DNA from: Sulfobacillus thermosulfidooxidans
Lineage (GTDB): Bacteria; Bacillota; Sulfobacillia; Sulfobacillales; Sulfobacillaceae
Length of the DNA stretch: 64,000 nt
Direction: 5' to 3'
Assembly (NCBI RefSeq): GCF_001280565.1
Contig: NZ_LGRO01000001.1
Coordinates: forward strand, 2,046,001 to 2,110,000
The notes under the pieces were generated by a model, which was given only the letters and a program-made list of their open reading frames with translations, made no database searches and was not told the origin of the DNA. Made by a program: the position numbers and the translations under genes. Positions 1 to 64,000 of this stretch are shown here, piece after piece. Position 1 is the stretch's first letter; every line of letters starts with the position of its first letter.

Positions 1-1543
1 TTCCCACGACCCGACCAGTCTGCCGCCAAATATGCGCCAGCATGCGTGTTACCGTCGTTTTCCCATTGGTCCCCGTAATCGCGCACACCGGAATACGCCC
101 GTTATGATGGGGAAATAAGTGCTGAATAATGGCTTCACCAACTGGCCGGCTTTGGCCGTGGGAGGGATAGACATGCATACGAAGTCCTGGGGCGGCATTG
201 ACTTCAATCACCATGCCACCCCCGCTCCTAAGATCCTGGCTCAAATTGGGTGTGACAATATCGATGCCCGCAATATCTAGCCCAATAATTTGTGCAGTCC
301 TTACCATATCCCAGGCTAAAGCCTCAGAAACGTCATCACTCACATCCACCGCTTCGCCCCCACTGGAGAGATTGGCACTTTCTCGAAGCCAAACTTTCTG
401 TCCTTGATCCGGAATACTATGAAGGGTTAAATGTTGGTGGTTCAGTGCCATCACGGTTCCTTGATCCCGGAGAATTGGGCTTAACGGCAACGTGTGATGA
501 AGTCCGCGTAAGGGATTTCGGTTTTCTTGCTCTATCAATTGATCGATGCTGTGGATCCCGTCTCCTATTACTGACGGCGGCTGCCGCAAGCTAGCAGCAA
601 CCACTTGATTTCCAACCACCAAAATCCGGTAGGGTTTTCCTTGGACCTGTTCTTCGATCATAATGGCGTCATCACCGCTGTGATCGATAGCCCACGCAAA
701 GGCCCGGGACAATTCACTAGCATCTTGGACGTTCAGGCTGACGCCTTGACCTTGATGTCCGCGTACGGGTTTCACCACTACCGGATAGCCCAGTTCCTTT
801 GCGGCCTCTATGGCATCATCGTAGTTGTTCACGGTTCGACCCCTGGGCACCATAATGCCATGACGTTGCAATAACTTCTTGGTTAACTCTTTATCCTGGC
901 AAATATCTACCGCAATAGTCGACGTCTCATCAGTCACGGCCGCCATAATGCGTTTTTGGTGGACCCCTTGACCTAAACGCACCATATTCTCACTCGTGAG
1001 CCGCCATACCGGAATGCCCCGGGCCTTAGCCGCATCAACAATGGCCCGGGTAGAAGGGCCCAAATGATGTTCACGAATGTGATCGAGAAGGACAGACAAA
1101 GTATTTGACCATGCCGGGATCATGTCCTGATCCCATAACGCCTTTACCCACCGGCTAGCCGCTTGCAACGCCAATCGGCCACCTGCTTCGGTCTGGCTTT
1201 CAAAAACAATTCGCACACTGTCTTGTCCCGGAATTTCTCGGGTTTTGCCATAATGGCCCTCTTCGCCGGCTAAATACAAAACTTCCAGGGCCACATGTTC
1301 CATCACATGCCCTAAATAGGTGCCTTGTTGAAGGCGTGTCACAAATCCCCCAGGAACTCCCAAAGAACACACATGATCGTGCAGACCTGGTAATAGAGTT
1401 AAAATCCGGGAAACAAAATCTTGCCGTTCACACGTCGGAGTGGATCCATAAACTCCCAGACGCACAATGGCTTCATAGGCACTATGCAAGGTATGGCGAT
1501 TGGGTCCTGGATAAAATCGCTCGGATGTGATATCAATATTCAC
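1..1543 (-). CDS. cphA: Cyanophycin synthetase, N-terminal part (runs off the window)
   Basis: Polymerises arginine and aspartate into the storage polymer cyanophycin in the cytoplasm. The start is a GTG at 1543 behind GGAGGAGGATAAC; it overlaps the end of cphB by 11 bases, so the two genes are translationally coupled. About 514 residues are visible of a protein usually near 870-900. A CphA-like stretch reads TIAVDICQDKELTKKLL (around positions 860-925), followed by an ATP-grasp region with VVVKPVRGHQGQG (around 730-790). At the window edge the Mur-ligase-like second ATP domain begins with the P-loop GTNGKTT (around 55-80). The frame has no stop because the 3' end lies outside the window. Family assignment is from motifs and from the adjacent cyanophycinase, and is secure. 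Confidence 0.95.
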   Translation of the reverse strand, partial: MNIDITSERFYPGPNRHTLHSAYEAIVRLGVYGSTPTCERQDFVSRILTLLPGLHDHVCSLGVPGGFVTRLQQGTYLGHVMEHVALEVLYLAGEEGHYGKTREIPGQDSVRIVFESQTEAGGRLALQAASRWVKALWDQDMIPAWSNTLSVLLDHIREHHLGPSTRAIVDAAKARGIPVWRLTSENMVRLGQGVHQKRIMAAVTDETSTIAVDICQDKELTKKLLQRHGIMVPRGRTVNNYDDAIEAAKELGYPVVVKPVRGHQGQGVSLNVQDASELSRAFAWAIDHSGDDAIMIEEQVQGKPYRILVVGNQVVAASLRQPPSVIGDGIHSIDQLIEQENRNPLRGLHHTLPLSPILRDQGTVMALNHQHLTLHSIPDQGQKVWLRESANLSSGGEAVDVSDDVSEALAWDMVRTAQIIGLDIAGIDIVTPNLSQDLRSGGGMVIEVNAAPGLRMHVYPSHGQSRPVGEAIIQHLFPHHNGRIPVCAITGTNGKTTVTRMLAHIWRQTGRVVG

Positions 1544-2378
1544 CGTTATCCTCCTCCTCGACACGTATCGGCTGCCGAGTTTTCAAATGAAATCCGTAAC
1601 CTTTGGACAATACATGCAAGGTCACATGGGTTAGGCTCAGTGGTTGGCCCAGGTGGGTATTGTGGACGTTGGTTTCGCCAATACTGCGCCCGTCAACGAG
1701 GCTCACGGTCTGCGATCCCCAGACTTCCAACCACTCCCGGTCTTGATCCACAAAAATCGCCGTATCCTCGTCAATGCCCACCCCTAACACACCGGGATTT
1801 TGCGCTAATGCGGCCAAAAGCCGTCCTAGACGCCCGCGCTGGGTAAAATGTTGATCCACCACCGTATGCGGCCACAGTCCCATTCCCGTTGCTAAACGAA
1901 CAGAACTTCTTGTCGGAATATCGTCCTGGTCACCTTCCACGATCATCGTCGTCGACATCATGGCAGCTCCCGCAGAGGTACCGGCAATGATGAGACCTTC
2001 ACGAAAAGCCTGATGCAGAGCTAGATCAAAAACGGTGCCCCCTAAAAGACTGGTAATCCGTAATTGATCGCCACCCGCAAAAAAGAGAGCCCCGAGCTCT
2101 GTCACGCGCTGATACCAAAAAGGTGCATTGGCCTCGACACGTGATTCAATAATGACAGGCTCGACGCGAACCATCCCGATTTCTTCAAAAGCGTGTTGAT
2201 ATGTACGAAAGACCTGTTCTTCCAGTTGTGATGCCGTGGTCACCACCCCCACAGCATCTTCACGGCGGCGTTTTTGAATGAGCTTCACAAACTGCAAAAG
2301 GATTTCCGGTGTTCTAGTCTTATCTTCTTTTCCGCCAATAATAACAAGCGGGCCGATGTCCATTGCCTCCTGTTCCAC
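1533..2378 (-). CDS. cphB: Cyanophycinase (Ser-type peptidase, S51 family)
   Basis: Hydrolyses cyanophycin to beta-Asp-Arg dipeptides. The 281-residue frame has the hallmark nucleophile motif GTSAGAAMM and the early glycine-rich segment PLVIIGGKEDK; the length is typical. It is followed with 11 bases of overlap by cphA, so degradation and synthesis of the polymer are encoded in one operon. The start is uncertain: GTG at 2378 has no clear Shine-Dalgarno sequence, whereas ATG at 2363 begins the canonical MDIGPLVIIGG but has AGGAGG only two bases away. Tandem terminators separate it from veg, so a promoter must lie close upstream or some readthrough occurs. Confidence 0.93.
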   Translation of the reverse strand: MEQEAMDIGPLVIIGGKEDKTRTPEILLQFVKLIQKRRREDAVGVVTTASQLEEQVFRTYQHAFEEIGMVRVEPVIIESRVEANAPFWYQRVTELGALFFAGGDQLRITSLLGGTVFDLALHQAFREGLIIAGTSAGAAMMSTTMIVEGDQDDIPTRSSVRLATGMGLWPHTVVDQHFTQRGRLGRLLAALAQNPGVLGVGIDEDTAIFVDQDREWLEVWGSQTVSLVDGRSIGETNVHNTHLGQPLSLTHVTLHVLSKGYGFHLKTRQPIRVEEEDNGEY

Positions 2379-2400
2379 AAAACTCGTGTTGGGTATTACA

Positions 2401-2428
2401 TAAAGAAAAAGAACGCCCTAAGGCGTTC
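2401..2428 (-). terminator. Intrinsic terminator 2 downstream of veg
   Basis: On the minus strand GAACGCC-TTAG-GGCGTTC forms a perfect 7-bp stem followed by TTTTTCTTTA. It is the second of two hairpins between veg and cphB. Confidence 0.8.
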
Positions 2429-2460
2429 TCAGTGTGTTCGGATATGCATCGTTTTATACG

Positions 2461-2482
2461 AAAAAGGTCTCCCATGGAGACC
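2461..2482 (-). terminator. Intrinsic terminator 1 downstream of veg
   Basis: On the minus strand GGTCTCC-ATG-GGAGACC is a perfect palindrome followed directly by TTTTT, only a few bases after the veg stop codon. Confidence 0.8.
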
Positions 2483-2489
2483 AACGTGA

Positions 2490-2753
2490 TTAATTCGACA
2501 GAGATTCAGGAAGGATAAGCTCAACCGTTTCAGTTAGCACGTCGGTATAAGAATACGAGACGCGCCGTTCGCTTTTCTCGGAAAGGTGTTCTTCTTCAAT
2601 TTTGACGACAAAAATATGGGGATACGTTTTTTCCAGAATACCTTCTTTTTCGTCAACCTTTTTCCGACCTTTATTGGCTTTCAGTCGAATTTTCTCTCCG
2701 ACGTGGGATTCGAGTTCTTTTTTTATATCCTCGAGGATACTTTTAGCGGCCAC
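2490..2753 (-). CDS. veg: Veg family protein
   Basis: Small conserved Firmicutes protein; in B. subtilis it is highly expressed and linked to biofilm matrix gene control. The GTG at 2753, preceded by GGAAGTGAGC, gives 87 residues, matching the usual 86-residue length. An upstream ATG at 2804 would add 17 residues with no ribosome-binding site. Conserved features are LKANKGRKK, GILEKTYPHIFVV and RVSYSYTDVLTETVEL, the last nearly identical to the B. subtilis C-terminal half. It lies in the conserved metG-tatD-yabE-rsmA-veg neighbourhood, here interrupted by purB, a ykuK-like gene and a small insert. Two terminators follow it. Confidence 0.93.
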   Translation of the reverse strand: MAAKSILEDIKKELESHVGEKIRLKANKGRKKVDEKEGILEKTYPHIFVVKIEEEHLSEKSERRVSYSYTDVLTETVELILPESLSN

Positions 2754-2880
2754 ACGCTCACTTCCTTCCTCAGCTGATGAAGGGCAACGTATAAAGGTTA
2801 GCATTTATTTCTATAGGTGTCAAGTTAAAGACATTTATTCTACCAAGTCCATGAAGATCTGGTCAATACTATTTTTCTAA

Positions 2881-3129
2881 ATGTTTTTAGCCTTGCACGG
2901 CTACACCAACCCGTCGCTCAAGTGGACCTATCGTAAGCTCGAACGATATGCGGAAGAGCACCACCAGCCGGAGGCGTTGGACCGCTACTTACGCGTCCAG
3001 TCTCTCCCCTTCCCACAGTCCGACCTCGACCACTTTGTGGCCGACGTGATGAATTACTGCGAAGCGTTGAACGTAGCCGTTCAAAACCACTTACAGGACT
3101 TACAACTGGAGGGAGGTCAGCATGGATAA
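2881..3129 (+). pseudogene. 3' remnant of an unidentified gene, coupled to the PqqD gene
   Basis: An 82-codon frame that begins abruptly at an AT-rich/GC-rich junction near position 2885. The first ATG (2881) has no ribosome-binding site, only CTATTTTTCTAA upstream, so this is probably the truncated end of a larger gene. The product is hydrophilic and helical (AEEHHQPEALDRYL, then DLDHFVADVMNYCEAL) and I do not recognise it. Its stop overlaps the start of the PqqD-like gene by 8 bases (CATGGATAA), and the shared GGAGGGAGGTCAGC is inside its 3' end, showing that the two once formed an operon. In lasso-peptide operons the gene before the PqqD-like one is often the cyclase, but nothing here proves that. 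Confidence 0.55.
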
Positions 3130-3382
3130 CGTGATTTTCAAGAAGAACCCCTTTGTACGGCATCAGGCCATCAACGGCGTCGTCCATTTAGTGCTCCAGT
3201 ATGACATGTTCAAGCTCAATGACGTGGGCACCCGCATCTGGGAATGCATTGATGGAACGCGCAATGTGGCCGGGATTGTCGACATGGTGCAGCGGGAATA
3301 CCCGGATGCGAGTGACGTGGCGGACGACGTCTATGCCTTTGTGGCCGACCTGCAAAAGAACCAACTCATTGCGCCGGCGTAG
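3122..3382 (+). CDS. PqqD-family peptide chaperone (RiPP recognition element)
   Basis: PqqD-like domains bind leader peptides of ribosomally made, modified peptides (RiPPs) and present them to the modifying enzymes. The 86-residue protein covers the whole fold: an N-terminal strand region (VVHLVLQYDMFKLNDVGTRI) with the typical LN...G..IW, then DGTRNVAGIVDMVQREYP, and a C-terminal helix ending VADLQKNQLIAP. The start ATG at 3122 has GGAGGGAGGTCAGC upstream. The next reading frame downstream (3455) is a 20-residue peptide with a YxxPxL leader motif, the sequence recognised by PqqD-like B1 proteins of lasso-peptide clusters. No cyclase, B2 protease or radical-SAM enzyme is visible nearby, so it is either a relic or serves enzymes elsewhere. 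Confidence 0.85.
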   Translation: MDNVIFKKNPFVRHQAINGVVHLVLQYDMFKLNDVGTRIWECIDGTRNVAGIVDMVQREYPDASDVADDVYAFVADLQKNQLIAPA

Positions 3383-3454
3383 ATCGACTGGGTTCCGCGG
3401 TTTGGCTGGGGAAGGGTCAGGGTTCCGAAGGCAGGAGAGGAAGGGGGTGATCAA

Positions 3455-3517
3455 ATGTACCGTAAGCCAACCCTGACAAAGGTTAATGTCCCATCTGGGG
3501 CGACGATAAAGGTCTAA
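3455..3517 (+). CDS. Candidate RiPP precursor or leader peptide with YxxPxL motif (20 aa)
   Basis: The short frame MYRKPTLTKVNVPSGATIKV starts at an ATG seven bases after AGGGGGTGATCAA, a convincing ribosome-binding site. The Y-x-x-P-x-L motif at residues 2-7 is the leader signature bound by PqqD-like B1 proteins in lasso-peptide systems. The threonine at residue 17 sits where those leaders keep a threonine one residue before the cleavage point. Only three residues follow, then TAA, so the core is missing, tiny, or lost by mutation. It lies 72 bases after the PqqD-like gene and 68 before a CPBP membrane protease. That it is a gene rests on motif, RBS and position; no homology search was possible. 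Confidence 0.55.
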   Translation: MYRKPTLTKVNVPSGATIKV

Positions 3518-3585
3518 GACTAGCTAGTAAGTGTCATTGTCATTTGGCCCTTCCCCGGCCAAACTCTGGAAGCGTGGAGGCGGGC

Positions 3586-4224
3586 ATGTCGTATATAGCA
3601 TATGCATTATTATTCGTCGTTGTCCAATTCGTCTCAAATAGGATCTTCACGTACAGAGGGATCCCGCGAAGGGACTTGATTCGTCGCGTCACAATCTATA
3701 TGCCGCTGTTGGCGCCGATTCTATGGAAGGGCATCCCTCCGTTGGCGTGGTTCGTCACCCCATTGGCCTATGTGCTCGCGATTGGTGCGTCGCTGCTTGG
3801 CTTGGCGATACAAATTCGCAATATTATGCCGTTTTTCGATCGCGCCGTGGCGTTGCTGCTTCGCCCCATGCCAAAAAGCGATATGTTGTGGGCGGAATAC
3901 TCGGTAATCGGAAGCGCTGTCTTGGAAGAAGTTTTCTATAGATTTGGGGTTCCTAAGTCTGATACCCTTATTGGATTAGTTCTCTCAGCCGGATTGTTTT
4001 CCATTCCTCATGCCATAAACCGCCAAACCCGGAAATCCATGACTTGGAAGTCCTATGTCACACTCGGAGTTCTCGGCGGTTCTTGGTTCGCGACGACCAC
4101 GATTAGTCATAGTCTCCTACCGGCTATCTTGGGACATCTAGTGTATAACTCCCCAAAGAGCATATCCTTGGCATGGCGGTATCGTGTTAGGAAATCAAGC
4201 GAAATCCAGAACGCCAGCGTTTAA
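3586..4224 (+). CDS. CPBP-family intramembrane glutamic protease
   Basis: A 212-residue multi-pass membrane protein with the three CPBP (Abi/Rce1-like) motifs: EEVFYR near residue 110, a first His in FSIPHAIN near 138, and GHLVYN near 196. In bacteria such proteases are common beside bacteriocin and RiPP genes, where they mature peptides or give immunity. The ATG at 3586 follows GGAGGCGGGC; the open frame extends upstream to a TTG at 3544 without a good site. It lies on the same strand just after the YxxPxL peptide, supporting a role with that peptide (inference). It converges with purB, whose stop lies 26 bases away. Confidence 0.85.
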   Translation: MSYIAYALLFVVVQFVSNRIFTYRGIPRRDLIRRVTIYMPLLAPILWKGIPPLAWFVTPLAYVLAIGASLLGLAIQIRNIMPFFDRAVALLLRPMPKSDMLWAEYSVIGSAVLEEVFYRFGVPKSDTLIGLVLSAGLFSIPHAINRQTRKSMTWKSYVTLGVLGGSWFATTTISHSLLPAILGHLVYNSPKSISLAWRYRVRKSSEIQNASV

Positions 4225-4249
4225 CCGAATGTTGATACCACTCTGTCTT

Positions 4250-5620
4250 TTAGTCGCCGTCGATAGGGCCTAGGGCCTTTGCCAGTTCGTCTGCCAATCC
4301 CGTGTAGTCATGAGGCGCTAGAACAAGCAATCTATCCCGCTCCTCGGCGCTGATGGGTGCCTCACAGATAACCCCTTTGAGATCGTCTGCCGTAACGGCG
4401 ATACCCCTGGTGAGTGTCTTCAATAGCTCGTACGGACGCGCCACACCCTCTTTTCGCATCACCGTCTGGATCGCTTCGGCCAGAATATTCCAGTTGGCCT
4501 CTAGATCTTCGGCCAAGCGGCCCTCGTTGATGGACAAATCACCCAGTCCCTTGCCACAAAATTGAAGGGCAATATAGGAATGCCCAATCGCGACGCCGAT
4601 ATTTCGTAATGCTGACGAATCGCTCAAATCGCGTTGCATTCGAGAGATTGGCAACTTAGTTGCTAAAAAATTCAACACGGCATTGCTGAATAGAAAATTC
4701 GCTTCGGCGTTTTCGAAATGGATCGGATTGACTTTATGGGGCATCGTTGACGATCCCACATGATCAGGATCCGCCGATTGCTGAAAGTACCCCTTAGAAA
4801 TGTACAGCCAGATATCTCGACAAAAATTTGTGGCAATCGTGTTAAACCGCACCAGCGTATGGAAGAGCTCTGCCATATAGTCGTGAGGCTCAATTTGGGT
4901 GGTGAGGGGATTATACTTAAGGCCCAGACTTTCCACAAACGTTCGAGCCACCTCTGGCCACGGCACGTGTGGATAGGCCACCCAGTGGGCGTTAAAGTTA
5001 CCGACCGCGCCATTGAATTTCCCCATATACTGAAATTTCTCGATGGCCAAAAGCTGTCGATTCCAACGATAGACAAACACGGCCAATTCCTTTCCCACGG
5101 TGGTGGGGCTGGCGGGCTGACCATGCGTGTGCGACAGCATTGCAACACCACTTGCTTGCTGAGCATCTCGGGCGACCCTGCCAACAAGGTGCGCGGCTTC
5201 TTTCTGCCAAATGGCGATACCTTGCCGCAACATCAGCGCATAGGCGAGATTGTTAATGTCTTCTGACGTACATCCAAAATGAACGAATTCCTCCAATGGC
5301 GCCAAGGTAGTTGCTCGTATCCGCTCTTTGAGGTAGTACTCCACTGCCTTGACGTCGTGTTGCATATGGTTCTCGATTTCCTTAATGCGGCGGGCGGATT
5401 CATCTCCAAAACTGGCTAGAAGATCTTCGAGGAACCCTCGTTCTTCTCTGGTAAGAGGGCGAACCTCGGGCATCCACGGTGATTCGGACATAAAAATGAA
5501 CCAGCGAATTTCTATTTCGAGCCGGAATTTTATGAGAGCCCATTCAGAAAAGACTTCGGTGAGGGGCCGGGTGTTCTCCCCATAACGACCATCTAGCGGA
5601 GAAATTGCCTTGAGTGACAT
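4250..5620 (-). CDS. purB: Adenylosuccinate lyase
   Basis: Catalyses two fumarate-releasing steps, SAICAR to AICAR and adenylosuccinate to AMP, in purine synthesis. The 456 residues start LKAISPLDGRYGENTRPL like the E. coli enzyme (456 aa), rather than the shorter B. subtilis type. The fumarase/aspartase signature is seen as GSSTMPHKVNPIHFENAE, and the general-acid region as LSHTHGQPASPTT. The ATG at 5620 follows AAAAGGAGCTGGAATT; the frame could extend 38 codons further but lacks a site there. A TTGACA element lies about 95 bases upstream on the minus strand without a convincing -10. It stands alone, away from other pur genes. Confidence 0.96.
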   Translation of the reverse strand: MSLKAISPLDGRYGENTRPLTEVFSEWALIKFRLEIEIRWFIFMSESPWMPEVRPLTREERGFLEDLLASFGDESARRIKEIENHMQHDVKAVEYYLKERIRATTLAPLEEFVHFGCTSEDINNLAYALMLRQGIAIWQKEAAHLVGRVARDAQQASGVAMLSHTHGQPASPTTVGKELAVFVYRWNRQLLAIEKFQYMGKFNGAVGNFNAHWVAYPHVPWPEVARTFVESLGLKYNPLTTQIEPHDYMAELFHTLVRFNTIATNFCRDIWLYISKGYFQQSADPDHVGSSTMPHKVNPIHFENAEANFLFSNAVLNFLATKLPISRMQRDLSDSSALRNIGVAIGHSYIALQFCGKGLGDLSINEGRLAEDLEANWNILAEAIQTVMRKEGVARPYELLKTLTRGIAVTADDLKGVICEAPISAEERDRLLVLAPHDYTGLADELAKALGPIDGD

Positions 5621-5992
5621 AATTCCAGCTCCTTTTCGCCAGTGCAAAGCAACCAATAGCGCACACCTAGATATACACCATAACATGTTTGACCACACAA
5701 TGTATTTTGTCAAGAGGAACTCCAGGACTAACATTTTGCGGTCTCTCGCACCAAAATTGAGACGGGACCAAATAACGGATCAGCTTAATTGGACCTTACA
5801 TGAAACGACAAAACCCAATATCCATCAGAATCATACCAGCCATCTCATCCAGGAATAGATGTTTTCCGCACACCAAAAAAGCGGCTGAACAATCCCAGTT
5901 CACAACAGGGTCATTTGGTCACCCGCTTTTCTAAAAAACGCAAGCGAGATTGGTGGTCACTAAAAGTCTCCGCAACAAAGACTGTGCCCAGC
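5621..5992. other. Intergenic region upstream of purB
   Basis: The 372 bases hold the purB leader and probable promoter (TTGACA at about 5710-5717 on the minus strand) and, near 5876-5932, the presumed terminator of the ykuK-like gene. No supported gene. Confidence 0.4.
5876..5932 (-). terminator. Possible terminator after the ykuK-like gene
   Basis: On the minus strand AAAAGCGG pairs with CCGCTTTT across a long loop, and the second arm continues into TTTTTT. The large loop makes this weaker than the other terminators. Confidence 0.35.
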
Positions 5993-6463
5993 TTATTTCG
6001 TATACTTGTCAGCAACTTTGGAGGCTCCAAAAGAAAATGGTTTAATCGCAGCATGGTATCCGCTTCCGGTAACCATCCCCACGATTTCTCGAATTAAATC
6101 TTTGGTCTCTCCTTGCTGCCCCACGTCAATGTGGATTTCCACATCCAAATCAGGATGCCCTGATTTTTGTAGAAGGTCTGTCAATTGGGCCGCCACGTTT
6201 AAACTTAATGACGTCTCATACATAATCTTTTGCCGCAAACTTTTGATAGCTCGACGCTGGGATTTGCTAAAAAAGTATCGTCCCCCTTTTCCGAGACGAT
6301 GAATGACCACAGCCGTGACAAAAATGGTTTCATGGCGCGTATGCGAATCCGATCCAATAATCAGTTTATAGCGTGCATTCGGGGCTTCAGAGATATATCC
6401 AAGAATCTCACCAAACATACTTTCGATCGTTAACCGTCCTTTGGAAGGACTTTCGAAAAGCAT
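5993..6463 (-). CDS. Ribonuclease H-like YkuK family protein
   Basis: A 156-residue protein of the YkuK/DUF458 family, predicted from its fold to be RNase H-like; the biological substrate is not known. Typical segments are LIIGSDSHTRHETIFVTAVV near the start, with the conserved D of the first strand, and VEIHIDVGQQGETKDLIREI with a second acidic strand. The ATG at 6463 has GAGGTG seven bases upstream; a TTG at 6469 is too close to that site. It sits 11 bases downstream of rsmA on the same strand, so it is likely cotranscribed with rsmA and yabE. Confidence 0.85.
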   Translation of the reverse strand: MLFESPSKGRLTIESMFGEILGYISEAPNARYKLIIGSDSHTRHETIFVTAVVIHRLGKGGRYFFSKSQRRAIKSLRQKIMYETSLSLNVAAQLTDLLQKSGHPDLDVEIHIDVGQQGETKDLIREIVGMVTGSGYHAAIKPFSFGASKVADKYTK

Positions 6464-6474
6464 GCTCAATCACC

Positions 6475-7350
6475 TCACTTTTTCGCCGCTAGCCTGGCTA
6501 ATTGAATCCATTCCGACCACGATAACGCCTCGGCCCGTTTTGCCGGATCAATGCCTCCTTCAGTCAAAATTCTTGCCCACTGTTGCGAATTCCATGACGA
6601 GCCTGGAGCCTTGGCTAATGACTGCCGGATCATCTTGCGCCTATGCAAAAACGCCGCGCGTACCACCCGTTGAAGGGACTCAAAGGGAATCGCCGGGGAC
6701 GGGATTCGTGTTAATTGTATCACAAATGAATCAACTTCCGGTGGGGGATAAAATTGGTGCCGGGAGACTTCGCCTAAGGCGCGAATATCCGCGACATAAC
6801 GCAATAACACGCTAAGCGCAGATGTCTCTCGTTGTCCGGGTTCCGCTAATAAGCGGACAGCGACCTCTTTTTGGACCATGAAGACGGCTTGTTGCCATGA
6901 TGATGCATCTTCAAACAGTTTAGCCAAAAGTGGCGAGGTAATGTAATAGGGGAGATTCCCGCAAATGCTCCAGGATCCTCCCCGTTCATCGGCTAACGAT
7001 TGCCAAGAAATGCCTAAGGCGTCCTGCTCTAGAACCGTTAGCGATTTAGGATACTCAGAAGCCAGCGTCGAGGAGAGCCAATTCACCCAGGTTGGATCCA
7101 CTTCAATCGCGACGACCGTGAGTCCCCGTTCCAATAGCGCCCGTGTCAGTCCGCCAGGGCCCGGACCAATTTCTAGAACCCAGTCCGGCTGCGCCTTCAG
7201 AGTAGCATCCGCGATCAGATCAAACTGCTCTGGAGCAATTAAAAAGTTTTGACCTAAATGTTTGTCTGGTCGTGCCATAACCGTTGCGAGCACCCGCTGT
7301 AGTCCCAAAACGGTTCTAGGATCAATAAAATCTGCCGTGTGAACTGACAC
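6475..7350 (-). CDS. rsmA: 16S rRNA dimethyladenosine transferase
   Basis: Methylates two adjacent adenines near the 3' end of 16S rRNA (KsgA activity). The 291 residues show HLGQNFLI, the SAM-binding VLEIGPGPGGLTRAL, and the catalytic NLPYYITSPLL (NLPY motif), all in the usual order. A GTG at 7350 is used with AAGGCAG just upstream. The gene is 9 bases downstream of the yabE-like gene and runs into the ykuK-like gene. In B. subtilis rnmV sits between yabE and ksgA; it is absent here. Confidence 0.96.
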   Translation of the reverse strand: MSVHTADFIDPRTVLGLQRVLATVMARPDKHLGQNFLIAPEQFDLIADATLKAQPDWVLEIGPGPGGLTRALLERGLTVVAIEVDPTWVNWLSSTLASEYPKSLTVLEQDALGISWQSLADERGGSWSICGNLPYYITSPLLAKLFEDASSWQQAVFMVQKEVAVRLLAEPGQRETSALSVLLRYVADIRALGEVSRHQFYPPPEVDSFVIQLTRIPSPAIPFESLQRVVRAAFLHRRKMIRQSLAKAPGSSWNSQQWARILTEGGIDPAKRAEALSWSEWIQLARLAAKK

Positions 7351-7359
7351 CTGCCTTAA

Positions 7360-8343
7360 TTAATTACCAAGAATATACACCGTTAATGGTCGTACGCCCC
7401 ACTCAATAGCCTGACTTTGATCATTAAAACACAAGTCAATGCGGTTTCCCACAATGGCGGAACCTGTATCTTCAGCCACTGCATAGCCATATCCGGGGAT
7501 ATATAGATGGGTCCCTAAAGGAATCACAGCCGGATCTACTGCAACAATCCCATAATGTGCGGCTGTTCCCATGGCCGTTAACCCGGTAGACCACGCCGGA
7601 TTCGGCCAATATCCCGTGCTGACCATATAGAGTTCCCCTGTGATGGGCAAAGCTTGCCCATTCACCGTTAAAGGTTGAGCAGTTCCATAGGCTATAACTT
7701 CTGGTGAGGGGGATTTCATGATTTTCTTGGCAACAACCTTGCCAGTAAGGGGAGAACCATCTTGTACGAGGTATTGAATGGTTGTGGATTCTACACCCTG
7801 CTGTCCATTTTGAAGGACTTGGTGCCGTCCTTTAATAAGATTCGGATCAGGACGATAGGTAACAGTAAAAGGCAAACTTGACGTAATCGTTTTCTTGACC
7901 AACCACTGGCGAATGACATCGACGGTGCTTCCTGGAGCAATGGAAGCGGTGAGCGGTGGTCTGACTTTGTCTAATGGACCGAGTTTGATGCCTAGGGCCG
8001 ACAAAATACTGCCGACATGATAATCTGTGGTCCAATACTTGAAATGTCGATGTGCGGTGCGCACCCATACAGGTACAGCTTCCCGAATGGAAATCGACGC
8101 ATTCCCATTTTTCTCAACGACATGCACTTTATCCCGGGGACTTAACGGAATATGAGCTTGAGCTAATATGTTCCGAACCTTCGTTTTAAACGTCCATAAT
8201 TTGATCGATCGATTACCTGTTGGGCTGAAAACATTGATACTTACTGGGCGATAATGTGTGCTAGCCAGCCCCGTGCCAATGGCTGTAGCGGCTAAGGCTC
8301 CAAATAACCATGGCCGTACCGCTTTTAGAGTCCATGTAGCCAA
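7360..8343 (-). CDS. YabE-like secreted protein with DUF348, G5 and 3D domains
   Basis: Predicted cell-wall-active protein related to B. subtilis YabE and to resuscitation-promoting factors. The TTG at 8343 follows AAAGGAGGACAGCTT, giving 327 residues that begin with a membrane or signal segment (PWLFGALAATAIGTGLA). Two DUF348-type repeats follow (about residues 35-150), then a G5 domain (about 150-220). The C-terminal 3D domain has MVSTGYWPNP, a GTAAHYG segment, IPLGTHLYIPGYG, AVAEDTGSAI and DLCFND, with the aspartates that name the fold. The 3D domain probably cleaves peptidoglycan glycan strands. It lies directly between tatD and rsmA, the conserved Firmicutes place. Confidence 0.92.
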   Translation of the reverse strand: MATWTLKAVRPWLFGALAATAIGTGLASTHYRPVSINVFSPTGNRSIKLWTFKTKVRNILAQAHIPLSPRDKVHVVEKNGNASISIREAVPVWVRTAHRHFKYWTTDYHVGSILSALGIKLGPLDKVRPPLTASIAPGSTVDVIRQWLVKKTITSSLPFTVTYRPDPNLIKGRHQVLQNGQQGVESTTIQYLVQDGSPLTGKVVAKKIMKSPSPEVIAYGTAQPLTVNGQALPITGELYMVSTGYWPNPAWSTGLTAMGTAAHYGIVAVDPAVIPLGTHLYIPGYGYAVAEDTGSAIVGNRIDLCFNDQSQAIEWGVRPLTVYILGN

Positions 8344-8450
8344 AAGCTGTCCTCCTTTATAATTCTGTTTTGCTCTTCGGCGAGAGTTCACTGATGCCTC
8401 ATCAGTGCTCTTCCGCTACCATTCGCCTCCATATCTTCCAAAAACTGTTA

Positions 8451-9224
8451 TTATCGTCCTAAAACGCGAAACACAAAGAATATATTCGACGTAGTGGCTT
8501 CAAATACCTGCTGTGTCGAAAAATTTTTTTGAGCCGCGACCACTTCGGCCACGCGAATGACTCGTAGCGGCTCATTCCGGCGCCCTCTCCACGGCACCGG
8601 GGACAAATATGGTGAATCGGTTTCAATGAGAAGGCGGTCCATTGGAACCCATTTAACAATATCCCGTAACCCATGGGCACTCTTGAAAGAAATCGGTCCG
8701 GCAAAAGACAAATAAAAGCCTAATTCCAACAGCGCCTGGGCAAATTCCTGACTTCCCGTGAAACAGTGCAAAACGCCTTGAACGCCCCGCAGATCGCGCA
8801 AGACCGCCAATGTGTCTTCTTCTGCTTCCCGGGAATGAACGACAATGGGCAAATTAAATGTTCGAGCGAGTTCCGCTTGCTCCCGAAATACCGCGATTTG
8901 AACATCTTTAGGACTATTCATGTAATGATAGTCGAGGCCAATTTCGCCTATGCCAATGACCCGGTGTTCGGTAACCCAGGCTTTAAGTTGTTCTTTGTCG
9001 GCATCCGAAAAGGTTTTGGCATCATGCGGATGCACACCAATAAGGGCCCATGCCGCCTCATGGGCCTGGGCAAAACGGATCGCCTGTTCCGAGGACGGCA
9101 TATCATAACCGGGGATAATCATCCCCAAGCGTTGCTCACGCGCCCGCTGATAAACCTCCTCCCGATCCGCGTCGAATGCAGGATCCTGAAGATGACAATG
9201 TGAGTCAAATCCTAGCAGGTTCAC
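8451..9224 (-). CDS. tatD: TatD family metal-dependent hydrolase
   Basis: A 257-residue TIM-barrel deoxyribonuclease of the TatD/YcfH family. Metal ligands appear as DSHCHL at the N-terminus, GEIGLDYHY, PIVVHSREAE, VLHCFTGS and LLIETDSPYLSP. The GTG start at 9224 shares four bases (GTGA) with the stop of metG, so translation is coupled. This is the conserved metS-yabD pair of Firmicutes. The C-terminus (NIFFVFRVLGR) matches the usual NxxRLF region only loosely. Confidence 0.95.
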   Translation of the reverse strand: MNLLGFDSHCHLQDPAFDADREEVYQRAREQRLGMIIPGYDMPSSEQAIRFAQAHEAAWALIGVHPHDAKTFSDADKEQLKAWVTEHRVIGIGEIGLDYHYMNSPKDVQIAVFREQAELARTFNLPIVVHSREAEEDTLAVLRDLRGVQGVLHCFTGSQEFAQALLELGFYLSFAGPISFKSAHGLRDIVKWVPMDRLLIETDSPYLSPVPWRGRRNEPLRVIRVAEVVAAQKNFSTQQVFEATTSNIFFVFRVLGR

Positions 9225-11206
9225 TTGACCCGTGCCCCTTCAGGCAATTTAGCGACGGGCGCAACAAGGCTTAATTGCCCATTATCGGATCCTGCCAACA
9301 ACATTCCTTCACTCATAATGCCCCGCAATTTCACTGGTTTTAAATTGGCCACCAAAACCACTTGTTGTCCAATCAGCTGCTCGGGATTGTAATGCGCCCG
9401 AATCCCAGAGACAATCGTTCGTTCCCGCACACCATCAAATACGGTCAGTTTCAACAAACGATCCGCGTTGGGTACCACTTCCGCGTGCACAATGGTCCCT
9501 ACCCGCAAATCAATCTTTTGAAATTCTTCAATGGTTATTTCATTGACCTGTTCAAGATCATTGTGAGAATCCTGAGCGGTCAAACCCGTGACACGTGGTG
9601 ATGCTGACACAACGCGTCCTGCCTCCTTATCTTCCGCTGTCTCACCAGATAGCTCTAAGCGCGGGAACAGCGGATCTCCCCGGTTAATCCGTTCACCGCC
9701 CTGAAGCTGGCCAAAAATGGCTTCTTGGTATGAAACTACTGGTTGCGTGAGCCCCAGTTGCTGCCGGATCTTTTGCGGCGTTTCAATCAAAAATGGCGTT
9801 AATAAGACAGAAACGATGCGCAACGTCTCTGCCAAATTATACAGCACATTGTCAAGATCTTCTTTCTTGGCCGGATCCTTGGCCAAGTTCCAGGGAGCCC
9901 GGTCTTCAATATATTTATTCGCGGCATGAATCAAACGGTAGATTTGGGTTAAGGCGTCGGAAATCAGAAGTTGTTGCATGGCCTTGTCCACTTCATCAAA
10001 AATCTCCGCAGCCAATCTTGCTAAGGTTCGATCGATCTCTTGGGGTGATGGATGGAGCTCGGGAATTTTCCCTTGGGCGAACCGGTTAATCATCGCCGTG
10101 GTCCGGCTCAGCAAGTTTCCTAAATCATTCGCTAAATCCACATTAATCCGCAGTCTTAAGGCATCTTCGGTATAACTGCCATCGGCTCCAAAGGGCACTT
10201 CCCGCAAAAGATAATAACGCACGGCATCGACCCCGTACTTCTTGGTTAAAGTAATGGGATCAACCGCATTACCGCGGGATTTAGACATTTTCGTGTCCCC
10301 AATCAGCAACCACCCGTGCCCAAAGACCCTTTCGGGCAAGGGCAAATTGAGCGCCATGAGAATAATAGGCCAGATAATCGTATGAAACCGCACAATTTCC
10401 TTACCAACTAATTGAACATTGGGCGGCCAGGTCCTAGCAAACTTATCGGGATCATCTAGATAGCCAGCAGCCGTCAAATAATTGACTAGGGCATCAAACC
10501 AAACATAAATCACGTGGTCCGGATCATGAGGCACAGGAACGCCCCAACTCATCCCCGTCCGAGAAATCGACAGGTCTTCTAGTCCACTTTCAAGGAAACT
10601 CAGCATTTCGTTGCGGCGGCTAGTAGGTTGAATAAAATCGGGATGGGAAAGAATATATTCAATCATCCGGTCCTGGTAGCGACTCATTTTGAAGAAATAA
10701 CTATCTTGTTGAACCCGCTCCACCGGCCGTCCACAATCCGGACACTTTCCATCGACCAATTTCGATTCAGTCCAAAATGTTTCGTCAGGAAGACAATACC
10801 ATCCTTCATAGGTCCCTTTATATATGTCGCCTTGGGCTAACAATTGCTCAAACACCTTTTGGACAACCTCGGCATGATCGGGATCGGTCGTGCGAATAAA
10901 GCGATCATAGGAAATGCCTAAAGTTTTCCACAAAGGATCACGAATAAAACTAACAATGCCGTCGACGAATTCTTTTGGTGTTTTTCCAGCTTCCTTTGCC
11001 TTTTGCGCAATTTTTTGCCCGTGCTCATCTGTGCCGGTGACAAACCAAACTGGCTCTCCCTTTAACCGATGAAAGCGGGCCAACGCATCCGCTGCCACCG
11101 TCGTGTAAGCGTGACCAATATGCAAATTATCACTGGGATAATAGATGGGTGTTGTTAAATACCATACTTTCTGCGCTGTTGATGCCTGGTTCTCACCTGA
11201 CGTCAT
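9221..11206 (-). CDS. metG: Methionyl-tRNA synthetase
   Basis: Charges tRNA-Met. From the ATG at 11206 (AGGAAGGTG upstream) it has 661 residues. The N-terminal catalytic core begins YLTTPIYYPSDNLHIGHAYT, with the HIGH motif, and the KMSKS loop is present as KMSKSRGNAVDP. A zinc-knuckle stretch CPDCGRPV follows the CLPDETFW segment. The C-terminal tRNA-binding (Trbp111/EMAP-like) domain covers roughly the last 105 residues (IDLRVGTIVHAEVVPNADRL). It is under a T-box leader (11245-11463), so expression responds to uncharged tRNA. A GTG at 11224 is an alternative start. Confidence 0.97.
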   Translation of the reverse strand: MTSGENQASTAQKVWYLTTPIYYPSDNLHIGHAYTTVAADALARFHRLKGEPVWFVTGTDEHGQKIAQKAKEAGKTPKEFVDGIVSFIRDPLWKTLGISYDRFIRTTDPDHAEVVQKVFEQLLAQGDIYKGTYEGWYCLPDETFWTESKLVDGKCPDCGRPVERVQQDSYFFKMSRYQDRMIEYILSHPDFIQPTSRRNEMLSFLESGLEDLSISRTGMSWGVPVPHDPDHVIYVWFDALVNYLTAAGYLDDPDKFARTWPPNVQLVGKEIVRFHTIIWPIILMALNLPLPERVFGHGWLLIGDTKMSKSRGNAVDPITLTKKYGVDAVRYYLLREVPFGADGSYTEDALRLRINVDLANDLGNLLSRTTAMINRFAQGKIPELHPSPQEIDRTLARLAAEIFDEVDKAMQQLLISDALTQIYRLIHAANKYIEDRAPWNLAKDPAKKEDLDNVLYNLAETLRIVSVLLTPFLIETPQKIRQQLGLTQPVVSYQEAIFGQLQGGERINRGDPLFPRLELSGETAEDKEAGRVVSASPRVTGLTAQDSHNDLEQVNEITIEEFQKIDLRVGTIVHAEVVPNADRLLKLTVFDGVRERTIVSGIRAHYNPEQLIGQQVVLVANLKPVKLRGIMSEGMLLAGSDNGQLSLVAPVAKLPEGARVK

Positions 11207-11244
11207 GATGCACACCTTCCTCACCTGTATTTCACGCGTTTTCC

Positions 11245-11463
11245 ATAAAAAAATGCCCCACTGTCAAGGGGCGGACAATTGCCGCGGTACCACCCTTGTT
11301 CACCATAGGGCCTCTTTGGTCCGCTAACGGAGACACCGGGAGCACTACTCAAATTTCGCACTCCTGCTCAAGGGCCATAGCTCGAATCCATCCGGCTGAT
11401 CTCCCACCCTCATCAGCTCGCTATTATCGGAGTCAGGATGCGAACGCTCCCTCTCGTTGCAAG
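11245..11463 (-). promoter_or_regulatory. T-box riboswitch leader of metG
   Basis: The minus strand carries the 14-base T-box core AGGGTGGTACCGCGGC at 11281-11296 that pairs with the tRNA acceptor end. Downstream is a terminator GCCCC-TTGACAGT-GGGGC followed by ATTTTTTT (11247-11272). The upstream part folds into a long Stem I: GGGAGC (11446-11451) pairs with GCTCCC near 11340, and an apical hairpin GCTGAT/ATCAGC lies around 11400-11420. The specifier codon could not be placed with certainty; ATG is expected from the gene. Such leaders open the operon when the cognate tRNA is uncharged. Confidence 0.93.
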
Positions 11464-11470
11464 TTCTTAG

Positions 11471-11499
11471 ATTATAGACCACTTTTTTTCCGCCGTCAA
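11471..11499 (-). promoter_or_regulatory. Promoter of the T-box/metG transcript
   Basis: On the minus strand TTGACG, a 17-base spacer and a perfect TATAAT lie just upstream of the T-box Stem I. The predicted start near 11463 fits the beginning of the leader. Confidence 0.88.
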
Positions 11500-11963
11500 A
11501 ATGGCGATTTGACTCGTAAAAAATCCTTGAAATCTCTTCGTTGCCTCAGAAAAAAGTGCTCGGAAGAGGAGTGCGGTGATGGCAAAGCGAAAAACTCGGC
11601 ATCAAATCCATGCAGTTTTTGTGACCCTGTGACCTTATCCGAAGGCGAGGTGGTTCTTAGTAAATCCCAGATCTCATGGCCACGCAGGAAACCCGAATAA
11701 TCCTGTCTTCTTCCCTAGATTTAAACCTCTTGCAGGTTAAACTATCCTTCCCTGGTACTCCAAGCCCGTCAAACGATCCTTGGGCTTGCGGTTCACAATC
11801 GTCATGACCACCACACGAAGACACAACCACTATGAAGAATTCTGTCGAGATGCTCTCCGAGACAGAACCTGCGACCCCGGCTGGGACTGCTCTAAGCCCC
11901 GTCCGATGCTAGCGTAATGCCTAAGCGAATGGTTTTAGGATTTCAGGAAAGAAAGGGATACGG
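11500..11963. other. Intergenic region between metG and the accessory island
   Basis: About 460 bases with no supported gene. It contains a 17-codon frame at 11579-11632 with a moderate ribosome-binding site that I do not call. It is the left border of the island placed between metG and abrB. Confidence 0.4.
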
Positions 11964-12857
11964 ATGAAAGCTTCCTCAAGTCAAAGAAATCGAAGAAGTC
12001 GCCATACCTCCAAGTGCCCCACCATTTCGGTCGTCATTCCCGCGAAAAACGAAGCCCGCCTAATCGCTCAGACGATGATGACGGTGGCCGAAATCCTTGG
12101 GGACGCAGGTTATGCCTTTGAAATCATTGTGGTCGACGATATGTCGAGTGATGATACCGTTTTGCGTGCTCAGTGGGCTCGCCAGCAAATGTCTTCCATT
12201 TCCTGCCGGATTATTTCGACACACAAGTCATTAGGTAAAGGTCATGCCATTGCGAAGGGCTTTGCGGTAAGCACTGGGGATCTCGTGGCTTTCATTGACG
12301 CGGATCTCGAATATCCCCCTCAATCTTTGCCCATTATGGCATCCTTATTGGAAACCTACCAACATGGCTGTGCGATTGCCTACCGCATAGAGGATAAACG
12401 CCCATGGTTTGAGCGGATCACCTCAAAAGCGGCTCACCAATTAGCGACATTAGCTCTGCATCTTCCCGTTTCGGATACCCAAGCCGGACTGAAAATGTTT
12501 CCCGGGTGGTTTGCCCGCCAACATTTATCGCATCCCCGTCAAACCGGATGGCTGTATGATATCGAAACCTTGTTAACCGCTCAACGTCACGGGCTCCGTA
12601 TTATTCAAATTCCTGTGACCCAACAAAGCCTGCGCAAAAGACGCGCAGGCGTGTGGCAAATGCTCGCGTGCGCCATTCCGCTGACACAATTAGCCTGGAC
12701 TCACTGGCGTCAGTCATGGCTATCAAAAGCTCCATTTGGACGGCCGCAAAGCCCCGCCTCTTATATGTCTCATAAGCGGAGGTCTTGGCCACTCGCCGTA
12801 CCATCCAGGCCGCCGCTTTTGACCGTAGACACTTCTGACGATTCCCATTCTCATTAA
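11964..12857 (+). CDS. Family 2 glycosyltransferase (dolichyl-phosphate sugar transferase type)
   Basis: A 297-residue GT-A fold enzyme. The nucleotide-sugar binding core is clear: TISVVIPAKNEARLI, then EIIVVDDMSSDDT and LVAFIDADLEYPP with the DxD motif. A later QAGLKMFP segment corresponds to the acceptor-side motif of polyprenyl-phosphate glucosyl/mannosyl transferases. No C-terminal membrane domain is obvious. ATG 11964 has AAAGGGATACGG upstream. It is the first gene of the island that carries the exosortase. In other bacteria exosortase loci typically sit with glycan genes, so a role in glycosylating sorted surface proteins is possible but is inference. Confidence 0.85.
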   Translation: MKASSSQRNRRSRHTSKCPTISVVIPAKNEARLIAQTMMTVAEILGDAGYAFEIIVVDDMSSDDTVLRAQWARQQMSSISCRIISTHKSLGKGHAIAKGFAVSTGDLVAFIDADLEYPPQSLPIMASLLETYQHGCAIAYRIEDKRPWFERITSKAAHQLATLALHLPVSDTQAGLKMFPGWFARQHLSHPRQTGWLYDIETLLTAQRHGLRIIQIPVTQQSLRKRRAGVWQMLACAIPLTQLAWTHWRQSWLSKAPFGRPQSPASYMSHKRRSWPLAVPSRPPLLTVDTSDDSHSH

Positions 12858-13010
12858 ACCTGTTATATAAAGTGGTGTGTTTTCACATCCTTTCAGTCCC
12901 CGCTGGCACAAGCAATTATTCCCCTGCCGTGGGGTCTCTTGCATAACAGAGACAAGACGATGCGGTCGGAAACCATAACACAAACGCCAGACGATGATTG
13001 CCAGATTATT

Positions 13011-13038
13011 GAGACGATAATTGAGACAATTCTGAGAC
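13011..13038. repeat. Three phased TGAGAC repeats upstream of the island regulator
   Basis: GAGAC occurs at 13011, 13023 and 13034, each preceded by T, 12 and 11 bases apart, or about one helical turn. This pattern is typical for tandem binding of an activator, here about 100 bases before the regulator start at 13130. Confidence 0.4.
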
Positions 13039-13129
13039 ACGGACTAAAGCATTTTGAATTATTGTAAATCTGCCTCGTTACGATAATGACTCGTTAGCAC
13101 TAATTCACTTGAATAGGAGGTGTGCGGCC

Positions 13130-14983
13130 ATGATGGAGCCGTCTTTAACCGTGGCATCCCCCATGTCACCTAGTTCCCTGTTAGGTCGCCATGAAGAGTG
13201 GGCCCTTCTCAATACGCTGACGGATTTCTCGCATCCCAAACGTCCTATCGTATATCTCTTTGGACCTTCCGGATCCGGCAAATCTCATGTTGCTGAACAA
13301 TTCTTTGAATATCAAAGACATTGTGGGAAGCGTGCATTATATTCCCAGGCGCGTTTAATCGGCCAAAATGAACAAGATATCACCCGCTACGTACAACAAG
13401 TATTTGAATTTGAACCCGCCGACAAGAAATGCGAATGGTCGCAATTGGCCTTTAAAGCACGAGACTTGATTTGGATTATTGATGACTATGATGAATGGCG
13501 CCGTCATCAATTATGGTTTTGGCCCGTGTTAACCGATATGCGTCATTTGGGCGCCTGCATTGTCTTAACAGGCAAAGAGGCTCCCCAAAGACTTTGGGCC
13601 GGTCAATCGGAGCATGTGCTCGAAACTCTCCCGTTAGCAGACTTTGATAAAGAAACCATGTTGGAGATTTGTCGCCAATTTGAATTGCATGATCCGGATC
13701 TCGTATCCGAAGCCATGGCCATTTCGCGGGGACGCCCTCGCCTCTTATATGCTATGGCCCAAGGCATTAAATTAGTCAAAGACATGCTTCCTCCGGAAAG
13801 TCACTTAAATGCTAACCTTTTCCACACCCAGCTGCCCATGTTTCTGATCGAACAGGTGTGTCACCCGGGCTCGCGTCGCATGAGATGGCGAGCTGGGCAA
13901 GGCAGCCATCAGTCCTTTGATCTTCTCATGGCTGCCGCATCTTTGACACCCATTTTTACCCGTGAGTTACTAAATCAGTTAATTGGGCACAACGCGGTTA
14001 ATGAATCATGGGATGAGTTCACAAACTCCCCGTTTTTGGATGTCTTTCAAGGCGGATATTTTGGCTTATATAAAGGGCTGCGCCAACGAATTCGTCACGC
14101 CACACAACAAGCGCGTCCTTGGATTTGGGAACAATGGACACGGAAAACGGCACACTATTTCATCAATCTTGTCGAAACCACAGAAAATTCCTTTCCCTTC
14201 GTTTGGGAACAACTCGTTGGTCTTATTCGCTGGAAACTGGGCCATTCAGCCTTCGAAGTGGACACCTGGCAAGAACAGGAATGGCAGATTATCCATGAGT
14301 CAGACTTAAACACGCAGGAAAATACGGAATCCTTTTCCGTCATTGATGAGCAAAAAAGACGTTTAGGAACCCTTACATTTTTCCGCAGTCATCCGGAGCC
14401 TAAGCTCGTTATCACGGGCATCGTCAGCCATGACAATAACATGGCGGTCCCGTTCATGTTGTTTAGTCACGTGATTAAACATTCGGTGCAGTATCCTAAA
14501 ATAGTATGGGCGTTAACACCGCAACATCCCATGACCTCATCTTTTCACGCACTTTTGCACTATCTTGGTTTTATCGACCACGCAGATGGATCGCAGATTC
14601 TCGACTACAGTCAAGGGAGTGTCATCCCGTGGTTGCAAAGAATTCTACGTTCACCTCAAGGAGAGCCTCTCGAAGATCCGGTGCAAACTGTTCAAAATGC
14701 CTTGCAAGTTTTGTCTTCAGATATAGCATTAAATGAAACCAATCTCTCGCGCTATTGGCAAAGCATTGCTCACAAAGGAACGTTACGGACCTGGTTTCTT
14801 GACGCCCTGTCTTCCGCCGACTTGGGCTCTAATATTGGCGGACGCACTTTGTTAGTGCTGTATTACTTAAAGAAACAGGGCACTCACGAAGAACTCGCTG
14901 AACATCTACACTTGTCACGCGCCACGTATTTTCGTAATCACCGCACCGCTTTAGAAAAATTGTCGGCTGCTTTGTTCGATTAG
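13130..14983 (+). CDS. Large P-loop ATPase with C-terminal HTH (STAND/MalT-like regulator)
   Basis: A 617-residue predicted regulator. The N-terminal NTPase has Walker A GPSGSGKS at residues 45-52, after LLGRHEEWALL, which is the usual start of AAA_16/STAND modules. Walker B is DLIWIIDDYDEW near residue 110. The long middle has no motif I recognise. The last 45 residues (EELAEHLHLSRATYFRNHRTAL) form a helix-turn-helix, so DNA binding controlled by ATP hydrolysis is likely. ATG at 13130 has AGGAGG nine bases upstream. Its 3' end overlaps by four bases with the convergent HTH/GGDEF-like gene. It may control the exosortase island; phased TGAGAC repeats lie before it. Confidence 0.78.
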   Translation: MMEPSLTVASPMSPSSLLGRHEEWALLNTLTDFSHPKRPIVYLFGPSGSGKSHVAEQFFEYQRHCGKRALYSQARLIGQNEQDITRYVQQVFEFEPADKKCEWSQLAFKARDLIWIIDDYDEWRRHQLWFWPVLTDMRHLGACIVLTGKEAPQRLWAGQSEHVLETLPLADFDKETMLEICRQFELHDPDLVSEAMAISRGRPRLLYAMAQGIKLVKDMLPPESHLNANLFHTQLPMFLIEQVCHPGSRRMRWRAGQGSHQSFDLLMAAASLTPIFTRELLNQLIGHNAVNESWDEFTNSPFLDVFQGGYFGLYKGLRQRIRHATQQARPWIWEQWTRKTAHYFINLVETTENSFPFVWEQLVGLIRWKLGHSAFEVDTWQEQEWQIIHESDLNTQENTESFSVIDEQKRRLGTLTFFRSHPEPKLVITGIVSHDNNMAVPFMLFSHVIKHSVQYPKIVWALTPQHPMTSSFHALLHYLGFIDHADGSQILDYSQGSVIPWLQRILRSPQGEPLEDPVQTVQNALQVLSSDIALNETNLSRYWQSIAHKGTLRTWFLDALSSADLGSNIGGRTLLVLYYLKKQGTHEELAEHLHLSRATYFRNHRTALEKLSAALFD

Positions 14984-15660
14984 CTTAAGGGGGAAGGGGG
15001 TGGCTTTAAATATTGCCCCAAGGTTCGATCCGTCAAATCGGCCAACGCCCGCTCTCGCGCTTGCCCGAGGACTTCCTCCGCCGTGGATTGGGTATCGCCC
15101 GATCCCCATCCAATGGCACAAGGGCTAACCACCCCCCGTATCCGAGAAAGAACATCATGAATTTTTTTTACCGTAACCCAAGGCAAGAAAATTACCCATT
15201 CATGGGGAACCCATTGGATGACCAAATCATCATGCCGCAAATACGCTATCAAATCCACATCAGAGAATGGGCTAAGCGCATGTTCCCCGCATTGTTGGTG
15301 GTCTGGCATTCGGGCAGACATATCAATAATATATAAACAGGACCAGGCACCTTGGACGCGATGGTGTAATCTTTGAATAGCTCGGCGAATCTGACGTTCC
15401 CCGATGGTACGCGGCAATATCGTAGGGCGATCACCACTCTGCGGCACCACAGAAGGTGACCCTCCAACAAAAGTCATACGCTCGACTTCTGACATTTTCC
15501 GAAAGATGTCTTGCCAATACCAGGAAATCCTTGTCGGAGACAGATTCATTGTCTTCGAAATGGCGTCAAAATCATATCCCTCGCTCAGCAACCGCAGTAG
15601 CGTTCGCTCTTGGTTGTCCAACAATATATCTCTAGTGCCTCTTTTCCGGCGTTTCCCCAT
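14980..15660 (-). CDS. HTH protein with degenerate GGDEF domain
   Basis: A 226-residue protein with an N-terminal LuxR-like helix-turn-helix (ERTLLRLLSEGYDFDAIS, then LSPTRISWYWQDIFRKM). The rest aligns by eye with the GGDEF protein at 24594-25325: DLVIQWVPHEWVIFLPW replaces DLVIRWAGDEFVLVLPG. The GGDEF signature is thus VPHEW and the segment that holds the metal aspartate is diverged. It should not make cyclic di-GMP but could bind GTP or c-di-GMP or serve for dimerisation. It converges with the large regulator with a 4-base overlap. ATG 15660 follows CGGGGTGAGTCGCAT. Function as a transcription factor is inferred from the HTH. Confidence 0.72.
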   Translation of the reverse strand: MGKRRKRGTRDILLDNQERTLLRLLSEGYDFDAISKTMNLSPTRISWYWQDIFRKMSEVERMTFVGGSPSVVPQSGDRPTILPRTIGERQIRRAIQRLHHRVQGAWSCLYIIDMSARMPDHQQCGEHALSPFSDVDLIAYLRHDDLVIQWVPHEWVIFLPWVTVKKIHDVLSRIRGVVSPCAIGWGSGDTQSTAEEVLGQARERALADLTDRTLGQYLKPPPSPLS

Positions 15661-16013
15661 ATGCGACTCACCCCGAAAAACAATTCGTTACTTCAGACTA
15701 CCAACCCCTGCTAACCTAGTCAGTGTCAGTTGTTGTCTCACGTTCTGGCTCCTTGGACCATTACCAGCCCGAACGAAATTTTCCTGTGTTGCCGGACATC
15801 GGAACCCTATCAAGAAAACGGCATCACAAAACTGTTGCCTGGTCTCTTTTTTCGGCTCTTCTGATAGATACGTGCGATCATTGTCTGGTGGGGTAAACAA
15901 GAAGGAAAAGAGAATTATCATCCCCCCTAAAAATTCTGTTGACAGCTCACACCAATTTCTGAATGATATATGAGTAATTTGATAGGAATTATAGTATAGG
16001 AGGAGTGGACACC
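15661..16013. other. Divergent intergenic region before the SSS-type transporter
   Basis: The 353 bases show no gene. A candidate promoter for the rightward transporter is TTGACA at 15939-15944 with AATGAT at 15962-15967 (17-base spacer), about 45 bases before its start. Confidence 0.45.
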
Positions 16014-17552
16014 GTGATTGCCCTATTATTTGGATATATGGGGTTTCTCGTGTTATTGGGAAGACAAAGGACGGCCACAAGTGTGCAAGCTTTTCGCAGC
16101 GGGAATCACCAATTGGGGTTTTGGACCATTCTTATCATGGTGACTGCGTTGTGGTCCTCTTCCCTGATTGTAGTGGAAATCGATACCGCCTATCAGTACG
16201 GAATCAGTGCTCTATGGTATGGCGTCAGCGTAGCCCTCATGTCTGTTCTTGTTTCTTTGCTAATGCCTTGGTTCCACCGTTATGCTTATATTTCTAATAG
16301 TGATTTGTTAGGCCGTGCTTTTGGTCGAGGCGTTCGCCGTTTAAGCGGGATAGTGATTGGGGGGACCTTCCCCATTTTCGCGTTATCTAATGCGCTTGCC
16401 GCCGCAATTTTTCTGCAAACTGCCTTGTCTTGGCCATTATGGCTTAGCTTAAGTGTCACCACCTTATTATTAATTGTCACTATCCAATTTGCTGGGATAC
16501 TGTCTCTTGCTCAAACGCAGGGATTTAATTTGTTTATGGTGATGGTCGGCATCGTTTATGCCGTCCATACCTTGGATCAGCCGTTTCCTCATCCTTTAGC
16601 CAGTATGCCCTCACAATATTGGCATCTATGGGGCGTCGGCCACGGAATTATCGCCGTCTGGTTTGGCATGAACATTTTAAACGTTGTTTGTGCGCAAGCA
16701 GAAATTCAAACGCTTGCCGCTGCCCGCCATATTCGCCATGCCAGATGGGCAACATGGCTATCCACGATCTGGCTTTTGGTCATCATCGCGGTCAGCACCT
16801 GGCTTGGCGTGATGACCCGTCTTTTGACACCGGATCCACATATGGATGGACTCGAGGCTTTCTTCCACATTGTATTGGCCCACAGTTCCCCTTTTTGGGT
16901 GGCTATTTTGGGGATGGCCATGTGGTCTTTGGCTATCATGTGGTGTGGGCCCCTGTTATTTTCTGGTGCCATTAGTGTGACTCAAGATGTGATAGGGCAA
17001 TCCCACAGCCTGCCTTGGCTACGACTAGGACTCATCGTGGAAGGTATCATCATGGTCTTATATGGCCTGTGGCGCCCAGACCAACTGGCTTGGTGGCGTG
17101 TGTTCGGTTTAACGCTGCGTAATGCGGCCGTCGTCGGTCCCACGTTAGTCGTGCTCCTGTGGAAAGACACCTTTCCAGCTAAAGCCGTTCTTCTCGCTAT
17201 CGCCAGTGGCATTGCTACGGGTCTTGGATTAAATGCCCTCACTGGATTTTCCGCCACTCACTTTGTCTGGGGCATAAATCCCATGTGGTCTGCGGCAACA
17301 GTAACCTTGGTGGTGCTTGCTACCGCGCGACTTCTTCATCAACGCCAACGCTTAGGAGCAATCTCCGGTCTCAGCCTGTGGGCATTTTTATCCATATTGT
17401 TGATAGGTTATGGTTCGCCTAAAAATATTTTGGGAATTCTGCTCTTAGCTATGGGCTTATTGTTTGTAGGGTATGCCTGGTTATTAACCCGCGATCGTGT
17501 TGCCTATGGCGTAAAGATTAACTCCTTGTCACGATCAGTACAATCCGACTAA
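16014..17552 (+). CDS. Sodium:solute symporter (SSS)-like membrane transporter
   Basis: A 512-residue polytopic membrane protein with about 13 predicted transmembrane segments. The N-terminal part (FRSGNHQLGFWTILIMVTAL) resembles the first helices of SSS transporters, where a variable FFxAGR segment precedes TM2. The rest is divergent and the substrate cannot be named. The GTG at 16014 is ten bases after AGGAGG; a second GTG at 16005 would be only one base from it. It stands between the HTH/GGDEF-like gene and the first sorted protein of the island. No sodium-site motif could be confirmed by eye, so family membership is moderate. Confidence 0.65.
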   Translation: MIALLFGYMGFLVLLGRQRTATSVQAFRSGNHQLGFWTILIMVTALWSSSLIVVEIDTAYQYGISALWYGVSVALMSVLVSLLMPWFHRYAYISNSDLLGRAFGRGVRRLSGIVIGGTFPIFALSNALAAAIFLQTALSWPLWLSLSVTTLLLIVTIQFAGILSLAQTQGFNLFMVMVGIVYAVHTLDQPFPHPLASMPSQYWHLWGVGHGIIAVWFGMNILNVVCAQAEIQTLAAARHIRHARWATWLSTIWLLVIIAVSTWLGVMTRLLTPDPHMDGLEAFFHIVLAHSSPFWVAILGMAMWSLAIMWCGPLLFSGAISVTQDVIGQSHSLPWLRLGLIVEGIIMVLYGLWRPDQLAWWRVFGLTLRNAAVVGPTLVVLLWKDTFPAKAVLLAIASGIATGLGLNALTGFSATHFVWGINPMWSAATVTLVVLATARLLHQRQRLGAISGLSLWAFLSILLIGYGSPKNILGILLLAMGLLFVGYAWLLTRDRVAYGVKINSLSRSVQSD

Positions 17553-17731
17553 CTTCACGAACCCAATAAAAGTTCCATTTGACTTTTTTGTTCTGTTGGA
17601 TTTACTGGCATTTGAAGATTCATTTGTCATGAGACATTCATAGAGCTAGCAATGCGAGGCCGGATGAGAGTGGCAACATGCCATCTGCTTCAATCATGGG
17701 TGTAGGCTCGGAATCGAAAGGAAGACAAATT

Positions 17732-18349
17732 ATGCCACATCGTTGGTGGATGATTCCTCTCCGTATATTGCTCACCGCGGGTCTGAGTGTGCCATTCTTT
17801 GCCCAAAGCGCAACACCTCTCGCAACCTCACAGCAACGTCAACATAAACATTCACAAGATGCCTTAGTTATGGACTATGTGAATGCCTCTTCCCAAAACA
17901 CAGAACCTGGCCCCCAACAGTGGCAATGGACCATTAAGATTAGCAATGTCAAAACACCCGAAAACTCCGGATTATTCCGCAAAATCAGGGTATTAACCTC
18001 CAATCAGCCACAAAATTTTGTCAAGAACGATAATATTGGGAGTCACCTATTCAATTACCCAATTGGATCCAATCAAGTTGATAACGGGACCATGACCTTC
18101 GCCATGCAAAGTCCCTTCCCTCCACCTAACGCGTCTTTTATTGATGTCTCGGAACATGACACGCCGCAGTCCACATCAGCCGAAGGAAGTGGAAACGGTG
18201 TAGACGTGCGTCAAGAGTCTTCTATCTCAATTACATCTTTACCTTACAGGCAATTACCCGAATTACCCATGGCTAGTGTTCTGCCTGCTTTACTGGTCAC
18301 AGGTTTGGGAATATGGGTATATAAACAACACCGTATAGTATCCCCTTGA
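17732..18349 (+). CDS. Secreted protein with LPExP C-terminal sorting signal (1)
   Basis: A 205-residue exported protein. ATG 17732 follows GAAAGGAAG and begins a signal peptide (MIPLRILLTAGLSVPFFAQS). The mature part is polar, rich in Ser/Asn/Gln, and has no recognised domain. The C-terminus is tripartite: QLPELPMASVLP from residue 174, a hydrophobic stretch, then a short basic tail KQHR. The same signal ends two neighbouring proteins (18588-19142 and 21106-21711) that flank an exosortase. By analogy with PEP-CTERM proteins it should be cut and anchored or processed by that exosortase. Its Met replaces the Trp seen in the other two. Confidence 0.82.
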   Translation: MPHRWWMIPLRILLTAGLSVPFFAQSATPLATSQQRQHKHSQDALVMDYVNASSQNTEPGPQQWQWTIKISNVKTPENSGLFRKIRVLTSNQPQNFVKNDNIGSHLFNYPIGSNQVDNGTMTFAMQSPFPPPNASFIDVSEHDTPQSTSAEGSGNGVDVRQESSISITSLPYRQLPELPMASVLPALLVTGLGIWVYKQHRIVSP

Positions 18350-18587
18350 CTTTAAAAACAGGCGACCATCGCATAGGCTTTGCAAATTCCCTTTTAAACT
18401 CCTCAAATGAATTCCTCATCAAGTATGTCGTGAACAGGAGACGAAGTTTGAGATAGTAATCGCGACTGTTAAACCAGGCCTCATGCGTTATGGTTGCCTT
18501 ATCATCATACGTTTGCTTTGGTGTCCTTAAAGGTTCGAACGCGTGTTGATATCCTTAGCCTTACGATAAGAAGGGGTTGATATACTG

Positions 18588-19142
18588 GTGAGCACCACAT
18601 TTTGGCGATTTTCTGGAATACTTGGTCTGGCGGGATCAGCGCTGTTATCTATGGGCCACTTAGTACTGGCAGCAGAACCGGGCACGGCGAGTAGACATCA
18701 AACTAAGATTATTAACACGAACCGTCCCAGTGCGAATACACCGCCAATCACCATTTCTATGAAAGATAGTGTCAACGGCACTGATGAAGGCTCTATTACC
18801 ATTACAGAATCCACGTCCACTTCGGGAATGGCCACATGGAACTGGAGCGGTCTTGGTATCGGAGATTTTGTCAATGTCTATACGTTTTCCAAAGATTCTC
18901 CTCAAACGCCTACACTTCTTTCGCAAAGTAGCGGCAAAGTCACCACAGCTGGTTCTTATAGTGCAAACATCCAGCTACCAAAAGGAGACACATGGTCCAA
19001 TACTGGCATCGAAATGAGTGAATCAGCCTTTGCAGTGGGCCAATTACCAGAAGTTCCGTGGGCAGCAGCATTACCCCTACTTCTGGTCGTTCCATGGGGT
19101 TTAACCCTTATCCGCCATAGGCGTCAAGTTACCTCCTCGTGA
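18588..19142 (+). CDS. Secreted protein with LPExP C-terminal sorting signal (2)
   Basis: A 184-residue exported protein from a GTG at 18588; the ribosome-binding site AAGGGG is 11-12 bases away, so the start is moderately sure. An N-terminal signal sequence (GILGLAGSALLSMGHLVLAA) is followed by a Thr/Ser-rich region of about 120 residues, possibly a beta-sandwich (GSITITESTSTSG, WNWSGLGIGDFVNVYTF). The end has QLPEVPWAAALP from residue 152, a hydrophobic segment and the basic tail RHRR. It lies directly before the exosortase gene. I see no enzymatic motif; a surface structural role is an inference. Confidence 0.82.
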   Translation: MSTTFWRFSGILGLAGSALLSMGHLVLAAEPGTASRHQTKIINTNRPSANTPPITISMKDSVNGTDEGSITITESTSTSGMATWNWSGLGIGDFVNVYTFSKDSPQTPTLLSQSSGKVTTAGSYSANIQLPKGDTWSNTGIEMSESAFAVGQLPEVPWAAALPLLLVVPWGLTLIRHRRQVTSS

Positions 19143-19419
19143 TAGTCTGGTCAAGCATTTAGGCCAAAACACGGCTTATGATGCCTTAAAATTCCCCCTC
19201 TTCGCCTTCTATACCCAGCTGAGATACCCATTGAGACCGCAGGTAGGACTGACAGCATCTTATATATTTGATTACGCTGTATCTACCATGCTACAAAGCT
19301 GCTGGATTGAATCGAAATCGCCATGGCTGTCTGGAAGCGCCTTTCGGGAGCATTCCACACACTCCAGATTATCCGACCCTTATAGATTTTTCAGGAATGG
19401 GAGGAACAACAAAGACATC

Positions 19420-21045
19420 ATGACAGGAACAGAGATTCATAGCCATCGTAAACATTCGCTTGGCATGCTGTGGACTTTGTGGGTCATCGTTTCCATCTTT
19501 CCTCTATTGGCCTACGCCTCTCCTTTATGGCAGAATGTCTTGGCGGATACTCCCATCGCGGATTTAATTTGGATCCCTATTTTGGCTCTAGGCTGGGCGA
19601 CTTGGAGTATTTTGACCGGGGATTTCAACCGCCCTGATGATAGTGAATTAAATGGTATTTTAGGACTCACTTTAGCCGTTGTTGTCGGGTTATCCCTAGT
19701 CTTAGGCCCCGTCCGTTGGCCCACATTCTTTGTGTTTAATCACGGCGGCCTGTTGTTGTGGCCTTTATGGATATTGGCGATGACCTGGATATTTTGGGGG
19801 ATTGAAGCGACGCGCAAGGTTTTTGCCCCTTTACTCTATCTGGTATTAGTGTGGCCGCCGATTTTTGAAGCCATAGCCAATAACACGCAAACCGCTCTGG
19901 TCAAATGGGCCATTGCCGTATTAAATGATTTGTCCCATCACGTATCCTGGTTACATGCCGCTCAAATTGCGGGAACTTTTGGGGTCAATTACCATGGTCA
20001 AAATATTTTGGTAGTGGTGGCTGAGGCTTGCAGCGGCGCTGATAGCCTCTTAGGGGCTGCTATAGTGATTCCCGTGATTTGGTTTATGTTACAAGGCGGG
20101 AATGGAAAAAAAACCGTGCTGAGTAGTGTTGCCTTATTCGGTGCCTTAATCCTCAACTGGATAAGACTTGCCGTCATCGTTCTTTGTGTTCATATTCTTG
20201 GGCCATCTGTCACCTTTCATTATATCCATCCCGTTCTGGGATTCATCTTGTTTGGGTTGTTGGCCGTTATGTTAGTAATCCTTTTAAAACCCCTCAAACT
20301 CCACATGCCCACAATTCAGATGTCCTCGACGGTAAGATTTGCCGGTTGGGGACGAATTAGTGGGGCCGTGCTTGTTTCTGCCGTACTTTTCTTCTTTCTC
20401 CGTCCCTTATTTAACCTGGCCCAAGGAACGTTTGGCAATCCCAGTCCCGTTAAACGGTACCGGGTTGCAACATTCCTGCCTTCGTTGCCTCAATTTCAAA
20501 AGAGTCCCGCATATTATGCTAATGAATCCTCTGTATTGGGTCCCGATTCTGCAACCCAGGCGGATCTTTACGTCATGCCCCATTCTGGAAAAGAAACACT
20601 CGTCGAAATGTGGAGCACGGCTAACGCGTCCCGACTGGCGACCTACGGATTTCATGCCTGCTTACTATATCACGGCGATAATATCGTAGCATCCCAGTCA
20701 TTTCAACTGGTCCATGGGGTGGTGGCCACTGCTTATGCTGTTAGCCTTCCCCCAAGTACGGTCGGCGGACAGCGATCGACATATGTTGATATCGAGTGGA
20801 GCGACGCAGTGAAAACATCTCAAGGGATTCGCTATCAAAGATGGTCGATTGCCTCGTTTCCCGCTTCTACGCCTAACCCTACCAATCTTCATCTACCCAA
20901 TCATCTTGAACCCTTGACGGCGATCGAAGCAATGACAGCGCCAGGCACGCACGGTCTTTGGCCGTTGGCTACCTTGCATACCAAGACGGTCCTAATCGCA
21001 TTGGCTGACGAAATGTTCCATGCCAGTTTGAGAAACCATGAATAA
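19420..21045 (+). CDS. Exosortase with fused EpsI-like domain
   Basis: Membrane transpeptidase-like enzyme predicted to process the C-terminal sorting signals of the adjacent secreted proteins. From ATG 19420 (541 residues) it has about eight transmembrane segments. The three catalytic positions of exosortases are present: Cys204 in AEACSGADSLLG, Arg249 in LNWIRLAVIV and His270 in HPVLGFILFG. After the membrane part comes an extracytoplasmic region of about 210 residues that resembles EpsI (HACLLYHG, VVATAYAVSLPP, YVDIEW). GGGAGG lies 15 bases before the ATG, rather far; the frame is open up to 19231. Exosortases with recognised substrates are mostly known in Gram-negative bacteria and cyanobacteria, which makes this Firmicutes-like locus unusual. 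Confidence 0.88.
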   Translation: MTGTEIHSHRKHSLGMLWTLWVIVSIFPLLAYASPLWQNVLADTPIADLIWIPILALGWATWSILTGDFNRPDDSELNGILGLTLAVVVGLSLVLGPVRWPTFFVFNHGGLLLWPLWILAMTWIFWGIEATRKVFAPLLYLVLVWPPIFEAIANNTQTALVKWAIAVLNDLSHHVSWLHAAQIAGTFGVNYHGQNILVVVAEACSGADSLLGAAIVIPVIWFMLQGGNGKKTVLSSVALFGALILNWIRLAVIVLCVHILGPSVTFHYIHPVLGFILFGLLAVMLVILLKPLKLHMPTIQMSSTVRFAGWGRISGAVLVSAVLFFFLRPLFNLAQGTFGNPSPVKRYRVATFLPSLPQFQKSPAYYANESSVLGPDSATQADLYVMPHSGKETLVEMWSTANASRLATYGFHACLLYHGDNIVASQSFQLVHGVVATAYAVSLPPSTVGGQRSTYVDIEWSDAVKTSQGIRYQRWSIASFPASTPNPTNLHLPNHLEPLTAIEAMTAPGTHGLWPLATLHTKTVLIALADEMFHASLRNHE

Positions 21046-21105
21046 CTCAGTCATGTTAGTGCTTGCAAAACTTTTCCAATCTCCCCATGAAAGGAGGACG
21101 CCACG

Positions 21106-21711
21106 ATGAAAAAAATCTGGAATCACCGGGTGGGAAAGTCGCTGACCATTTCAGTCGTCATTGCAGGCATTAGTGTCGTCGTGCTCAATCTGGGTTCATT
21201 ACTTGAAGGTGTTCACAAGGCGCATAGCACCTCCGTGCCGTCGCGCAATGTACACCTGCTCTCAGTACACCAATTTTCTAAGGCGTCAACTGATTATCTA
21301 TCGGTTGTCGTTCCGGAAAAAGATTTCACTATAACAGAACATGGTCATCAAGGCATGGCCACTTGGATCGCGCCAGCCAGGTGGCAGCTTAGTTCCGGAA
21401 CTCAAGTTGTTTTGTGGGGATGGCCTAATCAAACCTTAACCACTTTCAGCCATTACGCCCCAGAAATTCTAGGAAAAACTACTATTCACGGTCCCTCGCG
21501 GACGATACGCATCATTTTCACCTTGCCTCCGTCGTGGCCTGACGTCCACGAAGTCTTTCAAATGAAAGTCACGTCCCCCTATTTCGCTAGTCTTAAGTCC
21601 CCGCCCTATGGACAACTCCCAGAAGTCCCCTGGGCCGCGTTATTGCCATTCATAGCACTATCTGGGTTTGGCATAGCATTTTATCACAACAAAAAATCAC
21701 CGCCGATATGA
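21106..21711 (+). CDS. Secreted protein with LPExP C-terminal sorting signal (3)
   Basis: A 201-residue exported protein; ATG 21106 follows AAAGGAGGACGCCACG. An uncleaved or signal segment (SLTISVVIAGISVVVLNLGS) opens it. The middle has beta-rich stretches (DYLSVVVPEKDFTIT, TQVVLWGWPNQTL) without a recognised family. It ends with QLPEVPWAALLP from residue 170, a hydrophobic stretch and the tail HNKK, the same signal as the two proteins upstream of the exosortase. It starts 60 bases after the exosortase stop and is probably in its operon, making it the most likely direct substrate. Confidence 0.84.
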   Translation: MKKIWNHRVGKSLTISVVIAGISVVVLNLGSLLEGVHKAHSTSVPSRNVHLLSVHQFSKASTDYLSVVVPEKDFTITEHGHQGMATWIAPARWQLSSGTQVVLWGWPNQTLTTFSHYAPEILGKTTIHGPSRTIRIIFTLPPSWPDVHEVFQMKVTSPYFASLKSPPYGQLPEVPWAALLPFIALSGFGIAFYHNKKSPPI

Positions 21712-21863
21712 TAGCCATGAGTAATCAGAGCATTTGGGCGCGTGCGCTGACCACGCATGGGGTAAACGCGATTTTCTAAAAATCATTAGCCACAACAAAG
21801 TCAAAATTAAAATAAAAGGGGAGAGTTCAAGAAAAATATTTTGTCTTGGCTTAAAGAAAACAT

Positions 21864-21892
21864 CCAGGCAGATAGCCTATCTATCCGCCTGG
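21864..21892. terminator. Hairpin between convergent genes
   Basis: CCAGGCAGATAG-CCTAT-CTATCCGCCTGG is a 12-bp stem with one mismatch, between the third sorted protein and the leftward dehydrogenase. It can end transcription in either direction, though no long T run follows. Confidence 0.6.
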
Positions 21893-21919
21893 AATTCTCA
21901 ATCTAAAGAAGAGAATTCT

Positions 21920-22822
21920 TTAGGAAGGATCGTGTTTGATATTGTGGCCTCCAAAAGCATTGCGCAGGGCGGCAATAACTTGTGCACTATAGGACTCTTC
22001 TTGCCGTGACGCAAAACGGGCCATTAACGACAAGGTAATAACAGGCGCAGGCACCGATTCCTTGATAGCCTCTTCCACGGTCCAGCGTCCTTCTCCCGAG
22101 TCTTCCACGTATCCGCGGATGCCTTTGAGGTCAGGATTTGTTTTAAATACATTTTCTACGAGTTCCAATAACCACGAGCGTACCACACTTCCGTGATTCC
22201 ACATATGACTAATGGCGGCAAAATCTAACTCAAAAGGACCTTTTTTCATAATCTCGAAGCCTTCGCCATAGGCTTGTAAAAGCCCATATTCAATCCCGTT
22301 ATGCACCATTTTGACGAAATGTCCGGCACCGATTGGACCCACATGCAAAAATCCATCCTCTGGAGCTAAACTCTCCATAATAGGACGAACATGGTCAATC
22401 GCTGTGTCACTTCCGCCGGCCATAATGGCATAGCCGTTGGCTAAGCCCCAAATGCCCCCACTAGTTCCCGCGTCAATAAATTCGATACCAAGTTCCTCGG
22501 CCCGCTGTCCCCGCCGGATTGAATCGCGAAAGTTCGCATTACCCCCATCAATCACAATATCGTGCCGAGACAGATAGGGTATCAAGGTTTCAAACAACGT
22601 TTCCGTGGCTTCTCCGGCTGGTACCATCATCCAGACCACCCGCGGGTGTGGCAATTCTTTAATCAGATCCGGAATTGACTCAGCCCCTATTGCCCCCAGT
22701 TTCTCCAATTCGCGCACTTTGTCAGACGTACGATTCCATACCACCACTTCATGTCCATGGCGTAAAAGGCGCTGGGCCATATTGGAACCCATTCGTCCTA
22801 ATCCCAGCATTCCGATCTTCAT
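21920..22822 (-). CDS. gnd: 6-phosphogluconate dehydrogenase, short (decarboxylating) form
   Basis: Oxidises 6-phosphogluconate to ribulose 5-phosphate and CO2. The 300-residue length and motifs match the short, usually NAD-dependent form (YqeC/GntZ-like) rather than the 470-residue enzyme. The N-terminal Rossmann motif GLGRMGSNMAQRL and VVWNRT are clear; the substrate motif DAGTSGGIWGLANGY and the catalytic Lys in GHFVKMVHNGIEY follow. It is monocistronic between the exosortase operon and a diguanylate cyclase. A weak TTGATA-like upstream region gives no firm promoter. Confidence 0.93.
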   Translation of the reverse strand: MKIGMLGLGRMGSNMAQRLLRHGHEVVVWNRTSDKVRELEKLGAIGAESIPDLIKELPHPRVVWMMVPAGEATETLFETLIPYLSRHDIVIDGGNANFRDSIRRGQRAEELGIEFIDAGTSGGIWGLANGYAIMAGGSDTAIDHVRPIMESLAPEDGFLHVGPIGAGHFVKMVHNGIEYGLLQAYGEGFEIMKKGPFELDFAAISHMWNHGSVVRSWLLELVENVFKTNPDLKGIRGYVEDSGEGRWTVEEAIKESVPAPVITLSLMARFASRQEESYSAQVIAALRNAFGGHNIKHDPS

Positions 22823-23022
22823 GATGTCATTCCTCCTAGTGTTTGTGAGCTTATCATGCCCAACGGATAAACGTACCTGTGAAAAAAGCGGGGCCCATAA
22901 TTGGCCACTATTCTCTCTAGACGCAACGAGATGGGGTCAATATCAGATTACAATTCGCCACCGGTCATATCCAGGTGGATGTTTAGTCTAAATTAAATAA
23001 CATCCTGTCAGATAGATCGTAT

Positions 23023-23694
23023 TCATGATCCGAGACGCTCCTGATCGGGTACAAACACCGATGCTAAAGCGACTCGATTTCGCCCGCCCAGTTTCGCGGA
23101 ATACATGGCTTGATCTGCTTCATCAAGGAGAGTCGTCAACGACCGCGGCATTTTTTCCGAATTCGCACTAACGCCTACACTGATGGTGACCCATAATGAA
23201 CGACCACGAATCAAAAATGGCTGAGCGCTGATCTGAGACCGAATACGCTCTGCCACACGCTGGGCGTCAGACAGCGATGTTTCCGGCAACAAAATTACAA
23301 ACTCCTCGCCCCCGTACCGGATACAGGCATCACCTTCTCGCAACTGCATCGCAATACGCCGTCCCACCTCAGTTAACACCGCATCCCCAGAACTGTGGCC
23401 CCAGCGGTCATTCAAAGATTTAAAGTGGTCGATATCCACAAACAGCACCGCCGCGCGAAGTGGATGGGAAATGGATGCCCAGGCGTTCTCCAATTGTCCA
23501 CGTGCTGCCATTTGTGTCAGAGGATCTATTGTGACCAAGAGCCGAAGTTGCTCAAGTTCTTTCGTTTGATTCGCAACTTTCTGAGCTTGTGCAACACATC
23601 CCGCACAACAATACACCTCTCCACGCCAGTGGATTATTGAATCTGCCAAAACAATTCCACAGTGCGCGCATCGAATCGTCGATGCATGGTTCAC
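23023..23694 (-). CDS. Diguanylate cyclase with N-terminal zinc-ribbon-like domain
   Basis: A 223-residue GGDEF protein predicted to make cyclic di-GMP. The catalytic motif is GGEEF in CIRYGGEEFVILLP; VDIDHFKSLNDRWGH holds the metal and substrate residues. The product-inhibition RxxD site is not evident. The N-terminus has two CxxC pairs, CAHCGIVL and CCAGC, resembling a zinc ribbon or treble clef, then a short coiled helix (QKVANQTKELEQLRLL). Input could be zinc or redox state (inference). GTG 23694 follows GGAGGCATAAAG. It belongs with the second GGDEF gene and the dead GGDEF protein of the island. Confidence 0.88.
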   Translation of the reverse strand: MNHASTIRCAHCGIVLADSIIHWRGEVYCCAGCVAQAQKVANQTKELEQLRLLVTIDPLTQMAARGQLENAWASISHPLRAAVLFVDIDHFKSLNDRWGHSSGDAVLTEVGRRIAMQLREGDACIRYGGEEFVILLPETSLSDAQRVAERIRSQISAQPFLIRGRSLWVTISVGVSANSEKMPRSLTTLLDEADQAMYSAKLGGRNRVALASVFVPDQERLGS

Positions 23695-24593
23695 CTTTAT
23701 GCCTCCTTTTCACTCGTTTCACTGTTACCCGTTTGCCACGAACGCGAAAACACAGCCCCGTAGCGTACCACACAAAATCCCCAACGATTCATGAAGGTAG
23801 GATGTCTCATGCCGACAACGCGTACTCACGCTCTATGTGAGTGCCTCTCATTGGACAATGGCACGTTTAGCCACCCTGTTCTTCTTCTAGCCCGCTCAAA
23901 CCGTCTTTCCGTCGGCAATCTTCGTTATAATTCATGAAATCGCCTTCATCTTGTTCCCCAGGTCATTTGGTAATCTCTGTGTCACCATGCCCTTTTCCAT
24001 GCATAATCATTCCCTTTGGACCGGTGTGCGCTTAAAACTTGCGACATTGTTCCTTCGCACTTAACATGTATTTGTCTTTGTCTCTTACCGACTCCAAGTC
24101 TTATTAACCAAAAGATTTTACTCCTATTTCCAATATATCATATAAACACAATATTAAAATGGATGACAGGAAAATCCGATAGGCCAAAAAGCACGTTGTC
24201 CCCACGTATGGGTCATTATCAGATGAACCCATAAACCATTAGAATGGAATGATCAGTTTGATCATCACTGATCCAGCTATCTGTCATCTTTCCGGTTCCT
24301 GGTTTTACGGCTTCCTAGGTGCTCTCAGACGGGTCATTCACATGCTTCTGAGGCGAGTCACCGAGCTTGCCCGCGTATTACACCAAGACAGGCGAAGAGA
24401 AGAACACCGAACGCTCCAACCTTTGGTGAAAGTAATCGCTACGCACCGGCTGCGGTCATATGGAGCACCGCATTGCGAACCTTTCTACCGATACGCAAAT
24501 CCCCGCTGCCTTTATTTTTTGACCGAACAGAGGCTCGTTGCTCTCTCATGATTTTCCAAATTGAGAAATATCTTGCCCAAATCGGCGTGAACA
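23695..24593. other. Long intergenic stretch without supported genes
   Basis: About 900 bases between two diguanylate cyclase genes. Open frames of 60-100 codons occur on the plus strand (24016, 24249) but lack ribosome-binding sites and recognisable motifs. No RNA gene, repeat or IS end was found by eye. Confidence 0.35.
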
Positions 24594-25325
24594 CTAATTG
24601 TCCTCGGGACTCATGCGAAAACTTTTGGTTAAAGGTAATCTTTGGTCATAGGAAAGCGCGTGACGGCGATCAATTTCTATGCCCATTCGTTGTTTTTCGG
24701 GTAATTGATTTGTAGCCTTTTTGGCCCGCTTCTCTTGATACATGGCTTGATCAGCGCGGTCAATGAGGGCATTCAAATCTTCCCCCGGGTGGTATTGGAC
24801 AAGACCAATGGAAAATTGAATTTCCGGATCTGCTGTGCGAATTCTCCCGATGAGCTCTTTGGCGACAGGAACTGATGCACCCGGTAGCACCAGCACAAAT
24901 TCATCGCCCGCCCACCGGATCACTAAATCGCTACGGCGAATTTGACTAAAAATCGTATGGACGACACGACACAATAGACGGTCTCCCGCCTGATGTCCAA
25001 AATGATCATTTACCGCTTTAAGGTTATCCATGTCTAAAAAGGCTATCGTTAAAGGATTATGCGCTCTTACGTCACGTATGAGTTTCGCCAATGCCTGTTC
25101 TCCTGCATAGCGTGTTAAAGAACCCGTCAGCAAATCCCAATTGGAAGCAAAGCGTGCCATATTCTCCCCGGTTCCCGCTATTGTTCCGTACCGACTCAAC
25201 AACTCACTAAAGATCAACCGAATCTGTCGGTCCATTTCTTCACGCGAAATACCTAAAATAGTGACCATGTCTTCAATAGATGTTCCTTGCATCATTAGCA
25301 GGCGAATACGATCATTCTCAATCAC
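24594..25325 (-). CDS. Diguanylate cyclase with N-terminal HTH-like region
   Basis: Predicted cyclic di-GMP synthase of 243 residues from the GTG at 25325, nine bases after GGGAGG (a TTG at 25358 is an alternative). The first 50 residues (SIEDMVTILGISREEMDRQI) look like a helix-turn-helix. The GGDEF domain is complete, with AFLDMDNLKAVNDHFGHQAGD and active-site AGDEF in VIRWAGDEFVLVLPG; the A for G change is tolerated in active enzymes. The same HTH plus GGDEF arrangement occurs in the degenerate protein at 14980-15660, which suggests a duplication. It is the last island gene before abrB. Confidence 0.87.
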   Translation of the reverse strand: MIENDRIRLLMMQGTSIEDMVTILGISREEMDRQIRLIFSELLSRYGTIAGTGENMARFASNWDLLTGSLTRYAGEQALAKLIRDVRAHNPLTIAFLDMDNLKAVNDHFGHQAGDRLLCRVVHTIFSQIRRSDLVIRWAGDEFVLVLPGASVPVAKELIGRIRTADPEIQFSIGLVQYHPGEDLNALIDRADQAMYQEKRAKKATNQLPEKQRMGIEIDRRHALSYDQRLPLTKSFRMSPEDN

Positions 25326-25517
25326 GTTTTCTAGCCTCCCAAACCTCCGTCTTCCCAATTCATCCGGGAACTCATGTTGCGTGTCTTAAGCATATCTCGG
25401 GGATAACCAAAATGCAGTGCTAATCCTAGTGCCATCTTCCGTCTCATCATTGTCGGCACGGCCATCTTTTATCCCTGTTTTTTCCAATCCTTTACTCGAC
25501 AAAATTTTTCAAGTTTG

Positions 25518-25547
25518 TTGACTATATTTTGGTAGTTCTGGTATTAT
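25518..25547 (+). promoter_or_regulatory. Promoter of abrB
   Basis: TTGACT at 25518-25523, an 18-base spacer and TATTAT at 25542-25547, about 37 bases before the abrB start. Confidence 0.75.
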
Positions 25548-25584
25548 ACTTCCAAAAGCTTGTCGAATATGAGGGAGTGAAGGC

Positions 25585-25833
25585 ATGAAGTCAACAGGAA
25601 TTGTCCGTCGAGTGGACGAGCTTGGTCGCGTCGTCCTGCCTATTGAATTGCGGAGGACATTACAAATTGAAGACAAAGATTCCTTAGAAATCTATGTCGA
25701 TGGAGAAAAAATCGTCCTGCGGAAATATGAACCGGCGTGCATTTTCTGCGGAAACGCCGAAAACATTGAGACTTTCCGCGGTAAGAATATTTGCCACGAT
25801 TGCTTAAAAAGCTTGCATATTGAAGCGGTTTAA
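25585..25833 (+). CDS. abrB: AbrB family transition-state regulator
   Basis: An 82-residue DNA-binding protein. The N-terminal swapped-hairpin domain is typical: MKSTGIVRRVDELGRVVLPI, then ELRRTLQI and LEIYVDGEKIVLRKY. The C-terminal half keeps a CxxC...CxxC arrangement (CIFCG and CHDCL), as in Clostridium-type AbrB proteins. AbrB represses stationary-phase genes in B. subtilis. GAGGGAGTGAAGGC precedes the ATG. It converges on rsmI with a four-base overlap, the same relation as abrB and yabC in B. subtilis. Confidence 0.94.
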   Translation: MKSTGIVRRVDELGRVVLPIELRRTLQIEDKDSLEIYVDGEKIVLRKYEPACIFCGNAENIETFRGKNICHDCLKSLHIEAV

Positions 25834-26690
25834 TTGTTCCGGCTCTTTTGAGCGCGATTATACAATTCTCGACGGGAAATGTGATATTGGGAGGCGATCT
25901 GCTGGGTCGCCTCTTTGATTGTGTGCCCTGCTGCAACCAAATTTTCCACGTCATCAATAAGCTTGCCCCAGTCGGGTTCTTGATCACAAACGGAAGGCAT
26001 TGGTCCTAACACTAAGACCATTTCTCCCTTCCAAGTCCGGTTTTGACTCACTAACTCACCCAGCGTCCCTTTCCAAAACTCTTCAAAGTGTTTAGTCAGT
26101 TCCCGCCCGAGAACAACCAGGCGATCCCTCCCTAAAAGCTCCACAAGATCGGCTAAGGTCTTGTCCATATGATGAGGGGCTTCATAAATCACACTGGCAT
26201 AAGGACAAGCATGAATTTCCTGTAGTCTCTCGCGCCGGGCTTTTCCATGTGGCGGGATAAAGCCCCAAAATACATAGGGGTGGGGAAATCCTGAAGCTGC
26301 AAATGCTGTAACCTGCGCCGACGGGCCAGGAATGACCGAAAACGGAATATGGTTTTCATAAAGCCAGACCATTAGTTCTTGACCCGGATCAGAAATAGCC
26401 GGCATTCCCCGGTCTGAAACCAGTGCAAGACTTTCTCCTTGGGCAATCCACGTTGCCACTTGTTGCAGACGCTGTGACGCATTATGGGCATGAAACGACA
26501 CCAAGGGACGGTGGATATCAAAAGTACGGCAAAGAATTTCTGTTTCCCGGGTATCTTCGCATAAAATCCGGTCAACCTGCCGTAATACCGCTTGGGCTCG
26601 GGGCGAAAAGTCTTCGAGGTTTCCAATAGGCGTTCCCACCAGGTATACATGCCCGGGTTCTACCCAGTGATGATCCGTGTTTACAGACAC
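25830..26690 (-). CDS. rsmI: 16S rRNA (cytidine-2'-O)-methyltransferase
   Basis: Adds the 2'-O-methyl group at C1402 of 16S rRNA. The 286-residue protein has the tetrapyrrole-methylase fold: YLVGTPIGNLEDFSPRA at the start, ILCEDTRET, SDRGMPAISDPG and IPGPSAQVTAFAASG, all diagnostic for RsmI. The GTG at 26690 overlaps the end of the GIY-YIG gene by 10 bases. A C-terminal helical extension (HTIKEATQQIASQYHISRRE) resembles an HTH, as in many Firmicutes orthologues. Confidence 0.95.
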   Translation of the reverse strand: MSVNTDHHWVEPGHVYLVGTPIGNLEDFSPRAQAVLRQVDRILCEDTRETEILCRTFDIHRPLVSFHAHNASQRLQQVATWIAQGESLALVSDRGMPAISDPGQELMVWLYENHIPFSVIPGPSAQVTAFAASGFPHPYVFWGFIPPHGKARRERLQEIHACPYASVIYEAPHHMDKTLADLVELLGRDRLVVLGRELTKHFEEFWKGTLGELVSQNRTWKGEMVLVLGPMPSVCDQEPDWGKLIDDVENLVAAGHTIKEATQQIASQYHISRRELYNRAQKSRNN

Positions 26691-26944
26691 GATAGTTTAA
26701 GGGCCTCCTTTGCTCTATGGGGCAGCTGTTTAATGCGGTATTCTTCGCGCAACGCCTGGGATTTGGTGTATGGTCCAAACTGACACCAGACCTCCAGCGG
26801 CTTATGTGCCCGGGTAAATTTGGCGCCTTTTCCTCGCTGATGAACGCGAAAACGCTGAACCAGATTGGTTGTGATTCCGGTATAAAACACATCACCTTGA
26901 CATCGTAAAATATAGACCCACCATATGGCCTTATTGCCGGACAT
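26681..26944 (-). CDS. GIY-YIG nuclease superfamily protein (YazA-like)
   Basis: An 87-residue single-domain GIY-YIG protein of the UPF0213/YazA group; the cellular role is unknown. Motifs are WWVYILRC followed by FYTGITTNLVQRFRVHQ, with the second YIG strand as YTG. Overlaps of 14 bases with holB and 10 with rsmI place it in one operon, the same order as yazA-yabC in B. subtilis. Confidence 0.9.
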   Translation of the reverse strand: MSGNKAIWWVYILRCQGDVFYTGITTNLVQRFRVHQRGKGAKFTRAHKPLEVWCQFGPYTKSQALREEYRIKQLPHRAKEALKLSCL

Positions 26945-27653
26945 GATCGAACACGTCCCGTAAAATCTCTTTGATCAAGTCCTGGGAACCATTGGCGTTC
27001 AAATGTTGAAAAGCTTGATAACTCGCTTCCCAGAGTTCTAGCCAGGCTTTGTTCTGGTGCCGGCGATATTGGGTTCTGACCCAATAAGAAAACTGAATCA
27101 GTTGTTCTTTGGTTAAGTCATTGCCGGCAAAAAATTGATAAGGATCAAACTGCCTAGCTTCATCCTGGAGATCGGGATCAGCCCGCACGACTTGGCATCG
27201 GCTTCTCACCGTAGGTAAGAGTCCATGAGTTTGTTCTGTCACTAAAATAAAGGTGACATAGCTAGGGGGTTCCTCGAGACTTTTTAACAAATAATTTTGG
27301 GCCGCTTCGGTTAAACGGTGGGCTTGGTCCACCCAAATAACCAAACGATGGCTCCACAGTGGCGGCCGGTTAATATTCTGCAAAACGATCTGTAACTGAT
27401 CGCGACGAATCCGGTCTTTTTCCGGTTGGATATGAATGACATCCGGATGGTCGAAGATATCACGTGAACAGGACCGGCACTCACACCCTCTATATCCCTG
27501 TTCTTCGCAGGTCATTTGTCGTGAAAGCGCGGTGGTTAGTAAATCCGCCTTCTCTTGGCGTCCTTGAATCACCAAGGCGTGGCCTAAACGCTTGGTTTGC
27601 CACGCCTGCAGAATCAGGGGCCACGAACTTAAATACGCTTTAGAATTTTTCAT
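26931..27653 (-). CDS. holB: DNA polymerase III delta' subunit
   Basis: Clamp-loader subunit. The 240 residues show a degenerate N-terminal AAA fold with a four-cysteine zinc module (CEEQGYRGCECRSC), DVIHIQPEKDRIRRDQL, LVIWVDQAHRLTEAAQN, LLKSLEEPP and TVRSRCQ, the standard order. The C-terminal collar domain is shorter than in E. coli. The ATG at 27653 lies within the end of darA (14-base overlap); a TTG at 27674 extends the frame but has no better site. In B. subtilis yaaR lies between yaaQ and holB; here it is missing. Confidence 0.92.
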   Translation of the reverse strand: MKNSKAYLSSWPLILQAWQTKRLGHALVIQGRQEKADLLTTALSRQMTCEEQGYRGCECRSCSRDIFDHPDVIHIQPEKDRIRRDQLQIVLQNINRPPLWSHRLVIWVDQAHRLTEAAQNYLLKSLEEPPSYVTFILVTEQTHGLLPTVRSRCQVVRADPDLQDEARQFDPYQFFAGNDLTKEQLIQFSYWVRTQYRRHQNKAWLELWEASYQAFQHLNANGSQDLIKEILRDVFDHVRQ

Positions 27654-27966
27654 AACGATCAATGTCCACGACAAATATTGTTGCCCCGCCCACAGTCACC
27701 TCAACCGGGAAAGGAATATACGGTTCTCCACTATGCGAGGGCGTTTGTGGCGTAAGCGTCTCTTGCCGGGCAGCTGACGTCCGTTTCAAAATATGAATGA
27801 CCGCTTCGACATCTTTTTCTTCAATTCCCACCAATATCGTCGTGTTGCCCTCGCGCAAAAAGCCTCCCGTACTCGCCAATTTCGTCGCCCGAAATCCCCG
27901 CCGGTTAAGTTCGGTAACCGCTCCCGATGCATCTTTGTCCTGAAGAATGGCAATGACCAGTTTCAC
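27640..27966 (-). CDS. darA: Cyclic di-AMP receptor PstA/DarA (PII-like)
   Basis: A 108-residue PII-like trimeric protein that binds cyclic di-AMP (YaaQ/DarA/PstA). Diagnostic strings are LVIAILQDKD, RATKLASTGGFLREGNTT, VGIEEKDV and PFPVEVTVGGATIFV, the last two nearly as in B. subtilis YaaQ. GTG 27966 is seven bases after GGAGG; the TTG just before it is too close. It sits between tmk and holB, its conserved place. Confidence 0.96.
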   Translation of the reverse strand: MKLVIAILQDKDASGAVTELNRRGFRATKLASTGGFLREGNTTILVGIEEKDVEAVIHILKRTSAARQETLTPQTPSHSGEPYIPFPVEVTVGGATIFVVDIDRYEKF

Positions 27967-28083
27967 CAAGAAACCTCCTCATAAATAAATCCATCCCTGA
28001 AAGACCCTTCACGGTTGTGCCATGTTAAGTATCCCGTTTGCATACGTCGTCTACGCTCTATCTTGTCGTCATCATGCAGGACG

Positions 28084-28695
28084 TTACTCAATATTTAAAT
28101 AGGATTTCACCACATGCTGAATGTCTTTCGCCACATCTTCCACCGGACGCATACTGGCCACAATATGCCATCGGGCAGGATCTTGTTCAACGAGTTTATT
28201 ATAGCCGGATTCCACCCGTTGGAAAAATTCTCTTCCCGACTTTTCAATATGGTCCTCTCCTTCGAAAAATGAAGGACCCTTGAGCCAAAATGTCAGGTCA
28301 GGTTTTAATCCCTCTGTGACGTGCTGATTTACTGTTTCGACCCACTGGACATCGATTCCCCGACCATATCCCTGGTATGCCACGGATGAATCGCTGAACC
28401 GGTCCATGATGACAATGTGTCCTTGCGCTAATAAGGGGCGAATGACCGTTTTGACGAGTTCCGCCCGGGCCGCTGCAAAAAGTAATAATTCGGCCTCAGC
28501 ACTGTGTATTTGTACCGTATGCAATAACAAGCTTCGTAGTGATTCGCCAAGCATGGTGCCCCCGGGTTCCCTAAGCACCGTTACCGGATATCCAATGGTT
28601 CGCAGCCATGCTGCCAAACGCAAGATCTGCGTCGTTTTACCGACTTTTTCTATACCCTCAAATGAAATTAGGGCACTGCGTTTTTGATCACCCAT
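28084..28695 (-). CDS. tmk: Thymidylate kinase
   Basis: Phosphorylates dTMP to dTDP. The 203 residues include the P-loop FEGIEKVGKTTQ, where the usual FEGxDGxGKTT has E-K in place of D-G; then REPGGTMLGE, IVIMDRFSDSSVAYQGYGRG with the DR motif, and LIDs typical for the family. The start overlaps the end of the yaaO-like gene by 28 bases, and darA follows after about 120 bases. Despite the P-loop substitution, overall similarity is strong. Confidence 0.94.
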   Translation of the reverse strand: MGDQKRSALISFEGIEKVGKTTQILRLAAWLRTIGYPVTVLREPGGTMLGESLRSLLLHTVQIHSAEAELLLFAAARAELVKTVIRPLLAQGHIVIMDRFSDSSVAYQGYGRGIDVQWVETVNQHVTEGLKPDLTFWLKGPSFFEGEDHIEKSGREFFQRVESGYNKLVEQDPARWHIVASMRPVEDVAKDIQHVVKSYLNIE

Positions 28696-30095
28696 AGCCC
28701 TTCATCCTTCCCTTCATCATCCCCTGTTGGGGGAGGGGGTTGTAATCCTTTTAGGTCTCCACTGCCCCTTAAGTACCATTCCCGGTACTCTGTTAGCCAT
28801 GATATCACGTCTTGATTAATGCCTTCGCCCGGAACAACGAGAGGAATGCCCGGGGGATAAGGTATCAAGGGTCTTGCTGCGATCCGGCCTAAAGCTTTGG
28901 ACCAGGGAATCCATTCGTTTTCTGCCGTCATCGCCTGGTAAGGCGGCATTATTTGTTGCAGGATAGGCCAGCGTCTCCAGTGAGCAGCCCGGTGATAATC
29001 AATGTCTCGGTGAGCAAGAACAGCAGCTAGGGCGGACTTCACCGTATTGATGTCATCATAAGGCGTCACAATGAGCGTCACGCCAAAGGGATCTGATTTT
29101 TCTTCCACCCCAAATTGTTCGAGTCGGTGAAGAAGACGGGATCCGTCTCCAAGAATGGTCAATTTAGCGGCATCAGCTTGTCCGCCTTGACGCTCCCACC
29201 AATCTTGCAACAGGCTCAGCCCCTGATCCCGCCACCTCACACGCAAGTCTCGCAACTGCTCGGCTAAAACTTGCCAGCCTCGGTGGTATTCTCTCTGATG
29301 GCGTAAATATTGGAAGTAATCAAGAGACGCTAATAAGAGATAAGAAGGGCTCGACGTCGCCAAAAGATCCCACGTATCTTGGACCTGAGACATGGAAATG
29401 ATTTCAGAATTCAGGTGCAATAGACCAGTTTGCGTTAAACTGAGTTCGGTCTTGTGCACCCCATGACACACTAAATCGGCGCCTTGCATCAATGCAGAAC
29501 GGGGAAAACCCTCATGTCCCCAAAAATGTGTGCCATGGGCTTCATCAACGATTAATGGAATGTTGTGCTGACGGCAAATGGCTGCCGTGGCCGAAAGATC
29601 CGCTGCGAGTCCTTCATAAGTGGGATTTGTCACAATGACAGCTTTCGGCTTAAATTGTTCAATGAGCCGGGCACGTTCCTCATCGTTGACAGGCAACGGA
29701 TAACCCCCGGGCCCCATCTCGGAATAGGCCCAAATCGGCCGAAGGTGTCCGAGGATTAAGGCCGCATGCACCGAGCGGTGGGCAATGCGATCCACCACAA
29801 CGGAAGACCGCGGCGGACACGCCGCTAAAACGGCTGCCATAACTGGCAAGGTCGCCCCCTGGACCGAATACCATGTTTTTTGGGCACCAAAACTTTGGGC
29901 CATGAGGCGCTCAGAATCATGAATAGGATCGTGGCCATCCGATTTGGGGGTCAGTTCGCGCACTTCTGTCACGTCCCACTCCCCTAACAAATAGGGTAAG
30001 GGCATCCGGCCTTTGTGACCAGGCGTATGCCACCTGGCTTTGCCGCTAGCACTATAAGCCTTGAGCGCTTCAATAATCGGCGTTCTTAACACCAA
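28668..30095 (-). CDS. Orn/Lys/Arg decarboxylase family protein (YaaO/SpeA-like)
   Basis: PLP enzyme of the group III decarboxylase fold, about 475 residues. HTPGHKGRMPLPYL at the start and VDEAHGTHFWGHEGFP with the PLP-pairing aspartate are typical; the PLP lysine is in CHGVHKTELSLTQTG. YaaO-type proteins include arginine or lysine decarboxylases; substrate cannot be fixed here. The TTG at 30095 (AAAGGAGAG nine bases upstream) or GTG at 30092 fits best, since the longer frame to 30158 runs through the preceding gene. Same yaaO-tmk-yaaQ order as B. subtilis. Confidence 0.9.
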   Translation of the reverse strand: MVLRTPIIEALKAYSASGKARWHTPGHKGRMPLPYLLGEWDVTEVRELTPKSDGHDPIHDSERLMAQSFGAQKTWYSVQGATLPVMAAVLAACPPRSSVVVDRIAHRSVHAALILGHLRPIWAYSEMGPGGYPLPVNDEERARLIEQFKPKAVIVTNPTYEGLAADLSATAAICRQHNIPLIVDEAHGTHFWGHEGFPRSALMQGADLVCHGVHKTELSLTQTGLLHLNSEIISMSQVQDTWDLLATSSPSYLLLASLDYFQYLRHQREYHRGWQVLAEQLRDLRVRWRDQGLSLLQDWWERQGGQADAAKLTILGDGSRLLHRLEQFGVEEKSDPFGVTLIVTPYDDINTVKSALAAVLAHRDIDYHRAAHWRRWPILQQIMPPYQAMTAENEWIPWSKALGRIAARPLIPYPPGIPLVVPGEGINQDVISWLTEYREWYLRGSGDLKGLQPPPPTGDDEGKDEGLWVIKNAVP

Positions 30096-30135
30096 AGACC
30101 GTCTCTCCTTTCTTTTGTGTGTTCTTCTTGATATC

Positions 30136-31554
30136 TCACCACGAACCCCGGTGTTCAAATAAAATGGCCGTCTTGGTCTTTATAATAGGTGTCCATTGTT
30201 TAGGCAATGATAATAAATATGTCGACACCGCGGTTTTCGGTTGCCACAGCACATAGTGCACATGATACTGCTTCCAAATGATATTCGGATTTTCTGTTAA
30301 ATTTTTGATAGCCATATATTGGTTGAGTTGATGTCCCTGTAAATAAAAGTCTGTCCGACCGTCAATAAACACGGGGATATGCTGGGAGATCAGGTATCCT
30401 CCCCAATGATACATGTTAAAAACCCGGCCCTGATGGGTTTTAAGATATTGTGCTGCCAAAATTGGTTCTCCTACCGGTTTTCCAGGGGGGACGATGGGTT
30501 TTTCAAAAAGGATTAACCCGGTTAACAACAGCACAATCGGTGCTACCACATATCCTTGAATCCGGCGAAAAGGCCAATCCCGGGTGAAAACTCCCAGTAA
30601 CACAGCCCACTGCACATCGTAATAAGGAAGAAACCGGATCGATTTCATTGTGGCATAAAAGAGACCGGCCACAAGAAAAAAGTCGGGCCAATTCACTGGG
30701 ATGTTACCAAACAGCATCAGCAACACCAGAAGGAATAGGGGAACCAAAATCACGACAACCCAAATCATCATGTGGAAATTCGGCGATTGCCATTCCGCGA
30801 TATACTGTGCAATACGTTCAGAAAATGACACATGCCAAGAATAGGCCCAAAGTCCGGGCCCGTTGGGATTAATGAACGAGCCCAGGACCGACACGATAAA
30901 GACCCCCGCCCATTGTTTCAGCGATACCTGGCTCGGCACCGTTTTAACCCGGGCCGTATTAATCGGCACCATTATCCAAATACCTTCCAATAGGAGCAAC
31001 AAAAACCCCAGAAGGAAGCTGCCATGCATATTAGTCCATACCCACAGTAAGGGTACCGACCACCAAAGACGCCTCGGATGCGTTTTGGCATCCCACAAAA
31101 TGATGAGCATCCAAACAAAAAAAACATAGCTAAAAGATTGAGGCCGGTCCTTGACAAATTCGACCAATCCAGGGGTCGCCATTAAAACCAAGAGGCCATT
31201 TTTAAGACCTTTAATGCCCCGCAAGGATAACAACCAGGCCAATGACACTACCAAAATAGTTCCCATTCCGGCTGACATCAACCAAAATGCTACGCCTCCC
31301 ATCTCAGACACCAAGGCCGCTAAGAGAACTTCATAGCCCCATTCTTCTGTGACCCAAGGCTTGTGGTACAGGGTATAGGAAAAAACATCACGATGTAAGA
31401 CGAGATGGTGATGAATCATATACTGGCCCGCCGCCCATTGCCAAAACACATCCCCACTTAAACCATTGTGAAGACTTTGCGCCCAAAACAAACTCGCTGC
31501 CAAAACAATCAAAGCGCCTTGCATAAACTGGTGATCGCGTCGTGTCATCGTCAT
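30136..31554 (-). CDS. Polytopic membrane protein, glycosyltransferase-39-like
   Basis: A 472-residue membrane protein with about ten transmembrane segments and a C-terminal soluble end of about 100 residues. Early loop residues (NGLSGDVFWQWAAGQ, then VTEEWGYEVLL) and VWTNMHGSFLLGFLLLL resemble the polyprenyl-phosphate-sugar transferase (GT-C) layout, which has acidic residues in the first outer loop. The C-terminal part has GRVFNMYHWGGYLI and VFIDGRTDFY, seen in uncharacterised relatives. ATG 31554 follows TAGGAG. It lies upstream of the yaaO-like gene. Function is not proven. Confidence 0.65.
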   Translation of the reverse strand: MTMTRRDHQFMQGALIVLAASLFWAQSLHNGLSGDVFWQWAAGQYMIHHHLVLHRDVFSYTLYHKPWVTEEWGYEVLLAALVSEMGGVAFWLMSAGMGTILVVSLAWLLSLRGIKGLKNGLLVLMATPGLVEFVKDRPQSFSYVFFVWMLIILWDAKTHPRRLWWSVPLLWVWTNMHGSFLLGFLLLLLEGIWIMVPINTARVKTVPSQVSLKQWAGVFIVSVLGSFINPNGPGLWAYSWHVSFSERIAQYIAEWQSPNFHMMIWVVVILVPLFLLVLLMLFGNIPVNWPDFFLVAGLFYATMKSIRFLPYYDVQWAVLLGVFTRDWPFRRIQGYVVAPIVLLLTGLILFEKPIVPPGKPVGEPILAAQYLKTHQGRVFNMYHWGGYLISQHIPVFIDGRTDFYLQGHQLNQYMAIKNLTENPNIIWKQYHVHYVLWQPKTAVSTYLLSLPKQWTPIIKTKTAILFEHRGSW

Positions 31555-31644
31555 CAAAACTCCTAAAATTTTCTTGTATTGCTTGTTCGCAACAGGGACT
31601 AAAATGTCCTGCTTTCGAATATCTCCTAACCAGGAGGGATGGAC

Positions 31645-32304
31645 ATGAAGCAGAAATTTTCTATGTCCCGGAGAACTGCAGGATGGTTAATGGCGTTGTT
31701 GGTCGCTTTTGTGGTGGTGCACTATGCCTACCAGAAAGCACCCGGTCCCTTGACCCGCGCGGTCACAGGCCAGCCCGCTATCCAAGTGGCACTACGGGGG
31801 GAAATTACGAATCTTAATGCCAATACGGTGGCCTTAACATTAGAGGATCCCCATGGCGATTTAACAACATTGTCGCGCATAGTTCAATTAACCGACCATA
31901 CCCAATATGTCATGCCCGGGGAACCGCCATTAACAGGCACCAGCGGTCTCAAATACTTGCAAAAAGGCTATCGTGTTTTTGTCAAAGGTCGGGGAACCGC
32001 CGATAACCAAGTCATTGCCCAAGTCATTCATGTGTCGTTTCCACCCATTAACGGCACAATCAGTGCATTAAGTCCGTCCTTACTCACACTCAAAGTGCCC
32101 AACCAACCGCAACTCGCCAATATTGCTCTGACGTCTCATACCGCCATTTATGTTCCGGAAGGGAACTGGAGCAAGTTACAGGTGGGTGCTCCGGTTCGAG
32201 TGTGGGTCATTCCGACTACCAATGGCAATACCTCTTCTCTCACTGCCTTATCGGTAATGGTCTTGTCGGCTGCTCAAACATCGGCCTCCTCGTTGAAGCC
32301 ATAA
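31645..32304 (+). CDS. Membrane-anchored secreted protein with repeated beta domain (DUF5666-like)
   Basis: A 219-residue protein with one N-terminal membrane or signal segment (WLMALLVAFVVVHYAYQ) and two similar beta-barrel-like halves. The first starts VALRGEITNLNANTVALTL, the second starts VSFPPINGTISALSPSLLTL; both contain a 'V.G.I..L....L.L' pattern like DUF5666. ATG 31645 follows AGGAGGGATGGAC. It is divergent from the membrane protein at 30136-31554 and is followed by a strong hairpin. Binding role is unknown. Confidence 0.6.
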   Translation: MKQKFSMSRRTAGWLMALLVAFVVVHYAYQKAPGPLTRAVTGQPAIQVALRGEITNLNANTVALTLEDPHGDLTTLSRIVQLTDHTQYVMPGEPPLTGTSGLKYLQKGYRVFVKGRGTADNQVIAQVIHVSFPPINGTISALSPSLLTLKVPNQPQLANIALTSHTAIYVPEGNWSKLQVGAPVRVWVIPTTNGNTSSLTALSVMVLSAAQTSASSLKP

Positions 32305-32314
32305 CTCCCATATA

Positions 32315-32349
32315 GGGATCCGGGATCCAAATTTCATTGCCCGGATCCC
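32315..32349 (+). terminator. Hairpin after the DUF5666-like gene
   Basis: GGGATCCGGG pairs perfectly with CCCGGATCCC over a 15-base loop, 10 bases after the stop codon. No T run follows, so termination is probable but not typical. Confidence 0.5.
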
Positions 32350-32517
32350 ATTCTAAGACTTCTCGCCATTGGGAAGGCACTCACGTCCCTGTTTTCAATT
32401 TACCAAGAATATGGCGTTTTATAGGGAATTTTGCCGTATCATATTTTTAAGAAACCAATAAGTGTTAACAAACTTCCATTTCGGGTTGGCAGAGGTTCTC
32501 GATTAGGAGGGTACATT

Positions 32518-33231
32518 TTGGATCGCATCTATTTGCTTCATGGCTTTATGGGCACTTCACAGAGTCATTTTCTCCACCAAATTACCGCCTGGCACGATAT
32601 TTTTACGGTGATTCCCATTGATTTACCGGGACATGGGTCAAATCCCTTGGACGGCACCCGTCCCTATTTTTCTTCAACGCTTTCATGGCTCATGGATCTC
32701 ATTGAAGACCAAGGTCGAGGACATCTTGTCGGCTTATCGTTAGGCGCTTCTCTTGCCATACATGTGGCCTTAAACAACCCAGGTTTGTGTCAAACCCTCG
32801 TGTTAAGTGGCTACTCGCCCTTTATTCCTGAAGAACTCGAACCGTTAATGCGGCAACAATATGAGCAATTTCAACGTATTGAACAAGAACAGCCCCAAAT
32901 CGTTCAAGAATTTCTCACGCTCCATGGTACACGCTGGAAGAATACATTAATGGCGGTTCTTGATGATATGACCTTTCATTATCCCCGTGTCGATGATCAC
33001 GCCCTCAGAACTCTTTCTGTTCCGACACTCGTGCTTAATGGCTCGCAAGAATCCTACGAACGCCATGCTGCCGTTCATGTAGCCGATATCGGTAATCCTC
33101 TGTTGCAAGTAGGCCTTATTCCCGGAGCAGGGCACGTTGCTAATAGGCAAAAACCTGATGTTTACAACACCATGGTACTCGATTTCTGGGCGGGATTGTC
33201 TGTGACGGACAAACCTGTTTCTCCTTCATAA
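32518..33231 (+). CDS. Alpha/beta hydrolase (MenH-like)
   Basis: A 237-residue alpha/beta hydrolase. The oxyanion motif LLHGFMGTSQSH, the nucleophile elbow LVGLSLGASLAIH and the histidine motif GAGHVANRQKP are in order; the acidic residue is likely in LVLNGSQE. This spacing resembles MenH, the enzyme of menaquinone synthesis, but no other men gene is near, so the substrate is open. TTG 32518 follows AGGAGGGTACATT exactly; the longer upstream frame lacks support. Confidence 0.8.
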   Translation: MDRIYLLHGFMGTSQSHFLHQITAWHDIFTVIPIDLPGHGSNPLDGTRPYFSSTLSWLMDLIEDQGRGHLVGLSLGASLAIHVALNNPGLCQTLVLSGYSPFIPEELEPLMRQQYEQFQRIEQEQPQIVQEFLTLHGTRWKNTLMAVLDDMTFHYPRVDDHALRTLSVPTLVLNGSQESYERHAAVHVADIGNPLLQVGLIPGAGHVANRQKPDVYNTMVLDFWAGLSVTDKPVSPS

Positions 33232-33251
33232 TTGCCCGTCCTAAAGAAAAA

Positions 33252-33278
33252 TGGCGGCGCCCCATTTAGGCACCGCCA
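33252..33278. terminator. Bidirectional terminator between convergent genes
   Basis: TGGCGGCGCC-CCATTTA-GGCACCGCCA forms a nearly perfect stem flanked by AAAAA on the left and AGAAAA on the right, between the hydrolase and the permease genes. Confidence 0.7.
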
Positions 33279-33297
33279 GAAAACCTGAGCCTTAGGA

Positions 33298-34617
33298 TTA
33301 TGATAACGAATGGGATAGCGCGGCGGACTTGCGAAGACGCAATAAGAGATAATACACCAACGCCCCCACCAGCATACCTACGTAGTATCCTGTATCACCG
33401 TTGTCTAACATTTTGGCGACAGGACCTTCGAAAAGGATCGTCGACATAAAGGGAATGACGGCCACAATTCCAGCAAGAAATCCGCCGATCGCTGCGGTGT
33501 CTACACCTTTGGACGACAGCGCACGATCTTTGTTAATCAATCCGTGATAGGCCGCAACCAACACAATTCCCACCCAGGGTGCGACCCAATAACTGAGGAG
33601 CAATAAGAAGTTTTCATAATCAGCCAGCAAATGGGAATTGGCCAACCAGGCCACAAGCCAGCCGACCGCGCCTAAGAAAATCGCAGCATGAGTGCGGCGG
33701 ATGGGAATATCCAGCGTTAATAAGGACAAAGTTGCCGTATAGCCGTTAATAGCGTCCGCTGTCATTGTGCCAAATATAATCGCGAGCAGGGCAAAACCGG
33801 TTAATGGTCCCATCAAGTTTTGCACCATCCCAATGGGACTCAAATTGCCCCAACCTAACGCTCCAACCACCGCGCCAATACATTCGACCCACACCGTGCC
33901 CACAAATGTTCCCCAAAATGTCGCCCAGAAAACGCTTTGGGGTGAAGTGGTTTCCGGCAAGTAACGGCCGTAATCTGATGCATAAGGCGCCCAACTAAAA
34001 GAATAGGAGACAACGGCAGCCAATTCCAACAAAAAATCTCCGTAATTGCCTGCGTGCGCTAAACCCAGATGCGGCAAATGATGAATCACTTCGTAACTCA
34101 TCAAGACAAATAACAGGCCTTGAACATACACCATAACGCGTTCAAATCGATGAATAATATCATAGCCTAAATATCCCAGGGCTATTTGACCCGCAGCAAC
34201 GAGAAATAATCCGAGGGCTAGGGGAATGTGTAATAATTTCGCCATGGCCTCTCCGCCTACCGCGGTATTAATCGTGTACCACCCGATAGCCGATAAGGTA
34301 TTTAAAAAGGAAGGCAAATAATTGCCCCGGCGCCCAAAAATACTGCGGCTCAATGGTAATTGAGCTAGTCCTTGGCCCGTGCCTGCTTTTGCCGTCAGTC
34401 CCACTAAAAGAGACGCAATAATATTTCCTAAAATAATAGCCAAGAGAGTTTGACCTAAATCTAAGCCTAATACCGGACCTAATACCCCAACCAGCCATGC
34501 CGGCATTCCTAAGTTCGCTGAAAACCACAACGAAAATAATTGAGAGGGTTTCCCATGCCTTTTCGCCGAGGGGACCCATTCAATACCTAGGGGTTCTACC
34601 AGTTCTTCCGTAGCCAT
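33298..34617 (-). CDS. Purine-cytosine permease-like NCS1 transporter
   Basis: A 439-residue membrane transporter with about 12 helices, of the CodB-like part of the NCS1 family that imports nucleobases or related compounds with Na+ or H+. Recognisable regions are WFSANLGMPAWLVG in TM1, LPLSRSIFGRRGNYLPS and SFSWAPYASDYGRYLP, the last a strong NCS1 signature. ATG 34617 is seven bases after GGAGG. A consensus promoter lies right upstream (34639-34667), giving a leader of only about 15 bases. No nucleobase-salvage gene is adjacent, so the substrate is unknown. Confidence 0.9.
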   Translation of the reverse strand: MATEELVEPLGIEWVPSAKRHGKPSQLFSLWFSANLGMPAWLVGVLGPVLGLDLGQTLLAIILGNIIASLLVGLTAKAGTGQGLAQLPLSRSIFGRRGNYLPSFLNTLSAIGWYTINTAVGGEAMAKLLHIPLALGLFLVAAGQIALGYLGYDIIHRFERVMVYVQGLLFVLMSYEVIHHLPHLGLAHAGNYGDFLLELAAVVSYSFSWAPYASDYGRYLPETTSPQSVFWATFWGTFVGTVWVECIGAVVGALGWGNLSPIGMVQNLMGPLTGFALLAIIFGTMTADAINGYTATLSLLTLDIPIRRTHAAIFLGAVGWLVAWLANSHLLADYENFLLLLSYWVAPWVGIVLVAAYHGLINKDRALSSKGVDTAAIGGFLAGIVAVIPFMSTILFEGPVAKMLDNGDTGYYVGMLVGALVYYLLLRLRKSAALSHSLS

Positions 34618-34638
34618 CATCTCACCTCCATTTTGGAA

Positions 34639-34667
34639 TATATATCACCTGTCATTACACATGTCAA
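34639..34667 (-). promoter_or_regulatory. Promoter of the NCS1 permease gene
   Basis: On the minus strand TTGACA, a 17-base spacer and TATATA. The spacer holds a direct repeat, TGACA-tgtgtaa-TGACA, which could be an operator. Confidence 0.75.
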
Positions 34668-34978
34668 ATTCCAATCACAACACTACACTCTTTAGAAAGT
34701 TTTTATACATGTTGACAGATATTTTCTCTATGCAAAAACGTCTTTAAATCTCTACGATAAGACAACGCAATGCAAAAGTCCGTGTTTGGAGGCCAACACA
34801 GATCGAACAAGTTTTCATATAGAATAAAGGGAATTTCAATCGCAAAACGAAAAGTGCTAATTTATGGGGTTCAGATTGCATACACTCACGCTCTCATTAA
34901 TCACTTCAATCACTTCAGCCGTCATCCGCCCCCCTCAACGCGGAGCGCAGTCACAAACAAAACCTCCACTCTATATTC
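34668..34978. other. Intergenic region between permease and lipoprotein genes
   Basis: About 310 AT-rich bases upstream of the permease promoter and downstream of the leftward lipoprotein gene. No gene is supported; no strong terminator was seen for the lipoprotein. Confidence 0.35.
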
Positions 34979-36067
34979 CTATCCCTGCCAGTTAATCCCA
35001 TTATTCTGGCTAGACACTTGAAAAATCTTTCCAGAACTGAGGGAAACCGATACGGTGATATGACCATGACCCGCCAAGATGATGGTTGGCACTTTGCCGA
35101 TATTAGGTTGACTAGGACAATTGATCCGTGTCTCTTGCCATGATATTCCGCCGTTCGTGGTCCGAAACAGGAGAATCTGCGGGGTCGCATACGATGGTTG
35201 GGCAATTAGTCCGTCTTCAGTTGTCCAAAATGCGAGTGCGGGGTTTCCTACAGTGTCAGGAAAAACCTGGTAGGGTGACGCCGTCCACCGCGTATAATTC
35301 ACCAGGTTCCAGTGTCTTCCCCCATCTTTGGAACGAAAGAGGAAAAAAGGCTCTTGTGCCGTAGCCGCCTCGCCGCCTACCAGCAGCCACCGGTATTGCC
35401 CCATGGTCCATGTACTTTCAGAAGGGGTGTGGGACAGTCGAGTCTTGGCTAGCAACAAACGAACTCCTTGGGTAACACTCAATGGCTGAGGCGCCTTTAT
35501 AGACGCGAGGATACTCTGCGCCGTCTCTGATTCACTGGTAGGCATAGACATATTCATCGCATACCGAGAACCCAGCAAGCTCAGATCCGACATCGTCACA
35601 TACAATTCGCCATGAATATTTTCCATTGCTTCGGTAAAATATGGACTCTGATTCCAAGGATTTTTGATAAGTCCCTGCGGTTTAGGAAGAGTCGGAAGCA
35701 ATTGAAAGACATCGGACCGGTTCAGTGGGTCCATTGTCAGCGTAAGACGTGCTTTGCCCGTATTCGCAACGATTTGGCGCACTCCTAAGGATAATTGATG
35801 GAACGAGTGAACCTTCCAGGTATTCGGCACCCGAACCGACAAGTCTCCGAGCCGTAGAAGCGTCGAGTGCGGCATCATTTCAGATGACGTCGATGATTTT
35901 ATATGGGTTGAGTGAGTTTTTGATACGCCAAACTGAGATGAAGGGCTGGCGGAGACATGGGTATGATGACTGACCACTGGCGACGGCTTAAACCCGCATC
36001 CTGCCAACACATTCATCCCTAACAGTCCCGCCATCCAATATGACATGCTCAAGAACGCGAACTTCAT
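34979..36067 (-). CDS. Lipoprotein with BNR/sialidase-like repeats
   Basis: A 362-residue predicted surface lipoprotein. The ATG at 36067 follows AAAGGGGTAACGGAA and starts a signal peptide with lipobox LAGC (VLAGCGF). A Ser/His/Thr-rich linker precedes a first domain of about 120 residues without known motifs. The C-terminal half has three BNR-type Asp/Asn-box sequences, SKDGGRHW, TTNGGISW and SQNNGINW, which shape beta-propeller blades. Only part of a propeller appears present. Catalytic residues of sialidases are not seen, so binding is a better guess than hydrolysis. Confidence 0.78.
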   Translation of the reverse strand: MKFAFLSMSYWMAGLLGMNVLAGCGFKPSPVVSHHTHVSASPSSQFGVSKTHSTHIKSSTSSEMMPHSTLLRLGDLSVRVPNTWKVHSFHQLSLGVRQIVANTGKARLTLTMDPLNRSDVFQLLPTLPKPQGLIKNPWNQSPYFTEAMENIHGELYVTMSDLSLLGSRYAMNMSMPTSESETAQSILASIKAPQPLSVTQGVRLLLAKTRLSHTPSESTWTMGQYRWLLVGGEAATAQEPFFLFRSKDGGRHWNLVNYTRWTASPYQVFPDTVGNPALAFWTTEDGLIAQPSYATPQILLFRTTNGGISWQETRINCPSQPNIGKVPTIILAGHGHITVSVSLSSGKIFQVSSQNNGINWQG

Positions 36068-36234
36068 TTCCGTTACCCCTTTCATACATATAACGCCCAC
36101 ATTTCGTTCCAAGTCACCATTTCTGTTAGATGCGGATGCTAGTCAAAATCGAACAAAATTTTCAATTTGAACAGGAATATTTCAAGCATTTGGCGTATTG
36201 GGACAATATCAATCGTTATGGGGGAGGCATAAGC

Positions 36235-37821
36235 ATGACACCGGACAATCCATGGAATTTTGGCCGTGATGTGATCGACCGCTACGCTCAAGAAAAGCCG
36301 GACGCGCTCGCGTTATCGATGATGCATAATGACACGAATATGCTGTTAACTTTCCAAGATATCTCACGTCTTTCAGGGCAGACTGCCGATTGGCTAAAAG
36401 CTCAGGGCATCGGCAAAGGGGACCGCGTCCTTATTGTTCTAGGAAAAGACCCGGCATTTTGGCCCATCATGGTCGCGTTAAATAAATTAGGCGCCGTCGC
36501 TATGCCCGGAACAACGCAGTTAACCGCTAAAGATCTCTTGTACCGCTTACAAGTTTCTCACGCCACCTCAGCTATCGTTCTGCCCGAGATTGCTGATAAA
36601 TTACAGGACGAGGCTCTTCATTTAACGCATCCCATTGTGGTAGGAGGAGTCCGACCCAATTGGATCTCATTTGATCCCTATCATTTGGACAACCCGGTGT
36701 TCGATGGATTTCCTACGGACTCCACTGATCCCACATTAATTTACTTTACTTCCGGCACTACCGGATATCCCAAAATGGTTCTACATAATCAACGATATCC
36801 AGAGGCCCATACCATCACCGCTCAATATTGGCTCGGACTCAACCAAAACGATCTGCATTGGAATATTTCAGATACAGGTTGGGCCAAAGCCGCATGGAGT
36901 TCATTATTTGGACCTTGGATGGTTGGTGCCGCCATTTTCGTCGATAATATGACCGGTAAATTTGATCCCCAACAGTTTTTGCACATTTTATCCACACATC
37001 CCATTACGTCGGTCTGTGCACCACCAACCGTTTACCGGTTAGTCGTCAAAGAAGATCTTTCCCTTTGGTCATTTCCACATCTTCGAAGCGCGGTATCAGC
37101 TGGGGAACCCCTCAATCCCGAAGTCATTCAAATCTTTAAGCAGGCTACAGGCCTTGATATACGCGATGGCTATGGTCAAACTGAGACGGTTTTATTAATC
37201 GGTAACACTCCAGGACAACCGATTAAACCGGGATCTATGGGACGACCGGCGCCGGAATTTGAAATGACCGTGATTGATCATCAAGGTGTTCCTTTACCAC
37301 CAGGTCAAGAAGGAGATATTGCGATTAAGGTGCATCCGAAACGACCGCGTGGGCTATTTCAGGGCTATGTCAATGATGAGGAAGGAACCCAAAAACGGTT
37401 TGTCGGGGATTATTACATAACCGGAGACCGGGCCATTGTGGATGAGGATGGATATTTTTGGTTTGTAGGCCGCGCAGACGATGTGATTATCAGTTCTGGA
37501 TACCGCATTGGTCCTTTTGAAGTGGAATCCCTCCTTGTCGAACGCCCCGAAGTATTAGAAGCAGCCGTCGTCTCTTCCCCCGATCCCATCCGTGGAGAAA
37601 TTGTCAAAGCTTTTGTCGTATTGAAACCAGGAATTGAGCCCAGTGCGGCATTAGCTGAAACCCTGCAAAATCATGTCAAAACGCAAACGGCGCCCTATAA
37701 ATATCCCCGGGCAATCGAATTCGTGACGGATTTGCCGAAGACTGTCTCTGGAAAAATTCGGCGCATTGAATTACGGCAAAAAGAGTGGCAAAATGCCACC
37801 AAACCTCACGGCCCCGCATAA
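36235..37821 (+). CDS. AMP-forming acyl-CoA synthetase (medium-chain type)
   Basis: Activates a carboxylic acid to its CoA thioester through an acyl-adenylate. The 528-residue frame from ATG 36235 (GGGGGAGGCATAAGC upstream) has the P-loop-like YFTSGTTGYPKMV, the adenylate motif DGYGQTET, the hinge region GDRAIVDEDGYFWFVGRADD and the catalytic lysine motif KTVSGKIRR. Similarity in the early part (NPWNFGRDVIDRYAQEKPDALAL) suits medium-chain acyl-CoA/ACSM-type synthetases. It is monocistronic, between the divergent lipoprotein and a terminator. Confidence 0.93.
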   Translation: MTPDNPWNFGRDVIDRYAQEKPDALALSMMHNDTNMLLTFQDISRLSGQTADWLKAQGIGKGDRVLIVLGKDPAFWPIMVALNKLGAVAMPGTTQLTAKDLLYRLQVSHATSAIVLPEIADKLQDEALHLTHPIVVGGVRPNWISFDPYHLDNPVFDGFPTDSTDPTLIYFTSGTTGYPKMVLHNQRYPEAHTITAQYWLGLNQNDLHWNISDTGWAKAAWSSLFGPWMVGAAIFVDNMTGKFDPQQFLHILSTHPITSVCAPPTVYRLVVKEDLSLWSFPHLRSAVSAGEPLNPEVIQIFKQATGLDIRDGYGQTETVLLIGNTPGQPIKPGSMGRPAPEFEMTVIDHQGVPLPPGQEGDIAIKVHPKRPRGLFQGYVNDEEGTQKRFVGDYYITGDRAIVDEDGYFWFVGRADDVIISSGYRIGPFEVESLLVERPEVLEAAVVSSPDPIRGEIVKAFVVLKPGIEPSAALAETLQNHVKTQTAPYKYPRAIEFVTDLPKTVSGKIRRIELRQKEWQNATKPHGPA

Positions 37822-37846
37822 AACCGCTTATATCGATAGAACTGAC

Positions 37847-37890
37847 CGCCATCAGATCATGGGATCGTAATCAATTCCGATCTGGTGGCG
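37847..37890 (+). terminator. Long hairpin after the acyl-CoA synthetase gene
   Basis: CGCCATCAGATC pairs with GATCTGGTGGCG (two G-T pairs) 26 bases after the stop. It is followed by ATTATATAG, not a T run. Confidence 0.5.
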
Positions 37891-37944
37891 ATTATATAGA
37901 AATTTATCGAATTTCCAATCTCGCTCCGGATTGTCGCATCAAAG

Positions 37945-38199
37945 TTAGGCTGGTCTATTGAAGGAATTCCGATCAATTTGATTATAGCGTTCAACAAGGT
38001 GCTGGATTTTCCCGATTACAACCGGATTAACGGCATCCAATGCGGCTTGTAACCCATCCCCCTTCAGCACATCACACCCCAAAATCAGGGTATGATTCGG
38101 GCTTCTTAACTCATGATAGTGAAAATATACACTGAAGTGAAGTGGAATGTTATTGGGCTTGCCGGATGTGATAATATTTTGGGAAATATTATTGTGACT
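37945..38199 (-). pseudogene. Fragment of an unidentified protein gene
   Basis: An 84-codon open frame without any start codon near its beginning (a TAG precedes it), ending in TAA. It reads like protein, with segments PNNIPLHFSVYFHYHELRS and NHTLILGCDVLKGDGLQAAL and a final helix (IGKIQHLVERYNQID). I do not recognise the family. It is best explained as the 3' end of a gene lost by deletion at the edge of the decayed region. Confidence 0.5.
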
Positions 38200-38455
38200 C
38201 TAACGGCCATAGTAACTTCTTGTGAGGCTCCGAAGGAGGGAACAAAAACCAAAGGCGCTTCGTTTCCCCCGAGGGAGGTTCCATGCTTTTTTGAATTGCT
38301 GTCCGGACCTGCCCGTTACGGGTTACATGATCAACAACTCTCACGTTGCCGTCAAACTGCACTGTCTCGCCGAAAACTGTGAGATAAACGGGACGGGGAT
38401 TCTTGAAAAAATAAAAATGCCATCTTCGTATCCCGCAAAGGGGATAACACCTATT
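38200..38455. other. Junk-like stretch before the first MFS gene
   Basis: The MFS frame is open through this region to 38222, but codons here give no membrane protein and there is no ribosome-binding site. No other gene is supported. Confidence 0.35.
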
Positions 38456-39694
38456 ATGAGAGTTCCGGAAATTTTTCGCATTCCTCATTTTACACGCTTC
38501 TGGCTCGGTCAAACCGTATCCGCCTTCGGGAATAACTTGATGCCCATTGCATTTGTATTTGCGATCTTATCCTTGGGCGATTCTGCGGTGAGCCTTGCGA
38601 AGATTCTTGTGGTTTTGTGGGGCGTTCGCGTCGTGGTGCAATCATTTGGCGTCGCCATTTCAGACAAATTACCGCGAGTTCCTTTGATGATCATCGCAGA
38701 CGGCGTGCAAGCCCTCGCCCTCACGGCCTTGGCGCTCTTGTATATTTTTCATGACGCGCGCATCCTATGGCTTTACGGCGAAGCCGCAGTGGAAGGTGCG
38801 CTGCAAGGTCTCTACGATCCAGTAGCGACCAGCCTCCGCCGACAGCTGATTCCCTCGGCGTCTCTCCAGCAGGTTGTCAGCGCACAGAGCCTGGCGAGTA
38901 AGGGTACGCGGATTATCGCCCCACTGGTCTCCGCATTTTTAGTGCGCGATGTCGGGTTCTGGAGTGTCTTTCTATTGGATGCGGGCACCTTTGGATTCAG
39001 TGCCCTAACCCTCCGGGGGATCCGTTATAAGACGCCACCGCCTGAACTTGCTATCCGGACCAGTTGGTACGCAGATTTTGTACAGGGCTGGAAGTGCTTA
39101 ATCAAATTCCGATGGATTCTATGGCTTGCGCTGGCAACGTCCTTTAATAATATGATTATGGGAGCGTTTGCCGTGGTAGGCCCGACGATCACCCACAGAA
39201 GTTATGCCGGCATTTTGGCTTGGGCAATTTTACGGAGTGCTACCATGGTCGGTGGAGTGGCGGGAGTACTGATAGCCTATCGGGCAACCTGGCCCAGACC
39301 TTTTGTGGTCATCCAACTCATAAGTGCGATCTTTATCGCACTCCCTATGATCCTTTTAGCATTACACGGGAACCTTATATGGGTGGCTGTGACCGTGGGA
39401 CTCATGGGAGCTGCCCTCGCGATAAAATCCGTGTTTTCCGACACAGCGATAAGCCAGCAGATTCCAGCGCGCGTTATCGGACGCATCGATGCGTGGGATA
39501 CGACCCTCGGCGATCTCCTCTTACCCGTCGCCTTTGTGCTTGCGGGTCTGGGTATCCATATATTGGGCGTGCGCCCCGTTCTGTGGGCCATGGCCGTCAC
39601 CAGTATATTCACGAATATCAGCGTACTCGGCTTTCGCACGGTGCGGCAAATATCTCTCACTTATGGTCCTACCGAAGGCATGGTGGAAGAATGA
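38456..39694 (+). CDS. MFS transporter (MFS_3/EntS-like exporter)
   Basis: A 412-residue, roughly 12-helix transporter of the major facilitator superfamily. It opens IFRIPHFTRFWLGQTVSAFGNN, the pattern of drug/siderophore exporters of the MFS_3 group, and continues with a diverged motif A (ISDKLPRVPLMIIADG). The ATG at 38456 has AAAGGGG 12 bases upstream, a loose site. A second, distinct MFS exporter of the same group lies convergently at 40256-41509. Substrate unknown. Confidence 0.8.
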   Translation: MRVPEIFRIPHFTRFWLGQTVSAFGNNLMPIAFVFAILSLGDSAVSLAKILVVLWGVRVVVQSFGVAISDKLPRVPLMIIADGVQALALTALALLYIFHDARILWLYGEAAVEGALQGLYDPVATSLRRQLIPSASLQQVVSAQSLASKGTRIIAPLVSAFLVRDVGFWSVFLLDAGTFGFSALTLRGIRYKTPPPELAIRTSWYADFVQGWKCLIKFRWILWLALATSFNNMIMGAFAVVGPTITHRSYAGILAWAILRSATMVGGVAGVLIAYRATWPRPFVVIQLISAIFIALPMILLALHGNLIWVAVTVGLMGAALAIKSVFSDTAISQQIPARVIGRIDAWDTTLGDLLLPVAFVLAGLGIHILGVRPVLWAMAVTSIFTNISVLGFRTVRQISLTYGPTEGMVEE

Positions 39695-40255
39695 CAACTC
39701 GCCCCGAGCCCGCATGCCTCCCAAACGCTTCGCGGGTTATCTGGTCATGAACCCGAATTTCTTCAATCATTTTAGCTTCACACACCCGTTGTGTTTACTG
39801 CTCACGAACGAAGGATTGACGGACCGTTTATGCGTTGATGAATTTCATACGCTCATTATTCGAAAGCGCCTGGCGCTTCCAAAAATTCCAATGGTGCTAC
39901 GTAGATGGGAATACATACCATTTGAGCAGCCATAATGGTCCGGTTGCTTGATCCATTTAGTGATCGCGTTGGCAATTGCGCAAGAGCTAATGAATATTCG
40001 AACTTCATCCGGAATCGTTCTTTAATTATTTGTTGAATAAGAATTTTTTGTTGAATAAGCGAGGACTTTAGAGATCCATTATTAAAGATGACAATGATAG
40101 CCGGTTTCATCCCACCATCCACTCTTGCAAATCTAACGCGAAGGACTGAACTAACATCGCAATCGACGACGATAACAAAACAGCTAAAAGTAGAATTGCC
40201 TGGGTCAGACTTTCCCGATACGGATAAAATACGTCACAATACCATCTTGTCCTCT
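39695..40255. other. Region between convergent MFS genes with decayed small frames
   Basis: On the minus strand, after the MFS stop at 40256, a frame without a start (to about 40105) encodes a hydrophobic helix (QAILLLAVLLSSSIAMLVQS). Its TGA overlaps the ATG of a small frame at 39856-40110. Such coupling suggests the remains of an operon; neither product is recognised. Confidence 0.35.
39856..40110 (-). CDS. Small hypothetical protein, doubtful
   Basis: An 84-codon frame starting MKPAIIVIFNNGSLKSSLIQ, at an ATG that overlaps the TGA of a preceding decayed hydrophobic frame; GGTGGG lies just upstream. No family is recognised, and the C-terminal half looks random. It would be the last gene of the leftward MFS operon. 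It may be a real but decayed gene. Confidence 0.3.
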   Translation of the reverse strand: MKPAIIVIFNNGSLKSSLIQQKILIQQIIKERFRMKFEYSLALAQLPTRSLNGSSNRTIMAAQMVCIPIYVAPLEFLEAPGAFE

Positions 40256-41509
40256 TTAATTATTATAGGTTGGCGTGGACCGTTCGCGAGGATCGCCGAC
40301 GGCTGCCATCATCGCTTCCGACGTAGGCGGCTGGGCCGGAATAAGAAACATGAGACTCAGCAGCAATACCATCGAACCCGCGCCAGCAAATAATGCGGCG
40401 ATGCCTAACCATCCAATTATCAGCTCCGTGAGCCCCATCCCCACGGGAGTCATCAAGTTCAAGATCCCACTATAGGAAGAAAAAGCACGGCCGCGCACTT
40501 TCTCGGGAATCGCTGCTAACAAAGATGACGTCACGAGAGACTCGACCAAACCGATGGTCGTACCAATTCCCGCTGCAATGGCATAAGGCAAGGGAATTGC
40601 AGTGACTTGGCCAAACAACACCACCAAAGCGCCCATTCCCGCGAAGGCCCATCCGAGTACGCGCGCCGTCGGCCATCTTTGTGCCCATCCGACCATCACT
40701 GCACCCACAATGAATCCAACCAAAAATGCTGTATTGAGCCATCCTAACGTCATAGGCGTTCCTTTTAAAGGCCCGTGGACCCACTGGGGCAATACCATCT
40801 CTAGCGGCACAAGCACGAGGTTGGCCATCATAGCTACCAGAACAAATCGCCGGATCCACAAAGATCGCCACAAGACGCGGATCCCGGTCTTCCATGCAGA
40901 CCACAACGGAACATCCGTGTTTGTTGTGCGAATCGGACCCGACGTGCGAATCAACAATAAAGAGGCCAAAGAAACCAGAAAAGTTAAGGCGTCTATGCCA
41001 AACAGAGTGGACGGCCCATACAGGGCCATGAGAATGCCGCCCATGGCGACACCCACTAAACTGGCCAAACCGGATATCGCCTTGAAAATGCCGGTGGCCG
41101 AAGGTAATTGGTCGCTGGAGATGAGGGTGGGAATAAATGCCATAAGGGATGGTCCAAAAATCGTCCCGAGTGACTTGAGCACAAAGACTACCACGAACAA
41201 TATCCCAATCGAAGGACGTTCAATAGAACTAGTCAACCAAAACAGTAGTGAGCCCAACACAAACCGACCCAAATCCGACACAATAATTAGGAAGCGACGA
41301 TCAAAACGGTCGATCAGCCCTCCCCAAAACAAACTGCCAACCGCCGGCAAAGTTTGAGCCAATCCAATCCACAGAACGTCGACACGAGAATGTGTGATGG
41401 TAAGAACATACCAATAAATCGCCAGAGTATAAAAATTATTTCCGACTGACGAGACGAATTGTCCGGTCATCAATAACATCCAGCGCCTATTATGCGCGAA
41501 TAATTTCAT
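40256..41509 (-). CDS. MFS transporter (MFS_3/EntS-like exporter)
   Basis: A 417-residue, 12-helix exporter. The N-terminus (RRWMLLMTGQFVSSVGNNFY) and motif A (GLIDRFDRRFLIIVSDLGR) are clear; VRGRAFSSYSGILNLMTPVG in the second half is typical for this group. It lies 35 bases downstream of a truncated PqqD-like frame on the same strand, so it may be the former exporter of a RiPP cluster. ATG 41509 has AGGGGGAACCC upstream. Substrate unknown. Confidence 0.85.
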   Translation of the reverse strand: MKLFAHNRRWMLLMTGQFVSSVGNNFYTLAIYWYVLTITHSRVDVLWIGLAQTLPAVGSLFWGGLIDRFDRRFLIIVSDLGRFVLGSLLFWLTSSIERPSIGILFVVVFVLKSLGTIFGPSLMAFIPTLISSDQLPSATGIFKAISGLASLVGVAMGGILMALYGPSTLFGIDALTFLVSLASLLLIRTSGPIRTTNTDVPLWSAWKTGIRVLWRSLWIRRFVLVAMMANLVLVPLEMVLPQWVHGPLKGTPMTLGWLNTAFLVGFIVGAVMVGWAQRWPTARVLGWAFAGMGALVVLFGQVTAIPLPYAIAAGIGTTIGLVESLVTSSLLAAIPEKVRGRAFSSYSGILNLMTPVGMGLTELIIGWLGIAALFAGAGSMVLLLSLMFLIPAQPPTSEAMMAAVGDPRERSTPTYNN

Positions 41510-41543
41510 GGGTTCCCCCTACGCAGTGATCTATTCGGACGAC

Positions 41544-41717
41544 TCATTCTTTTCGGACCAAGCTGGAGATCCATTTTTGTAGAAATTTAGCAATGTCCGT
41601 GGCGATTTGTTCCGGATTGCTTATCGGGTACTTCTCACAAAATACTTTTACTAATGCCTCAAGAGATGAATTATCATCCAACAACCGCCAAACTAATTCG
41701 ACAGGGTGGTTATAAGT
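41544..41717 (-). pseudogene. Truncated PqqD-like domain upstream of the MFS exporter
   Basis: A 57-codon open frame after a TAG, without a usable start. Its product matches the C-terminal two-thirds of PqqD-like proteins: VELVWRLLDDNSSLEALVKV, then KYPISNPEQIATDIAKFLQK. This parallels TRIWECIDGTRNVAGIVDMV of the intact PqqD-like protein at 3122-3382. The N-terminal strand region is missing or disrupted by frameshift. It was probably a leader-binding protein cotranscribed with the MFS exporter. No precursor peptide was found beside it. Confidence 0.6.
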
Positions 41718-42982
41718 CTATGTAGAGTGCAGTGCGTCACGAAGTTATATAACCACATACAGTTGTCAGTGCTTTGAGAGCGCACTGCAGAATTCCGCAA
41801 ATACTTGCGACAAGATTTGCCCAATGGGTCACGTTGACATGAGGAATTTGCAATTCGCAGTATGGGTTGTGGTATAGGTCGTAACAAATGCATTGAAAAG
41901 ATTTGGCGACACAACATTGTAGCCGTCGGTGTCAATACACAGGAGACCTCCCTTCCATGTTTTCGGGAAATATGATATATTCCAGAAGATTTAATAACCC
42001 CACTGAGCCATTTGCTATGATCAGAAAACGGTGAGTCAAGCGAACCCCACCGGGTTTACACGATTATTAGTTTAATCGATTAGGTTACTCGTTGTGATTG
42101 TGATAATGTTTGTTCGACAAACACATGGGTTTTACCTTTTAATTGGGAACTCAACAGGTAATTAATTATTCGCCAACATTCGATTTCGCTAATCTCTAAA
42201 CACGTCAAGTGATAATAAACCCCAGAAATTATTATAGCGATTGATCGCCATGCTCGCCGTGGTGGAATCCTCTCAGATAGAAGGATCTGTCACTCGACAT
42301 TTTATCTGGGCCATGCGGATTAACCCCTCAATATCCAGGCAAATTGCCTTGTCACACGTAATAGATGACGATGACGACACTATGGGATACATTACCAGGA
42401 GATATCGGGTGTGGGTTTCCTTCGCTCGTGACGCGGAGCGAATCGCGTGATTACGGTTCCGAACCAGCTCTGTTAAATGAATATTGTCTCTGTGATTGCC
42501 AAAGAAGACTGGTTTTTGTCTGCGCTAACGATTACCGACGTCTGTGCCCACATGATTGTGATGGATCATATCGGGTTTCGCTGCTAAGCCACCGATGAGC
42601 GCTCGACTCTGCACCAAACCGTCATCCCACGTCAACCGCATGGCACATGCCCCTCGTTCTGCGCACCAACAATGGCGCCCAATTTATCGCCGAAGCATTT
42701 GAAACGGCTGATGCTGTCTATGATGTGGAACCTGAAGGGACCGACCCTGGTTGCGCCCCAAATAACAAGGCATATATCGCATCGTGGCTTTCCCCGTGAG
42801 AGCGCGACTGATAAGAGATTTGCGATCCGCCTGGTAACGAATTTTCCATCGTTCTGGCAAATCATACAGAAATATGCAAATATGCACTAGGAATGGTTTG
42901 ACGCTTACTTTGTGCCAGCAGATAAGAAAATGAGGACGCCATAACCGGTGTCCTCATCTCGTCTCCTATGGCAAAAATTTCT
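41718..42982. other. Decayed non-coding region with IS relic
   Basis: About 1.26 kb with no intact gene. Apart from the transposase relic (42240-42850), the sequence between 41718 and 42240 has only short frames, some with protein-like codon runs, on the minus strand. Confidence 0.4.
42240..42850 (+). mobile_element. Relic of an IS3-family transposase (OrfB)
   Basis: Two plus-strand pieces in different frames look like the integrase core of IS3-type elements. The first (about 42478-42594) reads WFLSALTITDVCAHMIVMDH, around the first catalytic aspartate. The second (about 42648-42800) reads VLRTNNGAQFIAEAFETA, around the second aspartate region where N replaces the usual D, followed by PNNKAYIASWLSP, which matches the PNxNAHIESF segment near the catalytic glutamate with A for E. 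Stops and frame changes make it inactive. No terminal inverted repeats were located. Confidence 0.65.
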
Positions 42983-43642
42983 TTACTGCAAGGTTTTGGT
43001 ACTGAAATACCAATCCTTAATATTCAGTGTTGAGTCTTTTTTGCGTGCGGCTAATTCATCCATGGTGCGGGGCGGTGAGACGATGACCGGATCGTTCGGT
43101 TGCCAATTAGCTCCCGTATTTACATGATATTGATCCGCAGTTTGTAGCGCTTTGACTACCCGGATGATTTCGTCAATATTCCGTCCTGTAGTCATCGGAT
43201 AATAAATCATGAGGCGCAAGATGCCTTCGGGGTCAATAATAAAGAGAGCCCGCACAGCTTGCGTTGTCGCTGCTTTGGGATGAATCATTCCATATAGCCG
43301 CGAGACATGCATATCTAAATCAGCAATAATCGGAAATGGCGTCACTTGTCCAAATTTCTCGGAAATCGCGTTAACCCAAGCAATATGGGAAAAAATTGAG
43401 TCAATGCTTAGACCTAATAGTTGCACATTCAGCGCGTCAAATTCAGGTTTACGTGCCGCAAATCCCATAAATTCGGTCGTACAGACCGGAGTAAAATCTG
43501 CCGGATGCGAATACATCACGACCCATTTTCCCCGGTAATCGGATAGGCGCACACGTCCAAAGGTAGTATCGGCTTCAAAATCCGGAGCCGGTTCATTTAA
43601 ACGGGGCAATGTGGGATAACTGGTCGTGTCCATCGTTTCCAT
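42983..43642 (-). CDS. 1-Cys peroxiredoxin (Prx6 group)
   Basis: Reduces hydrogen peroxide and organic peroxides. The 219-residue protein has the peroxidatic motif HPADFTPVCTTEF with the Thr three residues before Cys, and an active-site Arg in QAVRALFIIDPEG. No second cysteine is present, consistent with the 1-Cys type that has a long C-terminal dimerisation arm. ATG 43642 follows AAAGGAGATGTTGCT. A near-consensus promoter and an overlapping palindrome lie upstream, so it is probably induced by an oxidant- or metal-responsive repressor (inference). Confidence 0.94.
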   Translation of the reverse strand: METMDTTSYPTLPRLNEPAPDFEADTTFGRVRLSDYRGKWVVMYSHPADFTPVCTTEFMGFAARKPEFDALNVQLLGLSIDSIFSHIAWVNAISEKFGQVTPFPIIADLDMHVSRLYGMIHPKAATTQAVRALFIIDPEGILRLMIYYPMTTGRNIDEIIRVVKALQTADQYHVNTGANWQPNDPVIVSPPRTMDELAARKKDSTLNIKDWYFSTKTLQ

Positions 43643-43674
43643 AGCAACATCTCCTTTATTAAAATCTTTACTGT

Positions 43675-43711
43675 TTAAGAATAAGTCTTACATATGTCAT
43701 TGTATTCTTAA
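43675..43711. promoter_or_regulatory. Palindromic operator candidate at the peroxiredoxin promoter
   Basis: Perfect 9-base arms TTAAGAATA and TATTCTTAA separated by 19 bases. The right arm overlaps the -10 element of the peroxiredoxin promoter, a typical repressor layout. Confidence 0.5.
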
Positions 43712-43727
43712 CGATTGAAAATTACAA
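43699..43727 (-). promoter_or_regulatory. Promoter of the peroxiredoxin gene
   Basis: On the minus strand TTGTAA, a 17-base spacer and TACAAT, about 57 bases before the start codon. Confidence 0.7.
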
Positions 43728-44486
43728 GATGCTTATAAAACATTAACATATTATCGAAACTTTAAGTGGGCTTTATCATCATGCGAAGGCCTTATGGTAT
43801 CAAGATGATAATGTCTAATGCTGCAAGAAGTTCCCGCAAAATATCCAACCTTGTGAGCGATTAATTACCGAGAGAAAAAGATGACCCGTTTCCGGCCATT
43901 CTCAAAAATCGTGCCATCATACTAGGTGATAAGCATCTTAGCAAAAGCTGCCTGCATGGATAAAGCATAGGAAGCTTTCCCAAACACTTTCGAGCTTTCA
44001 CAATCTCTTCAAGTCAAGATTTTCTTCTCGCCATTTTTATGCTCAGGAAATGAAAGTGGAGCAATTGGCAATGAACCGATAACTCTTCCGCTAGCAAAAA
44101 AGCGTGGTCGCCCCCGCATATTGAGAGAACAAAGTGCACCCATCACTCCCTCAATCATCCGGTATCTGGCTTACTGCTTACATATCATTTGCAAAGACCC
44201 GTAACTTTTAGTATGTTTACAAGTACGTAGGCATATTTTGCCTCTTGGAGGGAGCGGCCTGTGAGAAATTTGGTAGTCCCACCCAAGAACTATCTCACAA
44301 GGCAAACGATAAGCGTAAGACGTGATATGATAATGTCCCGGTAACATGACGCATAAAGCATCGTGATGATGCAGGAAGTGGATGGCTGATCAAATCCAGT
44401 CATTAGTGTCATTGACCCTATAGGGTATTGGCTATTCGGAAATCTCTTCAAAAAAAATCGCTAGACGGGTGAAAGGACGGTTGCAG
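43728..44486. other. Intergenic region without supported genes
   Basis: About 760 bases between divergent genes. A short plus-strand run KKRGRPRI (near 44098) recalls AT-hook-like starts of DNA-binding proteins, but stops surround it. Nothing else recognised. Confidence 0.35.
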
Positions 44487-45410
44487 GTGATAAAAGTCTA
44501 CCCACAATTTGAAGAAGACCTGCTCGTACGGTTATTTCATAAAGGCGTGAAGTCACAGTGGACGGTCGAGGATGTCAATTGGGCAGATCCGATTCAATTT
44601 AACGAAGAACAAGCCCATGCCTTAGCACGTATGTTGACTCCCGTGTATTTAGGGGAACAGTCCGCCATGATCGGAGCCAGTGTTGCGCTTCCCCAAATGG
44701 CCGGAGCTGGGGAAACCACTGCCCAATTATACCTCAGCAGTTTTCTGATGGATGAAGCACGCCACTTTGAGGTGCTCACCCGGCTATACCAACGTCTTCA
44801 GGCCGATCCGTTAACGATCCGGCAGATGCCGGAGATGCTGCGTTACCATAACCGTCTACGTAAAGGAGACCGTTTGGATTGGGTCTGGGGCATTTTGATC
44901 AGTGATATTTTTGCCAAAAACTTTTATTCGTTATATGCCAAAACGCAACCTGAGGCGCTATTTGGCAAATTATCCGGACGGATATTAAAGGATGAATCAC
45001 GACATCAAGCTTTTGCTGAGCATTATTTGAAAGGGGCTTTACCCACCGTTCCATTCGAACGGTACAAGGTTTTGCTCGAGATGAAAGACGAACTCTTAAT
45101 GATTATGGACGCCATGTATTACAGGCTCCGAGACGATGCTGAAAGGGTAGGAATGGACGGTCGGAAATTTTTGGACCGCTTACGGGAAGACATTGAAACC
45201 AAGGCACGCCGCATCGGTCTTGATGACTCCAAAGGTCCAGACTCTAGAGAAGGGCGGCGTAAGATCGTGCCGGGCTTTGGCAAGGGCATCGCATCACCAA
45301 GCTCGCATTCTCCATTGTCTTTTAAGGCCTTGAAACCTTCCAAATGCACCACGTGTTATTTAGCCCTGTTATGTCAGACACCCTTGTTCCGACGCGCTCA
45401 ATGTGTCTAA
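44487..45410 (+). CDS. Ferritin-like diiron protein (R2-like)
   Basis: A 307-residue helical protein resembling the small subunit of ribonucleotide reductase and R2-like oxidases. Candidate iron ligands are the Glu of LGEQSA, the ExxH of FLMDEARHFEVL, and the ExxH of ILKDESRHQAF; the fourth carboxylate may be the Asp of LISDIFAKNFY, where R2 proteins have Glu. No partner large subunit is near, so a ligand-binding oxidase or oxygenase is as likely as a reductase. The tail is unusual: after a low-complexity stretch it ends with CTTCYLALLC and a last Cys. GTG 44487 has AAAGGA nine bases upstream; a GTG at 44469 is an alternative. Confidence 0.75.
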   Translation: MIKVYPQFEEDLLVRLFHKGVKSQWTVEDVNWADPIQFNEEQAHALARMLTPVYLGEQSAMIGASVALPQMAGAGETTAQLYLSSFLMDEARHFEVLTRLYQRLQADPLTIRQMPEMLRYHNRLRKGDRLDWVWGILISDIFAKNFYSLYAKTQPEALFGKLSGRILKDESRHQAFAEHYLKGALPTVPFERYKVLLEMKDELLMIMDAMYYRLRDDAERVGMDGRKFLDRLREDIETKARRIGLDDSKGPDSREGRRKIVPGFGKGIASPSSHSPLSFKALKPSKCTTCYLALLCQTPLFRRAQCV

Positions 45411-45414
45411 AAGG

Positions 45415-45444
45415 CATGGAGGCCTTCTAACGAAGGCCTCCATG
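45415..45444. terminator. Bidirectional terminator
   Basis: CATGGAGGCCTTC-TAAC-GAAGGCCTCCATG, a perfect 13-bp stem, lies between the convergent diiron-protein and HMG-CoA reductase genes; the right arm is the last codons of the latter. Confidence 0.85.
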
Positions 45445-46701
45445 TTTCCAGTGCGTGCGAAAGAAATTTTCACTGCCGCGACTTGCCATTGAGGCAGCAG
45501 CCGAAATTTCTAATGATAAGGTGGCGGCCGCAATTATTTGCGCTAATCGCCTCGCCGAATGAGGACCTTCACACCCCATCATACGCAAATATGACCTAGC
45601 ATGGGGTAATTTTGTTCCCCCACCTACCGTGCCCACTTCGAGCCCACTCAACGTGATACTAAAGGCAATCCCTTCTGTGACCCGAGATAGCGTAGCATGA
45701 GCCATGCTGCTGGTTCCGACCATACCCAAGTCTTGACCTGTCGCAGCAAAAATCGCCGCCACGGCCGATGCCGGGGTAAAGCCAAAGGAAGGCATACCAC
45801 TATCATGGGCGCCATGGAGTCCTGTCCACTCTAAAGCCTGAAGATTTTCCGCAGTGGTATTTAAATAACGGCGAATAATATCATCGGGAATGATGCTTTC
45901 CGCCACGACCGTCTTCCCATGCCCACCGTGAAAATATTCATAACTAGGTTTTTTATCTCCGCCCATATTGGCCTCTAAAAAGATGCTATGCGGCGCCAGA
46001 CCTTGTACCTCAATTTGCTCGACAATATATTCATTCAAGGCGTACGCGTTTCGTGTAATCATATTCGGACCGCAAGCTTCTTGCGTATCAAATCCGTAAA
46101 GGACATGGCAGACAGGGCCCACCACATGTGTGCGGATATTGAGGAGGGTAGCATGAGAAGAAACCTTTGCAGAACGTTCGCCCGGCTGAACCACCTTATC
46201 GGCATGAAGGGGATTGTTAATCCACGCCTTCAAATCGTCCTGATGTGCCATCACCCATTCATGTAAATGGATCGCATCTTGTGTCGTGTCAAACACAAAA
46301 GCACAGTCCCTGGTCATCTCATCGCGCAATACCCAAGTCTTAATGCCGCCAGCCAAGCTGCTGACATGGGAACCCCGCAACATCGATTCGGACAGTCCCC
46401 CTTCTGTATGAGCCAAGGGAACAAAAACGTGATCGATTTGTCGTTGCACTTCCTGCAACTGACCATCATCACGGCGCTCATATAATCCCATTTCAATCGT
46501 CATGGGCCCAACCACACCGACTGGCAAGACCATTTCTCCGGTCAAACACTCTTGAAATGATCCTAAAGTTTCAGCCCCCACAGACCAGGAAAAGATGCGT
46601 CTTTGGTCCTCCGCGGTCATCTGCGGCAACTGCGCCAGGATCGCCTGACGCTGCTGGATTGCCGACAGATGATTGCGATGAGACCAGCGGAATTTCATCA
46701 C
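45427..46701 (-). CDS. Hydroxymethylglutaryl-CoA reductase
   Basis: Reduces HMG-CoA to mevalonate for isoprenoids. The 424 residues carry VLPVGVVGPM, HTEGGLSESMLRGS with the catalytic Glu, the lysine motif NMGGDKKPSYE, and GTVGGGTKLPHARSYL near the end; a final His in HSARRL is in place. Lys in GGDKKPS and the catalytic Asp region AATGQDLGM support an active enzyme of the class I (NADPH) type. Many bacteria of this phylum use the MEP pathway, so a mevalonate route is notable. No other mevalonate gene is in the window. The first or second ATG (46701, 46698) serves as start, behind AGAAGGGGTCGATGAGTG. Confidence 0.9.
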   Translation of the reverse strand: MMKFRWSHRNHLSAIQQRQAILAQLPQMTAEDQRRIFSWSVGAETLGSFQECLTGEMVLPVGVVGPMTIEMGLYERRDDGQLQEVQRQIDHVFVPLAHTEGGLSESMLRGSHVSSLAGGIKTWVLRDEMTRDCAFVFDTTQDAIHLHEWVMAHQDDLKAWINNPLHADKVVQPGERSAKVSSHATLLNIRTHVVGPVCHVLYGFDTQEACGPNMITRNAYALNEYIVEQIEVQGLAPHSIFLEANMGGDKKPSYEYFHGGHGKTVVAESIIPDDIIRRYLNTTAENLQALEWTGLHGAHDSGMPSFGFTPASAVAAIFAATGQDLGMVGTSSMAHATLSRVTEGIAFSITLSGLEVGTVGGGTKLPHARSYLRMMGCEGPHSARRLAQIIAAATLSLEISAAASMASRGSENFFRTHWKHGGLR

Positions 46702-46804
46702 TCATCGACCCCTTCTTAGACATTCTTTTCTATTGTAACAAAGAATGCTCAGAAGTCTGAAAGGAATCCCGCCCGTACCGACCAAGAATGCGAACATCTC
46801 CTCA

Positions 46805-47491
46805 TTATCCTACCAAGGTGGCAACCTTTTTGCGGAAGGCGTGAAGATATTGCCTGGCCTCTTGAACAGCTTGCCCCTCATGATCCCAGTCGTGTCCTAG
46901 ACCCCGAATGCGGTGATATTCCCAATGGTCAGGAAACCGGCTTACCCCTGTGGCCAGAAGAAAAAATTCCTCAATCCAGTTTGCGCCGATAACCTGATCA
47001 TGATCGCCATGCAAGAGCAAAACATGGCGGGAACCAATGCGGGGCACCTTGTAACTGACGTCCCAATCTAGCAACGTCTTTTTCACCGGATCAGCAGGCC
47101 AATCATAATAGGGATGGCGGTCCTTAAGAAATTCTAAATGGGGTGTACTGCCGATAGCCACAATTCCCCGCACCGGAGCCTGCCGGTTATCGGCACAGGC
47201 CCATAAAGCCACCAGCCCTCCAAGTCCAAGACCAATGAGCAAGGACGAATCAACCGTGTCTATCCATTGCCCCACGTGTTTTCTGGCGTCTGTAAGTACC
47301 TGAATATATCCATCATAAAACACGTCGGGAACGGCGAGGCGCTCCTGTCCCCCCAAGTTGAGTACGGCAATCTGTTCATCGTCATGGGTTTTGTCTTCAA
47401 ATCCTAATGAGGATACCAGTGAAGTCGATACCCTTTCAGGAAAATCACTAATAATCAAAATCGATTCCTTGGTCCCATCCGGATTATTCAT
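46805..47491 (-). CDS. Alpha/beta hydrolase-fold protein lacking the nucleophile
   Basis: A 228-residue protein with the alpha/beta hydrolase plan: LLIGLGLGGLVALWA at the nucleophile elbow, LLLHGDHDQVI with the acidic residue and RGLGHDW with the histidine. In the elbow the usual GxSxG is GLGLG, so the serine is replaced by glycine. A serine hydrolase activity is therefore unlikely; it may bind a ligand. ATG 47491 overlaps the stop of the regulator gene upstream by 8 bases (ATGAATAA), so the two are coupled and belong to the operon that starts with lbpA. Confidence 0.75.
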   Translation of the reverse strand: MNNPDGTKESILIISDFPERVSTSLVSSLGFEDKTHDDEQIAVLNLGGQERLAVPDVFYDGYIQVLTDARKHVGQWIDTVDSSLLIGLGLGGLVALWACADNRQAPVRGIVAIGSTPHLEFLKDRHPYYDWPADPVKKTLLDWDVSYKVPRIGSRHVLLLHGDHDQVIGANWIEEFFLLATGVSRFPDHWEYHRIRGLGHDWDHEGQAVQEARQYLHAFRKKVATLVG

Positions 47492-48137
47492 AAGTATCTG
47501 TGCCACCTTCCCTAGATGGTATGGGGGGTGAAAAACGCCCTGTGGTCTTAGCCCTCCCTGCCATGGACTCATTTTGGTCTGTCACCGTTTTTTGTGGAAT
47601 GAAAAATTGACAGACCCCGGTTTCGGCCCGGCTAAAATGAATGGCCGGAGCCTTGAAATGTTTGGAAAAGGTGCGGGCCTCGGCCTGACAAACCAGTTCT
47701 GCGTCTGGAGTATTCGGTAACGGACATTGGCGCATCGTGATCCACCACCCATTCGGGCTCTTTTTCCAATCCATGAGCACCGAATCCTCTTGGCTTAACT
47801 GTTCTAGCGATTGATCAATCGACTGACCGTAATATTGATCGGTGAATTGTTCTAAAACCTTTCCGAGAAGATCCTTTCCTCCAACTTTCTCAATGGCTCT
47901 AAGCAACTGAGGAATCGCATGAAACTCTTCATCCCGGGGTAAAACACTTTGGTATACCCCGGTATGATGAGATCCCGGAAGTAAGGTCATAGATACCCGG
48001 TTTTCTTTGACCAGCTGGTGAAGATGACGCTGAATATGGCGGCGGGAGACACCAAAAATCCTTTGGAGTTGTTCCGTCGTAACCTCTTTGTGTTGATCAA
48101 GATATTCTAAAATACGCTCGCGAAGGGATGATGGCAT
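47484..48137 (-). CDS. SufR/COG2345-like HTH regulator, probable Fe-S sensor
   Basis: A 217-residue regulator. The N-terminal winged HTH is clear (RERILEYLDQHKEVTTEQLQ, then FGVSRRHIQRHLHQLV). The C-terminal region has cysteines spaced as in SufR-type regulators, which bind a [4Fe-4S] cluster: RQCPLP, then LVCQAEARTF, then GVCQFFIP. It lies between the lipoate ligase and the hydrolase-like gene, in the same operon as lbpA-tusA-dsrE. It is a good candidate to sense Fe-S status for the sHdr locus, whose subunits need many clusters (inference). The ATG at 48137 (GGAGG eight bases upstream) or 48140 is the start. Confidence 0.78.
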   Translation of the reverse strand: MPSSLRERILEYLDQHKEVTTEQLQRIFGVSRRHIQRHLHQLVKENRVSMTLLPGSHHTGVYQSVLPRDEEFHAIPQLLRAIEKVGGKDLLGKVLEQFTDQYYGQSIDQSLEQLSQEDSVLMDWKKSPNGWWITMRQCPLPNTPDAELVCQAEARTFSKHFKAPAIHFSRAETGVCQFFIPQKTVTDQNESMAGRAKTTGRFSPPIPSREGGTDTYE

Positions 48138-48151
48138 CATATCGCCCTCCA

Positions 48152-49231
48152 TCATTTGACTGGCGTGGACATATCCGGCGTGATCGACACCTTTTGTTGA
48201 TAAGCTGCAAGAAGATCATCGGGTGTTAATCCTGTAATCGGGTGACGAGCAAAACTCCCCTGAAGGCGTTCAGGGAACTCTCGAACCCGTAATGGGGTTT
48301 GAGTCAGGTCCTGTGTTAACCGGGTTAAAGCATCTGGGGGCTCAATTAATAAATCGCCACCGAGCCAAATGTTTTCAATCCACCCGTCCGCTTCGAGCCA
48401 TATCATGCGAATCAGTCCCGTGGGCGTTTTATGTAAGCCTTCGTAGAGGTATACACCGTCTTTGATTTTCCGCCCGGGAGTAATCCATCCCTCATTTTGG
48501 AAAACAAATTTCGGATCGAAAAGCTGTACTGCTAAACGTTCAGCTTCCGCTTCTTCTTCAGCGGTCAAAACATCTTCATGAGCCGGGCTATCGAGCAAGT
48601 TCACAAATTCTTCGGTGAGTACCGCCATCGCCTCTTCCGGTGTCGGAAGATTGGTTCCAAGTTCATCTTTCATCGTCGTCATATAGTCTTTGAGTGATTG
48701 GATCGTCTTATCCCGGAACTTCTCTGACGGGACATTTAAGACGTTTGCCATCAACTCGCGATCAAAATCAAACATCCAACTGCCGACGAAAACCATGCTT
48801 TGACCAATACTTGCGGCTCCCGTTCCCCCAATCTTCTTCTGTCCGACAACAATGTCGTTCAAAGGCCGTTTCTCTGCTGCAATACCAAATCGTTGATAAG
48901 CCGAAACAGGTGCTGGTAGCAGCGCAGCATAGAGATCTTTAATGGCTGCATGGGCGCCAGGCAGAATCAAGTGCCAAAACGTTTGATGAGAATCCAGTAA
49001 GACCGCGCCCCCGCCTACCAACCGGCGCGCAATCGGAATATGATGAGACTCACAATAGGGCACATTTAATTCCCGGTTGGCCAATTGATGGTATCCAACT
49101 GACACAAACGGCCCATTTGGTGTCGACGACACCAAGACCATTTCGTCCATGGCATTAGCAACCTTTGCCACGGCATGAAATACCGATAATGACCGGGGAA
49201 TGGAGACACGTCCTAAATGAATGACTCGCAT
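48152..49231 (-). CDS. Lipoate-protein ligase (sHdr-associated)
   Basis: Predicted to attach lipoate or octanoate to the lipoate-binding proteins of the sHdr system. The 359 residues show the LplA fold: RRLVGGGAVLLDSHQTFWH (RRxxGGGAV), the lysine motif QKKIGGTGAASIG and a C-terminal accessory domain, as in two-domain LplA. In sHdr-bearing organisms lbpA is modified by dedicated ligases (sLpl) rather than by housekeeping enzymes, and genomic position fits this. The stop overlaps the ATGATGG before the regulator. The start ATG 49231 has GAATGGAGGGAATGCTTA-like spacing. Confidence 0.88.
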   Translation of the reverse strand: MRVIHLGRVSIPRSLSVFHAVAKVANAMDEMVLVSSTPNGPFVSVGYHQLANRELNVPYCESHHIPIARRLVGGGAVLLDSHQTFWHLILPGAHAAIKDLYAALLPAPVSAYQRFGIAAEKRPLNDIVVGQKKIGGTGAASIGQSMVFVGSWMFDFDRELMANVLNVPSEKFRDKTIQSLKDYMTTMKDELGTNLPTPEEAMAVLTEEFVNLLDSPAHEDVLTAEEEAEAERLAVQLFDPKFVFQNEGWITPGRKIKDGVYLYEGLHKTPTGLIRMIWLEADGWIENIWLGGDLLIEPPDALTRLTQDLTQTPLRVREFPERLQGSFARHPITGLTPDDLLAAYQQKVSITPDMSTPVK

Positions 49232-49342
49232 TAAGCATTCCCTCCATTCACATTACACCCATCCACAGGCATCCGGTGGATTTTAGGGCACGGGATAGGG
49301 TCGGTAGGCTTCCCGTGCTCACGCATTTTGGGAAGACGATGA

Positions 49343-49708
49343 TTAGAACGACAAAACCAAATCCGACGCTAACGCTTCTTCATTGACAAAGGTCCCTCCC
49401 ACAATTCCGGAGACACTGTCAATGAGATCGTCTTTAGTCATATCATTCAGATCTAAAGACGGTGTGCACACTAAAAATTTTACGCCAGCATCTAACGCCT
49501 GGTCGATAAAATATTGCAGGGTCTCACCGCCTTCTTTCACATAAAGATTTTCCGCGACCCCTTTCTTCATCAGTTGCGTCCCCCGCATGGTAAACAGCAT
49601 CGTCACTTCATGATCCAATAAGCATGCCGCAGTCGCCAAAAAAAATGGGGACGCCGTACGTTCGGGAGTATCGGGTCCTGATGTTTGAATGTACAAGATT
49701 TTACTCAT
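49343..49708 (-). CDS. dsrE: DsrE-family sulfur carrier protein (DsrE3-like)
   Basis: A 121-residue sulfurtransferase of the DsrE family. The conserved Cys lies in VKFLVCTPSLDLND, typical for DsrE3A-type proteins linked to sHdr clusters. The N-terminal strand (KILYIQTSGPDTPERTASPF) is shared with the second DsrE protein at 50846-51214. It lies 6 bases downstream of tusA. These proteins pass sulfane sulfur to and from TusA in the cytoplasm. Ends about 110 bases before the lipoate ligase. Confidence 0.93.
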   Translation of the reverse strand: MSKILYIQTSGPDTPERTASPFFLATAACLLDHEVTMLFTMRGTQLMKKGVAENLYVKEGGETLQYFIDQALDAGVKFLVCTPSLDLNDMTKDDLIDSVSGIVGGTFVNEEALASDLVLSF

Positions 49709-49714
49709 GATGAT

Positions 49715-49960
49715 TTATCCCTCCTGGGCTTTGAGCCCCACCTTTTCAATCCGAAAGTGAAACTCGTTTCCAACCTTTTCGGCTTGTAACAACTTATGAC
49801 CCGTCCGCTTGGTCCAGGCTTCAAAATCTGCCACAGCGCCGGGATCGGTCGCTAACACGACCAGTTGATTGCCGGCTTGAAGCTGGTCCATCGTCTTTTT
49901 GGTTTTGACGATGGGCATAGGACATGACAATCCCCGCACATCAAGAACATGCTCTTCCAT
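49715..49960 (-). CDS. tusA: TusA-family sulfur carrier
   Basis: An 81-residue carrier with the CPxP motif at DVRGLSCPMPIVKTKK; the cysteine carries a persulfide. The conserved second half (LVVLATDPGAVADFEAWTKR) is typical. It lies between lbpA and dsrE in the leftward sulfur operon, and delivers sulfur toward sHdr in the established model. AAGGAGGAACAAT precedes the ATG. Confidence 0.96.
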   Translation of the reverse strand: MEEHVLDVRGLSCPMPIVKTKKTMDQLQAGNQLVVLATDPGAVADFEAWTKRTGHKLLQAEKVGNEFHFRIEKVGLKAQEG

Positions 49961-50019
49961 ATTGTTCCTCCTTGTGTATACATCCCTAATTCTTACCGGT
50001 AGATGATTACAGATTCTTC

Positions 50020-50460
50020 TCAGCTATGATGGCACGTAATCCCATCTTGCAGAATTTTTTGTTGGTATAACGACACCGCTTCCTCTCCAGTCACTAAAAG
50101 AGCCAAATCTTCATCAGCGGACGGCGCGTGTAATCGAAATAGCCACGTGCCATACGGATCGCGATTGAGACTTTCCGGATCGTTTTCGGCGTCTTCGTTA
50201 ATTTGAGAAATGACGCCTGCGACCGGCGTCGAAACACCGCCAACCCACTTTCCGCTCTCCAACGTCGCGGCACTCGCGCCCCGCTTCAGTTCTCGTCCCA
50301 CTTTCTTAATGCGACAGACAAGAATCTTACCGGCCAACGCCTGAGCCGGATCGGTAATGCCGACTTCAATCTCGTCGCCAGCAAGACGTTTGGCCCATAC
50401 ATGTTTATCAATCCAGTAATAACGATCTTCTGGAATATTGCACTCTGATACGGTAGCCAT
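50020..50460 (-). CDS. lbpA: Lipoate-binding protein (GcvH-like, sHdr type), copy 1
   Basis: A 146-residue GcvH-like protein that holds a lipoyl group for the sHdr complex. The lipoylation site is Lys in TLESGKWVGG. The N-terminus (SECNIPEDRYYWIDKHVWAK) and central TDPAQALAGKI match LbpA rather than glycine-cleavage GcvH. A C-terminal Cys (ITCHHS) is present, as in copy 2. ATG 50460 follows GGGAGGGACGAAA. First gene of the leftward operon lbpA-tusA-dsrE-ligase-regulator-hydrolase. Confidence 0.94.
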   Translation of the reverse strand: MATVSECNIPEDRYYWIDKHVWAKRLAGDEIEVGITDPAQALAGKILVCRIKKVGRELKRGASAATLESGKWVGGVSTPVAGVISQINEDAENDPESLNRDPYGTWLFRLHAPSADEDLALLVTGEEAVSLYQQKILQDGITCHHS

Positions 50461-50626
50461 TTTCGTCCCTCCCACGCACCGGTTACATGATGGTTGTCAC
50501 CACCTTCATTGTGGTGCGCTAAGGTCATTCTTTGCCAGATGGCTACACTTAAACAGGTCCGAAAGCACCCCGCCTAGAGGACCATATGGCCCTGGCTATG
50601 ACGCTTTGTGAATGCCCTCACCAATT

Positions 50627-50651
50627 GAAAACGTCAGATTGTGGCGTTTTC
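50627..50651. promoter_or_regulatory. Inverted repeat in the divergent sulfur control region
   Basis: GAAAACG-tcagattgtgg-CGTTTTC, perfect 7-base arms with an 11-base spacer. It is a candidate operator between the two sulfur operons. Confidence 0.45.
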
Positions 50652-50742
50652 CCTACTTTTTGATTTGGCCCATATGACGCATTGTCTCTTTGCCTTTTTT
50701 CTTAACTTTGTTAATTCAAATTTAATTCGTACCCAATAGTCA

Positions 50743-50771
50743 TTTAACCTCGTTCAATGCCGTGATACGAT
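50743..50771 (+). promoter_or_regulatory. Candidate promoter of the shdr operon
   Basis: TTTAAC, a 17-base spacer and TACGAT, 75 bases before the first gene. Confidence 0.45.
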
Positions 50772-50845
50772 GACGGCGATCGGATCTTGGTTCGAAAGAA
50801 CCATGTAATGGGAGCAAGTGGAACCGACTAGAAAAGAGGCTGATC

Positions 50846-51214
50846 ATGGCACGTTTTGTCTATGTTCAAACTCGCGGAATTGAAGCCCCAGAACGCTGTT
50901 TCACCGTCTTTTTCATGGCTACTGTGGCAAAGGCTATGGATGATGATGCCGCCATTATTTTTACGCAAACTGGGCTTTCGATATTTACCCAAGGCTTTGC
51001 CGACCATGTGCTGGCTCTAGATGGCAGTGGGAAAACTCTGACGGATTTCATCCGTAATGCCAAAGACCAAGGTGTCACATTCTACGGTTGCCGACTCAGT
51101 TTACCCCTGGTTCAGATTGAGCCGTCTTCCATCGAGTGGCCGCTCACGTGGATTGGGGCCGCTGATTTCCATTCGCTCCTACTCGAGGCCGATCGTGCCG
51201 TTTACTTATCCTAG
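50846..51214 (+). CDS. DsrE-family protein, second copy
   Basis: A 122-residue DsrE-family protein, first gene of the rightward sHdr operon. The N-terminus (RFVYVQTRGIEAPERCFTVF) parallels the DsrE at 49343-49708, and the conserved cysteine is in FYGCRLSLPLV. An additional Cys in ERCF is not shared. AGAGGCTGATC precedes the ATG. It probably works with TusA in delivering sulfur to sHdr. Divergence suggests a distinct partner from the first copy. Confidence 0.88.
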   Translation: MARFVYVQTRGIEAPERCFTVFFMATVAKAMDDDAAIIFTQTGLSIFTQGFADHVLALDGSGKTLTDFIRNAKDQGVTFYGCRLSLPLVQIEPSSIEWPLTWIGAADFHSLLLEADRAVYLS

Positions 51215-51280
51215 GTACCTGATAACGGTTCACTGCGGATACATCCGCACGAACTGGTTGGAAATAAGGAGGTGACCCGT

Positions 51281-51991
51281 ATGAGCGAAGAAGCCGTCAT
51301 GCCCCACTTACGCCTCGATCCGGATGATGTCGGGGACCAAGATGCCGAAAGTCTATTACAAGCCATAAAGAGTGACTTGCGCTACGAGGAAGTCATTCAT
51401 GGCTGTCTCAACTGCGGTGTCTGCAGTGGTTCTTGTCCCTCTCACCGGTTCTTTGACTATTCTCCCCGTATTGTTGTGCAAACAGTATTATCTGGCGACG
51501 CACAGGCCGTCAAAGACATGATGGATGAGTATATCTGGGCTTGCGCGCAGTGTTATACCTGTGCAATGCGTTGTCCTTTTCACAATTCTCCGGGCGGGTT
51601 GGTCATGATTATGCGAGAAGTTGCCGTATGGCGAGGGATGGAAGCGGTCCACCGTTTACTAAAACCCTATGGTCGGGTGTTGTTAAAAGTCTTATCCATT
51701 GGCAATCAGCTTACGCCGGATATGATTCAACCAGATTTCTTCCCGGACTGGGGGCCAAAGATCCCTTGGAGTTCGACCGATCTCGCCATCAAGCGTAAAG
51801 CTATCCCGGTGTACACGCTGCAAGTCACAACATCGGCATGGCGTGTGTCTCCAGAAACATCGTATGAACTCTACACCATTTATGAAGAAACTGGGGTATT
51901 TCGCTTAATCGAACAAATCGACCCCAACCTTTATGAAGTGGTCTCGGATATGGTTGAAGACCTGCGCGATATGGTGGAATCCACTCGCTAA
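51281..51991 (+). CDS. shdrC1: sHdr subunit C1, iron-sulfur protein
   Basis: A 236-residue electron-transfer subunit of the sulfur-oxidising heterodisulfide-reductase-like complex. Two classical [4Fe-4S] motifs occur: CLNCGVCSGSCP and CAQCYTCAMRCP. The start ATG 51281 follows AGGAGGTGACCCGT. It is followed by shdrB1, A, H, C2 and B2 in the order known from sulfur oxidisers such as Hyphomicrobium and Acidithiobacillus. Confidence 0.94.
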   Translation: MSEEAVMPHLRLDPDDVGDQDAESLLQAIKSDLRYEEVIHGCLNCGVCSGSCPSHRFFDYSPRIVVQTVLSGDAQAVKDMMDEYIWACAQCYTCAMRCPFHNSPGGLVMIMREVAVWRGMEAVHRLLKPYGRVLLKVLSIGNQLTPDMIQPDFFPDWGPKIPWSSTDLAIKRKAIPVYTLQVTTSAWRVSPETSYELYTIYEETGVFRLIEQIDPNLYEVVSDMVEDLRDMVESTR

Positions 51992-52119
51992 GTTTCTCTT
52001 AACCATTACTGGGACTTGTCACTCATTTCCATCGAGTCTTGATTGTTCAACGGTTAGATAGTGACTTCGTAGATTCGCATAAGTTGAGCCAGTTTAACAC
52101 AGTTAAAGGAGGGAAATCC

Positions 52120-53355
52120 ATGGCAACCAGTCCGATTAGCGATAAGGTAAGAACCAGTGGGTGGGAATTTGTCACCAAGACGGTAGACAAAAGGGCCTTA
52201 ATGAAAGCCCAACCCAAAGACCCCCGCGAAGAACTTGCCGAACTTGAAGCCAAAGGGGAAGTCAAGGTTATCCATATTACCGAGGAGAACCGGCCCATTG
52301 AAGTCGAAACCTTATTAGGACGCACCAAACGCATTCCCACGAATAAGCTTTGGCACCACAAATCCTGTGGTCAATGTGGCAACATTCCGGGCTATCCGAC
52401 CAGCATCATGTGGTTTATGAATAAGCTCGGTCTCGAATATCTTGATGAAACCCATCAAACCAGCTGCACAGCATGGAACTACCATGGTTCTGGCACCTCA
52501 AATCTTGTCGCATTAGCTTCTGTCGCCGTTCGCAATTGGCACCGTGCTTATGAAACCGGATATTACCCGTTAATTCATTGCGGTACCTCATTTGGCAATT
52601 ACAAAGAAATGCGGAACTTGCTAATTGAGCACAAGGATTTGCGGGATGAAGTACGCCGGATTATGAACAAAGTGGGCCGTGAGCTGGTAATTCCCGAAGA
52701 AATTGTCCACTATAGCGAGTGGCTTCACGTGTTACGTGATAAAATTGCGGCCCTCAAAGTGCATGATGTTTCCCACATTGTGACCACTGTGCATCCTGCG
52801 TGCCATGTGTGGAAATTAGTTCCGGAAGATGTCATTTACGATCCCAACATTTATGGAGGAGAGCGTCCTGCCCCCACAACAGCCATCCTCTTAGCCTTAG
52901 GAGCTCAAGTGGCCGATTATTCCACTTGGTATGATTGCTGCGGTTTCGGCTTCCGCCACATCTTGACCGAGCGTGAATTTTCCCGATCATTCTCCTTGGA
53001 ACGCAAGATTAAAGTCATGGTGGAAGAAGCCCACTCGGACGTTGCTATCACACAAGACACGGGATGCACCACCACGCTTGACAAGAACCAATGGATCGGC
53101 AAAGCCCATGGCTATAATTACGAGCTTCCGGTTATGGCCGATGTGCAATTTGCGGCATTAGCCGCGGGAGCCGATCCCTATAAAGTCGTTCAAATTCAAT
53201 GGCACACTTCGGGCTGGGAGAAACTGCTCGATAAGATGGGCATCGATTGGCGGACCTCCAAGGCCCAATATGAAGCGTATTTGGAAGAACTCAAGGCGGG
53301 ACGTGAACCCGAACAATTGTATGTTCCCCCGCTTGAGTCATTAAATCTCCACTAA
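52120..53355 (+). CDS. shdrB1: sHdr subunit B1, CCG-domain protein
   Basis: A 411-residue subunit predicted to hold the catalytic noncubane iron-sulfur cluster(s). Cysteine clusters are HKSCGQCGN, HQTSCTAW, TTVHPACHVW, DCCGFGFRH and DTGCTTTLD, as in HdrB-type CCG proteins. The ATG at 52120 follows AAAGGAGGGAAATCC; the upstream frame has no site. The N-terminal 70 residues are charged and sHdrB1-specific. Stop is 12 bases before shdrA. Confidence 0.94.
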   Translation: MATSPISDKVRTSGWEFVTKTVDKRALMKAQPKDPREELAELEAKGEVKVIHITEENRPIEVETLLGRTKRIPTNKLWHHKSCGQCGNIPGYPTSIMWFMNKLGLEYLDETHQTSCTAWNYHGSGTSNLVALASVAVRNWHRAYETGYYPLIHCGTSFGNYKEMRNLLIEHKDLRDEVRRIMNKVGRELVIPEEIVHYSEWLHVLRDKIAALKVHDVSHIVTTVHPACHVWKLVPEDVIYDPNIYGGERPAPTTAILLALGAQVADYSTWYDCCGFGFRHILTEREFSRSFSLERKIKVMVEEAHSDVAITQDTGCTTTLDKNQWIGKAHGYNYELPVMADVQFAALAAGADPYKVVQIQWHTSGWEKLLDKMGIDWRTSKAQYEAYLEELKAGREPEQLYVPPLESLNLH

Positions 53356-53367
53356 AGGAGGGGTAAT

Positions 53368-54414
53368 ATGTCTACGTCCGTTGCGGTCATTGGAGGAGGG
53401 CCGGCCGGATTACAAGCCGCCGCCACCTTAAGTCACTTGGGATTTGAGGTCACATTAGTCGAACAACAAAACTTTTTGGGCGGGGCCGTAGCCCGTCATC
53501 AATATCAGGTCCTGATGCCCGATTTCAGCAGTGGTCCCGAACTCTTAAAACGTCTGATTCAAACCGTCAATGAGGATCCTCATGTGAAGGTCTACACGGA
53601 TACAAAGGTCGGATCGGTCCTCGAATCTGATGGCACCTTTCATATTCAGCTTGAAGGGGCTCATCAAGAAAACATTAAAGCGCAAGCGGTCGTGTTAGCC
53701 ACCGGATTTGATCACTTTAATCCGGCCCGGGATGGAAAATATGGCTACGGCCTCTTTCCTGATGTGATTACGGGGGCTGAATTAGAGGAAATGTTTGCCA
53801 AAGGGCCCATTCGCCGTCCTTCCAATGGCGAAGTTCCGGAATCCGTGGCATTCATTTATTGCGTCGGTTCTCGGGATCGCCAAGTCGGCAACACCTATTG
53901 TTCCCGCGTGTGTTGTGCCGTTTCGGCCAAACAAGCTATCGAACTACGGCAACAATTGCCAAAAGCCCGCATTAGCATGTTCTATATGGATGTACGCACC
54001 TACGGACTGTGGGAAGACACCTTGTACTGGCGTTCCCAAGAAGAAGCAGGCGTGGTCTATGTCAAAGGACGTATTGCCGAAGTGACCCAATTGCATGGAC
54101 GTCCGGTTCTAAAAGGCGAAGACACCTTGGTCCGCGGACCCTTCGAATGGCCTTTTGACTTAGTGGTATTAGCAGCAGGTATGGAACCAAGCCGGGGGAC
54201 CCATGATTTAGCCCAGAAATTCCAGGTCTCTTTAGAATCCCACGGCTTTATCCAACAAGCATCGCCCATGCAAAATGCGAGTTTAACCAACCGGCCCGGT
54301 GTGTTCGTCGCTGGCGCAGCCAGCGGTCCCAAAGCGATTGAAGACAGTATTGCAGAAGGAGATGTCGCAAGCTTAGCGGTCTACGAGTACTTAAAAGCGA
54401 AGGTGACATTATGA
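53368..54414 (+). CDS. shdrA: sHdr subunit A, FAD-binding protein
   Basis: A 348-residue flavoprotein of the HdrA-like family. The dinucleotide-binding motif is GGGPAGLQAAATLSHLG at the start, with the second ATG motif VVLATGFDHF. A cysteine motif YCSRVCCAVSAKQAIEL marks HdrA-type [4Fe-4S] binding. It is shorter than methanogen HdrA because ferredoxin extensions are absent, as known for sHdrA. GGAGGGGTAAT precedes the ATG, and its end overlaps the next gene by four bases (ATGA). Confidence 0.95.
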   Translation: MSTSVAVIGGGPAGLQAAATLSHLGFEVTLVEQQNFLGGAVARHQYQVLMPDFSSGPELLKRLIQTVNEDPHVKVYTDTKVGSVLESDGTFHIQLEGAHQENIKAQAVVLATGFDHFNPARDGKYGYGLFPDVITGAELEEMFAKGPIRRPSNGEVPESVAFIYCVGSRDRQVGNTYCSRVCCAVSAKQAIELRQQLPKARISMFYMDVRTYGLWEDTLYWRSQEEAGVVYVKGRIAEVTQLHGRPVLKGEDTLVRGPFEWPFDLVVLAAGMEPSRGTHDLAQKFQVSLESHGFIQQASPMQNASLTNRPGVFVAGAASGPKAIEDSIAEGDVASLAVYEYLKAKVTL

Positions 54415-55232
54415 ATTCCCCTGAGAGTACCGAAAACGAAGACTTTTTGAGACGCCTATTAAACCCGTCCATGACAGAAGTCTGGGCATCCATCCAATCC
54501 AATCTGGATGCGATTCCTCTGGATTCGGTTATTCAAGGATTGACTTTGACCACCCGACAGCTGCAACATGTGGCCAATCCACGGATGATGGCGTTGGCGT
54601 CCCTTCAAGATTGGCGTGAAGCCCTTATGCGGCTTCGGTCGATCAGGCGCTGGTTACCGACGATCGAAAAGCAATTGCCGCTGCAACAGTTAATTGTCTT
54701 CCTCACCGCTCTGATCGAAATGGACGAGGATGTCGATGATCAAGTCCGGGCTTTGGGTCTTAGCTTGCCAATGCTTCCCAAAGAAGCCGCACATGATGTC
54801 GCCATTGAATTTCTCCATTTCTATTCACCCAAACAGTATCCTCTCGCCACGACGTGGGTGTATTCGTGGAAGACAGGAACCGGCGCCCTGCCCTATCTGT
54901 TGGAGTTTACCAACGAGCCGGGCCATAACGGGAAGGACCGTTTCCGAGCATTTGGCGCCGGTTACGCAGAATTATTTGCCCGTCTAGGCCAATTAGATAT
55001 TGCACTGGAGCAATTCACATTGCACCGGTGGGGAATGTACTCGAACGATATCGTGTTGGCTTACGTTTATGCGGACTACTTGTACAAAATGTACTTTACC
55101 ACTTCGAAATCCATTTTTTCGACAATCCCGACCGTTCTCGGGGTGGTGAGCTATCTCTTAGGCTTACCCATTCCCAAAGAAGCGGTCCCTACGGGAATTC
55201 CTATGGAACAAGAACACTCGCCGGTCTCTTAG
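54411..55232 (+). CDS. shdrH: sHdr locus protein H (hypothetical)
   Basis: A 273-residue mostly helical protein that occupies the conserved place between shdrA and shdrC2 in sHdr loci; its function is unknown. No cofactor motifs or membrane segments with confidence; a hydrophobic stretch near residues 240-255 (TIPTVLGVVSYLLGLPIP) could touch the membrane. Start overlaps shdrA by ATGA, so it is translated with it. Identity is by position more than by sequence. Confidence 0.8.
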   Translation: MNSPESTENEDFLRRLLNPSMTEVWASIQSNLDAIPLDSVIQGLTLTTRQLQHVANPRMMALASLQDWREALMRLRSIRRWLPTIEKQLPLQQLIVFLTALIEMDEDVDDQVRALGLSLPMLPKEAAHDVAIEFLHFYSPKQYPLATTWVYSWKTGTGALPYLLEFTNEPGHNGKDRFRAFGAGYAELFARLGQLDIALEQFTLHRWGMYSNDIVLAYVYADYLYKMYFTTSKSIFSTIPTVLGVVSYLLGLPIPKEAVPTGIPMEQEHSPVS

Positions 55233-55261
55233 AGGCCAATAAGCCCTGTGGAGGTGAGGAA

Positions 55262-55954
55262 ATGCCTAAAGGATCCGGTATTATCGAACGTTCCTTATTA
55301 AAGGATGACCAAATTATGGAATATGATAATTTGGTCATGGACGGCATCGACATTTCGGGACGCTGGAATACCATGATTAAATCCCGCGTGCACAGCCGTC
55401 CTGAATTAGACTCGTGGGACGAAGTGCGTCATAGTGCGATTGGCGCCAGTATTGACAACTGCATTCAATGCGGAATGTGTACCGCAGGCTGTACCGTGGC
55501 CCACGAAATTCCCGAATTCAATCCCCGGCAATTCATCTATTGGGTCCGTACGGGCCGTCAAGAGGACCTGATAAAAAATGCGGATGTCATCTGGCGCTGC
55601 GTGGGGTGCTATATTTGCACGAATCATTGTCCCAAAGGGGTCAACACTGCCGAAGTCATAGAATCCATCGGCCAATGGTTGCACCATACTGTGCCCGATA
55701 AAATGGACCCGGCATACTTAGCCAATCATGACACTTATCGCCATCAACTCTTTACCTACGGCCGGTTAAACCTGCCTCGTTTACAAGCTGAGTTTTTAAG
55801 CCGTCTTGGCCGTCGGCAGGAACTGTTTTCACCCGAAATGCGCAAGACGGCGATCAAAATGCTTCGCGATGGGCGCGTCATGCGCACATTATTCATCGGC
55901 AAGCCGCGACATTGGTCACGCAGTGCATTGTTGTTAACGCATCAACAAGCTTAA
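55262..55954 (+). CDS. shdrC2: sHdr subunit C2, iron-sulfur protein
   Basis: A 230-residue paralogue of shdrC1 with two [4Fe-4S] motifs, CIQCGMCTAGC and CVGCYICTNHCP. ATG 55262 follows GGAGGTGAGGAA; the open frame extends to 55028 inside shdrH but that part is a shadow. It should pass electrons between the B2 subunit and the flavin subunit. Confidence 0.94.
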   Translation: MPKGSGIIERSLLKDDQIMEYDNLVMDGIDISGRWNTMIKSRVHSRPELDSWDEVRHSAIGASIDNCIQCGMCTAGCTVAHEIPEFNPRQFIYWVRTGRQEDLIKNADVIWRCVGCYICTNHCPKGVNTAEVIESIGQWLHHTVPDKMDPAYLANHDTYRHQLFTYGRLNLPRLQAEFLSRLGRRQELFSPEMRKTAIKMLRDGRVMRTLFIGKPRHWSRSALLLTHQQA

Positions 55955-55987
55955 TCACAAATATGCCAAATTAAGGAGGCAGGCACG

Positions 55988-56908
55988 ATGAAAACCGCCT
56001 ATTTTCCCGGATGTTCCTTAAAGACCATTGACCGGGCATATGATGTCAGTACGCGCGTCATTGCCAAGGATTTAGGGATGACATTGGTCGAAGTGGAAGA
56101 TTATTCGTGTTGTGGCGCCGGCGAGCTCAAAGGAGAAGGGGTAAAAAGTCATTTTCTCCCAGCTAGAAACTTAGCCCACCTTCTTCATCAAGGTGAGACG
56201 GAGGTTATGGTGTCATGCAATGTCTGTTACCATGAACTTTCCCGGACCGCCTACACATTTGAAGTCGGTGGTGCAGTGCGTGATGAAATCCAAAATATGC
56301 TGAATGAGGCGGGCGAACCGCCCCTCACCGAAAAGCCGTCCGTACGCAACACGTTGGAGTATCTCGTTAACGTTGTGGGCTTGGATAAGATTGCCCAACA
56401 TGTGCGGGTTCCTTTAACTGGGCTTCGGGTTGCACCTTATTACGGTTGTCTCTATCACCGCCCCGGGAATATGTTAAGCTCTGTTCAAATTGCAGGGGAA
56501 GATACCGAGCATCCGCACTTCATGCATGATTTGTTGAAGACCCTTGGCGCCACAGTCGTCTCTCACCCGGCCGAAACCACGTGCTGTGGCGGTAAGAACC
56601 TGTTGTCTGATGGCAGGACTTCGGGCAAATTAACTGGGCGGATTTTGTCCAAGGCAAAATCCAGCGGCGCCGATGTTCTCGCCCTGATGTGCCCGAAATG
56701 TGCCGGAGGATTGGATGCGTTGCAACCGCGTGCGATTGATGCCGTTGGTGAAGGCGCCAAACTTCCGGTCATGTACTACACCCAACTAGTGGGCATCGCT
56801 TTTGGCCACCGTCCTGAAGAACTGTATGTGGGCGACATGGAATCCGATGCCTTAAGCCTCATTGAACAGTTTTTGTCCCAAGCGGAATATTCTTTGCCAA
56901 CCCATTAA
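55988..56908 (+). CDS. shdrB2: sHdr subunit B2, CCG-domain protein
   Basis: A 306-residue HdrB-like subunit with two CCG domains: YFPGCSLKTIDRAYD and EDYSCCGAGELKGEG with VMVSCNVCYHEL in the first; YYGCLYHRPGN, TTCCGGKNLL and MCPKCAGGLD in the second. These bind the noncubane [4Fe-4S] clusters at which disulfide or heterodisulfide chemistry is thought to occur. Closest in plan to methanogen HdrB. AAGGAGGCAGGCACG precedes the ATG. lbpA copy 2 follows after 39 bases. Confidence 0.95.
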   Translation: MKTAYFPGCSLKTIDRAYDVSTRVIAKDLGMTLVEVEDYSCCGAGELKGEGVKSHFLPARNLAHLLHQGETEVMVSCNVCYHELSRTAYTFEVGGAVRDEIQNMLNEAGEPPLTEKPSVRNTLEYLVNVVGLDKIAQHVRVPLTGLRVAPYYGCLYHRPGNMLSSVQIAGEDTEHPHFMHDLLKTLGATVVSHPAETTCCGGKNLLSDGRTSGKLTGRILSKAKSSGADVLALMCPKCAGGLDALQPRAIDAVGEGAKLPVMYYTQLVGIAFGHRPEELYVGDMESDALSLIEQFLSQAEYSLPTH

Positions 56909-56947
56909 TTCCCACCTGCGCCCAACAGAAGAGACAGGAGGTGCAAG

Positions 56948-57406
56948 ATGGCTGAAATTCAAGGCTGTGATATTCCCGAAGACCTTTATTACGACATTGA
57001 CAATAATGTCTGGGTACGAAAGGAAAGCAAGGACGACGAGGAGGGCGAGGTGGTCTCGGTCGGTATGACCGACCCTGCCCAAACTCTGTCCGGTCGTATT
57101 TTATTTGTGCGCCCTAAAAGGGCGGGGACGTATGTTGCCCGGGGAAAATCTTTAGCATCGCTCGAAAGCGGGAAATGGGCGGGACCTCTAGTCTGCCCAT
57201 TATCCGGCACCATTTTAGAGACCAATGCCGTCTTAAAAGACCAACCCGCGCTGTTAAATATTGATCCCTACGGGACAGCATGGATTGCCAAGCTCAAGAT
57301 TGACCCGCAACAAGATTGGGGACATCTGGTTACAGGGGAAGAGGCTCTCACACGCTACCGCGAAAAGATTGTCCGGGACAAAATTCAGTGTATGCGGTGT
57401 AGTTAA
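56948..57406 (+). CDS. lbpA: Lipoate-binding protein (GcvH-like, sHdr type), copy 2
   Basis: A 152-residue LbpA. The lipoylation lysine is in SLESGKWAGP; the N-terminal IQGCDIPEDLYYDIDNNVW and TDPAQTLSGRI mirror copy 1 at 50020-50460. Both copies end with a Cys near the C-terminus (IQCMRCS here with two). An insertion of charged residues (ESKDDEEGEVV) distinguishes it. Position at the end of shdrC1B1AHC2B2 is the canonical one. AGGAGGTGCAAG precedes the ATG. Confidence 0.94.
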   Translation: MAEIQGCDIPEDLYYDIDNNVWVRKESKDDEEGEVVSVGMTDPAQTLSGRILFVRPKRAGTYVARGKSLASLESGKWAGPLVCPLSGTILETNAVLKDQPALLNIDPYGTAWIAKLKIDPQQDWGHLVTGEEALTRYREKIVRDKIQCMRCS

Positions 57407-57418
57407 GAGGTGACCAAT

Positions 57419-57688
57419 ATGGGTGAGGTCGTTGTGGCCACATCTCCCTGGTGTCACACCTGTCCAGCCACCATTCGCCAATGGAAGGAATTGGCGAATC
57501 AATATGGGTTTACGGTGCGCGAAGTAGATGTGGGCACGTTGGAAGGACGAGAACTGGCCGTCAAATTATATATTCGTAGTGTCCCCAGTACCATTATCAA
57601 CAATCAAGTGGTTCATGTTGGGGTCATTGATCGGCAGACCGCCTTAGATTTGTTAAAGAAATATGGTATTATTGCAACTCCTAAATAA
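57419..57688 (+). CDS. Thioredoxin/glutaredoxin-like protein with CHTC motif
   Basis: An 89-residue protein of the thioredoxin fold with active site WCHTC (residues near 10-14) and the cis-Pro segment SVPSTIINN. GAGGTGACCAAT precedes the ATG at 57419. It is the last gene of the sHdr operon, 12 bases after lbpA copy 2, so a role in reducing the lipoyl group or in disulfide exchange with LbpA or TusA is a reasonable inference. A strong hairpin follows. Confidence 0.88.
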   Translation: MGEVVVATSPWCHTCPATIRQWKELANQYGFTVREVDVGTLEGRELAVKLYIRSVPSTIINNQVVHVGVIDRQTALDLLKKYGIIATPK

Positions 57689-57708
57689 ATCGCATACCGA
57701 TGTTAAAG

Positions 57709-57732
57709 AGGGTCCTGGTTTCCCAGGACCCT
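57709..57732 (+). terminator. Terminator of the shdr operon
   Basis: AGGGTCCTGG-TTTC-CCAGGACCCT, a perfect 10-bp stem 20 bases after the last stop. It may serve both strands because the hydrogenase genes run toward it. Confidence 0.75.
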
Positions 57733-57851
57733 ATTAAAGTGATCCGACCTCTTCCCCAGCAACGCGCAGGTGATTCCAAAATTTCCGGTGATGCCGCCAA
57801 AAGAGCCTGTAAACGTCACATCGTGCAAAATCGCTGGACGAAATCCCGCAT

Positions 57852-58208
57852 TTAGGCATGAGCATGCGGGTGAGCATGATCATGGGGAGGATGATACTGG
57901 GTTCTTCCATCTGTATTGTGATCATGGTCATGAATTTCTGACGCCGATGGGCCGACATTAAACGTTTCCACATGGAAATGATCGTGATCATGCTCGGCAT
58001 GAAGAATGTCTCTAGCCTTCAGCAGTTCATTGTACGCCATATCCAAAGCCAGTACCGCTCTTTCGAACGTCTTGGTCGCATCGGGCAAACCCGCGGCATT
58101 AAAGCGGTCACTCCATGATTCTATGTGGTCCGCATACAGTTTGACTTGGGCCGCATATTGTTCTGCAACGATTTGCCACTCTTCGTAGCTGTTCTTATCC
58201 ATACACAC
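57852..58208 (-). CDS. Histidine-rich small protein of the hydrogenase cluster
   Basis: A 118-residue protein with a helical first half (SYEEWQIVAEQYAAQVKLYA) and a second half full of His/Asp (HAEHDHDHFHVE, EIHDHDHN and a final HDHAHPHAHA). Such runs bind nickel or zinc. It follows hypB directly; HypB here has no His-rich N-terminal extension, so this separate protein may take over nickel storage. GTG 58208 is eight bases after GGAGG. It is the last gene of the leftward hydrogenase operon. Confidence 0.7.
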   Translation of the reverse strand: MCMDKNSYEEWQIVAEQYAAQVKLYADHIESWSDRFNAAGLPDATKTFERAVLALDMAYNELLKARDILHAEHDHDHFHVETFNVGPSASEIHDHDHNTDGRTQYHPPHDHAHPHAHA

Positions 58209-58243
58209 CGGTCATTCCTCCTTTTTTCTCTCATAAGTGGCCT

Positions 58244-58909
58244 TTAGACATCCTGCTCAGTTGTAGACATATTAAGAGCCATGTTACGAATCCACTGGGC
58301 TAAATCAGAAATTCCTTCATTTTTGGATAGGGGAAACAGTGGGCGTCCCGCCCCAAGACTCGCAAAATCTTTGGATGCTTGGTCCATATCAAAATCTGTG
58401 AACGGGAGCAAATCAGTTTTAGTAATAGCGAGGGCGTTAATGCGCCGGAACAAGGTAGGATACTTGACAATTTTGTCCCCACCTTCCACGGTGCTTAAAA
58501 CGCCGAGGCGGGCATGTTCTCCTAAGTAAAAGTCTGCAGGGCAGACTAAATTTCCCACATTCTCGATAAAGAGCAAATCCAAATGCAAAGGTTCCAAGGC
58601 CCGGAGACCAGACTTGACCATGCGGCCATCCAAATGGCAAACGCCTTGCGTCTCAAGCTGGATAACAGGAATCCCTAATGCGGAGATTCTCAAGGCATCT
58701 TTCGATGTTGCCACGTCTCCTTCAATGACTCCCACATGGAAATCCTTGCGCAAAATCGGTAGTAAATGTTCCAGTAACGTCGTTTTTCCCGCACCAGGCG
58801 ATCCCATGATATTGACCGCCCACATCTTATGATCATCGAGCCATTCACGATTGTGATTTCCTTCGCTGTTATTTAAGGCCCATACATCCTGGTGTAGATC
58901 TACGTGCAT
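58244..58909 (-). CDS. hypB: Hydrogenase nickel incorporation GTPase
   Basis: A 221-residue GTPase that supplies nickel to the [NiFe] active site with HypA. Walker A is MGSPGAGKTTLLE, with VIEGDVATSKDA, FIENVGNLVCPADF (containing the conserved Cys) and ITKTDLLPF (NKxD-type). It lacks the His-rich N-terminal region found in many HypB proteins. hypA ends 2 bases before its start. Confidence 0.95.
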   Translation of the reverse strand: MHVDLHQDVWALNNSEGNHNREWLDDHKMWAVNIMGSPGAGKTTLLEHLLPILRKDFHVGVIEGDVATSKDALRISALGIPVIQLETQGVCHLDGRMVKSGLRALEPLHLDLLFIENVGNLVCPADFYLGEHARLGVLSTVEGGDKIVKYPTLFRRINALAITKTDLLPFTDFDMDQASKDFASLGAGRPLFPLSKNEGISDLAQWIRNMALNMSTTEQDV

Positions 58910-58911
58910 GC

Positions 58912-59310
58912 TTAATGTCCTCCTCGTCCAAGAGGTTCCTGAAGTGCAGGATATTTACTCGGCTCATCAACTTCACCATCGAAACCCACAATGTCAAATT
59001 CTTCGCCTTGTATAAGCTGGGTTAAAACCGATTGACAAGCTGGACAGGTCATCTCAGATCCGGGCCCTTGATACTGACACTCAAAACACAAGAGGATCGC
59101 CGGAACCGATTCAATCCGAAGAACGGATGATGCATCGAGCCACACATATTCACTGCGCAGGGCATCGAAGGCAAATTGCAAAGCATCGGGCAAGGCGCCA
59201 TTTAAGACGCCGACTTTTAAAGTAATTTCTGTAACCCGACGAATATTGTTTTCGACACGCGACTGGTCGATAATTTCTAGTACGCTAGCCATAAGCCCGG
59301 CTTCGTGCAT
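58912..59310 (-). CDS. hypA: Hydrogenase maturation factor HypA
   Basis: Nickel-binding partner of HypB, 132 residues. N-terminal MHEAGLMASVLEII keeps the nickel-ligand His2 and Glu3; zinc-ribbon cysteines are CFECQYQGPG and CPACQSV. A C-terminal acidic extension of about 25 residues is longer than usual. The ATG at 59310 follows TTAAGGAGGGCGTT. Confidence 0.93.
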   Translation of the reverse strand: MHEAGLMASVLEIIDQSRVENNIRRVTEITLKVGVLNGALPDALQFAFDALRSEYVWLDASSVLRIESVPAILLCFECQYQGPGSEMTCPACQSVLTQLIQGEEFDIVGFDGEVDEPSKYPALQEPLGRGGH

Positions 59311-59320
59311 AACGCCCTCC

Positions 59321-60085
59321 TTAACGCACCCACCCTAAACTGTTGAGAAAAATGGTGCCGGTCACATCAAACCATGCCAATGCTTTCAAAACATCCTCAG
59401 AAGGATTCTCTGGCCATCTGCTTTCCCCAATCCAATCCGTTAAGGTCACGGACAATCGGCCTTGCTCCCGGGAGAGATCCATGTGGAGCGGAAGAAGACG
59501 CATGACATCGGGATTGACATCACGGAGAAGATCAACAAATCGTTTAGGAACCAGCTGGAGTGAAGCATGATCTGTATCGCCCAGGTGTCCTACCGCTTCA
59601 TAATCATTGGACTGTGCAATCATGCTAAGATGCTGCAGATATTTTTCTAAGGGGAGTTTTGAGCGCAACACAGCCAAAAGTGGCCCTCGTCGTCCTCGCA
59701 CGCTCTGCCACCACTGCTGCATACTCATATCATGGCTTGGGGATTCATCCGTCCAAGTCTCACCGGCACTGGCGGCAGTACTCTGCCAGAAATGGTTTTC
59801 GGTCTCCATAAGTTTTTGTCTCATTCCATCATAATCATTCCATAACCACGACTCGTCCTTGACAATTTCTTCTTCCAAAACACGCAAAGGGTAATCATAC
59901 TGGTAGAGAAATTCGACCGCACGCTGGATTTCTTCAGGCCACTGGTTCCGTTCCTCATACCACTGTTTGACACTGGCTGCACTCCAGTGGAACCCGGGAA
60001 CCCGCCACTGCAATGTTTGCTCGACAAATGCCCTCTGCTCGGCCAGTTCACTTTCCTTGGCATCCCGAAAGACTTGCCAATCCAT
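59321..60085 (-). CDS. Uncharacterised protein of the hydrogenase cluster
   Basis: A 254-residue cytoplasmic, Trp-rich and acidic protein I do not recognise (segments FHWSAASVKQWYEERNQWP, LEEEIVKDESWLWNDYDGM). No cofactor motif or membrane segment. It sits between the four-cluster ferredoxin and hypA with spacings of 45 and 10 bases, so it is very likely in the operon and has a job in hydrogenase assembly or electron transfer. It ends FDVTGTIFLNSLGWVR, hydrophobic but short. Confidence 0.7.
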   Translation of the reverse strand: MDWQVFRDAKESELAEQRAFVEQTLQWRVPGFHWSAASVKQWYEERNQWPEEIQRAVEFLYQYDYPLRVLEEEIVKDESWLWNDYDGMRQKLMETENHFWQSTAASAGETWTDESPSHDMSMQQWWQSVRGRRGPLLAVLRSKLPLEKYLQHLSMIAQSNDYEAVGHLGDTDHASLQLVPKRFVDLLRDVNPDVMRLLPLHMDLSREQGRLSVTLTDWIGESRWPENPSEDVLKALAWFDVTGTIFLNSLGWVR

Positions 60086-60130
60086 ATCCTACTACCTTCT
60101 TTCTTTTGTTTCTCTTCTTGCCACTTTGTG

Positions 60131-60739
60131 TTAACGAGGTTGTATGGTAATGGTTCCGGGGCTTGGACATGCTTTGACGCATTGTCCACAGCCGAGACAA
60201 ATCAGATTGGAGATATCAGGTGCCTGCCCCGGATAAAGTTTCAAAGCATTATGCGCTAAGGGACAGGCATTGAGACACGCTTCGCCACAATCTTGCCCTG
60301 CTGTCAGGCGCCAACAACTGTCAGGATACACCACTACGCGTCCAATAGCTATTTCCCAGGCCTCTTGCAGAGGTTTTAAAGCTCCATGAGGACAGGACCG
60401 GCTGCACGGCACATCTAAGCACGCCAGACAGGGTTGGCGATTCACATCCATCATCGCCATGCCTTGATCATCAGGCACGATGGCCCCAGCAGGGCAAACC
60501 TCCGCACATAGAGCACAACCGACGCACTGTTGAATAAACGTGTCCTCAGCAACAGCTCCCGGAGGGCGACATCGCGGCATAAAGGAAACGGAATGATCTT
60601 CGGCATCTGCAACCACGGGATTCCCATGTTGTGCCGGGCGTGGAAGCGGTAAGAGCTCTTGAAAGAACTCGCGACGCGATACAACTTCATTGCGGCGAAT
60701 TCGTTTGGGCCTTTGAAGCAATAGCCGAATAAGAAGCAT
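60131..60739 (-). CDS. Ferredoxin-type protein with four [4Fe-4S] motifs
   Basis: A 202-residue iron-sulfur protein reminiscent of NapF/HycB electron carriers. Cysteine motifs: CVGCALCAEVCP, CLACLDVPCSRSCP, CWRLTAGQDCGEACLNACP and CLGCGQCVKACP. The N-terminal 50 residues (RRNEVVSRREFFQELLPL) may be a twin-arginine-like region but the hydrophobic part is missing. AAGGAGACAGGCAG precedes the ATG. It lies between hypC and the unknown gene; it could shuttle electrons for the hydrogenase or for its assembly. Confidence 0.88.
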   Translation of the reverse strand: MLLIRLLLQRPKRIRRNEVVSRREFFQELLPLPRPAQHGNPVVADAEDHSVSFMPRCRPPGAVAEDTFIQQCVGCALCAEVCPAGAIVPDDQGMAMMDVNRQPCLACLDVPCSRSCPHGALKPLQEAWEIAIGRVVVYPDSCWRLTAGQDCGEACLNACPLAHNALKLYPGQAPDISNLICLGCGQCVKACPSPGTITIQPR

Positions 60740-60751
60740 CTGCCTGTCTCC

Positions 60752-60994
60752 TTACACCTGAGATTCATCATCCTCATTACCAAATACGTACCGCAAGGCA
60801 TCTTCCATGGCTTGCCGACCTTCTTCTTCCGACAATTTTTCCAGCACTAAATTCGCCTCGACCAAAACCCAATCTCCCTCATGCAGGTCTTCAATGCCGT
60901 CGTAGAAGGCATGTCTCGTTCGCCCTCCTCCTTCCACGAGGCACCGGGATTCATCAAGAACCTTGACGACTTTGAGCGGAAGCGCCAAACACAT
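60752..60994 (-). CDS. hypC: Hydrogenase assembly chaperone HypC
   Basis: An 80-residue chaperone that carries the Fe(CN)2CO precursor with HypD. It starts MCLALPLKVV with the essential Cys2 exposed. ATG 60994 follows GGGAAGGAGAATAGTC. The gene starts inside the maturation protease gene, overlapping it by 41 bases in another frame. HypD, HypE and HypF are not in the window. Confidence 0.93.
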   Translation of the reverse strand: MCLALPLKVVKVLDESRCLVEGGGRTRHAFYDGIEDLHEGDWVLVEANLVLEKLSEEEGRQAMEDALRYVFGNEDDESQV

Positions 60995-61550
60995 GACTAT
61001 TCTCCTTCCCTGTCTGATCGGGCGCGATATCCAAAAGATCCTTGTCGCTCCGGTCAAACGAGACCTCACGGACCGGGGTGCATTGAATTCCCCAATTCCC
61101 TAATTTTTCAACGATCACCTGTTCCAGAGCCTTCATACGGTCTCGCACCACGGGGCTTAGCCCAATGTGTGTGCTCACAATGTCATAGGGTTCCATCGCA
61201 ATAAACTCTACATCGGGCAATTCGCCAAGCAATTTCAGCGACGTGAGAACACCGACAATTTCAATCTCGTGTGCTCCGGCGGTAATATGCCATCCCCATT
61301 TGACCGCATCTTCGTAACGGAACGCAAAGATGCTTCCGGGAGCTTGGGACATGAGGGCCGCGTCGACGATGAGAACATGGTCGTACAAAGCAATATGATC
61401 CATCAATTGATAAGCCAAGGTGCCTCCATCCATGACATCCACAGTCGGTTCAAATCGGTATTTTTCACTGAGGTAATGCGCCATGTGCACACCGAGTCCC
61501 TCATCGGAAAACAGAATATTCCCGAGTCCTAAAATCAGTATTTTTTCCAT
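60954..61550 (-). CDS. [NiFe] hydrogenase maturation endopeptidase
   Basis: A 198-residue protease of the HyaD/HybD/HoxM family that removes the C-terminal peptide of the large subunit after nickel insertion. Motifs: ILGLGNILFSDEGLGVHMA (Glu metal ligand), DGGTLAYQL (Asp) and AHEIEIVG (His region). The C-terminus has a 40-residue extension that overlaps the start of hypC. The large subunit 62302-63999 still carries a tail after DPCIGCAVH, the substrate. Confidence 0.93.
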   Translation of the reverse strand: MEKILILGLGNILFSDEGLGVHMAHYLSEKYRFEPTVDVMDGGTLAYQLMDHIALYDHVLIVDAALMSQAPGSIFAFRYEDAVKWGWHITAGAHEIEIVGVLTSLKLLGELPDVEFIAMEPYDIVSTHIGLSPVVRDRMKALEQVIVEKLGNWGIQCTPVREVSFDRSDKDLLDIAPDQTGKENSHVFGASAQSRQGS

Positions 61551-61556
61551 ATGCGC

Positions 61557-62249
61557 CTACTCCGTTTCCTGAGAGTCAGCCACCTGCATGTGCGTTCCGG
61601 TCAACATGGTGTCAATTGTGCCATCCCGATTTTCCACGGTATTCCAAATGACCATGTAAACATGGCCCACCACGAAGAAAATGATGCTCCATGCCAACCA
61701 AATATGCACCATCCGTAAGCCAACCAATCCTCCAAACAGCGGGTAAAAAAATCCTAACTGATGATAGATGAAGGATCCAAATCCCGGCCCATTATAATTG
61801 GCACCAAAGAGAAGAATTCCGGTCAGCGAGATTAAAATCAAGGCCACATAAAACGCGGCATAAAACGCGAATTGCAATGGACCATAGCGCACGCCGGGGT
61901 GCCGGTATTGACGCCCAAAAAGTCCATAGTACCGCAGCTGCTTTTTCCATGCTTCTTTGGAAAACATGATGCGAGCATCTTTAAATTCATGCGTACGGAA
62001 AAAATCGTAAATCCGGACGATTTCGGTCGCAATTAACGTGAATCCGGCCATTTCATGTGTACCCCGGACCCAGTTCATCAAGAAATCCTTCCACGTGGGC
62101 ACCAGGGGATTATAGAGAATAAAGGGCTGACCAATCTCGAATCCTGTCACAACCAGATAGGCAATTAATCCCACCCGCAACCAGTGCATCCACCGCGTTG
62201 CAGGAGAAAATAACACGTGTCTGGATTTCTGGGTCTTTTCTTCCGTCAT
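61557..62249 (-). CDS. Hydrogenase b-type cytochrome subunit
   Basis: A 230-residue membrane protein with about four to five transmembrane helices, passing electrons from the hydrogenase to the quinone pool. Haem histidines are likely in RWMHWLRVG, GTHEMAGF, RMVHIWLAW and VVGHVYMV, the HyaC/HoxZ arrangement. The last 25 residues are hydrophilic. It lies 6 bases before the maturation protease and about 50 bases after the large subunit gene. AGGAGGAATCTTAAATC precedes the ATG. Confidence 0.93.
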   Translation of the reverse strand: MTEEKTQKSRHVLFSPATRWMHWLRVGLIAYLVVTGFEIGQPFILYNPLVPTWKDFLMNWVRGTHEMAGFTLIATEIVRIYDFFRTHEFKDARIMFSKEAWKKQLRYYGLFGRQYRHPGVRYGPLQFAFYAAFYVALILISLTGILLFGANYNGPGFGSFIYHQLGFFYPLFGGLVGLRMVHIWLAWSIIFFVVGHVYMVIWNTVENRDGTIDTMLTGTHMQVADSQETE

Positions 62250-62301
62250 GATTTAAGATTCCTCCTTCTGGCGTCATTCATGCCCCGTTTATCAGGCCGA
62301 C

Positions 62302-63999
62302 TTACACGTCGACCTGAAACCGGGCTACTTCAGCACCTTTGCTATCGACAATATGCACAGCACATCCGATACAGGGGTCAAACGAATGCACAGTGCGCAG
62401 CACTTCCAAGGGTTGATTGGCAACAGCCAAGCGGGTGTTTATCAAAGAGGCTTCATAGGGTCCCATTTGACCCTTGTGATCACGGGGACTGGCATTCCAT
62501 GTACTCGGAACAACTGCTTGATAATGAGTAACCCGGCCATTCTCAATGCGGATCCAATGTCCTAAGGCACCCCGGGGTGCATCCAAGAGACGAAAACCTT
62601 CCCCCGAGGTATTAGACGGCGCGGTGTACGTTTGGGTTTGTCCTTGTCCAACATTAGCTGCTAGTTCATCCACCCAAGCCCCGACTTGCGAGGCAATGAT
62701 GTCCGCTTCCACGGCCCGTGCCGCCGTGCGCCCCACTGTGGAATACCACTCATCAGGGCTAAAACCTCGAGGCACAGACCGTTCAAAGTCTGTCATAGCC
62801 TTTTCAATAAGGGGATCTTTTCGGGCACGCCCAATCAAAAGTCTCGCTAAAGGTCCCGTTTCCATGGGCAAGCCTTGATAACGTGGCGCTTTAATCCAGC
62901 TGTACTTCCCGCTCCGATTTAAAGCACCATCCGCTTCATAACCGGTGTAATCAGGAATTGTAGATTCTTCGCCAGGATACACACCCTCATTGGGTCCTTG
63001 ATACCAAGCTCGAGTCACATCTTCCTTAATTTGATCCGCATTCAGATCGGTGACCATTTGGGTATTGCGATTAAAGACCCCTGACGGAAATAGCATCGCT
63101 CCTTTAGGCCACGGAATATTGTCTAAAGGAAAAGCTCCATAGGACATGAAGTCCGGCACGCCATATCCTTCACCAGACTTCGCTTCTTGGATATAGGCGT
63201 CAGCAATCATGCGGATATCGGGGAGATAGGCATTTTGAATAAACTGGGCACCACTTTGCATCTTGCCCAAGAATTCCGCGACCCGGGATGGATCCACAAT
63301 ATCCATAATGGAAGTGACGCCACCCACCACCAACGACTGCGGATGCGGGTTTTTTCCACCGAAAACGGCCATAGCCTGCGCGAGAGTTCGCTGTACCGCT
63401 AAAGCGTCAAGATAATGCGACAGCATGATTAAATCCTGTTCCGGTGTCAACTTATACGAAGGATTGCCCCAATAACCATTGGCGAAAGGTCCTAATTCTC
63501 CGGAAGCTACTAGCGCTGATACCCGTTCTTGAACGGCGCGGAACGTACCCGCACCTGCGTTATACGGGGTGGGAGAATATTTCAACGCCACGGCAGCCGC
63601 TTTTTCCGGATCGGCACTTAAGGCCGCTACCACATCAAACCAATCCATCCCATGCAATTGATAAAAGTGAACGACGTGATCATGCAAAAATAATGACGCG
63701 TGCAACAGGTTACGCACAATCCGGGCATCGGTGGGAATTTGAACGCCTAAAGCAGCCTCGACGGCTTCGGTTCCAACGCGGTAGTGGGTGTAGGTACAGA
63801 CACCGCAAATTCTTTGGGCAAAAAGTCCTACATCATGAAAATCCCGATCTTGCATAATAAGTTCGATACCGCGAAACATGCCCGATGAACTGTAGGCATC
63901 TTTCACCACATTATTGGGATCCAAGTCCACTTCAATCCGCAAATGCCCTTCGATGCGGGTAATGGGATCAATGGTGAACCGTTTTAACTGAGCCATCAT
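62302..63999 (-). CDS. [NiFe] hydrogenase large subunit (group 1-like uptake)
   Basis: Catalytic subunit with the Ni-Fe(CN)2CO site. The 565-residue protein shows ITRIEGHLRIEVD at the N-terminus, the L1 motif RICGVCTYTHY and the L2 motif DPCIGCAVH, so all four nickel cysteines are present. After His the 16-residue tail VDSKGAEVARFQVDV (with one residue before) remains to be cleaved by the protease encoded downstream. ATG 63999 or 63996 is at the window edge and its ribosome-binding site is not visible; a small-subunit gene would be expected just outside. Coupling with cytochrome b suggests membrane-bound H2 uptake. Confidence 0.95.
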   Translation of the reverse strand: MMAQLKRFTIDPITRIEGHLRIEVDLDPNNVVKDAYSSSGMFRGIELIMQDRDFHDVGLFAQRICGVCTYTHYRVGTEAVEAALGVQIPTDARIVRNLLHASLFLHDHVVHFYQLHGMDWFDVVAALSADPEKAAAVALKYSPTPYNAGAGTFRAVQERVSALVASGELGPFANGYWGNPSYKLTPEQDLIMLSHYLDALAVQRTLAQAMAVFGGKNPHPQSLVVGGVTSIMDIVDPSRVAEFLGKMQSGAQFIQNAYLPDIRMIADAYIQEAKSGEGYGVPDFMSYGAFPLDNIPWPKGAMLFPSGVFNRNTQMVTDLNADQIKEDVTRAWYQGPNEGVYPGEESTIPDYTGYEADGALNRSGKYSWIKAPRYQGLPMETGPLARLLIGRARKDPLIEKAMTDFERSVPRGFSPDEWYSTVGRTAARAVEADIIASQVGAWVDELAANVGQGQTQTYTAPSNTSGEGFRLLDAPRGALGHWIRIENGRVTHYQAVVPSTWNASPRDHKGQMGPYEASLINTRLAVANQPLEVLRTVHSFDPCIGCAVHIVDSKGAEVARFQVDV

Positions 64000-64000
64000 T

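Follow-up and report, generated by a model that had tools for sequence, protein, structure and literature searches.

Exosortase-mediated protein sorting has mainly been described in Gram-negative bacteria, in which the outer membrane makes it harder to settle where the substrates end up. The first description of the exosortase system noted its absence from Firmicutes (PMC1569441). In haloarchaea, substrates of the archaeosortase ArtA are lipid-anchored, with involvement of PssA and PssD (PMC7157517). Here, we analyzed a 64,000-nucleotide stretch of Sulfobacillus thermosulfidooxidans DNA, referred to as the window, that encodes an exosortase together with secreted proteins sharing a C-terminal LPExP signal.

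The exosortase gene lies on the forward strand (19420..21045) and encodes 541 aa from an ATG at 19420, with an EpsH domain followed by a C-terminal extracytoplasmic-type domain. Its open reading frame spans 19231-21045 and is open from a TTG at 19231; homologues begin near 19420, which is the probable start and from which residues are numbered. The product matched PF09721 (EpsH; E=2e-17, 63.9 bits against a gathering cut-off of 25.7), and its catalytic domain matched TIGR04178, the exosortase/archaeosortase signature family (40.7 bits, cut-off 23). The Cys, Arg and His that a first-pass annotation had placed in exosortase positions were all found, in EACSG, NWIR and HPVLG, respectively. These residues (Cys204, Arg249 and His270) were invariant in 20 aligned homologues and aligned with those of XrtD and XrtA (hhalign, probability 97.5, E=6.8e-12). 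At the sequence level, the 19420-21045 product is thus confirmed as a true member of the exosortase family. It is predicted to be polytopic, with ~10 long helices ahead of the C-terminal domain (AF2, pLDDT 82.9). None of the curated exosortase subtypes (XrtA-XrtW, XrtG, cyanoexosortases) scored over its cut-off, the best being TIGR02602 with 45.3 versus 105.55 bits, and the XrtG model gave no match to the window exosortase. PDB searches for exosortase relatives by sequence returned none that was credible, Foldseek comparison of the full-length protein with the PDB gave no significant match, and no exosortase was found in viral contigs or on plasmids.

The C-terminal domain (20431..21042, forward strand) carries a conserved YGFxxCLLYHG motif and was modelled with an AF2 pLDDT of 89.6. 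It had been annotated as EpsI-like, a claim that has weak support: the full-length alignment with XrtD/XrtA extends into this domain and pairs CLLYHG with the EpsI motif CLPxxGW, which hints at a relationship to EpsI, whereas PF11984 (EpsI, DUF3485) does not recognise the domain (no match at E<=1). The domain alone gave no profile-profile alignment with the EpsI domains of XrtD/XrtA, and a Pfam search of the whole genome found no EpsI, with control genomes being negative too. Foldseek returned no significant match for the domain model. VIA-align gave a best Z of 7.5, for 1jhs (4.5 A, 150 aligned), and a consistent set of Mog1, PsbP, LpqN and Eag matches, suggestive of a Mog1/PsbP-like domain.

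Three forward-strand genes for secreted proteins flank the exosortase. Substrate 1 (17732..18349; profile E=2.7e-15), the reading frame of which is open from 17678, carries an LPELPM-type C-terminal sorting signal. Substrate 2 (18588..19142; profile E=1.1e-17), a Ser/Thr/Asn/Pro-rich protein with homologues adjoining the exosortase in many relatives, and substrate 3 (21106..21711; profile E=2e-16), which begins ~60 bp past the exosortase stop, carry LPEVPW signals. The tails of substrates 1 (ending at 18349; ITSLPYRQLPELPMASVLPALLVTGLGIWVYKQHRIVSP), 2 (ending at 19142; ESAFAVGQLPEVPWAAALPLLLVVPWGLTLIRHRRQVTSS) and 3 (ending at 21711; LKSPPYGQLPEVPWAALLPFIALSGFGIAFYHNKKSPPI) all have three parts: LPExP, then hydrophobic residues, then a basic end. 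All four ORFs of the first-pass annotation are present, and within the window the signal was confined to the three secreted proteins: among the 187 window ORFs of at least 80 aa, only substrates 1-3 contained LPExP, and again only these had all three parts, while shuffled C-termini yielded 0.001 such tails per pass. The tail signal has no model of its own in NCBIfam or Pfam, and PEP-CTERM (TIGR02595) was absent among the matches of 23 tails at E<=10. A genome-wide profile search revealed six tail proteins, three flanking the exosortase and three unlinked to it, so that the earlier description as a mini system with three substrates was an understatement. The mature parts had been regarded as unrelated, but two of them look distantly related: substrates 2 and 3 have T-x-E-x(4-5)-GMATW in common and can be aligned across 136 columns with 29% identity (E 1e-6, in part owing to the tail).

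Counting exosortase and signal jointly across genomes, as had been proposed, showed strong co-occurrence. Among 154 genomes of the class, 29 had both, four only the tail, 10 only the exosortase and 111 neither (Fisher p=1e-18; co-occurrence p-values given here ignore phylogeny). In a phylum sample of 398 genomes, credible tails were found only alongside an exosortase (4/4 genomes). A tail gene was located near the exosortase at 30 of 37 loci, window included, the remaining seven being mostly on short contigs. Across the class, the tag is found almost exclusively with the enzyme and vice versa, so a surface-protein sorting system is very probable. Homology, linkage and co-occurrence lend strong support to the proposal of a dedicated system in an acidophile of Gram-positive type. 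Tails in genomes lacking the exosortase had been named as evidence against such a system; 29 of the 33 tail genomes have the enzyme, and in four, all draft assemblies, none was detected. In G122, the tail gene stops 363 bp from the contig end, where the exosortase would come next, and G044 is 82% complete with its tail on a 4.8-kb contig next to a GT2 fragment; both look like assembly gaps. G093 and G121 are 96-97% complete, and their tails without a detected exosortase are unexplained. The full exosortase profile, searched without a positive control, found none in these four genomes. Two exosortase genomes (G089 and G090) had no credible tail.

A tie to the nearby glycosyltransferase and regulators had also been suggested. 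Homologues of the GT2 glycosyltransferase at 11964..12857 (forward) recur <10 kb from the exosortase in relatives (~15 loci), and 25-32% homologues of an AAA ATPase-HTH regulator (13109..14983, forward) recur near it at several distant loci. Next to the latter lies a LuxR-type HTH protein with a degenerate GGDEF-like region (14980..15660, reverse). Downstream, the reverse strand encodes a GGDEF (GGEEF) diguanylate cyclase (23023..23694; GGDEF genes near the exosortase at ~15 loci) and a second GGDEF (AGDEF) protein (24594..25358) of the same neighbour cluster. In relatives, the exosortase has diguanylate cyclases and two transferases as neighbours, one PMT-like and the other an MshEN-domain glycosyltransferase (MshEN-GT2), which adjoins the exosortase in most of them. 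In this genome, the MshEN-domain glycosyltransferase (G000:C1:2255762-2257972, outside the window) and the PMT-like transferase lie ~190 kb from the exosortase. MshEN-GT2 and the long exosortase were found together in 28 genomes, the exosortase only in two and the glycosyltransferase only in three (p=4e-25), which bears out the suggested tie even though the strongest partner lies outside the window. The c-di-GMP-binding motif model scored 35.9 bits on MshEN-GT2, just under its cut-off of 38. Promoter and terminator scans were at chance level, with a 13-bp stem at 21863-21893 as the sole exception.

We consider it highly probable that Sulfobacillus-type Bacillota possess an exosortase/C-terminal-signal protein-sorting system, which may work as follows. 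Small secreted proteins, six of them in this genome, would be exported through Sec and held in the membrane by their C-terminal hydrophobic stretch and basic tail. The exosortase would then cut at or near Q-L-P-E-x-P, with Cys204 as the nucleophile and Arg249 and His270 assisting, and the mature proteins, once handed to an acceptor, would stay on the cell surface or within an exopolysaccharide. The linked glycosyltransferase module, probably c-di-GMP-responsive, would be the source of this exopolysaccharide. A more speculative version, which we regard as rather unlikely, is that in bacteria without an outer membrane the long exosortase with its Mog1/PsbP-like domain joins LPExP proteins to a polysaccharide or glycolipid from a c-di-GMP-gated MshEN-GT2/PMT-like module, acting at the Gram-positive surface as a protein-to-glycan ligase.

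It is conceivable, if somewhat doubtful, that the exosortase cleaves its substrates and links them to a membrane lipid, as haloarchaeal ArtA does, leaving them lipid-anchored rather than exopolysaccharide-bound. Being a group described as Gram-positive, the hosts probably lack an outer membrane, as do archaea. The catalytic domain belongs to the family shared with archaeosortases (TIGR04178) and ArtA provides a precedent for lipid-anchored substrates (PMC7157517), but the recurring neighbours are glycosyltransferases and diguanylate cyclases, among which no lipid-biosynthesis gene was noticed. Very unlikely is a reading of the tails as ordinary C-terminal anchors of proteins that stay bitopic, with the common motif reflecting anchor relatedness only. 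Although generic stop-transfer anchors likewise consist of a transmembrane stretch and a basic tail, and distant kinship is possible among two or three mature parts, P-E-x-P and the second Pro are invariant in the 23 tails of divergent proteins, and such a reading would not explain why tails and exosortase co-occur. That a classical class D/E-type sortase sorts the tails, the exosortase being incidental, is hardly credible: the genome does encode such a sortase (G000:C1:2246998-2248122), LPExP starts like LPxTG and all four tail-only genomes have a sortase, but none of the 23 tails has T-G in the motif, nine of the 33 tail genomes have no sortase, several of them >90% complete (G107, G102, G103), many tail-less genomes do have one, and tail genes adjoin the exosortase instead, so that a classical sortase was rejected as the processing enzyme on its distribution, which does not follow that of the tails.

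The exosortase system described here is compact, combining a single enzyme with six substrates and a glycosyltransferase as its regular partner, and offers a simpler cell for finding the attachment target. Sulfobacillus species that serve in bioleaching and have been sequenced carry it; the genome of Sulfobacillus thermotolerans Kr1, a culturable relative, has both exosortase and tail genes. The system suggests how Sulfobacillus-type bacteria may organise mineral-attached biofilm.

The system resembles XrtA/PEP-CTERM and XrtD/VPLPA-CTERM in superfamily and catalytic triad, tripartite tail, Ser/Thr-rich substrates and an association with exopolysaccharide genes, and also in that the EpsH domain is followed by an extracytoplasmic domain at the C-terminus. 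It differs from both in its Bacillota host, its LPExPxA signal with a second Pro, tails that match PEP-CTERM/VPLPA models no better than noise, an unrecognised C-terminal domain of the enzyme and MshEN-GT2/PMT-like partners. XrtG (TIGR03110) with the TIGR03111 glycosyltransferase of Gram-positives, an arrangement present in G368 (L188), likewise places a Bacillota exosortase beside a GT2; in contrast to XrtG (~190 aa), the window type has ~540 aa, carries an additional domain and clearly has several substrates. With Archaeosortase A/PGF-CTERM it shares an exosortase-type enzyme, a cell without an outer membrane (here probable) and a motif-TM-basic tail, whereas the motif differs, and it is in haloarchaea that lipid anchoring has been shown (PMC7157517). 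Sortase/LPXTG systems are similar in tail architecture and logic and in the LP start, but their enzymes are unrelated, the tails here lack TG and the sortase shows no co-distribution. Finally, the partner MshEN-GT2 has the MshEN plus GT2 architecture of NfrB-type c-di-GMP-activated GT2 enzymes and is set apart from them by its domain order and its co-occurrence with the exosortase.

The four ORFs proposed in the first-pass annotation as an exosortase and three LPExP-CTERM substrates were present as described. For substrate 1 (17732-18349) the chosen start is an ATG within a longer ORF, open from 17678, and the exosortase ORF (19231-21045) is open from TTG 19231, with homologue N-termini near ATG 19420. 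LPExP occurred in just three of the 187 window ORFs (≥80 aa), and in each of them it leads into a hydrophobic stretch and then a basic tail that ends the protein, an arrangement found 0.001 times per pass in shuffled C-termini. A tail search of the host genome (G000, contigs C1 and C2) raised the count from three to six (G000:C1:2289074, G000:C1:2530277 and G000:C2:140823). All six proteins are small and secreted, rich in Ser/Thr/Asn/Pro (30-42%) and nearly devoid of Cys. Their mature parts, earlier called unrelated, are mostly so, but substrates 2 (18588-19142) and 3 (21106-21711) and one distant gene product are weakly similar beyond the tail. Across 23 tails, P-E-x-P and a second proline six residues past the motif's last proline were invariant. 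None of the NCBIfam and Pfam sorting models claimed these tails; matches were scattered over unrelated signals (E 3e-4 or worse), with PEP-CTERM absent. A 13-bp hairpin at 21863-21893, between the convergent genes for substrate 3 and a 6-phosphogluconate-dehydrogenase-like protein, is probably a terminator.

The window exosortase matched PF09721 (E=2e-17, above the gathering score) and TIGR04178 (above cut-off), and none of the curated subtype models, XrtG included, reached cut-off with it. Cys204, Arg249 and His270 were invariant in 20 homologues (identity down to 29%), within CSGAD, NxxR and HPxLG. Profile-profile alignment with XrtD and XrtA proteins taken from plasmid records (probability 97.5, E=6.8e-12, 357 columns) paired the same residues, ACSG with ACSG, NWIR with NSVR and the catalytic His with His. 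A PDB search for an exosortase found none; the AlphaFold2 model (pLDDT 82.9) showed a polytopic domain and, after it, an alpha/beta domain. The label "EpsI-like" for this C-terminal domain is weakly supported: PF11984 gave no match and the isolated domain failed to align with EpsI domains by profile-profile comparison. The full-length alignment does extend into it, pairing the conserved YGFxxCLLYHG with EpsI HSPExCLPxxGW. Modelled alone, the domain was confident (pLDDT 89.6), with Mog1, PsbP, LpqN, MTC28 and Eag chaperones as best structural neighbours (Z 5.4-7.5), a coherent set, yet a Z range that may reflect merely a common arrangement. Because Eag chaperones hold the transmembrane helices of effectors, one might speculate that the domain helps to handle the substrates' hydrophobic tail.

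A tail gene was present in 30 of 37 exosortase loci, window counted (4-20 kb examined per other locus), and most of the seven without one are short contigs. In 154 genomes of the class, tail (profile E < 1e-5) and exosortase co-occurred in 29, with tail alone in four, exosortase alone in 10 and neither in 111 (p=1e-18, phylogeny ignored); of the 39 exosortase genomes, G051 entered the count through a protein search. The exosortase-only genomes carry mostly other, shorter exosortases. Tails in genomes lacking the exosortase, which the first-pass annotation named as refuting its reading, occurred in these four class genomes. In G122 the tail gene is homologous to the one that precedes the exosortase at other loci and stops 363 bp short of a contig end. 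The G044 assembly is 82% complete, and its tail gene shares a 4.8-kb contig with an adjacent GT2 fragment; for G093 and G121 no cause was apparent. Among 398 genomes sampled across the phylum, nine had an exosortase and five a tail match. An exosortase accompanied four of those matches; the remaining one is a 46-aa frame interrupted by stops. Hosts identified by name were Sulfobacillus thermotolerans, S. benefaciens, S. acidophilus (MAG), S. harzensis and Bacillota MAGs; judged by isolate names, several of the MAGs are probably from acid mine drainage.

Other exosortases were noticed alongside. The long exosortases at L046 and L047 (genomes G089 and G090) have no recognisable LPExP tail gene nearby or genome-wide, and their signal may differ. 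In the same bacterial family, a shorter type (L061, L062, L064, L065; ~330-360 aa, no C-terminal domain) adjoins 110-145 aa tail proteins with VPETPYA or LPETPYA. Elsewhere, an XrtQ-like exosortase (L187:6354-9550, G454, same phylum) forms a PEP-CTERM-like pair with the adjacent 797-aa protein, which ends IPEPGVWFMIIIALFLILFMLLKSRRRSLCAND, and an exosortase-family protein (L189:6771-9829, G258, which carries a second exosortase) adjoins a 723-aa secreted protein ending IPEFPTPVAAILVLGMCAAGYAWFRKRYWERLA. XrtG with its TIGR03111 glycosyltransferase was found at L188:5162-8632 (G368; XrtG above cut-off) and, in similar gene order, at L190:5713-8407 (G027); a secreted protein with a C-terminal TM-basic tail (GTPTGPVVGLVFLL...) precedes the L188 pair and could be a candidate XrtG target.

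Clustering of genes neighbouring exosortase loci identified a 730-aa MshEN-GT2 glycosyltransferase (24 loci), a PMT_2-like polytopic transferase (22), GT2 and GGDEF proteins (15 each), the substrate-2 family (12), a secreted TIG-domain protein weakly similar to glycosyl hydrolases (10) and an AAA-HTH regulator (9). In G000, MshEN-GT2, the TIG protein and the PMT-like gene form one block (G000:C1:2255762-2263292) ~190 kb from the exosortase. Within the class, MshEN-GT2 and the long exosortase co-occurred in 28 genomes, with exosortase only in two and glycosyltransferase only in three (p=4e-25, phylogeny ignored); MshEN-GT2 was absent from class genomes carrying just a short exosortase. Its N-terminal region scored 35.9 bits against the MshE-type c-di-GMP motif (cut-off 38) and its architecture resembles that of NfrB, which, together with the nearby GGDEF genes, suggests from sequence that c-di-GMP may control the system.

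Substrates would be exported via Sec and arrested in the membrane by the tail; the exosortase cysteine would then attack at LPExP, and the cleaved substrate would be transferred to an acceptor. Because the exosortase is linked to glycosyltransferases, gene context favours a glycan-related destination, and known exosortases are associated with EPS retention on cells (PMC12188702). A lipid anchor, the fate of archaeosortase A substrates (PMC7157517), may also apply, because the host probably lacks an outer membrane. A classical sortase as tail processor was rejected, since one is encoded in G000 but its distribution does not track the tail. This class D/E-type sortase (L182:499-1623; G000:C1:2246998-2248122) lies ~8 kb from the MshEN-GT2/PMT block, as does the sortase of sister genome G109 from MshEN-GT2; the ORF immediately upstream in G000 ends TGLPIAP-TM-basic and is possibly its substrate.

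Firmicutes were listed in 2006 as without PEP-CTERM (PMC1569441), and when bioleaching species were compared in 2017, Leptospirillum was the only one credited with an exosortase system (PMC5418355). Our search, which covered open-access papers, found no literature on such a system in Sulfobacillus. Gram-positives are already known to carry XrtG, and the exosortases at L187 and L189 show that others with PEP-like tails occur in the phylum; the system in the window is therefore a variant of known exosortase systems, not new in kind.
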